Shown here: positions 1-32,068 of the stretch, piece by piece
How positions within the stretch are numbered: the stretch's first letter is position 1
Layout of the letters: each line of letters opens with the position of its first letter
Source of the DNA: Candidatus Coatesbacteria bacterium
GTDB lineage: Bacteria > RBG-13-66-14
DNA length: 32,068 nucleotides
NCBI GenBank assembly: GCA_014728225.1
Contig: WJLX01000052.1
Location: 1-32,068, forward strand
Reading direction: 5' to 3'
Position numbers and translations under genes: made by a program
The notes under the pieces: model-generated
Databases searched by the model: none
What the model saw: the letters and a program-made list of their open reading frames with translations, nothing else
What the model was told of the DNA's origin: nothing

Positions 1-331
1 GAGAACTTCCGGGGCTGCGCCGAGCGCCGGTCAACAGCCCACCACGGTGGTTTCAAGCGCAACTCCAGACTCTCTATCCGTGAAAGGTCGTTCCGCTTCA
101 ACCACCGGAACGACGAAAAATGTCTCGATAACCGTCAGGATGCACTGTTCAATTGGTCCGCTTAGGTTACATGATGCCCTACCCAATAAAAAGATAAAGG
201 CGGCTAGAAGCGCGAGGGTTAGCAGCTCCGTAACTGTTTCTAATTGTCCGGTCGAGGAACTCGAGCCCCCGACTTACGGTTATTGGCGAATCAAGGCGGA
301 ATGCGGAGCCTCAGCTTCGTGAGGTTGATGT
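1..331. other. Intergenic or decayed stretch, no supported gene
   Basis: No frame here gives a convincing protein. A plus-strand frame at 47-322 and a minus-strand frame at 273-31 are both open. The minus frame would contain one hydrophobic helix-like segment (LLTLALLAAFIFLLG), but it has no usable start codon and no ribosome binding site. Base composition is less GC-rich than in the neighbouring genes. It could be the remains of a gene continuing outside the window, or non-coding DNA. Confidence 0.4.
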
Positions 332-359
332 AATAAAACGGCCGACCATGTGGTCGGCC
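332..359 (-). terminator. Intrinsic terminator after the capD-like gene
   Basis: GGCCGACCA and TGGTCGGCC form a perfect 9-bp stem with a two-base loop at 340-359. Read on the minus strand it is followed by GTTTTATTA, the U-rich tail of a Rho-independent terminator. It lies about 70 bp beyond the stop of the minus-strand capD-like gene. Confidence 0.7.
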
Positions 360-427
360 CTGATGTATCCAGCCGGGCGACTAGAGAACCCATCGCCTGT
401 ATGGTGTCATGGGACCAACACCACCCG

Positions 428-1876
428 CTAGAAGGCCCCCTCGCCGGGTTTCCAGCTCGATTCGGGACAGACCCGGGCCACCAACTCGACGATACGCTCG
501 GTCTCCAGGTTCTCGGCGGCCTGGTAGATCTGTTCGATCAGCTCCCAGAGCTCGGCGTGGACGCCGTTAGAGCGGGCGATGAGCAACTGGGGATGCGGGC
601 TGGGCAGGCGTTCCTCGGAGAGGCTGAACAGGCGTTCCTGGAGTTTCTCGCCGGGGCGGGGACCGGTGATCTCGATGGGAATCTCGCCGTTGTCGTAGCC
701 GGAGAGCTCGACGAGCATTTTGGCCAGGTCGATGATCCGCAGGGGCTGACCCATATCGAGAACGAAGACCTCGCCACCCTCGCCGAGGGCCGCGGCCTGG
801 AGGACGAGCTCCACGGCCTCGGGGATGGTCATGAAGAAGCGTTCCATCCGCGGGTCGGTGACGGTGATCGGCCCGCCGCGCTCGATCTGTTCCTGGAAGA
901 CGCCGATGACGGAACCCCGGCTGCCCAGGACGTTGCCGAAGCGTACGCTGATGAAGCGGCAGCCGTCGCTGTTGTCGTCGGCCAGGCGGGCGATGACCTC
1001 GCAAACGGCCTTGCTGGACCCCATGGCGTTGCTGGATTCGACGGCCTTGTCCGTGGAGATGACGACGACGCGTTCGACGCCGTGGCGGGGCGCCAGCTCG
1101 GCCAGGGCCAGCATCGAGCCGACGTTGTTGCTGAAGGCCTCGCAGGGGTTGTCCTCCATCAGGGGGACGTGCTTGTGGGCGGCGGCGTGGAAGATGACGC
1201 CGGGGCGGTGGACCTCGAGCACCCGGGCCAGGCGGCGCTTGTCGCGCAGGTCGACGATGGCGCCGACCAGGTTGCCGCGGGGCTTGCGCCGCTGCAGCTC
1301 GTTATGGATCTCGAAGATCGGGTTTTCACCGTGGCCCAGCAGGACCAGCCTGGCGGGATTGAAAGTGATCAACTGGCGGCAGAGTTCGGCGCCGATGGAG
1401 CCGCCGGCACCGGTGACCAGGACGGTCTCGTCGGTGACATAGTGGCGGATGGCTCCCATATCCAGGCGGATGGGCTCCCGGCGCAGCAGGTCCTCGACGC
1501 GCACGTCGCGCACCTGGGTCAGCTTGGCGTCGCCGTGGATGACGTCGAACATCGACGGCAGCACGCGGTAGGGTACGTCGGCGCGGTCGCAGAGCTGGGC
1601 CAGGTGGCGGATGGTGGCGCCGGAGGCCGAGGGGATGGTCAGCAGGACCTCGTCGACCTCGTACTCCTCGACGTACTGAGGTAGATCGATCAGGGGACCG
1701 AGGACGGGGGCGCCCTCGAGCTCCCAGCCCTGCTTGTCGGGGTCGTCGTCGAGGAAGCCGACGCAGACGTACTGGCTGCGGGGGTTGTTGAGGATCTCGC
1801 GGGCGATCATCCGCCCGGCCTCGCCGGCGCCGCAGAGCAGCACGCGGTTTTTTTCTTTTTTGCGTTTGGGTGTCAT
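428..1876 (-). CDS. Soluble CapD/FlaA1-like nucleotide-sugar 4,6-dehydratase or epimerase
   Basis: This 482-residue protein has two Rossmann domains. The N-terminal one carries GAGEAG (16-21), the CoA-binding-like domain of membrane CapD/WbpM proteins. The second is an extended SDR domain with TGAGGSIG (155-162), STDKA (274-278), MGSSK (285-289) and FGNVLGSRGSV (313-323). MGxxK replaces the usual YxxxK, as is normal for this family of UDP-sugar 4,6-dehydratases. Family members of about 600 residues start with four membrane helices; here they are absent and the ORF opens directly with a basic MTPKRKKEK, so the protein should be cytosolic. The inferred role is activated sugar synthesis for O-antigen, capsule or glycoprotein. 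It stands alone, with its own extended -10 promoter and terminator. Family call is firm; the exact substrate is unknown. Confidence 0.88.
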   Translation of the reverse strand: MTPKRKKEKNRVLLCGAGEAGRMIAREILNNPRSQYVCVGFLDDDPDKQGWELEGAPVLGPLIDLPQYVEEYEVDEVLLTIPSASGATIRHLAQLCDRADVPYRVLPSMFDVIHGDAKLTQVRDVRVEDLLRREPIRLDMGAIRHYVTDETVLVTGAGGSIGAELCRQLITFNPARLVLLGHGENPIFEIHNELQRRKPRGNLVGAIVDLRDKRRLARVLEVHRPGVIFHAAAHKHVPLMEDNPCEAFSNNVGSMLALAELAPRHGVERVVVISTDKAVESSNAMGSSKAVCEVIARLADDNSDGCRFISVRFGNVLGSRGSVIGVFQEQIERGGPITVTDPRMERFFMTIPEAVELVLQAAALGEGGEVFVLDMGQPLRIIDLAKMLVELSGYDNGEIPIEITGPRPGEKLQERLFSLSEERLPSPHPQLLIARSNGVHAELWELIEQIYQAAENLETERIVELVARVCPESSWKPGEGAF

Positions 1877-1906
1877 CTGTTTGTCAGCGCTCCCGTTACG
1901 GGATTC

Positions 1907-1915
1907 AGTATAGCA
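1907..1915 (-). promoter_or_regulatory. Extended -10 promoter for the capD-like gene
   Basis: The minus strand reads TGCTATACT, an extended -10 element (TG-N-TATACT), about 30 bases before the ATG at 1876. No good -35 is seen, which is tolerable for an extended -10. Confidence 0.5.
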
Positions 1916-2100
1916 AGAAGCGTGCCGGTTTAACAGCGGGATAATGTAACAATATGCAAATAAAGGTTTTATTTAATAGCATATAATCCAGAAACAAGAC
2001 AAAGAATCCCAAAGAAACGGGTATTATTCCCCCCACCGTTACATATGCTAACATAAAAAGATAGTCAACAAAAAAGCCCACAAATATAGCTGCAATTTTA

Positions 2101-2129
2101 TTGACACATATGTATTCTTGCGCTATACT
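2101..2129 (+). promoter_or_regulatory. Sigma-70 promoter of the toxin-antitoxin operon
   Basis: TTGACA (2101-2106), a 17-base spacer and TATACT (2124-2129) make a near-consensus promoter. Transcription would start near 2136, which excludes a start codon at 2118 and supports ATG 2169 for the antitoxin. The spacer holds the palindrome ACATATGT (2106-2113), a candidate operator for autorepression (inference). Confidence 0.75.
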
Positions 2130-2168
2130 GTCACCGTTACCAAATCACAAAAACGAAAGGAGTCGTCC

Positions 2169-2408
2169 ATGTCCAGCCATACGGTACGGATCAGCGATGA
2201 GGGCAAAAGGCGACTGGAGGAACTATCTTCGCTCTATCAGCTGAGTCAAACAAAAACCCTGCAAAAATGCCTGGAGGAAGCCTATCGAACAAGAATCCTA
2301 GAAGAAGCTAATCTTCAATATGCACGTATAAACGCTGATGAAGAAGCTCGGCGTGAACAAGAACAAGAACGAAAACTATGGGATCGGACAATAATGGACG
2401 GTCTCTAA
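2169..2408 (+). CDS. Ribbon-helix-helix-type antitoxin of a MazF family pair
   Basis: This is a 79-residue acidic and basic helical protein. The N-terminus (SSHTVRISDEGKRRLEELS) has the beta-strand then helix pattern of ribbon-helix-helix DNA-binding antitoxins. The charged C-terminal half (EEARREQEQERKLWD) would be the toxin-binding tail. Start ATG 2169 is chosen because AAAGGAG lies just upstream and the promoter -10 ends at 2129. The toxin gene begins 12 bp after the stop, as in a standard antitoxin-first operon. The inferred role is to neutralise the toxin and repress the operon. The gene is clearly AT-richer than the surrounding genes, suggesting horizontal acquisition. The fold assignment is by pattern, not by close homology. 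Confidence 0.75.
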   Translation: MSSHTVRISDEGKRRLEELSSLYQLSQTKTLQKCLEEAYRTRILEEANLQYARINADEEARREQEQERKLWDRTIMDGL

Positions 2409-2420
2409 CAAGGAGGCAAT

Positions 2421-2771
2421 ATGCCTAATCTTCAAACCATTCGACGCGGAAGCGTCTGGTTAATCAACCTCACTGATGCAGTAGGACATGAAGAAGATGA
2501 AACTAGACCTGCAGTCATCGTTTCAACAGATGCCTTTAACAATGGGCCTGCGGGTTTGGTAGTAATTGTTCCAACAACTCGCACTAAGCGTAACTATCCC
2601 TTCCATCATGAAATCCGTTCGCCTGAAGGCGGGCTGATATCAACAAGTTATATCATGGTCGACCAAATGAGAATAATCCCCAAGGATCGATTAATTAAGG
2701 TTTTAGGTAGTGTACATCCTGCGACAATGTCAAGTATAGAGGAGTCGATTAAAATTATATTGGAACTGTAG
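2421..2771 (+). CDS. MazF/PemK family mRNA interferase toxin
   Basis: The 116-residue protein has the full MazF/PemK layout: RRGSVWLINL at the start, GHE..ETRPAVIVS (the conserved RP of the active-site loop), VVIVPTT in the central strand, GGL.STSYIMVDQMR, then RLIKVLG and a C-terminal helix. Family members are ribosome-independent or -dependent endoribonucleases that cleave mRNA at short motifs. Start ATG 2421 follows AAGGAGG at 2410-2416. It is co-transcribed with the upstream antitoxin and ends at a strong hairpin. Low GC content compared with neighbours marks the pair as a mobile island. Length is typical and all family motifs look intact, so it is probably functional. Confidence 0.92.
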   Translation: MPNLQTIRRGSVWLINLTDAVGHEEDETRPAVIVSTDAFNNGPAGLVVIVPTTRTKRNYPFHHEIRSPEGGLISTSYIMVDQMRIIPKDRLIKVLGSVHPATMSSIEESIKIILEL

Positions 2772-2788
2772 CAATATAAGTCATTATA

Positions 2789-2819
2789 CTACGAGACCAG
2801 CTTATTGCTGGTCTCGTAG
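2789..2819. terminator. Bidirectional hairpin between convergent operons
   Basis: CTACGAGACCAGC (2789-2801) pairs perfectly with GCTGGTCTCGTAG (2807-2819) around a 5-base loop. It sits between the toxin gene (+) and the MBL-fold gene (-), so it can serve both. U-tracts are weak on both strands. Confidence 0.65.
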
Positions 2820-2831
2820 CTTATCGGCACA

Positions 2832-3665
2832 TCAGGAAAGAAAAAACACCTCCAGGTCCCGGCCGCTGACCACGGGCCCGTCGTAGTGCTCGCGAATCTC
2901 CCCCAGCAGCTCCTCCTCGTTCACCCCCCAGAACAGTTGATGGTACAGCACCAACAGACCTGGCCGGACCAGGTTGGCGATCCCGGCCAGTTGGCGGGTC
3001 GAGGTGTGAACGGCGCGGTGATAGGCCCGCCAGTCCGGCGGCCTCGTTTCCAGGCCGCGCTCGGAATAGATCTCGTGAACCAGGACGTCGCAACCCCGGG
3101 CGGCCTCGATCAACGCCTCGCCGGGGGCGGTGTCGGCGGAGACGACGACCCGCCTCCGGGGGGTGGTGAAGGCGTAGCCGAAGGCGGTCCAGGAGCCGTG
3201 ATCGACGGGGAAGGCCGTTATCCGCAGGCCGTCGCGGTCGTAAAAGACGCCGCCCGTCGGCAGCTCGGTCACCGTGAGGCGCCAGCCCCCGGCCGTCGTC
3301 GGCTGTAGTCCGTCGCAGCGCTCGGCGACGTCGGCGGCGTAGGCCCGCTGGACGTTCCGGGCCAGTTCCTCCGTCCCCGGCGGTCCCCAGATGCGCAAGG
3401 GCTCCACCCGCCCCAGCACCCAGGGCGAGAGCAGCAGGTCGGGCAGGCCGACGGTGTGGTCGGAGTGCAGGTGGGTGACGAGGAGGCGGGAGAGGGACTC
3501 CGGCTCCAGCCCGGCCTCCACCGCCCGGCGCACCACCCCGGGACCGCAGTCGACGATCCAGGGCGTCCCGTCGACGACGACGGCCAGGGCCGGACCCCAA
3601 CGCTCGGGATCGGCGTTGGGCGTTCCCGTGCCCAGCAGGATCAGCCTGTCCGTCTCTACGCTCAT
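2832..3665 (-). CDS. MBL-fold metallohydrolase, RNase Z/ElaC-like
   Basis: The 277-residue protein has the zinc-binding metallo-beta-lactamase core HLHSDH (H65, H67, D69, H70), then H156 (VDHGS), D178 (SADT) and H242 (YHQ). That is the arrangement of the RNase Z/ElaC and arylsulfatase-type branch. The beta-lactamase-like N-terminus (ILLGTGTPNADP) also fits. Substrate cannot be fixed: it lacks an obvious RNase Z exosite, and bacterial relatives include phosphodiesterases and uncharacterised hydrolases. The ATG at 3665 lies one base beyond the stop of the upstream VOC gene (TGAGATG), so the two are translationally coupled. It is the last gene of the operon starting at 5838. Confidence 0.85.
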   Translation of the reverse strand: MSVETDRLILLGTGTPNADPERWGPALAVVVDGTPWIVDCGPGVVRRAVEAGLEPESLSRLLVTHLHSDHTVGLPDLLLSPWVLGRVEPLRIWGPPGTEELARNVQRAYAADVAERCDGLQPTTAGGWRLTVTELPTGGVFYDRDGLRITAFPVDHGSWTAFGYAFTTPRRRVVVSADTAPGEALIEAARGCDVLVHEIYSERGLETRPPDWRAYHRAVHTSTRQLAGIANLVRPGLLVLYHQLFWGVNEEELLGEIREHYDGPVVSGRDLEVFFLS

Positions 3666-3666
3666 C

Positions 3667-4118
3667 TCAGTCGGGCCACTCCGTCGAGACCGGGCGCTCT
3701 TGCGGGGTGTTGCAGACCTCGATCGTCATCCCGGCCGGATCGAGCACGGGAAAGCTCCAGTAGCCGCCCCAGCTCCAACCGGGTTGGTCGAAGAAGCGTC
3801 TCACCTCGGCGTCTCGCAGGTGTTCGACGACGGCGGGGAAATCCTCGGGCGGGACCGTGATCGACCAGCTCGGCATGACCAGCTCGCCGCCCTCCCAGCC
3901 GGGCTGGACGGCGAAGTCCGCCGGATACTGGTAACCATCCGGAGCACAATAAATGGTGTCCGAAAACCCACGCACGGGTAGCAGAGCCTGTTCCACTCCG
4001 GCTTGAAGGCGACCTCCTCCATCCCGACGAGCTCGGTGTAGAAGCGCCGCGTCTCGGCTAGGTCCATCGTATAGGCGTAGAGAAAACCGATACTGATCCT
4101 CGGCTTCCCCGCACTCAT
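3667..4118 (-). pseudogene. VOC/glyoxalase family protein interrupted by a -1 frameshift
   Basis: The first frame (from ATG 4118, preceded by AGGGGGGATGA) gives a glyoxalase-type beta-alpha-beta start: IGFLYAYTMDLAETRRFYTE then CYPCVGF. The fold then continues in the -1 frame with FSDTIYCAPDGYQ through LDPAGMTIEVCNT and a normal end. Joining the frames gives 150 residues, the usual length of a single VOC domain. The switch falls at or near GGGTTTT (plus-strand 3963-3969), which in the zero frame is G GGT TTT. It may be a sequencing or assembly error, a real inactivating deletion, or, less likely, programmed slippage. Substrate is unknown. It is coupled to the MBL gene downstream. Confidence 0.72.
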
Positions 4119-4143
4119 TCATCCCCCCTGTGATAATGGCTCC

Positions 4144-5161
4144 CTACTCGGGTATCAGCACCCGGCGCAAGCGCAGGCGTTCCTGCAACTCGTCGGGCAG
4201 CTCCGGGTACTTGTCGGCCAGAATCTCTACCAGACGACGGCCGTTGACCAGGCCGATACGCTTGAAGCCCTCGCGGTTGGCCTCCTCCAAGCTTCGCTTG
4301 GCGTAGCCGGTGGTGGTGATAAAGCAGGCCTGGGCGTTCGGGGTATGGCGCCGCGAAAGTCCCTGATCTCCTTGGCGTTGATGCGGGAACTCAATTGGTA
4401 GCGCTTGCACTGGACGTGGAGCTCGATCCGCGCCATGCCGTAAACGTCCAGCGTTCCCACGGCGTCGATGCCGCCGTCGCCCACCTGCCCGACGTGCCGG
4501 GCCTCGAAACCCAGTGTGGCCAGCAGCTCGGTGATCAGCACCTCGAACTCCTCGGGGTCCAACTCGAGAATGCGTTCCAGCACTGCCTTGTAGAGACGGT
4601 CCTGGGTACGATCCAGGCGAGAAGACCTGGGGTGTTTCTCGGCAATCCGTTCAGAATCCTCCATACCACACCACCGAAGAGGGTCGAGACGTCAACCTCA
4701 TCCAGTACTCGATACACCATATTGGGAGTACGGATTGATCTCTGAATCGATAGCGGCAAACTGGACCGTGGCAGCATCTCCTTTTCCCAATTCACCGCTC
4801 GCCGATGAAACAGCGGGTATTCATCGAGTTTTTCGTAGTAAAAATCGCCTGAAACCTCGCCGAGACCTAGCATTTCTGAGTCGTTGTCGGGGATTAATAC
4901 AATATCACCCGTACGCATCCATGCAGTAAACTCCCAATAATAGCGAACGAAATTATCCACCGCTCCCTTGCTCAGGTCAGGAAAAGCAGCCTCATACGCA
5001 TTGAATAAAGCATGTCGGTCATTCGCATCAATAAATGGGCGGATATCAAAGTTAAAATATTTGATTCTGTCAGGTCTTACCGTTCCAATGGCGACGAAAC
5101 CACCATTAATGAATCCCTCGGTCAAGTCAGCCCCGACACGAATACTGTATAGGGCGGCCAT
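4144..5161 (-). pseudogene. Mrr-like restriction endonuclease with two frameshifts
   Basis: Three frames join into one protein of about 339 residues. The N-terminal frame (from ATG 5161) resembles a PUA/EVE-like recognition domain: WMRTGDIVLIP, LGEVSGDFYY, RRAVNWEKEMLPRS. The second frame (about 4664-4350) holds the Mrr catalytic core, with FEVLITELLATLGFEARH, GDGGIDA and HVQCKRY: the D...QxK of the PD-(D/E)xK nuclease fold. The third (to 4144) supplies ACFITTTGYAKRSLEEA and the C-terminus. Both switches are of -1 type, near 4650-4680 and 4350. Mrr proteins cut modified DNA and need no partner methylase; none is seen. The ATG overlaps the stop of the aldolase gene (TAATG). The N-terminal part is distinctly AT-richer, suggesting transfer. 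Possibly inactive. Confidence 0.75.
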
Positions 5162-5838
5162 TAGGCTTCCTCGTCCCCGCCGCGGCATTCCGGGTCCAGA
5201 CCCCGGGAGACGCACCACAGCCGGTCGGATTCTCCGGCGGGCAGGGGCCGGGCTTCGCCCAGGGTCAGCGCCAGCCAAGCGATGCGGGCGTAGTGCTCGA
5301 GGGTTTCCAGGCGGTGGTAGGCCTGTTGAAGGTCGGCGCCCAGGGTCAGCGCCCCGTGGTTGGCGAGCAGGAAGGCCTCGGCGTCGGCGACATGATCGGC
5401 GATCGAGGCGGCCAGCTCCTGGGTGGAGGGGGTGGCGTAGGGGGCGACGGGGATCTCGCCGCCGACGGTCAGGATGACCTCGGGCAGCAGGTTGCGGGGC
5501 AGTCGGCGGTCGGAGACGGCGAAGGCCGTGGCGTAGGGCGGGTGGGCATGGCAGCAGGCGCCGACGTCGGGCCGCTTGTCGAAGGCGAACAGATGCAGCT
5601 TGACCTCGCTGGTGGCCCGCTTGGCGCCCTGGATTCTTTTTCCCTGGGCATCCACGACGACAACGTCATCTGGGGTAAGGAAACCCTTACTGACGCCGGT
5701 GGCGGTGACGGCGAACAGACCGCCGCCCAGGCGCACGGAGATGTTGCCGTCGTTGGCGGCGACCATCCCCCGGGCGTACATCCTGCGACCGACTTCGATG
5801 ATGCGTTGCTTGACCTTGTACAGGTCGGCCAGGGACAA
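5161..5838 (-). CDS. Class II aldolase (L-fuculose-phosphate aldolase-like)
   Basis: The 225-residue protein follows the class II aldolase/adducin pattern: NDGNIS (30-34), TGVSKG (47-52), catalytic E78 (TSEVKLH), zinc ligands H97 and H99 (HAHPP) and H161 (LLANHGALT). These line up with the FucA residues E73, H92, H94 and H155. The family cleaves sugar 1-phosphates to dihydroxyacetone phosphate, or acts as epimerase or dehydratase; the substrate here is unproven. The start is taken as TTG 5838, because GGAGGAG lies just upstream, a -10 (TATAAT) sits about 30 bases before it, and longer versions would cross that promoter. It heads the operon with the Mrr, VOC and MBL genes. Confidence 0.85.
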   Translation of the reverse strand: MSLADLYKVKQRIIEVGRRMYARGMVAANDGNISVRLGGGLFAVTATGVSKGFLTPDDVVVVDAQGKRIQGAKRATSEVKLHLFAFDKRPDVGACCHAHPPYATAFAVSDRRLPRNLLPEVILTVGGEIPVAPYATPSTQELAASIADHVADAEAFLLANHGALTLGADLQQAYHRLETLEHYARIAWLALTLGEARPLPAGESDRLWCVSRGLDPECRGGDEEA

Positions 5839-5868
5839 GGGCTCCTCCAGGCTGCCGGTTACCGGTGG

Positions 5869-5877
5869 ATTATAACA
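5869..5877 (-). promoter_or_regulatory. Extended -10 promoter of the aldolase operon
   Basis: The minus strand reads TGTTATAAT, a consensus -10 with the TG extension, giving a leader of about 24 bases to the TTG start. The -35 is poor. Confidence 0.6.
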
Positions 5878-5964
5878 GACGGGACGGCGGGCGTCCCGGG
5901 GCGCCGGCCTTCCGTCGGGTCTTCCTCGGCAGCGCCGGGATCGGGGGCCGCTCGCCGACCCTTG

Positions 5965-5993
5965 TTTACCGGCGGGAAAAAGTCTGCTATCAT
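5965..5993 (+). promoter_or_regulatory. Sigma-70-type promoter of the MATE gene
   Basis: TTTACC (5965-5970), 17 bases, then TATCAT (5988-5993) preceded by TGC. The same -35 hexamer and spacing recur before lpxI. Confidence 0.6.
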
Positions 5994-6040
5994 GCGGCTT
6001 TTGCGTTTGCCGAAGACGGACTCCGCCGCCCGCTCCAGCC

Positions 6041-7432
6041 ATGCCGCCGACCAACAAGCCCAGCCGGGAACTCGTCCTCGACGAGGCCCACCTGACGAAG
6101 AACATCTTCCGCCTGGCCCTGCCGGCCATCGGCGAGATGCTGCTGCGCACCATGGTCGGCTTCGTCGACACGATCATGGTCGGCCAGGCTTTGGGCGAGA
6201 AGGGCCTGGCGGCCATCGGCCTCGGCGGCGGCATCGTCTGGCCCTTCTTCTTCCTGGCCTCGAGCTTCGGTGTGGGCTCGACGGCGGTGGTGGCCCGGAT
6301 GTGGGGGGCGCGCAGCTTCGCGGAGGCCCGCGGCGTCGCCGGGCAGTCGGTCTGGCTGGCCGTGGTCATCGGCGGCTTCCTCTCGGCGGCCGGGGCCTTC
6401 CTGCTGCCCCTGGTGGTCGACCTCTACACCGACGATCCCCTGCTGGCCGATTCAGCGCGGATCTATGTCAGCACGGTCTCCTTCGCCGGGCTGGCCTGGG
6501 TGGTGACGATGGTCAACAACTCGGTGATGCGCGGCGTGGGCGACAACGTCCGCCCGCTGATCATCACCGGGGTCACCAACGTCCTCAACATCACCCTCAA
6601 CTACCTGCTGATCTACGGTCCCGGGCCCTTCCCCGAGCTGGGTATCCGCGGGGCCGCCCTGGCCAGCGCCATCTCTTTGGCCGTTTCCGGGGTGCTCAGC
6701 CTGGTGATCGTTTACGGCGGCCACAGCAAGGTCAAGATCAAGCTGCGCGATTCCCTGCGGCCGGTGTGGAAGACGATCCGGCGCATCTTCCACGTCGGCA
6801 CGCCGGCGATGGTCGAGCAGGCCGTCTTCCGCTTCGGCCACCTGCTGACCACCTGGCTGATCACCAGCCTGGGCTCGGTGGCCCTGGCCTGCCACAAGGT
6901 CGGCGTCCACGTGGAGAGCATCTCCTTCATGCCGGGCTGGGGGCTGGCCATCGCCTCGACGACCCTGGTCGGCCAGTACCTGGGGGCGGAAAAACCCGAG
7001 CTGGCCGAGAAGGCGGGCTTCCGGGCCGCCTTCTACGCCGCGCTGCTGATGGGCTCGATGGGAGTGATCTTCGGCATCTTCGCCGGGGACCTGGTGGGCC
7101 TGTTCGTGCGCGAGGGTTCCGGAGCCTCCAACCTGCTGGTCCACGAGATCGGCACCCTGCTGATCACCATCGCCGCCGTCGAGCAGCCCGCTCTGGCGAT
7201 CCTGATGACCCTGACCGGCGGTCTGCGCGGCGCCGGGGACACGCGCTGGACCCTGGCGCTGTCGATCATCGGCCTGTGGGCCCTGCGCATTCCGGCGGCC
7301 TTCCTTTCCATCAAGGTCTTCGACTGGGGGATCATCGGCTTCTGGTCTCTGGCCTCGGCGGTGTTTTTCATCCGCGCCGGCCTGGCCTACTGGCGTTTCT
7401 CCAGCGGCAAGTGGAAACAGCTCAAGGTCTGA
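6041..7432 (+). CDS. MATE family multidrug/sodium antiporter
   Basis: This 463-residue inner-membrane protein has about twelve hydrophobic helices in two halves. The first half opens with the MATE signature LALPAIGEMLLRTMVGFVDT followed by GLGGGI. The second half repeats the pattern from IFHVGTPAMVEQAVFRFG. Other family marks are VNNSVMRGVGDN and its second-half counterpart LTGGLRGAGDT. MATE proteins export cationic drugs or metabolites in exchange for Na+ or H+. Length and layout are normal. The ATG at 6041 lies after a good promoter, although the ribosome binding site is weak. It is divergent from the aldolase operon and precedes the lipoprotein array, which has its own -10. Substrate is unknown. 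Confidence 0.93.
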   Translation: MPPTNKPSRELVLDEAHLTKNIFRLALPAIGEMLLRTMVGFVDTIMVGQALGEKGLAAIGLGGGIVWPFFFLASSFGVGSTAVVARMWGARSFAEARGVAGQSVWLAVVIGGFLSAAGAFLLPLVVDLYTDDPLLADSARIYVSTVSFAGLAWVVTMVNNSVMRGVGDNVRPLIITGVTNVLNITLNYLLIYGPGPFPELGIRGAALASAISLAVSGVLSLVIVYGGHSKVKIKLRDSLRPVWKTIRRIFHVGTPAMVEQAVFRFGHLLTTWLITSLGSVALACHKVGVHVESISFMPGWGLAIASTTLVGQYLGAEKPELAEKAGFRAAFYAALLMGSMGVIFGIFAGDLVGLFVREGSGASNLLVHEIGTLLITIAAVEQPALAILMTLTGGLRGAGDTRWTLALSIIGLWALRIPAAFLSIKVFDWGIIGFWSLASAVFFIRAGLAYWRFSSGKWKQLKV

Positions 7433-7512
7433 GCGGCCGTCGGTGGCGACCCGCCCCCGCGCGGGCTCGTCGACCGCGCTCCCGACCGTGTCGGGCGGAC
7501 CGACCCGTGGTG

Positions 7513-7521
7513 TGTTAAAAT
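7513..7521 (+). promoter_or_regulatory. Extended -10 before the lipoprotein array
   Basis: TGTTAAAAT fits an extended -10, 43 bases before the first lipoprotein ATG. No convincing -35 was found. Confidence 0.45.
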
Positions 7522-7563
7522 CGACGCCGGAGGGAGCCTGCCGCCACCGTCAAAGGAGCCACC

Positions 7564-7875
7564 ATGAAGGAGCGTTTCGCGGTCGCCGTTCTGCTGGTCT
7601 GTGTCGGCCTGTTCGCCGCCGGCTGCGGCGAGGAGATTACCGACGACCTCTACGTCGAGGTCAAGATCGAACAGAACGAGCTGATGTTCTCCGCGGCCCT
7701 GGAGCCCGAAAAGGCCCTCGAAAAGGCCGCCGAGAACCATGACACCACGGTCGAGGCCGTCCGCGAATACCAGGCCGAGCTGGAGAAGGACCCCGACCAC
7801 CTCAAGGCGGTCAACGAGCGGATCAACCAGGCCGCCGACGAGCTGTTCCAGCCCAGCCTGCTGCCCCCCCAGTAG
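7564..7875 (+). CDS. Array lipoprotein 1 (paralogous acidic-Tyr-Val-Glu family)
   Basis: A 103-residue predicted lipoprotein. The signal peptide MKERFAVAVLLVCVGLFAAGC ends in a lipobox with Cys21. The mature part starts GEEITDDLYVEV, then a helical region with ALEKAAENHDTTVEAVREYQ and a charged LEKDPDHLKAVNERI. The ribosome binding site AAAGGAG precedes ATG 7564. It is the first of five consecutive genes with the same plan: lipobox Cys, within about ten residues an acidic-x-Tyr-[Val/Ile/Leu]-Glu motif, an amphipathic helix, and an acidic C-terminal helix. I recognise no named family. Likely attached to the inner face of the outer membrane or the periplasmic face of the inner membrane; function unknown. 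Confidence 0.8.
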   Translation: MKERFAVAVLLVCVGLFAAGCGEEITDDLYVEVKIEQNELMFSAALEPEKALEKAAENHDTTVEAVREYQAELEKDPDHLKAVNERINQAADELFQPSLLPPQ

Positions 7876-7887
7876 GAGGAGGTCGAC

Positions 7888-8256
7888 GTGCGCAAGCTAC
7901 TCGGCGCCGCAGTTTTGTCCATGCTGCTCCTCGTCGCCGGCTGCGGCTCCAGCCTGGACGACGAGAGCTATATCGAGCTGGTGATCGACAAGACCAACTA
8001 CATGATCGACGAGGGGCTGACGGCCCAGGCGGCCCTGGAGAAGGCCGCCGCCGATCATCAAACCACCCCCGACGAGGTGGCGGACTTCGAGCAGGAGCTG
8101 GCCAACGAGCCCGACCGGGTGGCCGAGATCGCCGAGCGGATCATGGAGGAGTCGACGCCGCTGCTCGAGCACTACATCGAAACTTATCGTCAGGCCTTGC
8201 CAGAGGCCGCCCCCGAGACTGCCGAAGAAACGACCACCCCCGACGAGGAGGAATAG
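7888..8256 (+). CDS. Array lipoprotein 2 (paralogous family)
   Basis: A 122-residue predicted lipoprotein beginning at GTG 7888, after AGGAGGAG. The signal peptide ends LLVAGC; the mature part begins GSSLDDESYIELVIDK. It is the closest paralogue of array protein 1: ALEKAAADHQTTPDEVADFEQ matches ALEKAAENHDTTVEAVREYQ almost position by position, followed by ELANEPDRVAEIAERI. The C-terminus is a Pro/Glu/Thr-rich tail (PETAEETTTPDEEE), possibly a disordered linker. It lies 12 bp after gene 1 and one base before gene 3, so the genes form an operon. Function unknown. Confidence 0.8.
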   Translation: MRKLLGAAVLSMLLLVAGCGSSLDDESYIELVIDKTNYMIDEGLTAQAALEKAAADHQTTPDEVADFEQELANEPDRVAEIAERIMEESTPLLEHYIETYRQALPEAAPETAEETTTPDEEE

Positions 8257-8257
8257 A

Positions 8258-8797
8258 ATGCGCGCACCCCTGGTAATCACGATCGTCCTGCTCCCGGCCG
8301 CCGTCCTGGTCGGCTGTGGCTCCGGCGAGCTGACCGAGGAGGAGTACCTGGAGATCAGTCGGGCCGTGGCCGAGGCCGAGGCCGCCGGGGATCCCGTCGC
8401 CGCCGTCTACGAGGAGTACGGCGTCACCGCCGAGGACCTGCGCGAGTTCGAAGCCGCCCACTCCGGCGACGAGCTGGCCGAGCTGCAGGGGCTCGATGTA
8501 GAGAGCGCAACCGTGGAGAGTGAGACCGCCGGCCTGGCGATGAACGAAGAGGATTACGTCGAGATGTTCGTCTATATCGGCGGCCTGCAGTCCATGGGGC
8601 TCCAGCCCGAGGAGGTCGACAGCAAGATCGACGAACACCTCGAGGAGCTGGGTTACCGTCGCGGGGATCTGCAGGAGTTCTCCGACTACGTCCAGGGCAA
8701 CCCCGAGGTCAAGGAACGTGTCGACGCCGCCATCGAGGCCGAGATCGCCGCGGGCGAGCAGATCATGATCGTCGAAGAGCCCCTCGACCAGCAGTGA
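8258..8797 (+). CDS. Array lipoprotein 3, with the domain duplicated
   Basis: A 179-residue predicted lipoprotein from ATG 8258, one base after the previous stop and preceded by GAGGAGG. The signal peptide ends AVLVGC. It holds two copies of the array domain. The first is LTEEEYLEISRA..., with YGVTAEDLREFEAAH. The second is MNEEDYVEMFVYIGG..., with LGYRRGDLQEFSDYV and NPEVKERVDAAIEAEI. The internal duplication makes it the longest member. The tyrosine/glutamate motif and the acidic helix are present in both copies. Probably a structural or binding protein rather than an enzyme; no catalytic motif is visible. Confidence 0.8.
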   Translation: MRAPLVITIVLLPAAVLVGCGSGELTEEEYLEISRAVAEAEAAGDPVAAVYEEYGVTAEDLREFEAAHSGDELAELQGLDVESATVESETAGLAMNEEDYVEMFVYIGGLQSMGLQPEEVDSKIDEHLEELGYRRGDLQEFSDYVQGNPEVKERVDAAIEAEIAAGEQIMIVEEPLDQQ

Positions 8798-9144
8798 GAC
8801 CGATGAAGCGACTCGCGCTCAGCCTGGCCCTCTGCACCCTGTCCGCCGGTTTCCTCGGCGCCTGCGACGGCATCGACGACGATGAGTACGTCGAGCTGCT
8901 GGCCGGGGCGCTTGCCGCCGAGGCCGCGGGGGAGGAGCCCGCTCGGCTCGACGGCGCCGAGCTGGCGGCCTACGAGTTCGAGCTCTTCGCCGACGAAGGC
9001 CGAGCCGCCCGGCTCCTGGCCGAGCTGCGCCGGCGGCATCCCCAACTCCTCGAGGGTGAGGCCGCCGAGAGGATCGAGGCCGTCGCCCCGGCGCCGCCGG
9101 CCACCGCCGACCTCAACGGCGCGACACCGGGAGAGCCCCGGTGA
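8794..9144 (+). CDS. Array lipoprotein 4 (paralogous family)
   Basis: A 116-residue predicted lipoprotein. The frame opens at GTG 8794, overlapping the previous stop (GTGA), with an alternative ATG at 8803. The signal peptide MKRLALSLALCTLSAGFLGAC ends in a lipobox; the mature part starts DGIDDDEYVELLAGAL. The helical body is Ala/Glu/Arg-rich (RAARLLAELRRRHPQLLEG) and diverges from members 1-3, but the post-lipobox motif is intact. It is translationally coupled to genes 3 and 5. Function unknown. Confidence 0.75.
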   Translation: MRPMKRLALSLALCTLSAGFLGACDGIDDDEYVELLAGALAAEAAGEEPARLDGAELAAYEFELFADEGRAARLLAELRRRHPQLLEGEAAERIEAVAPAPPATADLNGATPGEPR

Positions 9145-9521
9145 GCAGACCGCTCCTCGCCGCCCTGGCCCTGTCACTCCTCGGCGCCTGCGCCGAGGAC
9201 GGCTTCGATGACGAGGACTACGTCGAGCTGACCGCCGAACTGACCTTCATCGGCTCGGACCGCCACCCCGGCGGTCCGCCCCCCACCGGCGACAATGACC
9301 TCAAACGCGCCTGGCACGAGGAGCAGACCGCCGCACTGCTGGAAGAGTACGGCGTCAGCGAGGAGGAGTACCTGGAGTACTCCCTGCGCCTGCACGAAGA
9401 CCCGGCGCGCTACAGCCGGGTCATGCGGGCTCTGGCCGAGGAGTACGAGCGGCGCAACACCGAACTCGAGGACCTCGAGGCCCCCGAGGAGGTCAAGCCC
9501 CCGCCGGGCTCCTTCGGCTAG
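9141..9521 (+). CDS. Array lipoprotein 5 (paralogous family)
   Basis: A 126-residue predicted lipoprotein starting at GTG 9141, overlapping the stop of gene 4 (GTGA). The short signal peptide ends LSLLGAC, followed by AEDGFDDEDYVELTAELTFIG. A 20-residue Pro/Gly-rich linker separates this from the shared helical part YGVSEEEYLEYSLRLHEDPARYSRVM, which resembles YGVTAEDLREFEAAH of protein 3 and DTTVEAVREYQ of protein 1. The gene is followed directly by a strong terminator, which closes the array. Function unknown. Confidence 0.76.
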   Translation: MSRPLLAALALSLLGACAEDGFDDEDYVELTAELTFIGSDRHPGGPPPTGDNDLKRAWHEEQTAALLEEYGVSEEEYLEYSLRLHEDPARYSRVMRALAEEYERRNTELEDLEAPEEVKPPPGSFG

Positions 9522-9546
9522 ACCAACCTCAGCGGTTATCTGTTGC

Positions 9547-9569
9547 GGGCCGACCTGTGGGGTCGGCCC
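9547..9569 (+). terminator. Intrinsic terminator of the lipoprotein operon
   Basis: GGGCCGACC and GGTCGGCCC form a 9-bp stem with loop TGTGG, followed by CTTTGT. Confidence 0.75.
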
Positions 9570-9637
9570 CTTTGTCGTCGGAGGTCGGCTAGTCGAACCG
9601 GACCGCCGGCCCGCTTGCGGGTCCGAACCCCGGTCGT

Positions 9638-10999
9638 TCACGAACCGGAACGAGCGGGCGGTCTCCGGCGGCGGCAGAGCAGGGTCGCCGGTCCGGCGGC
9701 GGCGGAATCCGGCGGCGGACCGAGGAGCTCGAGGGCCTCGGCGCGGACCAGCCGCCCGCCGAGGTCCGCCGTATCGTCGCCGGATGGATCGAGCAGCTCG
9801 CAGCGCAGGTACTCGCCGCTGACGCCGGCGCGGCGACCCGCGCGACCGGGCCGCCGCTCGACCAGGACCTCGAGCTCCCGCCCCAGGCGTTGCGCGCCGA
9901 AGCGCCGGGCCAGGGCGACGGACAGCCGCCGCAGCTCCCTGGAGCGGGCGCTCTTGACCTCCTCGTCGACCTGGTCGGGCAGCTCGGCGGCCGGGGTGCC
10001 GGGGCGGGGGGAGTAGCTGAAGACGTGCAGGTAGGCGGCGCCGGAGGCCTCGACGGCGTCCCGGGTGGCGGCGAAGTCCTCCGCGGTCTCGCCGGGGAAA
10101 CCGACGATGACGTCGAGGCCCAGCCCGAGGTTGGGAACGCGCTCCCGGGCGGCGGCGATGCGCTCCAGGGCTTCCTCGACGCCGTAGCCCCGGTTCATCG
10201 CCCGCAGGATTCCATCGGAGCCCGACTGCAGGGGAACGTGGAGGTGGGGGGCCAAGCGTTCTTCGGCGGCCAGCAGCTCGAGCAGCTCCGTGGTCAGCTC
10301 CAGGGGCTCGATGGAGCTCAGCCGCAGGCGGTCCAGCCCCGGCGTCGGCAGCAAAACCCGCAGCAGCTCGGGCAGCCCGGCGCCGAACTCCCGGCCCCAG
10401 GCGCCCAGGTGGACGCCGGTCAGGGCCACCTCGCGGTGCCCGGCGGCGACGAGCAGCTCCAGGGCCCGGCGGGCCCCGGCGGCCGGACGGCTGCGCGCCC
10501 GCCCCCGGGCCAGGCGGACCTTGCAGTAGCTGCAGGCGCCGTCGCAGCCGTCCTGAACCTTGAGGAAGGCCCGGGTCAACCGGCTGAAACCCCGGGGCAG
10601 CAACGGCCAGTCCGGAGCGGGCGCGGCGGCCGGACCGAAACGCTCGACCAGTTCCGGTGCCGGGCCGGCGACGACGTCGGTCACGCCCTCGATCCGCGCC
10701 AGTTCAGCGGGATCGGTGACCGCGTAGCAGCCGCAGGCGACGACCCGTCCTCCCGGCGTCACCGCCCGGGCGGCCCGGCGCAGCAGGTTGCGCGAGCGGT
10801 AATCGGCCCGGCCGGTCACCGTGCAGGTGTGGACGATGTAGATCTCGGCCGGTTCGCCGAAGGGCACGATCCGGCAACCGGCCCGCTCGAAGGCCGCCCG
10901 GGTGGCCTCGGCCTCGCAGGTGTTGAGCTTGCAACCCAAGGAGGCGGCGGCGACGCGGGGCCGCCGGTCGTCGCCGTGCGGGTTTTCTGCGTTGGTCAT
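9638..10999 (-). CDS. mtaB: tRNA t6A37 methylthiotransferase MtaB
   Basis: A radical SAM methylthiotransferase that converts t6A37 to ms2t6A in tRNAs reading ANN codons. From ATG 10999 it is 453 residues. The N-terminal MTTase domain has ASLGCKLN (C23), HTCTVT (C59) and ACGCY (C91), the three ligands of one 4Fe-4S cluster. The radical SAM domain has CDGACSYC (C152, C156, C159). Later motifs are GVHLGAWG, LRLSSIEP, HLHVPLQSGSD and DVIVGFPGET, and the C-terminus has a TRAM-like region. The MtaB/YqeV type is indicated by the GCKLN start; MiaB and RimO differ there. A TTG start at 11047 is also open, but ATG 10999 begins just before the conserved domain. Very GC-rich and not part of an obvious operon. 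Confidence 0.9.
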   Translation of the reverse strand: MTNAENPHGDDRRPRVAAASLGCKLNTCEAEATRAAFERAGCRIVPFGEPAEIYIVHTCTVTGRADYRSRNLLRRAARAVTPGGRVVACGCYAVTDPAELARIEGVTDVVAGPAPELVERFGPAAAPAPDWPLLPRGFSRLTRAFLKVQDGCDGACSYCKVRLARGRARSRPAAGARRALELLVAAGHREVALTGVHLGAWGREFGAGLPELLRVLLPTPGLDRLRLSSIEPLELTTELLELLAAEERLAPHLHVPLQSGSDGILRAMNRGYGVEEALERIAAARERVPNLGLGLDVIVGFPGETAEDFAATRDAVEASGAAYLHVFSYSPRPGTPAAELPDQVDEEVKSARSRELRRLSVALARRFGAQRLGRELEVLVERRPGRAGRRAGVSGEYLRCELLDPSGDDTADLGGRLVRAEALELLGPPPDSAAAGPATLLCRRRRPPARSGS

Positions 11000-11052
11000 A
11001 AGCCGGATCCCGGATAAAACAACCGCTCCACCGGGGAGCGACCGCAAAGGAA

Positions 11053-11097
11053 GACGACGCCCCCGCCCGGGCTCGTTTCGGCGAGGGGAGCGTCGTC
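11053..11097 (-). terminator. Hairpin terminator after the conserved helical protein
   Basis: GACGACGC (11053-11060) pairs with GCGTCGTC (11090-11097), and an inner CCCC-GCC / GGCG-GGGG continues the stem. On the minus strand the hairpin is followed by TTCCTTTG. Confidence 0.55.
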
Positions 11098-11117
11098 CGG
11101 GGAATCAGCCGACGGCG

Positions 11118-11645
11118 CTAGAACTCGACGCCGGAGAGGATGCTGTTGCGTTCGCGGGCCGCCTTGGCGAAGCTCTTGAGCGCTTCGTCGAAGGCCAGCA
11201 GGGCGCGCTTGACCTCGTCGGGAAGGGTCTCGACCTCGGTCAGCACGGCGCCCTTGGACTCCAGCTCCTCGACGACGCCGATCAGGGTCAGATCGTACTC
11301 GTAGAGGCGGTCCAGCGCGGCGCCGTCGATCTTGACGGCGTCGGTCTTGCCCGAGTAGCCGTAATCGGCGTGCCTGAAGGCGTCGGTCAGGGTCTCGAGG
11401 CGGTTCTCGACGGCATCGACGGCCTTGAGCAGCTCCAGGCGGCCGGCGTTGGTCAGGCGGATGACCAGGTCGCGCAGCAGGCCGCGCTGGCGCTCCAAAC
11501 GCTCGATCAGGTGCTCGCGCAGCAGACGGTCGGCATCGCGCCGGGTCTTGAGCTCTTTGTAGCCCTCGTAACCGGGCACCAGGCGCGCCAGTCTACGCTC
11601 CCATTTCGAGCGGTCGTCGGCGATGCGGTCTCGCAGGTCGTCCAT
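11118..11645 (-). CDS. Conserved helical protein of unknown function
   Basis: From ATG 11645 this is a 175-residue soluble, mostly helical protein with no signal peptide. Recognisable stretches are LVPGYEGYKELKTRRDADRL, then RHADYGYSGKTDAVKI and LDRLYEYDLTLIGVVEEL. I recall this arrangement (a PGYxGYK start, an ADYGYSG core and an LxRLYExD helix) from widespread bacterial hypothetical proteins, but know no assigned function. The start is preceded by GGGAGG at slightly long spacing, and a TATAAT lies about 40 bases upstream, so longer starts are unlikely. It is followed by a hairpin terminator. It is probably transcribed alone, between mtaB and the CsgG-like gene. Confidence 0.75.
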   Translation of the reverse strand: MDDLRDRIADDRSKWERRLARLVPGYEGYKELKTRRDADRLLREHLIERLERQRGLLRDLVIRLTNAGRLELLKAVDAVENRLETLTDAFRHADYGYSGKTDAVKIDGAALDRLYEYDLTLIGVVEELESKGAVLTEVETLPDEVKRALLAFDEALKSFAKAARERNSILSGVEF

Positions 11646-11685
11646 GATCCAGCAATCCTCCCGGCGGGTTGTCGGCAGCGTGGTT

Positions 11686-11691
11686 ATTATA
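11686..11691 (-). promoter_or_regulatory. -10 element for the conserved helical protein
   Basis: The minus strand carries TATAAT within TATTATAATAA in otherwise GC-rich DNA. The -35 is weak. Confidence 0.45.
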
Positions 11692-11728
11692 ATACGACCC
11701 GTGCGGCAATGCCAGACCCGACGGAGGA

Positions 11729-13459
11729 TTATTCGAACTGCTCGGCGCGGCGGATCTGCTCGACGATCTCGCGCAGGCGCCGCCACATATCGCGCTCCGG
11801 AGCCAGGTCGCTGTAGTCCTCGCTGACGATCTCCCCGGCTGAATCGAAGATCCGCGTCTTGGTGTAGTTCCAGCTGCGCTCGCTCTGCAGCGGGTTGAGG
11901 TCGAAGAGGGTGGCGATACTGGTCTCGCGACCGCTCTCCACCTCGACGGAGTAGCAGTGGGAACCGGCGCGGATGCCCGCCACGCAGCCCAGGTGGCGCA
12001 TCGGCAGATAGTAGACGAACTCCACCCGGTGCTCACCCGGACTCAGGGGCAGCTTGACCTCGTTGTCACTGGAGGAGAGGACGGCAACGAGCTGGTCGTC
12101 GATCAGGGTGTGGACGTAGACCGAAGCGTGCAGGCTGTCGAAGTGCACCAACAGGGTGCCGCTGTCCGGGGGCACATCGGGGGGCCCGTAGACGGCCCGG
12201 ACCAGCTCCAGTCCCGCCCGGGCGAAGAAGCGGGGAAAGTGCAGGCGATGGTGCAGGGCCCGGCCCTCGTAATCGACGATCAGGCGACCCGAGGCGCTGT
12301 CGGCGGCGTAGAACACGGCGGCGGAACCGTCGCTGCGATTGGCCAGCTCGCCCCAGACGACGTAGCGGCAGTCCCGCTCCCGGGCCAGGGCCAGGGCCGC
12401 CTCGAGGCTGTAGGCCTCGTCGGGCAGCAACTCGTCGGCGGGCGAGCGCTCCTCGGCGGCCAGTCGGGCCATCTCCCGCAGTCCGTCGTCCAGGCGCAGG
12501 TTGAAGTAGGGGCCGTAATCGCTCAGGGTCTGGGCCAGGGTGGCGGCGGCGATGTGACTCATGTAGGGGTCATCGTAGGTCACGGCGAAGGGCAACACCA
12601 GCACCTGCAGCCGCCGCGAGCGCAGGTCCAGCTCCAGCCGGGGCCCGTACCAGCCCAGGTTCGTTCCCGCCGACAGGCGGGCGGCCACGGCCAGGGCGGT
12701 GGCGTCAAGCCGGGTGAACTCCGTCGCCCGCCCCAGGACGGTGTATTCGCCGCGCCGATCCTCGCGCTCCAGGGGGTTCAGCCCCCAGAGGCGCAGCAGG
12801 GCGCGCTTGAGAAAACGCGCTTGCGCGGCCTCATCCTCGGCGGCGCCCAGGGTGATGACCGCCCCCAGGGGCCGGCCGCTCTGGGTGTCGTAACTGAGCC
12901 GCAGCTCACTGACGCCCGCGCCGGGGCGGATGAAGACCTGGGCCGTCAGGGCGTCCTCGGTGAAAGAATATGGGCGCAGCTCACCCAGGGCGGGCAGCTC
13001 GGGCAGCTCCCAGGCCCGTCGGACCGCCCGGCGCTCCTCGTCCGTCAGCCCCTCCTCGAAGTAGACCCGGGGACCGTCCTCCCAGACGTGACGCCACAAC
13101 GGCAGGGGATGGCGGGCCGAGGCGCGGGCGGCGTCGCGGAAGAAGTCGAGAAAGGACAGCTCGCCCTCGCCGATGCGCAGCCGGGCCGGGATGAGAGCCA
13201 ATTCGAGGCGTCGGGTGCCGGCCAGGGGCAGGGCCAGGCCCTGGAAACGCCGTCCGGCCTCGACGCGCAGCAGGCCGGCCTCCTGGAACTGCAGGCGGAA
13301 CTCCCCCGAGGGCTCGGACAGGGTGCGCTCATCGCCGATGGAAACGCAGGCCTCGGGCACCGGCTTGCCCGTGGCGGCGTCGACGAGACGACCGACGACG
13401 AACAGGCCGCGGGCGGCCAGACAAAGCAGCAACAACAAAAATATCAAGCGTTTCAGCAT
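11729..13459 (-). CDS. Secreted protein with N-terminal carboxypeptidase-regulatory-like and CsgG-like regions
   Basis: The 576-residue protein begins with a signal peptide (MLKRLIFLLLLLCLAARG). VGRLVDAATGKPVPEACVSI follows, the pattern of a carboxypeptidase-regulatory/CNA-B-like beta-sandwich. The central part (about 280-400) reads VLVLPFAVTYDDPYMSHIAAATLAQTL..., then ALARERDCRYVVWGELA and ASGRLIVDYEG. This matches the CsgG/TolB-N-like fold, in which a protein family samples periplasmic ligands or builds secretion pores. The C-terminal part (about 430-576) is beta-rich (STDNEVKLPLSPGEHRVEF-type PEGA-like pattern) and ends in a helix. Probably periplasmic or outer-membrane-associated. No close family name; domain calls are by eye. 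It lies just upstream of the helical protein gene but seems to have a separate promoter. Confidence 0.65.
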   Translation of the reverse strand: MLKRLIFLLLLLCLAARGLFVVGRLVDAATGKPVPEACVSIGDERTLSEPSGEFRLQFQEAGLLRVEAGRRFQGLALPLAGTRRLELALIPARLRIGEGELSFLDFFRDAARASARHPLPLWRHVWEDGPRVYFEEGLTDEERRAVRRAWELPELPALGELRPYSFTEDALTAQVFIRPGAGVSELRLSYDTQSGRPLGAVITLGAAEDEAAQARFLKRALLRLWGLNPLEREDRRGEYTVLGRATEFTRLDATALAVAARLSAGTNLGWYGPRLELDLRSRRLQVLVLPFAVTYDDPYMSHIAAATLAQTLSDYGPYFNLRLDDGLREMARLAAEERSPADELLPDEAYSLEAALALARERDCRYVVWGELANRSDGSAAVFYAADSASGRLIVDYEGRALHHRLHFPRFFARAGLELVRAVYGPPDVPPDSGTLLVHFDSLHASVYVHTLIDDQLVAVLSSSDNEVKLPLSPGEHRVEFVYYLPMRHLGCVAGIRAGSHCYSVEVESGRETSIATLFDLNPLQSERSWNYTKTRIFDSAGEIVSEDYSDLAPERDMWRRLREIVEQIRRAEQFE

Positions 13460-13597
13460 CGTTCCGCGCTCTTTCGCTTTCGCCCCCGCTCGCCTGTCAG
13501 AACGGCACCAGTCGATGACGGGGGCTCCACCTCCCCGTCGCAGCGCCGGTACCGCGAACTAAACTAGCACAGCAGAGCGTCGCGGGCAAGCCCGACC

Positions 13598-13626
13598 TTT
13601 ACCCCGTGGCGCCGCTGGCCTATAAT
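13598..13626 (+). promoter_or_regulatory. Sigma-70 promoter of lpxI
   Basis: TTTACC (13598-13603), 17 bases, TATAAT (13621-13626). The start point would be near 13633, so the gene must start at TTG 13654 rather than at the ATG 13606, which lies upstream of the -10. Confidence 0.75.
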
Positions 13627-13653
13627 CAAGGGGCAACCTCAGAGGAGAGCGCT

Positions 13654-14523
13654 TTGGCCTATCGACCCGGAGAGGAGCTGGCCGTCATCGCCGGCGCCGG
13701 ACGCCTGCCCGTCTTGGCGGCGCGCAGTCACGCCGCCGGCGGCGGCAGGGTCTTCGTCGTCGCCCTGGAGGAAGAACCCGTAGCAGAACTGGTCGCCGTC
13801 GCCGACGACATCGTCCGTCACGCCCCCGGCGAGGTCGGCCGCATCCTGCGTCGACTGCGGCGGCGGGGCATCCGGCAGCTCCTCTTCGTCGGCAAGGTCT
13901 TCAAGGGCAAACTCTTCCGCGGGCTGCGGCTGGACCTGACCGCCCTGAAGCTCTGGGTGACCACCAGCCGCCGCAGCGACCGGGGGATTATGGATCGGCT
14001 CTGCGAGCTGGCCGCCGACAGCGGCCTCGAGGTCGTCAGCCAGCTCGAGGTCCTCGGCGATCTCCTCGTCGGCGAGGGACTGCTGACCAGGCGCGAACCC
14101 AATACCGAAGAAACCGCCGACGCCGAGCTGGGACTGCGCATCGCCGCCGCCTCCAGCCGGCTGGGTATCGGCCAGAGCGTGGTGGTGCGCGGCGGCGTCG
14201 TCGTCGCCGTCGAAGCCCTCGAGGGCACCGACGCTTGCCTGGCCCGGGCCGGGGAGCTGGCCCGCGGCGGCGGCAAGCTGTTCCGCGGCGGTCTGGTGCT
14301 GACCAAGGTCGCCGGCGACGGCCACGATCCGCGCTTCGACGTTCCCACCGTCGGCTGCCGCACCCTGGAGAACGCCGCCGCCGCAGGAGTCACCTGCCTG
14401 GCCCTGGAGAGCGGAATGACCCTGATCGCCGACGAGCTCGACGTGTTCACCGCCCGGGCCGACGAGCTGGGACTCAGCGTTCTGGGGCTCCCCGCCCCGC
14501 GGTCCGCCCCGACGGATGCGTAA
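13654..14523 (+). CDS. lpxI: UDP-2,3-diacylglucosamine diphosphatase LpxI
   Basis: LpxI hydrolyses UDP-2,3-diacylglucosamine to lipid X in the lipid A pathway, replacing LpxH in organisms lacking it. From TTG 13654 (289 residues, close to the family's 270-290) the N-terminal domain shows LAVIAGAGRLPVLAA and GKVFKGKLFRG. The C-terminal (DUF1009) domain shows SRLGIGQSVVVRGG, AVEALEGTDA, DPRFDVPTVG and the closing CLALESGMTLI. The start is fixed by a promoter and by GAGGAGAG just upstream. It indicates that the cell makes lipid A and so has an LPS outer membrane. It is isolated from other lpx genes, and ends at a perfect hairpin facing the next minus-strand gene. Confidence 0.92.
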   Translation: MAYRPGEELAVIAGAGRLPVLAARSHAAGGGRVFVVALEEEPVAELVAVADDIVRHAPGEVGRILRRLRRRGIRQLLFVGKVFKGKLFRGLRLDLTALKLWVTTSRRSDRGIMDRLCELAADSGLEVVSQLEVLGDLLVGEGLLTRREPNTEETADAELGLRIAAASSRLGIGQSVVVRGGVVVAVEALEGTDACLARAGELARGGGKLFRGGLVLTKVAGDGHDPRFDVPTVGCRTLENAAAAGVTCLALESGMTLIADELDVFTARADELGLSVLGLPAPRSAPTDA

Positions 14524-14616
14524 CTTCCCGTCTACCTAGGGAACCGCAGGCTGCCGCCCCGCCCCGGTAGTATTCCAGCGGAGGATAGCCGCCGTGGTGT
14601 GGGGGGAGCCGACGAC

Positions 14617-14640
14617 GAACCGGGCCGCGCGGCCCGGTTC
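14617..14640. terminator. Bidirectional hairpin between lpxI and the barrel gene
   Basis: GAACCGGGCC and GGCCCGGTTC form a perfect 10-bp stem with loop GCGC. It lies between two convergent genes and has no U-tract on either strand. Confidence 0.5.
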
Positions 14641-14664
14641 GCTGTATCTGCGGCGCTGATGCGG

Positions 14665-15180
14665 TTAGAAGTAGGTGTAGAGGAAGATGCGGGCCTTGAG
14701 GTCCAGATCGGTATGCTCACCGTTGAGGGGGTAGGCGATGGGCATCTCGAGGTTGAAGGCCAGCCAGTCGGTGAAGCGCAGGCAGATGGCGGGGTGGAAG
14801 CCGATGGAGAAGATGTCGGTTTCCGGCTCGGCGTCGTCGGCGTCCATGTTGCCCCAGGGGCCGCCGTAGTATTGCAGCTCGGCGAAGACGGAGAAGAAGG
14901 CGGGGCGGCGGGCGCTTTCCAGGCGCCAGCCCGCCCGCAGCGAGGCCCGCAGGTCGCCCTGCTGGTGCCGGGTGGAGTAGAGCCAGGCGGTGGAGGCGCC
15001 GACGTAGAACTGGTGGTCGTAGAGGCCGAAGTCGACCCGGGGGCCGCCCTCGAAATACTCCTCGAGCAGCTCGTTGAGGCTGCCCTCGAGGCCGAGGTCG
15101 AGCTCCCAACCCTCGCGCCGCTTGGCGGCGGCGGGGGTGACAAGGGCGATGATCAACAGGCAGAGCAGCAAACGGCGCAT
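14665..15180 (-). CDS. Small predicted outer-membrane beta-barrel protein
   Basis: From ATG 15180 this is a 171-residue protein with signal peptide MRRLLLCLLIIALVTPAAA. The mature part alternates hydrophobic and polar residues as in transmembrane beta-strands (VDFGLYDHQFYVGASTAW, ASLRAGWRLES, FAELQYYGG, LAFNLEMPIAYPL) and ends LYTYF. A C-terminal aromatic Phe is the usual outer-membrane assembly signal. Eight or so strands would fit the length. I do not recognise a family. The longer frame from 15237 adds a Pro-rich leader with no signal function, so the later start is used. It closes the rsmG to bactofilin run, separated from bactofilin by a hairpin. Confidence 0.65.
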   Translation of the reverse strand: MRRLLLCLLIIALVTPAAAKRREGWELDLGLEGSLNELLEEYFEGGPRVDFGLYDHQFYVGASTAWLYSTRHQQGDLRASLRAGWRLESARRPAFFSVFAELQYYGGPWGNMDADDAEPETDIFSIGFHPAICLRFTDWLAFNLEMPIAYPLNGEHTDLDLKARIFLYTYF

Positions 15181-15223
15181 GGGAACTCGGGTGTCGGGTG
15201 GAGGAGTGGAGGGACCGGGTGTC

Positions 15224-15247
15224 GCCGGGGCCGCCAACGGCCCCGGC
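15224..15247 (-). terminator. Hairpin after bactofilin
   Basis: GCCGGGGCC pairs perfectly with GGCCCCGGC around a 6-base loop. It lies downstream of the bactofilin stop. No U-tract follows, so it may act as a weak or Rho-assisted terminator. Confidence 0.4.
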
Positions 15248-15260
15248 GGCGCTAGGCGTT

Positions 15261-15740
15261 CTATTTCTTGTCGTTCTTGGCGGGCTGTTTCTCCGGCTGC
15301 TTAGCCGGCTGTTTTTCGGGCTCTTTCTCGGGTTTGTTTCGGGGCTCCTTGCCGTCCTGTTTCAGGGCGGCCAGCCGCTTGTCGTAGACGTCGGCCTTGC
15401 CCATGTCGACCACGCCGTGGATGACGGCCTTTTCGGCCACTTGGAGGGAGTCGGTCTTGACGTCGCCGACGATCGTGGCCGTCTCCTCGACGACGACCTC
15501 CAGCGGCGAAACGAGGTTGCCCTTGATCTTGCCGCCGACGACGCTGCGGTTGGCCTGGATCTCGGCGGTGACCTCGGCGGAGCGGCCGACATAGAAGGCA
15601 TCGCACTTGACGGTGCCGGTGAAGCGGCCGTCGATGCGCAGACTGCCCTCGACCTCGATGTTGCCTTCGAAAACGGAGCCCTCGCCGACGATGGAGTGGA
15701 CACCCGAGGAGCCGCGATCATACTTGTTGTTTTTTGACAT
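15261..15740 (-). CDS. Bactofilin (polymer-forming cytoskeletal protein)
   Basis: This 159-residue protein has the single bactofilin beta-helix domain (about 15-110): GEGSVFEGNIEVEGSLRIDG, FTGTVKCDAFYVG, AEVTAEIQANRSVVGGKIKG, and ATIVGDVKTDSLQV. Each turn has the regular hydrophobic ladder and the family's V/G-rich repeats. Bactofilins form nucleotide-free filaments at the membrane that localise cell-wall enzymes and often partner ParB-like or M23 proteins. The charged, Lys/Glu/Pro-rich C-terminal tail (EPEKQPAKQPEKQ repeats) is variable in the family. GGGAGG precedes the ATG. It follows the M23 peptidase gene, consistent with a shape-determining pair. Confidence 0.93.
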   Translation of the reverse strand: MSKNNKYDRGSSGVHSIVGEGSVFEGNIEVEGSLRIDGRFTGTVKCDAFYVGRSAEVTAEIQANRSVVGGKIKGNLVSPLEVVVEETATIVGDVKTDSLQVAEKAVIHGVVDMGKADVYDKRLAALKQDGKEPRNKPEKEPEKQPAKQPEKQPAKNDKK

Positions 15741-15796
15741 CTATCCTCCCGCTATGACGCCTTATCGTTGAAGGTTGTACTCAAAAAATGGGTTTT

Positions 15797-15833
15797 AGCG
15801 ATCCACCGGTGAGACACCGGGGGCGTAATCGCT
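15797..15833 (-). terminator. Nested hairpin between the M23 peptidase and bactofilin genes
   Basis: An outer stem AGCGAT/ATCGCT (15797-15802, 15828-15833) encloses CCGGTG/CACCGG (15806-15811, 15815-15820). On the minus strand it is followed by TAAAACCCATTTTTT. It lies 16 bp after the M23 stop and 57 bp before the bactofilin start, so it may be a terminator, or an attenuator setting bactofilin output. Confidence 0.4.
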
Positions 15834-15848
15834 TGACCAGTCGAACCC

Positions 15849-16712
15849 TCAGCGCTCGCCCATGAAGGGCAGGGGGTCGAGGGGCACGTCGTCGCGCCGG
15901 ATCTCATAGTGCAGGTGGGGGCTGGTGCTGGAGCCGGTGTTTCCGGACAGGGCGATGCGCTCGCCGGTGGTCACCCGCTGGCCGACCTCGATGTAGATCT
16001 TGCTCAGGTGGCCGTAGATGGTCGAGTAACCGGAGCCGTGGTTGATGACGACCTTGTTGCCGTAGTAGGGGTCCCCACCGGCGAAAACGACCACGCCGGG
16101 TGCCGTCGAAACGACGGTTCGGCCTTCGTCGGCGGCGATGTCGATGCCCAGATGCTTCTCCGGCCCGGCGGGGACGAAGCCCCGGGTGATCCAGCCGCCC
16201 AGGGGTCGGCCCCGCGGGGTGCTCAGGTTGCGCGTCGAGGCCATGGCGGCGATGTGTTCCTGCAGCTCGCCGGCGCGCCCGCTGGTTTCGACTTCCGTCG
16301 TCGGCGAGAGGGGGCCGTCGAGCTCGGCGGCCTCGGGCTCCTCGCCGGGGGTGTAGGGCACGGCGGCGGAGAGAAACTCCGAACTCTCGGTACGCTGCTC
16401 GGCGGCGATCTCCTCGCCCAGCATCACCCGTAGGCGTTCCTCGAGATCCTCGGCGGCGGAGAGCTGGCGCTCCAGCTCCTCGACCAGCTCGAGCTCCTCG
16501 ACGAGGCGCTCGTTCTCCTCGCGCAGGCTGGCCAGCTCGGCCAGCTTCATCGCGTCGGCGCCCTTGGAGAAGGCCAGGAAGATAATCAGGCCGAGGATGA
16601 CGACGCCCAGGGCGATGAACAGGCCCAGGCGAAAGCGGGTCAGGTTGTAGAGCCGCGGTTTCCCCGTCGAACGCGGTACGACGTGGATCTCGTAGAGTAT
16701 CTTTGATTTCAA
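15849..16712 (-). CDS. M23/LytM family peptidoglycan endopeptidase, membrane-anchored
   Basis: The 287-residue protein has a short cytoplasmic tail and one membrane helix (about 28-48, LGLFIALGVVILGLIIFLAF), then a Glu/Leu coiled coil (about 55-100). The peptidase domain (about 170-285) has the zinc residues H187 and D191 (KHLGID), H235 (YGHLS) and H266/H268 (SPHLHYE). It should cut peptidoglycan cross-links in the periplasm, with the coiled coil controlling access. Family partners of bactofilin often have this layout, and bactofilin is the next gene. It begins 15 bp after the parB stop. All metal ligands are present, so it is likely active. Confidence 0.92.
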   Translation of the reverse strand: MKSKILYEIHVVPRSTGKPRLYNLTRFRLGLFIALGVVILGLIIFLAFSKGADAMKLAELASLREENERLVEELELVEELERQLSAAEDLEERLRVMLGEEIAAEQRTESSEFLSAAVPYTPGEEPEAAELDGPLSPTTEVETSGRAGELQEHIAAMASTRNLSTPRGRPLGGWITRGFVPAGPEKHLGIDIAADEGRTVVSTAPGVVVFAGGDPYYGNKVVINHGSGYSTIYGHLSKIYIEVGQRVTTGERIALSGNTGSSTSPHLHYEIRRDDVPLDPLPFMGER

Positions 16713-16727
16713 CGCGGGCCTCGAGGG

Positions 16728-17636
16728 TTACCGGCCGGGTCGCTCGCCGCTCAGGCGTTCATAGAGCCCGGCCAGTTCATCGGCGGAGTAGAATTCAATC
16801 ACGATCCGACCGCGGCCCGAGGAGCGGCGGCGGATACTGACCTTGGTGCCCAGACGGCGCTGGAGGTCGTCCTCGTAAAGCCGCAGGTCCGGATCGGCGG
16901 AAGCCTGCTCCCGGGAGTCCGTTTTGCCGGCGCTTTCCGGGGAGGAGGCCTCACGCTCGGCGGCGACGAGGCGCTCCAACTCACGCACGGTCAGTTCCTT
17001 GTCGACGGCCAGCCGGGCCAGGGCCGTGGCCAGCTCGGCGTCCTCGATCGCGGCCAGGGTGCGGCCGTGGGCCTCGGAGAGCCGTCCGGCGGTCAGCAGC
17101 TCGCGCACGGCTTGCGGAAGCCTGAGCAGGCGCAGGCTGTTGGCCACCCGGGAGCGGGAGAGCCCCAGGACCCGGCCCAGCTCCTTCTGGGTCAGGGCGA
17201 AATCGTCGATCAACCGCTGCAGCCCACCGGCGAGTTCGAGGGGCCCCAGGTCCTCGCGCTGGAGGTTCTCCAGCAGGGCCAGCAGCAGGGCGTCGGCATC
17301 GTCGACCTCGCGAACGATGACGGGGACGCGCTCCAGACCGGCCCGTTCGGCGGCGCGGAAGCGGCGTTCCCCGGCGATGATCTGCCAGGCCCCGGCGACG
17401 CCGGGCTTGGGCCGGACGACGATCGGCTGAAGGAGCCCCTGCCGGCGGATCGAGGCGGCCAGTGTTTCCAGGGCCGTTTCCTCGAACTCCCTACGGGGCT
17501 GGAAGGGGTTGGGTTCCAGGGCCGTCAGGGGCAGCTCGCGCTCGGCGGGCTCGGGAGCGGCCTCGGGTGCGGTGCCGGCCCCGCCGAGGAGGTCGTCGAG
17601 GCCGCGGGCCAGTCCGGGCTTGCGCCGTTTGCTCAT
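16728..17636 (-). CDS. parB: Chromosome partitioning protein ParB
   Basis: The 302-residue protein starts with SKRRKPGLARGLDDLL, the conserved ParB N-terminal arm. It carries NPFQPRREFEE, GLLQPIVVRP and GERRFRAAERAG (the CTP-binding/clamp boxes), then the HTH LTQKELGRVLGLSRSRVAN. The C-terminal dimerisation region ends IVIEFYSADELAGLYERL. ParB binds parS, spreads as a CTP clamp and is moved by ParA. ATG 17636 is taken over the adjacent GTG 17639. It follows parA after 23 bp. No perfect parS (TGTTTCACGTGAAACA) was found in this window. Confidence 0.93.
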   Translation of the reverse strand: MSKRRKPGLARGLDDLLGGAGTAPEAAPEPAERELPLTALEPNPFQPRREFEETALETLAASIRRQGLLQPIVVRPKPGVAGAWQIIAGERRFRAAERAGLERVPVIVREVDDADALLLALLENLQREDLGPLELAGGLQRLIDDFALTQKELGRVLGLSRSRVANSLRLLRLPQAVRELLTAGRLSEAHGRTLAAIEDAELATALARLAVDKELTVRELERLVAAEREASSPESAGKTDSREQASADPDLRLYEDDLQRRLGTKVSIRRRSSGRGRIVIEFYSADELAGLYERLSGERPGR

Positions 17637-17659
17637 CACTACTCGCTGGTCAGGGTTCC

Positions 17660-18421
17660 CTAGTCCCGTCCAAGGAGAATCTCCCGGGCCACGGCCAGAT
17701 AGCTCTGGGCCCCCCGGCTGGTCAGGGCGTACTCGATCACCGGCATGCCGTGGCTGGGCGCCTCGGAGAGACGGACGTTGCGCGGAATGACGGTGCGGAA
17801 GACCCGGGAGCCGAAATGCTTGCGCACCTGCTGCTCCACGTCCTCGGCCAAGCGGGTCCGCGAATCGTACATCGTCAGCAGCACGCCCTCGATCTCCAGG
17901 GGATGCTCCAGTCGTTCGCGGACGTACTCGACGGCGCGCAGCAACTGGGTCAGCCCCTCGAGGGCGTAGTACTCGGCCTGAACGGGAATCAGGATACCGT
18001 CGGCGGCCAGCAGGGCGTTGACCGTCAGTAGCCCCAGAGAGGGCGGACAGTCGAAGAGGACGTAGTCGAAGCCGTCCAGGGCGTCGACGGCCCGTCGCAG
18101 CCGGGTTGGCGCGTTGGCCGCGCTCAACAGGTCGCGCTCCAGGGAAACCATCTCCGGGACGCTGGGGACCAGCATCAGCCCCTCGGAGGCGGTGGGGCGG
18201 CAGGCCGCATCGAGCTCGGCCTCACCCAACAGCACGTCGTGCAGGGAGGGCTGCCCGTTGTCGCCGTAGACCCCGAGGCCCGAGCCGGCGTTGCCCTGGG
18301 GATCGACGTCGACGATCAGGGTCCGGCGACCGGCGGCGGCCAGGGAGGCGCCCAGATTGACGGCGGTGGTGGTTTTGCCCACCCCGCCCTTCTGGTTGGC
18401 GATGGCGATGCGTCGGGTCAT
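17660..18421 (-). CDS. parA: Chromosome partitioning ATPase ParA (Soj)
   Basis: A 253-residue Walker-type ATPase with KGGVGKTT (11-18, deviant Walker A), VDVDPQGNAG (Walker A') and FDCPPSLGLL (Walker B). Later motifs are QAEYYALEGL and TMYDSRTRLAEDV. ParA forms nucleoid-bound dimers with ATP and drives origin segregation with ParB. The order rsmG-parA-parB is the classic chromosomal arrangement near oriC. Length is typical and all motifs are intact. It lies 30 bp after rsmG. Confidence 0.95.
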   Translation of the reverse strand: MTRRIAIANQKGGVGKTTTAVNLGASLAAAGRRTLIVDVDPQGNAGSGLGVYGDNGQPSLHDVLLGEAELDAACRPTASEGLMLVPSVPEMVSLERDLLSAANAPTRLRRAVDALDGFDYVLFDCPPSLGLLTVNALLAADGILIPVQAEYYALEGLTQLLRAVEYVRERLEHPLEIEGVLLTMYDSRTRLAEDVEQQVRKHFGSRVFRTVIPRNVRLSEAPSHGMPVIEYALTSRGAQSYLAVAREILLGRD

Positions 18422-18451
18422 GGCGGTTTCAGGCGGCTCGCGGTCGGTTAG

Positions 18452-19297
18452 TCACTCGGGGATGGCCGTTGAGGTACCGGTGTTCTCCAGCCGGCGGATC
18501 AGCAGGCGATGCGCGGACCGTCGTCCGACGTCGGGCAACAGCCCGTCGTAACTCGACTCGCGCCAGTCCGCTCCGGGGAGCGGCTCCCGGGGTCCCGCCA
18601 GGCAGATCAACTGGCCGCCGGGCTTGAGCAGGCGACGGCAGACCCGCCAGGCGACGGCCGGTTTCCAGACGGCCCGGGTGTAGACGGCGGTCCAGGGCGG
18701 TCCTTCGTGACCGTCGTCCGGGGTCAACTCCTCGACCCGGGCGCAGAGTACGGTCCAGTCGAGCCCGCAAAGCGGGACGGTCGAGGGTCCGTCCGGGATG
18801 GTTTCACCCGCTGGACCCGGCGAGGTCCCCCGGCTCTCGGCCCCCGGACTCGGAGCGATAGTAGAGGTCGTCGAGGGTCCGTCCGGGATGGTTTCACCCG
18901 CTGGACCCGGCGAGGCCCCCCGGCTCTCGGCCTGCCAATCCAGCCCGGCCAGGCGGCGCAGGAAGCTGGCCCGGCGGCGGCGGGGCTCGACGAGGACCAG
19001 GCGGCCGGGCCGCAGGAGGCTCAGGCACAGGGCGACCAGACCAGCACCGGCGCCGATGTCGGCGACGCGGCCCGCGGCGGGCAGCACCCGGCTCAGGGCG
19101 GCGGCGTCCACTATGGCGTCCTCGAGCAGGGCGTCGAGGTCGGCGTCGCGGGAGACCAGGTTGAAGCGGCGGTTCCAGGCGGCGAGCAATCGCCGATAGG
19201 CCCGGAGCATCAACTCCGCGCCCCCGGCTCGATCCGCCGCTGGACCGGCTTGGCGCAGACGGACGGCCCAGTTGTGAAACAGTGGCGAGTCTAGCAC
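18452..19297 (-). CDS. rsmG: 16S rRNA m7G527 methyltransferase RsmG with a repeat insert
   Basis: The protein methylates N7 of G527 in 16S rRNA. The family pattern appears as YRRLLAAWNRRFNLVSRD, then VADIGAGAGLVALCLSLL (SAM motif I), LVEPRRRRASFLRRL, RVEELTPDD and LKPGGQLICLAGP. Between GLDW (of RRLAGLDWQ) and a second GLDW (of CGLDWTVL) there is an extra insert of about 60 residues, built from two near-identical 20-residue repeats (ESRG[AT]SPGPAGETIPDGPST). With the insert removed the family alignment closes. GTG 19297 is my choice of start; ATG 19210 is an alternative, and an ATG at 19357 is also open but overlaps the end of the preceding gene. The N-terminus before YRRLL is not conserved. 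Confidence 0.85.
   Translation of the reverse strand: MLDSPLFHNWAVRLRQAGPAADRAGGAELMLRAYRRLLAAWNRRFNLVSRDADLDALLEDAIVDAAALSRVLPAAGRVADIGAGAGLVALCLSLLRPGRLVLVEPRRRRASFLRRLAGLDWQAESRGASPGPAGETIPDGPSTTSTIAPSPGAESRGTSPGPAGETIPDGPSTVPLCGLDWTVLCARVEELTPDDGHEGPPWTAVYTRAVWKPAVAWRVCRRLLKPGGQLICLAGPREPLPGADWRESSYDGLLPDVGRRSAHRLLIRRLENTGTSTAIPE
18781..18932. repeat. 62-bp direct repeat in rsmG, period 90 bp
   Basis: Bases 18781-18842 recur at 18871-18932 with a single mismatch seen by eye. The 90-bp period preserves the reading frame. On a larger scale the flanks CCAGTCGAGCCC (18755-18766) and CCAATCCAGCCC (18935-18946) match at 10 of 12 positions and lie exactly 180 bp apart. Confidence 0.85.
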
Positions 19298-19331
19298 AGG
19301 CGGGTGGGGAAGTCCAGATTGAGAGTGCGGC

Positions 19332-20246
19332 TCAGCGGCTCCAGCGCGCCGTGGCATCGCGGTACTCGTCGTCGGTGATCCGGCGGACGAAATCGCCGTA
19401 CCAGGTGAAGAGGCACAGATCGGTCTGGCCGTCGCGGTTGGTGACGGCCAGGATGTAGTCGCCGGAGGGCGAGACGGCCGGGGAGTACTCCATCCACTCG
19501 TCGGATTCGATCAGGGTGCCGTTGTTGGCGGCGTTGCCGAAGTCGGTGTAGGCGATGTCCAGGTTGCCCTCGTGGAGCAGCTCGTAGATGATGTAGTCGC
19601 CCTCGGGATCGAAGACGGGCCGGCTGACGTCGCCCTCGGCGTCGGTGACCCGCCAGGGTTCGTCCTTGCCGGTCAGGTCGATGGTGTAGATGTCGAGAGC
19701 GCCGTGCTGGTCGCTGACGTAGGCCAGGTAGGTGCCCTCGGGGTCGATAGCCAACTGGTTGTCGTCGGAGCGGCGGTTGGTCAGCCGGACGGGCTCGGCG
19801 CCCAGAACCTGGTAATCGAGGGCGTAGACCTCATCGTCGCCCAGGACGCTGGTCGAGACGTAGTAGATGGTCGTGCCGTCGGGGGAGAAGACGGGGTCGG
19901 CCTTGTAGGTGCCCTCCTCGGTGATCAGGCGGACGCCGGGGGGGTCGCCGAGTTCGATCAGCGCCAGCTCACGGAAACCGCGAATGCTGGCGATGCAGAC
20001 GATGCTCCGCCCGTCGGGGGCCAGACAGGGCGTGTAGAAGCCGTCGACGCCGCGCAGGCTCGAGGGGTTGGTCAAGACGGTCTGTTCCTCACCCTGGGGG
20101 TCGGTGAGGACGATCTGGCTCATCTCGTCGCGAACGCTGGCGTAGACGATCTTGCCGGGCAGCTCGACGTAGGGGTCGACCTCGGGCCGGCAGCCGACGA
20201 TGACGACGGCGGCGACGAGGACCAGGGCGAGACAGATGCGGCGCAT
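19332..20246 (-). CDS. PD40/TolB-like beta-propeller lipoprotein
   Basis: From ATG 20246 (after AGGAGG) this is a 304-residue predicted lipoprotein with lipobox VVIVGC. The mature part is a series of propeller blades with the WD40-like PD40 signature: LAPDGRSIVCIAS, FSPDGTTIYYVST, IDPEGTYLAYVSD, FDPEGDYIIYELL, VSPSGDYILAVTN. These resemble TolB and other protein-binding propellers; the TolB N-terminal domain is absent. It lies 2 bp after the activase gene and is translationally linked to it, an unusual pairing. Function not known; periplasmic protein binding is the simplest guess. Confidence 0.82.
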   Translation of the reverse strand: MRRICLALVLVAAVVIVGCRPEVDPYVELPGKIVYASVRDEMSQIVLTDPQGEEQTVLTNPSSLRGVDGFYTPCLAPDGRSIVCIASIRGFRELALIELGDPPGVRLITEEGTYKADPVFSPDGTTIYYVSTSVLGDDEVYALDYQVLGAEPVRLTNRRSDDNQLAIDPEGTYLAYVSDQHGALDIYTIDLTGKDEPWRVTDAEGDVSRPVFDPEGDYIIYELLHEGNLDIAYTDFGNAANNGTLIESDEWMEYSPAVSPSGDYILAVTNRDGQTDLCLFTWYGDFVRRITDDEYRDATARWSR

Positions 20247-20248
20247 CG

Positions 20249-21061
20249 CTAACCTCCTTGGGGTGCTGCGGAACGTCGGGCCAGGCGGCGGGCCGCCAAG
20301 GCGGCGCCCAGGGCGACGGTGAACGCCGGTCGGGCCAGGGGTCTCAACGTCAGCCCCCGGCGGGCGAACTCCTTCTGCAGACAGGCGACGACCAGGGGGT
20401 TGTCGGCCACCCCGCCGGCGAGGGCGATCCCGGCGGCGGGCTCGCGCCGGGGTCGACCGGCGGCGGCGACCAGGCCCACCAGGCGCCGGGCGATCGAACG
20501 GGCCGCCGCGGCGACGAGCTCCCCGGGGACCGTCCCCCGGGCCAGGGCGGCGACGATCTCGCTCTCGGCGAACACGCCGCAGGTCGCCGACAACTGCACC
20601 TCGCCGACGGCGGGTTCCAGCGCCCCCCACTCCTCCAACGGCACCGCGCAGAGCCGGGCGACGAGTTCCAGAAAGCGACCCGTACCGGCGGCGCAGCGGT
20701 CGTTGAGGGCGAATCCCGCCGGGCGCCCCGCCGGGCTCAGCCAGACGAACTTGGCGTCCTGGCCGCCGACGTCGAGGACGCCGGCCGCCGCCGGGGCCTG
20801 AGCAACGGCGCCCAGGGCCAGGCAGGTGATCTCGGTCAGGGCGCGGTCGGCCTCGACGGCGCGACGGCCGTAGCCCGTGGCCACGGTGAAGGCGGGATCG
20901 CACTCCGCGGGCAGCCGGGAACGCAGGGACGACGACGACGCCGGTCCGTCGACCCCCGTCGGGGCGGCCTGCGCTTCCACCGTCGCACCGCTTTCATCGA
21001 CGACGACTAGCTCCGTGGTCGTCGAGCCGAGGTCCAGACCGTAAAACAGGCTGCTGCGCAT
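20249..21061 (-). CDS. 2-hydroxyacyl-CoA dehydratase activase (BadF/HgdC-like ATPase)
   Basis: The 270-residue protein is of the BadF/BadG/BcrA/HgdC ATPase fold. It has LDLGSTTTELVV (phosphate 1), ATGYGRR, LDVGGQDAKF, NDRCAAGTGRFLE and ATCGVFAESEIV, and ends with ALAGGVADNPLV. The Cys in NDRC and in ATCG hold the 4Fe-4S cluster between two subunits. Such activases inject one electron into 2-hydroxyacyl-CoA dehydratases or benzoyl-CoA reductase-type enzymes. No dehydratase subunits lie nearby. The gene begins the operon with the propeller lipoprotein and faces the CsgG-vWA gene across the sigma-54-like inverted repeat. Confidence 0.88.
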   Translation of the reverse strand: MRSSLFYGLDLGSTTTELVVVDESGATVEAQAAPTGVDGPASSSSLRSRLPAECDPAFTVATGYGRRAVEADRALTEITCLALGAVAQAPAAAGVLDVGGQDAKFVWLSPAGRPAGFALNDRCAAGTGRFLELVARLCAVPLEEWGALEPAVGEVQLSATCGVFAESEIVAALARGTVPGELVAAAARSIARRLVGLVAAAGRPRREPAAGIALAGGVADNPLVVACLQKEFARRGLTLRPLARPAFTVALGAALAARRLARRSAAPQGG

Positions 21062-21150
21062 CCCTAGATACTACCATAAACGACGCCGGGTTGAAGCAGA
21101 CCCCGCCGGGGACGCTTCGGGAAAACCGCCGCCGCCGGACAAACAACCCA

Positions 21151-21232
21151 GGAACCGGCACGGTTTTTGCCGAGGCGGCAACCCGCGAGCGCGATCCCGG
21201 CGCCGCCGAGATGCAAAAACCGTGCCGGTTCC
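21151..21232. repeat. Inverted repeat with sigma-54-like arms, copy 1
   Basis: The 20-bp arms at 21151-21170 and 21213-21232 are perfect inverted repeats around a 42-base loop. Each arm holds CCGGCACGGTTTTTGC, which keeps the GG-N10-GC spacing of sigma-54 -24/-12 promoters. The arms point at each other. Read rightwards it faces the CsgG-vWA gene; read leftwards the activase. Confidence 0.85.
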
Positions 21233-21335
21233 GGCCGCCCGGCTTGACGGCACCGTCTGACGATCCCGCGAACAGGGCGCCGCCCGGGACAATGCACCGC
21301 TCGCTGAAACAGACCGGCAAACGGAACCGCCATGA

Positions 21336-21344
21336 TGCTACAAT
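21336..21344 (+). promoter_or_regulatory. Extended -10 before the CsgG-vWA gene
   Basis: TGCTACAAT, about 78 bases before ATG 21422. The same TGCTAnnnT pattern occurs before the MATE and capD-like genes. Confidence 0.5.
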
Positions 21345-21421
21345 CGTAAAGTATTAATCCACCCCGACGCCCGTCCCGGGGCGGCAATTATCCCTTAAAC
21401 CATGCGAGAAACGGAGGAACC

Positions 21422-23254
21422 ATGCGAACGAGGCACTTCGTTGTGTTGCTGGCCCTGGCCCTGACCCTGCCGGCCCTGGCGGGCGCCCAACTGGGCGTAC
21501 TGTACTTCAAGGTCGCGGCTCCCGACGACAGCTACGACTACCTCTCCGAGGGTCTGGCCGAGATGCTGATGACCGACCTCGCCAACCAGCCGGACATCAC
21601 CGTGGTCGAGCGCGAGCGCCTGGATCGAGTGCTACAGGAGCACGCCCTCTCCGGCTCCGGGATCACTGACCCCGAGCAGGCCGTCGAGGTCGGCCGGATG
21701 CTCAAGCTGGACCTGATGATCATGGGCACGCTGACCCTGGTCGAGGAATCGATGCGCCTGGACGCCCAGGTCCTCGGGGTCGAGACCGGTGAGATCCTCG
21801 GCGGCGTCCGTGCCGAGACTCCGGACACCGACGGCGTCTTCGAGATGCTCGACCAGCTAAGCGCCATGCTCGTCGACAAGATCCGCGACATGCGCTACGG
21901 TAACCCCAACACCCCCGTGGTCTTCGTCGATCCCGCCGGCGACGCCCCCCGGGTCGATGTGGCCTTCATCGTCGACACCACGGGCAGCATGGGTGACGAG
22001 ATCGAGGTCGTCAAGCAGAAGATGCGCGAGATCGCCAGCGAGGTGGCCCGGGGCAACCCCGCTCCCGCCGTGCGCTTCGCCATCGTCGAGTACCGCGATC
22101 GCGGCGACGCCTACGTCACCAAGATCAGCGACTTCACCTATGACGTCGTCGAGCTTCATGGGGTGATCAACGGCATCTACGCCGGCGGCGGCGGCGATAC
22201 CCCGGAAAGCGTCTACCGCGCCCTCGACGACGGCCTCAACGAAATCGACTGGGACGATGACGACGAGATAACCAAACTGGTCTTCCTGATCGGCGACGCC
22301 GGGCCCCACGAGTACGATGACGAGTACTACGACATCGAGGACGCCGTCGACGACGCCAACGATCTGGGCGCCAGCATCTTCGCCATCGGCTGCTCCGGCC
22401 TGGACCAGGATTACGGCGCCACCGAGGCCTTCAAGCAGGTGGCCTACGAGACCAACGGCAGCTTCGAGTACCTTTCCTACCGCCAGATCTACCAGGACGC
22501 CGCCACCGGCGAGGTCACCAGCCTGATCTACGAGGGCGGCCGCTACTACGACGAGGATGAGGTCCGGCGCGAGCTGGAGGAATCCGGCGTGGTCGACGAC
22601 GACACCGACATCTTCGAGATCGGCGTCACCCGGATCAACAAGGCCGCCGAGGCTTCCGATCGCGGCGAGGTCGACACCGAGAGCGAGGGCTTCGGCTCCG
22701 GCGGCGCCGTCGGCAGCATCACCTCCTCACCCTCGACCGTCTCCGACGAGACCGTCGCCGCCGCCGAGGAGCGGGCCGCCGGAATGGCCTACACCGGCGG
22801 CACCTCCGGCGCCATGGTGGCCCAGGAGAACAACCTCGATTCCCTGATCACCCAGGTCATCCAGTTCAACGCCGCCACCCAGGGCGTCAGCTACGACATG
22901 GGCGTCGCCCAGGCCCGGGTCAAAGTCCGCCAGGGCGACGAGGAGTACTGGGTGCCGATCAGCGATCCGGCCCAGGTCGAGCGCCTGCGCGAGGCCGCCG
23001 AGAACGGTGAGACCCTCTGGCTGGCCGCCGGCGTCAAGACCGTCACCGACGAGGAATCCGAGGAGACCAAGATCGCTTTCAAGTCCGGCACCCTGCGCGT
23101 CTACAACGAAGGCGAGACCGTCCCCCTGATGACCCAGCGCACCCTGGACGAGCTCGAGGAAGACCCCGCCTACTACGCCGCCAACGGTTTGGGCGACAAG
23201 AACCAGTGGAGCTTCCAGGCCGAGATCGTCGACTTCGAAGAAGTCGAGCGCTAG
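21422..23254 (+). CDS. Secreted CsgG-like/von Willebrand A fusion protein
   Basis: The 610-residue protein has a signal peptide to about residue 22. A CsgG/FlgO-like domain follows (about 23-155): YLSEGLAEMLMTDLA, VVERERLDRVLQEH, GRMLKLDLMIMGTLT, LGVETGEILGG. Then comes a vWA domain (about 178-375) with a MIDAS: D185 of DTTGSM, T260 (GGDTPESV) and D292 (GDAGPHEY). The C-terminal part (about 430-610) is Ser/Thr/Gly-rich, then alpha/beta. It is preceded by GGAGGAACC. The CsgG-vWA fusion suggests a secreted or surface metal-dependent binding protein. No transmembrane anchor is seen at the C-terminus. Function unknown. Confidence 0.8.
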   Translation: MRTRHFVVLLALALTLPALAGAQLGVLYFKVAAPDDSYDYLSEGLAEMLMTDLANQPDITVVERERLDRVLQEHALSGSGITDPEQAVEVGRMLKLDLMIMGTLTLVEESMRLDAQVLGVETGEILGGVRAETPDTDGVFEMLDQLSAMLVDKIRDMRYGNPNTPVVFVDPAGDAPRVDVAFIVDTTGSMGDEIEVVKQKMREIASEVARGNPAPAVRFAIVEYRDRGDAYVTKISDFTYDVVELHGVINGIYAGGGGDTPESVYRALDDGLNEIDWDDDDEITKLVFLIGDAGPHEYDDEYYDIEDAVDDANDLGASIFAIGCSGLDQDYGATEAFKQVAYETNGSFEYLSYRQIYQDAATGEVTSLIYEGGRYYDEDEVRRELEESGVVDDDTDIFEIGVTRINKAAEASDRGEVDTESEGFGSGGAVGSITSSPSTVSDETVAAAEERAAGMAYTGGTSGAMVAQENNLDSLITQVIQFNAATQGVSYDMGVAQARVKVRQGDEEYWVPISDPAQVERLREAAENGETLWLAAGVKTVTDEESEETKIAFKSGTLRVYNEGETVPLMTQRTLDELEEDPAYYAANGLGDKNQWSFQAEIVDFEEVER

Positions 23255-23288
23255 CGCTCGAGTAACACCCGTAACGGTTAACCGCATC

Positions 23289-23318
23289 CGGGACCGCCTG
23301 CGCGGTCCCGGTCGTTTT
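23289..23318 (+). terminator. Terminator of the CsgG-vWA gene
   Basis: CGGGACCGC (23289-23297) pairs with GCGGTCCCG (23302-23310), followed by GTCGTTTT. Confidence 0.7.
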
Positions 23319-23446
23319 CCGTTGTCGATTCGCACCCGCCCGCCGCCGTCACGCTCCTTGCATTCCGCGGCCTCCCCGTCGGGGAGTCCGCGGGCAAGGA
23401 CCGCGCCGGCGGCTGGGTTTGGGTCGTTCCGGGCGTGTAGGCGGCC

Positions 23447-23904
23447 CCGTAGGGTCGGGTCTTAAGACCCGCCCGCGGATCGCTGCAGAATAAAGCGCAA
23501 ATGATGACTATCGACTGCCGACTATCCCATGATTGAATAGCCTCTAACTCAGCAAGAGCATGCTGCGGCTGCCCATCAACTGCGAAATCATCGCCTCCGT
23601 GGGGTACCAGTGCGGTGATGAGCTGCTCGAATTCGAGTTCAACGACGGTCAGGTCTACCAGTACGAGGGCGTGCCCGTCGAGGTTTACCGGCGGATGATG
23701 GGCAACCCGGAACCCGGCCGGTTCTATCGCGAGCATATCCGGCATCAATTTCCCTACAGGAGGGTGAGGTAGGGGGACTCCGGCAGGGTGTATGCGGGGG
23801 CCGGGCCGACAAATGGCTCGCATTCCCGCTCCGTAGGGCCGGGGCTCCGATTCCACCCAACATTTGCATTAGCACCCCGTAGGGCGGGGGCTCTGCCCCC
23901 CGCC
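23447..23904. repeat. Dispersed palindromic CGTAGGG-type repeats (three copies)
   Basis: Copy 1 (about 23447-23472) includes the perfect 16-bp palindrome CGGGTCTTAAGACCCG at 23456-23471. Copy 2 (about 23832-23852) has only the left half. Copy 3 (about 23877-23904) is CGTAGGGCGGGGG then CTCTG then CCCCCCGCCG. They flank the KTSC gene and leave the rest of 23319-23559 without a gene. Confidence 0.6.
23560..23772 (+). CDS. KTSC domain small protein
   Basis: A 70-residue protein with the KTSC pattern: a strand IASVGYQCGDELLEFEF, the central VYQYEGVPVEVYRRMM, then GRFYREHIRHQFPYRR. KTSC domains are short, occur alone or fused to tRNA-ligase-like or phage proteins, and have no settled function. 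Its ribosome binding site is weak (AGCAAGAG). It stands alone between palindromic repeats, a setting typical of mobile accessory genes. Confidence 0.72.
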   Translation: MLRLPINCEIIASVGYQCGDELLEFEFNDGQVYQYEGVPVEVYRRMMGNPEPGRFYREHIRHQFPYRRVR

Positions 23905-23937
23905 GAGAAAAAGATGCATTTTGATGACTATGGTGTG

Positions 23938-23965
23938 TTGACTCTTTAGTTTAACAAAGTATACC
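23938..23965 (+). promoter_or_regulatory. Promoter of the AT-rich membrane protein gene
   Basis: TTGACT (23938-23943), 16 bases, TATACC (23960-23965). CTATGGT and ACCATAG around it form an inverted repeat (about 23928-23969) and could be an operator. Confidence 0.55.
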
Positions 23966-23999
23966 ATAGCAGTCGATTACTAAAGGAATGGAGGATAGC

Positions 24000-24785
24000 A
24001 TGGGGAAACAGAAGAACCTCTACAAAAAAATGAAGCAATCGTTGAGCAAATTAAATCCATTAGAAAAAATAATATGGATAATATTTTTTCTGTCGATTGT
24101 AAGTATTTTTATTTTCTTTATATCTGCTCTTCTAAGCAACTCGCTTGGCAGGCTTTTTAATTGGGATAACAATTTTTTACCCTGGATTCTTTCAAGCTTA
24201 GGTGTAATGGCAACATCCTTAACTGGTTTATTAATTCATAGACAGTTTAATCTTGAATCAAAGCGCTTTGAACAAACAGAGACAAGCGGCTTATCGGTTG
24301 AAATTGAACCGTACTCTGAAACGCTTAATAATGCTGGATTTTTAAAAAATAATGGAATAGAAGTCCGATTTGCAATACACAATCCTTCAATAAGAAAAAA
24401 TATCTTATGTGAAGTCTTTATAGTACTTGAAAATGATAACACAAAACACATAATAATGCAAAGAGGAGACTACACGAATTTTGACTATAATAGAATCATT
24501 AGATTTCCAAGCATGTACGGTTTTCGTGGACATTTTAAAATACCTGTACAATTTGATAATTTAACAAAAGAAGATATTTTTTCTCAAGACTTCTACCTTA
24601 TAGCACATTATGGATTAAGGAATAAAAATAATGTATATTTACCGAAAACAGAAGAAATAAAGATGATTGGATTTAGTCCTAAATTATTAGAAAATGGTGA
24701 ATTTGTTGGTTTTTATTCTGTACCAAAACTTCACATTGATCAAAAATATTTAGACCATTTAGCTGAGCCGAGAAATGAATTATAG
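24000..24785 (+). CDS. AT-rich predicted two-helix membrane protein, unknown function
   Basis: The 261-residue protein begins at ATG 24000, after GGAGG at ideal spacing; an earlier in-frame ATG (23988) has no such site. It has a basic N-terminus, one strong membrane helix (about residues 25-45, IWIIFFLSIVSIFIFFISALL), a second (about 60-80, LPWILSSLGVMATSLTGLLI), and a soluble part with beta-rich character (VEIEPYSETL, RFAIHNPSIR, FRGHFKIPVQF). It resembles membrane-anchored accessory proteins found near defence loci, but I recognise no family. Its strongly AT-rich codon use is unlike that of any neighbour, a clear sign of recent transfer. Confidence 0.75.
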   Translation: MGKQKNLYKKMKQSLSKLNPLEKIIWIIFFLSIVSIFIFFISALLSNSLGRLFNWDNNFLPWILSSLGVMATSLTGLLIHRQFNLESKRFEQTETSGLSVEIEPYSETLNNAGFLKNNGIEVRFAIHNPSIRKNILCEVFIVLENDNTKHIIMQRGDYTNFDYNRIIRFPSMYGFRGHFKIPVQFDNLTKEDIFSQDFYLIAHYGLRNKNNVYLPKTEEIKMIGFSPKLLENGEFVGFYSVPKLHIDQKYLDHLAEPRNEL

Positions 24786-24787
24786 GC

Positions 24788-24900
24788 TGCGGCGGCCCGC
24801 AGAGGGGCCGCCCTACAGGGTGCAGTTCAACACAACGGTCAATATTCGGACATCAATCTCAATACCCAATTCCATAGGGCCGGGTCTCTGACCCGGCCGT
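24788..24900. repeat. Two palindromic repeats of the CGTAGGG family
   Basis: One copy (about 24788-24820) reads GGCGGCCC, GCAGA, GGGGCCGCC, CTACAGGG, in the opposite orientation to the others. The second (about 24873-24900) reads CATAGGGCCGGGTC, TCT, GACCCGGCC. Confidence 0.55.
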
Positions 24901-24932
24901 TTCTGGATAACCCCTGAGCTGATTGACAAAAC

Positions 24933-25074
24933 GGCGGGGGGCGGAGCCCCCGCCCTACGGGCGTCGAGCTCTGGAACAATCTGCGGCGGGGGACGGAGCC
25001 CCCGCCCTACGGGCGTCGAGCTCTGGAACAACCTGCGGCGGGGGGGACGGAGCCCCCGCCCTACGGGCGTCGAG
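24933..25074. repeat. Tandem triplicate of the CGTAGGG-type repeat, about 52-bp period
   Basis: Three units begin near 24933, 24983 and 25036. Each reads CGGCGGGGG, CGGAGCCCCCGCCCTACGGG, CGTCGAG, and the first two continue CTCTGGAACAA[TC]CTG. The third is truncated after CGTCGAG. Small differences (an added A or G) separate the copies. The 24786-25183 stretch has no gene. Confidence 0.85.
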
Positions 25075-25131
25075 TAATTGCAGCGTGTCTACTTGCCCGT
25101 GGAGAAGACTCCGCCCGACAGGACCATAATC

Positions 25132-25151
25132 AAAACGGCCCCGAGGGGCCG
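25132..25151 (-). terminator. Intrinsic terminator of the subunit D gene
   Basis: CGGCCCC (25136-25142) pairs with GGGGCCG (25145-25151) across two bases. On the minus strand a TTTT tail follows directly. Confidence 0.75.
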
Positions 25152-25183
25152 CTGTTAATAGTTGGAGAATCCGGCCTCCGTCC

Positions 25184-25813
25184 TTAATACCCCCGCTGTT
25201 CCTCCAGCATCTCCTTGACCTTCATCAGCCGCGAGGTGTTGCTGCGGTCGCGCTCGGCCAGCTTGAGCGAGATATAGCGGATGGTCTCCTCGTAATCGGG
25301 GATCATCTTGTACTCGAGGGCGTTGACGCGCTGGCGGGTCAGCTCGAGCTCGCGGGCGACGAGTTCGATGGATTTCTCTAAGCTAGCCATTTCAAGCAAC
25401 CGTGGGAGTACGGTTCTAAAGCCTTCGACGGCGAGGTCGAGTTCGGGCGGGGTGGCGGCCAGGCCGTAGGCCAGGGCGTTGCCCTGGAGTTCGACTTCCA
25501 GGCGTGGGACCTTGAGGTTCATCACCCGCTCGGTGGCGACCTTGACGGTACCCTGGACCTTGGGCAGGGCGGTGGCGGTTGTCGTGTCCTGCTCGCTCAT
25601 CAGCCCCCGGGCGACGACGAAGCCGGCCAGGGCCTTTTGCAGCTCTTTCTCGACCTGTTTGCGCAGGCCCTTGCTCTTGTCGATGAGGATGAAGAAGCGC
25701 CGCATCAGCTCGTCTTGCTTGTCCTTGAGCAGCTTGTGGCCGCGCTTGGCGACGCCAAGGCGGCGGTTGAGCCGCATGAGTTCCTGGCGGGTGGCGTTGA
25801 CGTCGAGGATCAT
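25184..25813 (-). CDS. V/A-type ATP synthase subunit D
   Basis: This 209-residue coiled-coil protein is the central rotor stalk of V/A-type ATPases. It begins with the family hallmark NATRQELMRLNRRLGVAKRGHKLLKDKQDEL, and ends with the matching antiparallel helix LELTRQRVNALEYKMIPDYEETIRYI and the family's RLMKVKE. Length is typical. Normally it follows subunits A and B in an atp operon; here no other subunit lies on either side, and it has its own promoter and terminator. Product identity is firm; the isolation is the odd point. It may be a displaced true subunit or a second copy. Confidence 0.93.
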   Translation of the reverse strand: MILDVNATRQELMRLNRRLGVAKRGHKLLKDKQDELMRRFFILIDKSKGLRKQVEKELQKALAGFVVARGLMSEQDTTTATALPKVQGTVKVATERVMNLKVPRLEVELQGNALAYGLAATPPELDLAVEGFRTVLPRLLEMASLEKSIELVARELELTRQRVNALEYKMIPDYEETIRYISLKLAERDRSNTSRLMKVKEMLEEQRGY

Positions 25814-25869
25814 CGCTTCTCCGGGGTTCTCCGATCGGGTACTGCTGGTGGTTTGCTGCGCGTGGTTTG

Positions 25870-25899
25870 ATTATAGGTGGCGGGGGGCTGGGGCGTCAA
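25870..25899 (-). promoter_or_regulatory. Promoter of the subunit D gene
   Basis: On the minus strand TTGACG (25899-25894), 18 bases, TATAAT (25875-25870). It supports monocistronic transcription. Confidence 0.65.
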
Positions 25900-25974
25900 G
25901 GAGTCGGTTGTCGGCAGGGCGGTGGCAAGACCGGTAGCAAGACCGATGGCAAGACCCTTGACAAAATCGCCGCT

Positions 25975-26610
25975 GGATGGTTAGACTGTCCTTTCCGCCG
26001 CGCGGGTTCGTCCCCCTCCTCCCCCCAAGGAAGCCCCGACGGGCCCGGCGGTGAACCCACCGTCTCGCGACGGTGTCCATGTGGGCCGGACCGTCTCCCC
26101 TCCTCCCCCAAGGAAACCCTGGGCGGTCCGGTCCACCGTTAAGCTCCGGATGGTTCGCTCCGGATGGTTAGCTCCGGACATAGTGCAAGCGCGTCACCTC
26201 GGCGAATTGGCCGGGGTTGTTTTTTTGCACCCCGGCGTCGGTTCTCGCTTCTCCCCCTGGCTCAGGGCCCTGGGCGGTCCGGTCCAGCGTTAAGCTATAG
26301 ACATAGTGCAAGCGCGTCACCTCGGTGAACTGGCCGGGGTTGGTTTTTGCAACCCGGCGTCGGTTCTCGCTTCTCCCCCGGCTCAGGGCCCTGGGCGGTC
26401 CGGTCCACCGTTAAGCTCCGCAGGGTTAGCTCCGGACATAGTGCAAGCGCGTCACCGCGACGAACTGGCCGGGGTTGGTTTTGGCATCCCGGCGTCGGTT
26501 CTCGCTTCTCCCCCGGCTTAAGGCCCTGGGCGGTCCGGTCCAGCGTTAAGCTATAGACATAGTGTAAACGTGTCACCTCGGCGAATTGGCCGGGGTTGGT
26601 TTTATCGCCG
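25975..26610. repeat. Degenerate tandem array with dimeric higher-order structure
   Basis: The block CATAGTG[CT]AA[GA]CG[CT]GTCAC recurs at 26179, 26302, 26437 and 26558 (spacing 123, 135, 121). Each is followed by TGGCCGGGGTTG, then CCGGCGTCGGTTCTCGCTTCTCCC and CCTGGGCGGTCCGGTCCA. Units 1 and 3 share CCACCGTTAAGCTCCG, units 2 and 4 share CCAGCGTTAAGCTATAG, so the true period is about 257 bp. More diverged relatives extend back to about 25975. Open frames in the array shift between units and are not treated as genes. Confidence 0.85.
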
Positions 26611-26949
26611 TTCGTTTGGTGTCACCGCCCGCTGTTGGATACTCGATCCGCCAAACGGGAGGATAGCCCGGTCCTCCCCTACAGGGTTTCTTCAACGACG
26701 TCAGGATGTCCAAACGGCGCCGGCCGATGATAACGCCGCCCGCCCCCGGGGGGACGACTGTTTCCGGCCGCCCGCTTCGACACCCGGCCGAAAAGCCCCA
26801 CACCCTTCTCCCTCCCCACGAGGATAGACATTACAAAAGCAGGAGCTCCCGGCGGTACAGAACCGTACCCATCGTTCGCTGCGCAAGAGTGTAGGCCCGG
26901 CAGCGGCGTCGACCCAACTTGAAGCGGAAATCCGCCGAACGGCCGGAAC
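26611..26949. other. Gene-free spacer before the large secreted protein
   Basis: No frame is convincing. One palindromic repeat related to the CGTAGGG family lies at about 26657-26688 (GGGAGGATAG, CCCGGT, CCTCCCCTACAGGG). Otherwise I see nothing in it. Confidence 0.5.
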
Positions 26950-26978
26950 TTGTCGCGGCGGCGCCCATGGGTTATGAT
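26950..26978 (+). promoter_or_regulatory. Promoter of the large TPR/DUF3857 gene
   Basis: TTGTCG (26950-26955), 17 bases, TATGAT (26973-26978). It rules out the upstream ATG at 26950 and supports GTG 27031. Confidence 0.6.
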
Positions 26979-27030
26979 TGGCCCCACACTGGCCGATACG
27001 CTCGAAGCCGCGCCCAACCCGGAGGCCCCC

Positions 27031-30000
27031 GTGAAACGCATCCTCCTCTGTCTCGTCCCGCTGCTGCTCTGGACGACGCCGGCGGTCCACGCCGAAGCGG
27101 TGCCCGCCCTGTCCGCCTTCGAGCTGCTGCTGGACGGCGCCGACCCCCACGAAGCGGCCGCGGCCCCCGTCGCCGCCGGCGACGCCGCGGGCTGGGAGGC
27201 GCGGGGCTGGGCCAGGCTGCTGCTGGGCGAGGACCGGGCGGCCCTCGAGGCCTTCCGGGCGGCCCTGGAGGCCGATCCCGCCGGCCTGCGCGGCGAGGCC
27301 CTGATCCGCGACCTGCTGCGCTACGTCGACTACAGCGGCGACTTCGCCGCCGTCGAGGGTGTCCTGATCGAACTGACTGCGGGTGACGACCTCACCCCGG
27401 GGGCCCGTCGGGCGGCCAACCGCTGGCTGGCTTTCCTGGCCCGTCGCCGCGGCGACGCAAGCGAGCTCGCCGAACGCCGCCGGGCCGTCGGCCTGCTGAA
27501 CGACTGGAGCGTCGTCGGCCCCTTCGTCCGCTCCGGACCCCTGGACATCGACTGGGAGTTCCCGCCGGAACGCCGCCTGCGCGACGCCTACGAGCTGCCC
27601 GTCCTCGGCGAGACCCGCTGGACGACGCCCCCCGCCGGCGACAGCCGCGGCTTCATCCCCCTCGAGGAGGTCACGGCGATCAGCCGGGGCACGGCCTACG
27701 CCCTGTGCTACGTCTACCTGCCCCGGGACGGCGAGTACAACCTCAACCTGGTCGCCGACGACGCCTGCAAGATCTGGGTCGACGAGACCCTCGTCGGTGT
27801 GCGCGACGACATCCGCAGCGCCGCCCCCGTCGAGATCGACTATCCCTTCAGCGCCCCGGCGGGCTGGCACCGGCTCATGGTCAAATGCCGCCGCCACAAC
27901 TACCTCAGCTCGAGCCAGGTCGAGGTCGCCTGGGGTTTCAAGCTGGAGCTGACCGGAGCCGACGGCCGTGCCGTCGACGGCCTCGAGGTCTCGACGGACC
28001 GCGGGTTGGAGCGCGAGACGGAGGAGGGCGTCGCCGTTCCGCCGCACAATGCGGAACTGCCCGCCGACGACGCCGGGCTGTTTCACCGGGCCGTCATCGC
28101 CGCCCACCGTGAGGACTACGACGGCGCCCTGGGGCTGCTCAACGAGCTGCAACAGCGGCGACCCGACGGTGAGCTGATCCGCCTGCTGACCGGCTGGGTG
28201 CTGGAGGCCGACGGCAGCGAGGAACGCACCGGGCGCGCCCGCACCCAGTACCAGCGCGTCGTGGCCGCCGAACCCGCCATCCTGCCCGCCCAACTGGCCC
28301 TGGCCGAGACCGAGGCCGACGAGGGCCGCTACTGGAGCGCCCTGGCCCGGCTGCAGTCCCTGATCCAAACCAACCCTGACTCGCCCGACCTCTGGTTGGC
28401 CCTGGCCTATCGCTATAACGAGAAGGGCGTCACCCCCCGGGAGGACGAAGCCTTCGCCGCGGCCCTGACGGCGGCGCCGGACAACCTCGAGGCCCTGCTG
28501 CAGCGGGCCCGCTTCCTCGACCGCAACGAGCGCCCCCTCGAGGCCCTCGAGGTTCTCGAGCGCCTGCTGGAGCTCGCCCCCGACCATTCGACCGCCCGCA
28601 GCGACCTGGCCGACCTGCTGCAGGAGATCGGCGACTACCGGGGAGCCGCCGAACACTACCGCCTGCTGATCGCGGCCGACCCCTACGACGTCAACGCCCG
28701 TCTCGAGCTGGCCCGCTGCTACCTCAAAGGCGGCTTCGGCGACCGCGAAGCCGTCTACCGGGAGCTGATCGAGGCCGCGCCCCACGACTACCGGGGCTAC
28801 CTCAACCTCGGCCTGGCCCTCGAGGCGCAGGGCGGCGACGCCGCCGAGCTGCTCACCGAAGCCCTGGAGAAGTATCCGGCCAAGGACTGGCTGCGCCGCT
28901 ACCTGGCCTGGCGCTCCGCCGAGCTGGACGACGAGTTCCAACCCACCGTCGAGGAGCTGCTGGCCTCGGCCCCGGAACCCGCCGACTACCCCAAAAGCGA
29001 CGCGGTCATGCTGTTCGACTACCTGCGGATGGATGTCAACGCCGACTACACCTACGCCACCACCCTGCGCCAGGTGGTCAAGATCCTCGCTCCCACTGGC
29101 CTGGAACGCTGGGGCGAGGTCGTCGTACCGGACAACGGCGACCTGGAGCTGATCCACGCCCGCACCTACACCCCCGACGGCCGGACCCTCGAGGCGACGA
29201 CCATCAACACCACCGACGGCGGACGCGCCGTCAGCATGGAGGGCGTCCGCGTCGGCTCGATCATCGATGTCTGCTACCGCCAGCACTCCGAGTACCGGAT
29301 CATCACCGAGCTGTTCGATCACTGGACCAGCCGCTTCTACTTCCGCGAATACGGCGACCCCCTGGTCCTCAGCCGCTTCGTCGTCAGCGCCCCCGACGTC
29401 CTCGAGGTCGAGTACGACGAGCGCGGCTTCAACGGCGACAGCTACCGGGTCCGTCTGCCCGACGGCCTGAGCTCGGCGGGCGACGCCCCCTACAATCTCG
29501 AACCACGCACCGCCTACGTCCACGAGGTGCGCGACGCTCCGGCCATCCAATCCGAGGGCCTGATGCCCGAGCGCGGCACCTTCACCCCCTTCGTCGTCTT
29601 CTCGACCCTCGAGGAGCCGGCGGTCTATTTCGACTGGTACCACGGCCGGGCCCTGGAAGCCCTGCGCCCCGACGAACCCGTGCGCGAGCTGACCCGTCGT
29701 CTGACCGCCGACGTCGACGACCCACGGACCCGGGCCGAACGGCTCTACTCCTATGTGGTGCGGGAGATCAAGGGCTACGGCGGCGGCGCCTTCTACCCCG
29801 ACAGCGTCCGCCGGACCTACTACCGCCGCGCCGGCCGCGACGTCGAACGCCTGCTGCTGTTCATCGCCCTCTGCCGCGAAATCGGCCTCGAAGCCGAGCT
29901 CTGCCTGACCCGCTCGCGCTGGGACGGCCCCCGGATGGACGACGCCTTCACCCCGGCCGAGTTCACCAAGCCCATCGCCCGCCTGGAACTACCCGACGAC

Positions 30001-30774
30001 GTCGAGTGGGTAGAATTCGGCGCCGGCCGGGTCGCCCTGGGCGAGTTCGGCCTGCAACACGAGGGTCAACCCGTGCGCCGCCTCGACGCCGGTCGCTGGG
30101 ACAGGCTACCCGAACGGCCCCTGGAGCACCACCTCAACGAAATCCACGTCGAGATCGACCTCCAGCCCGGCGGCACCAGCCGCGGCGTTCTCGAAGAGCG
30201 CCTCCTCGGACTGACCGCCGCCCTGCGCGTCAACTACCTCGACGCCCGCGACGCCCGCGACACCCTGGATTACGAACTCAACAACTTCTTCCCCGGCGCC
30301 ACCCTCGTCGACTACGAGCTGAGCGGCGTCGAAGAACCCAACGCCGAACTCGGCTACCGCGTGGTCTTCAACACCGCCGGGCTCGGAGGCTTCGAGGGCT
30401 CGCGCTACAACCTGCCCGTCGTCCTGCAGCCCTTCAACCTGGCCAACAACTTCATCAACCGCAACGAAAGACACTACGACCTCGCCTACGCCGACTACCT
30501 CTCCCAATCCTCGACCGTCGTCTTCCGCCTGCCGCCGGGCTGGAGCGTCGAGGAAAGCTCCCTCCTCGACGAGGAGCTCCAGGCCCTGGCGGCGTCCTAC
30601 GAGCTGCGGACCGAAACGCGCGACGGCGACGACGGCCGCGAACTGGTCATCAACCGCCGCCTGCTGCTGCCGCCCCAGCACGTCGAAACCGACGACTACC
30701 TCGACTTCCGTGAGTTCTGCCGCGCCGTCGACGAGCTCGAACGGCTGCGCGTCACCCTCGTCCCGACCGAGTGA
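27031..30774 (+). CDS. Large secreted TPR/DUF3857/pseudo-transglutaminase protein
   Basis: From GTG 27031 (GGAGG five bases upstream) this is a 1247-residue protein with signal peptide (VKRILLCLVPLLLWTTPAVHA). Regions: a helical N-terminus; a PA14-like beta-sandwich about 157-307 (WSVVGPFVRSG, WHRLMVKCRRHNYL); TPR repeats about 350-640 (LPAQLALAETEADEGRYWSAL, DLWLALAYRYNEKG); DUF3857 about 660-810 (YATTLRQVVKIL, ARTYTPDGRTLEAT); and a transglutaminase-like core about 890-1000. The catalytic Cys of the usual GDCKD motif is replaced by Asp937 in GRDVERL, and the expected His and Asp are also missing. It is therefore a scaffold rather than an enzyme. The role is probably in periplasmic or cell-surface binding. 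The composite inverted repeat lies just after it. Confidence 0.82.
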   Translation: MKRILLCLVPLLLWTTPAVHAEAVPALSAFELLLDGADPHEAAAAPVAAGDAAGWEARGWARLLLGEDRAALEAFRAALEADPAGLRGEALIRDLLRYVDYSGDFAAVEGVLIELTAGDDLTPGARRAANRWLAFLARRRGDASELAERRRAVGLLNDWSVVGPFVRSGPLDIDWEFPPERRLRDAYELPVLGETRWTTPPAGDSRGFIPLEEVTAISRGTAYALCYVYLPRDGEYNLNLVADDACKIWVDETLVGVRDDIRSAAPVEIDYPFSAPAGWHRLMVKCRRHNYLSSSQVEVAWGFKLELTGADGRAVDGLEVSTDRGLERETEEGVAVPPHNAELPADDAGLFHRAVIAAHREDYDGALGLLNELQQRRPDGELIRLLTGWVLEADGSEERTGRARTQYQRVVAAEPAILPAQLALAETEADEGRYWSALARLQSLIQTNPDSPDLWLALAYRYNEKGVTPREDEAFAAALTAAPDNLEALLQRARFLDRNERPLEALEVLERLLELAPDHSTARSDLADLLQEIGDYRGAAEHYRLLIAADPYDVNARLELARCYLKGGFGDREAVYRELIEAAPHDYRGYLNLGLALEAQGGDAAELLTEALEKYPAKDWLRRYLAWRSAELDDEFQPTVEELLASAPEPADYPKSDAVMLFDYLRMDVNADYTYATTLRQVVKILAPTGLERWGEVVVPDNGDLELIHARTYTPDGRTLEATTINTTDGGRAVSMEGVRVGSIIDVCYRQHSEYRIITELFDHWTSRFYFREYGDPLVLSRFVVSAPDVLEVEYDERGFNGDSYRVRLPDGLSSAGDAPYNLEPRTAYVHEVRDAPAIQSEGLMPERGTFTPFVVFSTLEEPAVYFDWYHGRALEALRPDEPVRELTRRLTADVDDPRTRAERLYSYVVREIKGYGGGAFYPDSVRRTYYRRAGRDVERLLLFIALCREIGLEAELCLTRSRWDGPRMDDAFTPAEFTKPIARLELPDDVEWVEFGAGRVALGEFGLQHEGQPVRRLDAGRWDRLPERPLEHHLNEIHVEIDLQPGGTSRGVLEERLLGLTAALRVNYLDARDARDTLDYELNNFFPGATLVDYELSGVEEPNAELGYRVVFNTAGLGGFEGSRYNLPVVLQPFNLANNFINRNERHYDLAYADYLSQSSTVVFRLPPGWSVEESSLLDEELQALAASYELRTETRDGDDGRELVINRRLLLPPQHVETDDYLDFREFCRAVDELERLRVTLVPTE

Positions 30775-30783
30775 ACCGCCCCC

Positions 30784-30971
30784 GGCGGCCGTTGAAAAAC
30801 CCGCCGCCGGAACACGGCCCGCTCGAGCAACACCCCGCCCCCGGAACTGGCACGGTTTTTGCGTCGCCGAGCAACGCAGTCCGTCCGAGCGGTTTCAGCG
30901 CTGCAAAAACCGTGCCAGTTCCGGGGGTCGCCCCGGCGCGAACGCCGGGGGCGGGTTTTTCAACGGCCGCC
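30784..30971. repeat. Nested inverted repeat with sigma-54-like arms, copy 2
   Basis: Outer arms 30784-30805 and 30950-30971 are perfect 22-bp inverted repeats. Inside, 25-bp arms 30838-30862 and 30903-30927 are also perfect and contain CTGGCACGGTTTTTGC, an exact fit to the sigma-54 -24/-12 consensus (YTGGCACGRNNNTTGC). The inner loop is 40 bases. The inner arm sequence is shared with copy 1 at 21151-21232; the loops differ. It sits between the end of the large gene and the glycosyltransferase start. Confidence 0.9.
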
Positions 30972-31031
30972 CGGACAAGATTGCAGATCATCAGCGGTTC
31001 GAGCGGCTCCCACTCCAACTTTCGACAGCCC

Positions 31032-32068
31032 ATGACCATTCTGACCGTCGTCATTCCCGTCTTCAACCGCGCCGATCTGATCGGCCGCATCCTGGAGTCC
31101 GTACTGGCCAACGCCGGCGACGGCGTCGTCGGCGAGGGCGCCGACGGCGGGGACTTCGATGATCCGCCCCTACTGCCGCTGCGTGACCATCCCGAGACCG
31201 CCTTCGAGATCGTCGTCGTCGACGACTGCTCCAGGGACGCCACCCGGGAGATCGTCGCCCGTTACCCGGTCAAGCTGCTCTGCACCCCGGGCAACTCCGG
31301 CCCCTCCCGGGCCCGCAACCTGGGCGTCGCGGCGGGTCGGGGCGAGATACTGGTCTTCGTCGATTCCGACGTCGAGGTCCGCCCGGACACCCTGGCACGG
31401 ATTTACGATCGCATGCGGTCGCACCCGGAACTGGGCGGCGTCGCCGCCGTCAGCGCCGAGGAATGTCCTTTCGACAACTACCTCTCCCAGTATCAGAACC
31501 TGTTCCTGCGTTACCGTTACCTGAAGATGCCCCGGCGTATCGACACCCCCTGGGCCTCGCTGATGGCGGTGCGCCGTGACGCCTATGAGGCCGTCGACGG
31601 CTTCGATCCGGCGATGATGACCTATGAGGACTACGACATCGGCTACCGCCTGGGCTCCGTCGACGCCTGGTTCTACCTGGACGTCGAGCTGGACTTCGTT
31701 CATCACAAGCGTTTCCGCTTCCGCCGCCTGTTCGCCGACTACTTGCGCAAGGTGGCCAATATGTTCAGCTACCATCTACGGATGCGTTTCGGCGATCGCC
31801 GGATATGGGAAGAGCGCAAGCCGCGGACCTGGCACGGCAACCAGCCTCATTTCCCGCCGCTGTCGGTGGGCATGCCGACCTCGGCGGTGCTCAACTACCT
31901 GTTCACCGGTCCGGCGCTGCTGCTGTTGATCCCGGCGCTGATCATCGGCGGTCCCCTGTTCTGGGGCGCCCTGGCCCTGTTCTGCCTGCCCCTGGCGGCG
32001 ATGAGCGGCTTCTGGGTCTACCTGGCCCGCAAGCGCGGCTTATGGTTCGCCCTGCGCGGGATACCGAC
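31032..32068 (+). CDS. Family 2 glycosyltransferase, truncated by the window edge
   Basis: The frame is open from ATG 31032 to the window end (345 codons). It has GT2 motifs: TVVIPVFNRADLIGRIL, VVVDDCSRDATREI (first Asp pair), PGNSGPSRARNLGVAAG, VFVDSDVE (DxD), ASLMAVRRDAYEAVDGFD, and TYEDYDIGYRL (the EDxD motif). C-terminal hydrophobic segments (VLNYLFTGPALLLLIPALIIG, LALFCLPLAAMSGFWVYL) indicate a membrane anchor. A stretch of about 20 residues after the first helix (GDGVVGEGADGGDFDDPPLL) is an insertion relative to typical GT2. It should transfer a sugar from a nucleotide sugar to lipid or protein; the acceptor is not known. Confidence 0.85.
   Translation, partial: MTILTVVIPVFNRADLIGRILESVLANAGDGVVGEGADGGDFDDPPLLPLRDHPETAFEIVVVDDCSRDATREIVARYPVKLLCTPGNSGPSRARNLGVAAGRGEILVFVDSDVEVRPDTLARIYDRMRSHPELGGVAAVSAEECPFDNYLSQYQNLFLRYRYLKMPRRIDTPWASLMAVRRDAYEAVDGFDPAMMTYEDYDIGYRLGSVDAWFYLDVELDFVHHKRFRFRRLFADYLRKVANMFSYHLRMRFGDRRIWEERKPRTWHGNQPHFPPLSVGMPTSAVLNYLFTGPALLLLIPALIIGGPLFWGALALFCLPLAAMSGFWVYLARKRGLWFALRGIP

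Follow-up and report, generated by a model that had tools for sequence, protein, structure and literature searches.

An ancient, position-conserved array of five related predicted lipoproteins with a common helical domain in Candidatus Coatesbacteria

Five neighboring open reading frames on the forward strand of a 32,068-nucleotide stretch of Candidatus Coatesbacteria DNA (the window) encode small predicted lipoproteins, whose relatedness is far above chance. Alignments and profiles identified one common domain of ~65 residues in all five proteins, which occurs twice in the third. The proteins are homologous and share a predicted fold, their duplication is ancient, they are under purifying selection, and in relatives the array lies next to lnt. 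We tentatively propose that the five genes form one array and encode helical adaptor modules that are held in the cell envelope by a lipid anchor and specialized by position. Docking of the modules on partners, and the membrane and pathway in which it may occur, belong to this hypothesis.

Gene 1 (7564-7875) encodes 103 residues, with the domain at residues ~25-93. Gene 2 (7888-8256) encodes 122 residues, with the domain at ~23-90 followed by an acidic tail. Gene 3 (8258-8797) encodes 179 residues with two domains in tandem, gene 4 (8794-9144) 116 residues with a degenerate domain copy, and gene 5 (9141-9521) 126 residues with a long loop between helices 1 and 2. A 1-bp gap separates the end of gene 2 at 8256 from the start of gene 3 at 8258, and GTGA overlaps are found between genes 3 and 4 (8794-8797) and genes 4 and 5 (9141-9144). 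Genes 1, 2 and 3 are preceded by strong Shine-Dalgarno sequences. By inspection, the signal peptides end in lipobox-like cysteines, AAGC (Cys21), VAGC (Cys19), LVGC (Cys20), LGAC (Cys24) and LGAC (Cys17) in genes 1 to 5; in genes 1 and 4 this cysteine is the second in the protein. A signal peptide with a lipobox cysteine, the mark of bacterial lipoproteins, is thus seen in five of five proteins, and we infer that the products are secreted and lipidated. The mature chains are strongly acidic (21-29% D+E, pI ~4). The motifs DLYVE, ESYIE, EEYLE, DEYVE and EDYVE follow the cysteine in genes 1 to 5, respectively. The initial annotation had described five tandem paralogous lipoproteins with this arrangement, and the coordinates, gap, overlaps and motifs all agree with it, as does the finding of one domain by profile.

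A hidden Markov model trained without the window's genome recovered gene 3 (E 7e-21), gene 2 (7.5e-20, rounded 8e-20), gene 1 (3e-18) and gene 5 (3e-16), all computed with Z=5000. The two halves of gene 3 matched separately (iE 7e-10 and 1e-10), and its model contains two predicted repeats, which confirms the earlier suggestion that it carries the domain twice. The match of gene 4 alone is weak (E 6e-3) and reaches 3e-6 once its own orthologues join the profile, so we regard it as a degenerate copy whose membership rests on these orthologues. The paralogues are highly diverged, with identities of ~13-38%. Searches of Pfam, NCBIfam and PHROGs with the five proteins gave nothing above cut-off, only sub-threshold chance matches, in line with the earlier view that they belong to no named family. 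No similarity to enzyme-like or ligand-binding families was found in the family libraries. One match of the profile in another genome (G057, L079) is a sigma factor and was discarded as a chance hit.

Structure prediction with AF2 suggested that the domain is a four-helix unit. The mature chain of gene 5, modeled with 22 relatives, is predicted to form helices at residues 8-21, 36-53, 58-69 and 72-96 (mean pLDDT 86.8, pTM 0.70). For gene 3, the predicted model contains two repeats of this four-helix unit, and its confidence is modest (pLDDT 77, pTM 0.46). Neither model resembles a solved structure, and no significant match was found in the PDB by sequence or by fold. In the model, the conserved residues D/E-D/E-x-Y, YG-x-T-x-E and DP-x-R are located at helix starts and turns. 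Helix 1 would be capped at its N-terminus by the Y-motif, which also makes up its first turn, and GVT-x-E-[DE] would supply both the turn and the N-cap that lie between helices 2 and 3. The two motifs thus seem to mark the fold and not a site for a ligand. The initial annotation had suggested a periplasmic ligand- or partner-binding set; partner binding is plausible, and nothing points to binding of small ligands.

The array is old. Positional orthologues in the order 1-2-3-4-5 are found in five related genomes (G001 and G003-G006), and in genus g4 one additional copy precedes them. Orthologues of gene 5 are 46-59% identical, and its best orthologues in named genomes are all Candidatus Coatesbacteria metagenome-assembled genomes, RBG_13_66_14 among them. 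In a tree of the domains, genes 1, 2, 3a, 3b, 4 and 5 form separate clades with one row per genome. Each half of gene 3 has its own orthologue clade, and so does gene 4 (SH-aLRT 97). The small number of columns limits the resolution of this tree, in which support is no more than 80-90 at several forks. The gene 5 group also takes in two rows with long branches from other phyla. Between two g4 genomes, Nei-Gojobori dN/dS is 0.04-0.43 for the array genes and 0.25 for lnt. The paralogues are thus old, constrained and non-redundant, and each has been kept distinct across several genera. Both the tree and the array's age rule out a recent tandem duplication. The earlier proposal of expansion by tandem duplication with divergence therefore holds for the tandem origin, whereas the set is ancient and frozen in position rather than a product of ongoing local duplication. 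A small envelope lipoprotein domain is ordinary in kind; its ancient, position-conserved expansion is unusual.

The domain is not confined to the array. Among 14 Coatesbacteria genomes sampled, seven belong to the array-bearing family, and all seven have 5-15 domain matches by profile search, the fewest in the two least complete genomes. The copies are mostly lipoproteins and are organized in two tandem clusters and single genes. The host genome contains about a dozen or more. Its second cluster, on contig C26, encodes lipoproteins with one or two domains, some with long amphipathic, glycine-rich tails. Within this cluster, one paralogue (L143:9554-10228) has an N-terminal CxxC..CxxC zinc ribbon followed by a transmembrane helix and the domain, an architecture that fits a periplasmic module able to exchange one anchor for another. 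A further lipoprotein of the family lies beside a gene for an AMP-binding enzyme on contig C153. No copy was detected by profile searches in Coatesbacteria families f2-f5, which implies that the role of the domain is not essential to the phylum.

Several other features were observed in the genome and the window. Another tandem run of lipoproteins (L005:446-3155, reverse strand) has no match to the domain profile, and such arrays seem to be common in this genome. At L062:2815-5645 (reverse strand), a run of genes for small exported proteins and lipoproteins lies downstream of an AMP-binding enzyme gene, and this run is partly conserved in L065 and L066. In the window, the forward-strand gene at 13606-14523 encodes an LpxI-like UDP-2,3-diacylglucosamine diphosphatase (3e-40, under the NCBIfam cut-off), which suggests that the cell makes lipid A and has an outer membrane. 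A ParA-family ATPase beside a GidB-like gene at 17660-19357 (reverse strand) represents a usual chromosome-origin neighborhood. One protein, at 21422-23254 (forward strand), unusually combines CsgG with von Willebrand A domains. A 980-residue open reading frame without a Pfam match at 26701-29643 (reverse strand) is overlapped by one of 1274 residues on the opposite strand; either may be coding.

Outside Coatesbacteria, the family profile found single matches in ~15 genomes of other phyla, to exported proteins that are single-copy there. A reciprocal profile made solely from these proteins recovered the Coatesbacteria copies, including gene 2 of the window at 8e-10, plus single matches elsewhere. 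Profile-profile comparison of the two sets gave 98.5%. The proteins from other phyla (for example L030, L031, L071, L074-L076 and L078) contain the same domain as the array, but occur once per genome and not in an array. Some have yraN, ispG or cdsA as neighbors, not lnt.

These single-copy proteins connect the family to Pfam DUF4296 (PF14129), a lipoprotein family of Bacteroidota. Three of the six tested match DUF4296 weakly, at 15.6-23 bits, below the curated gathering cut-off of 27 bits. At this cut-off, neither the five proteins nor any Coatesbacteria genome has a match. With hhalign, DUF4296 aligned with the single-copy proteins at 93-94% and with the Coatesbacteria set at 41-74%, depending on direction; reversed controls gave ~3% or less, and shuffled controls scored well below the observed values. 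Like the array proteins, DUF4296 proteins are short lipoproteins with the domain right after the lipobox cysteine. In both, a helix-1 region and a variable loop are followed by the pattern [YH]-x-[VI]-[TS]-x-x-[EQ]-[FY], and a P-[ED] turn leads into the last helix. However, the DUF4296 signature F-x-x-S-x-x-[YW]-Y is not kept in the Coatesbacteria proteins. DUF4296 is single-copy (of 61 genomes from one Bacteroidota family, 60 have exactly one), whereas the Coatesbacteria family is multi-copy, tandem, doubled in one protein and once membrane-anchored. We conclude from these sequence comparisons that the array family is a remote homologue of DUF4296 and not a member of it. No paper on DUF4296 was found in the library searched. 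The initial annotation had named two outcomes that would speak against it: matches restricted to a domain of settled function, and unrelated predicted folds. Neither was seen, and the sole named relative, DUF4296, has no known function.

The gene neighborhood bears on what the array does. A gene for an apolipoprotein N-acyltransferase of ~583 residues, lnt (LNT_N 2e-27; TIGR00546 264 bits), is located directly upstream of the array on the same strand in G001-G006, six of the seven array genomes. The window's genome is the exception: its lnt is at the end of contig C128, and a MATE exporter gene (6041-7432, forward strand; Pfam MatE 8e-55) takes its place before the array. The initial annotation had named the exporter as a neighbor to examine, and its same-strand upstream position would suit array proteins that are its periplasmic ligand-binding partners. 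We consider this role very improbable, and synteny largely refutes it: the exporter lies outside the conserved unit, and the six other array genomes have lnt upstream and no MATE gene beside the array. In addition, gene 1 has its own ribosome-binding site and begins after a gap of 131 bp, and the array proteins show no similarity to binding-protein families. Lnt completes lipoprotein maturation, so co-transcription of lnt and the array would make sense, but their adjacency is not in itself proof of a link. The neighborhood may be incidental, since lnt of the host is not adjacent to the array, and the second cluster is flanked on one side by a gene resembling that for ribosomal protein S1, with an acyl-CoA dehydrogenase gene nearby. 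The acyltransferase gene in relatives would also suit abundant structural or surface lipoproteins, such as Lpp-like spacers or a surface coat, whose copies would be retained for dosage or because they differ in expression. The array proteins are indeed small, acidic, helical and encoded in tandem, and some paralogues have the long amphipathic, glycine-rich tails. Such a role is nevertheless unlikely, because dosage alone is insufficient to explain copies with ~13-38% identity that are each conserved in position, and because the domain is a predicted four-helix unit, not a single long helix. The Lpp/OprI alanine-zipper family (NCBIfam NF040598), which is also small, acidic and helical, is likewise a single zipper helix; gene 2 matches it weakly, at 18.1 bits against a cut-off of 43, which places the array outside that family.

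Another candidate role, to which we assign a low probability, is that of an accessory to an SprA-type (type 9-like) outer-membrane translocon, with individual paralogues acting on different substrates or at different steps of assembly. An SprA_N protein is present in 13 of 15 non-Coatesbacteria carriers of the domain, compared to 99 among all 379 genomes (p 9e-7 by Fisher's test, uncorrected for kinship), and an SprA_N-like segment is found in six of the seven array genomes, in open reading frames of ~1900 residues where complete. In the sampled Bacteroidota family, DUF4296 adjoins, and mostly follows, the type 9 secretion gene porD in most loci. PorD is an extended-translocon protein of this system (PMC10994853; PMC8754138). 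However, SprA_N and the domain may both simply track one broad clade, and their co-occurrence is enriched rather than strict. Bacteroides ihuae has DUF4296 and no SprA_N match, Coatesbacteria families f2-f4 have SprA-like proteins and no detected domain, and the domain is undetected in most SprA genomes. No PorD match was found in the array genomes, in a search that had no positive control. A strict role in type 9 secretion was downgraded, since DUF4296 without SprA and SprA without the domain both occur. Separately, the distant SprA_N-like segment in the ~1900-residue Coatesbacteria proteins (G000:C81:4438-4824, with equivalents in G001 and G003-G006) may mark a type 9-like translocon.

Returning to the adaptor modules, each protein would be exported, lipidated and trimmed, and then held at a membrane facing the periplasm. 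There its acidic four-helix module of ~65 residues, set directly behind the lipid-bearing cysteine, may dock onto a protein of the machinery that assembles or maintains the envelope. The ancestor would have been a single-copy lipoprotein, remotely akin to DUF4296 and still found once per genome in other phyla, that was duplicated in one Coatesbacteria family; the duplicates may then have specialized and been kept by position since. A more speculative version, which we hold to be improbable, is that Coatesbacteria have a lineage-specific set of specialized DUF4296-like adaptor lipoproteins, which most members of the family express together with Lnt and which extends an SprA-type machine, or another one for envelope assembly, so that each client or assembly step has its own module.

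Our analysis delineates a lipoprotein domain of the envelope that is missing from curated libraries and ties it to DUF4296, which is nearly universal in the sampled Bacteroidota family. In one lineage this domain has multiplied and stayed conserved in position, which provides natural variation. Together with the synteny clues of lnt, porD and SprA co-occurrence, this variation makes the function of DUF4296 testable.
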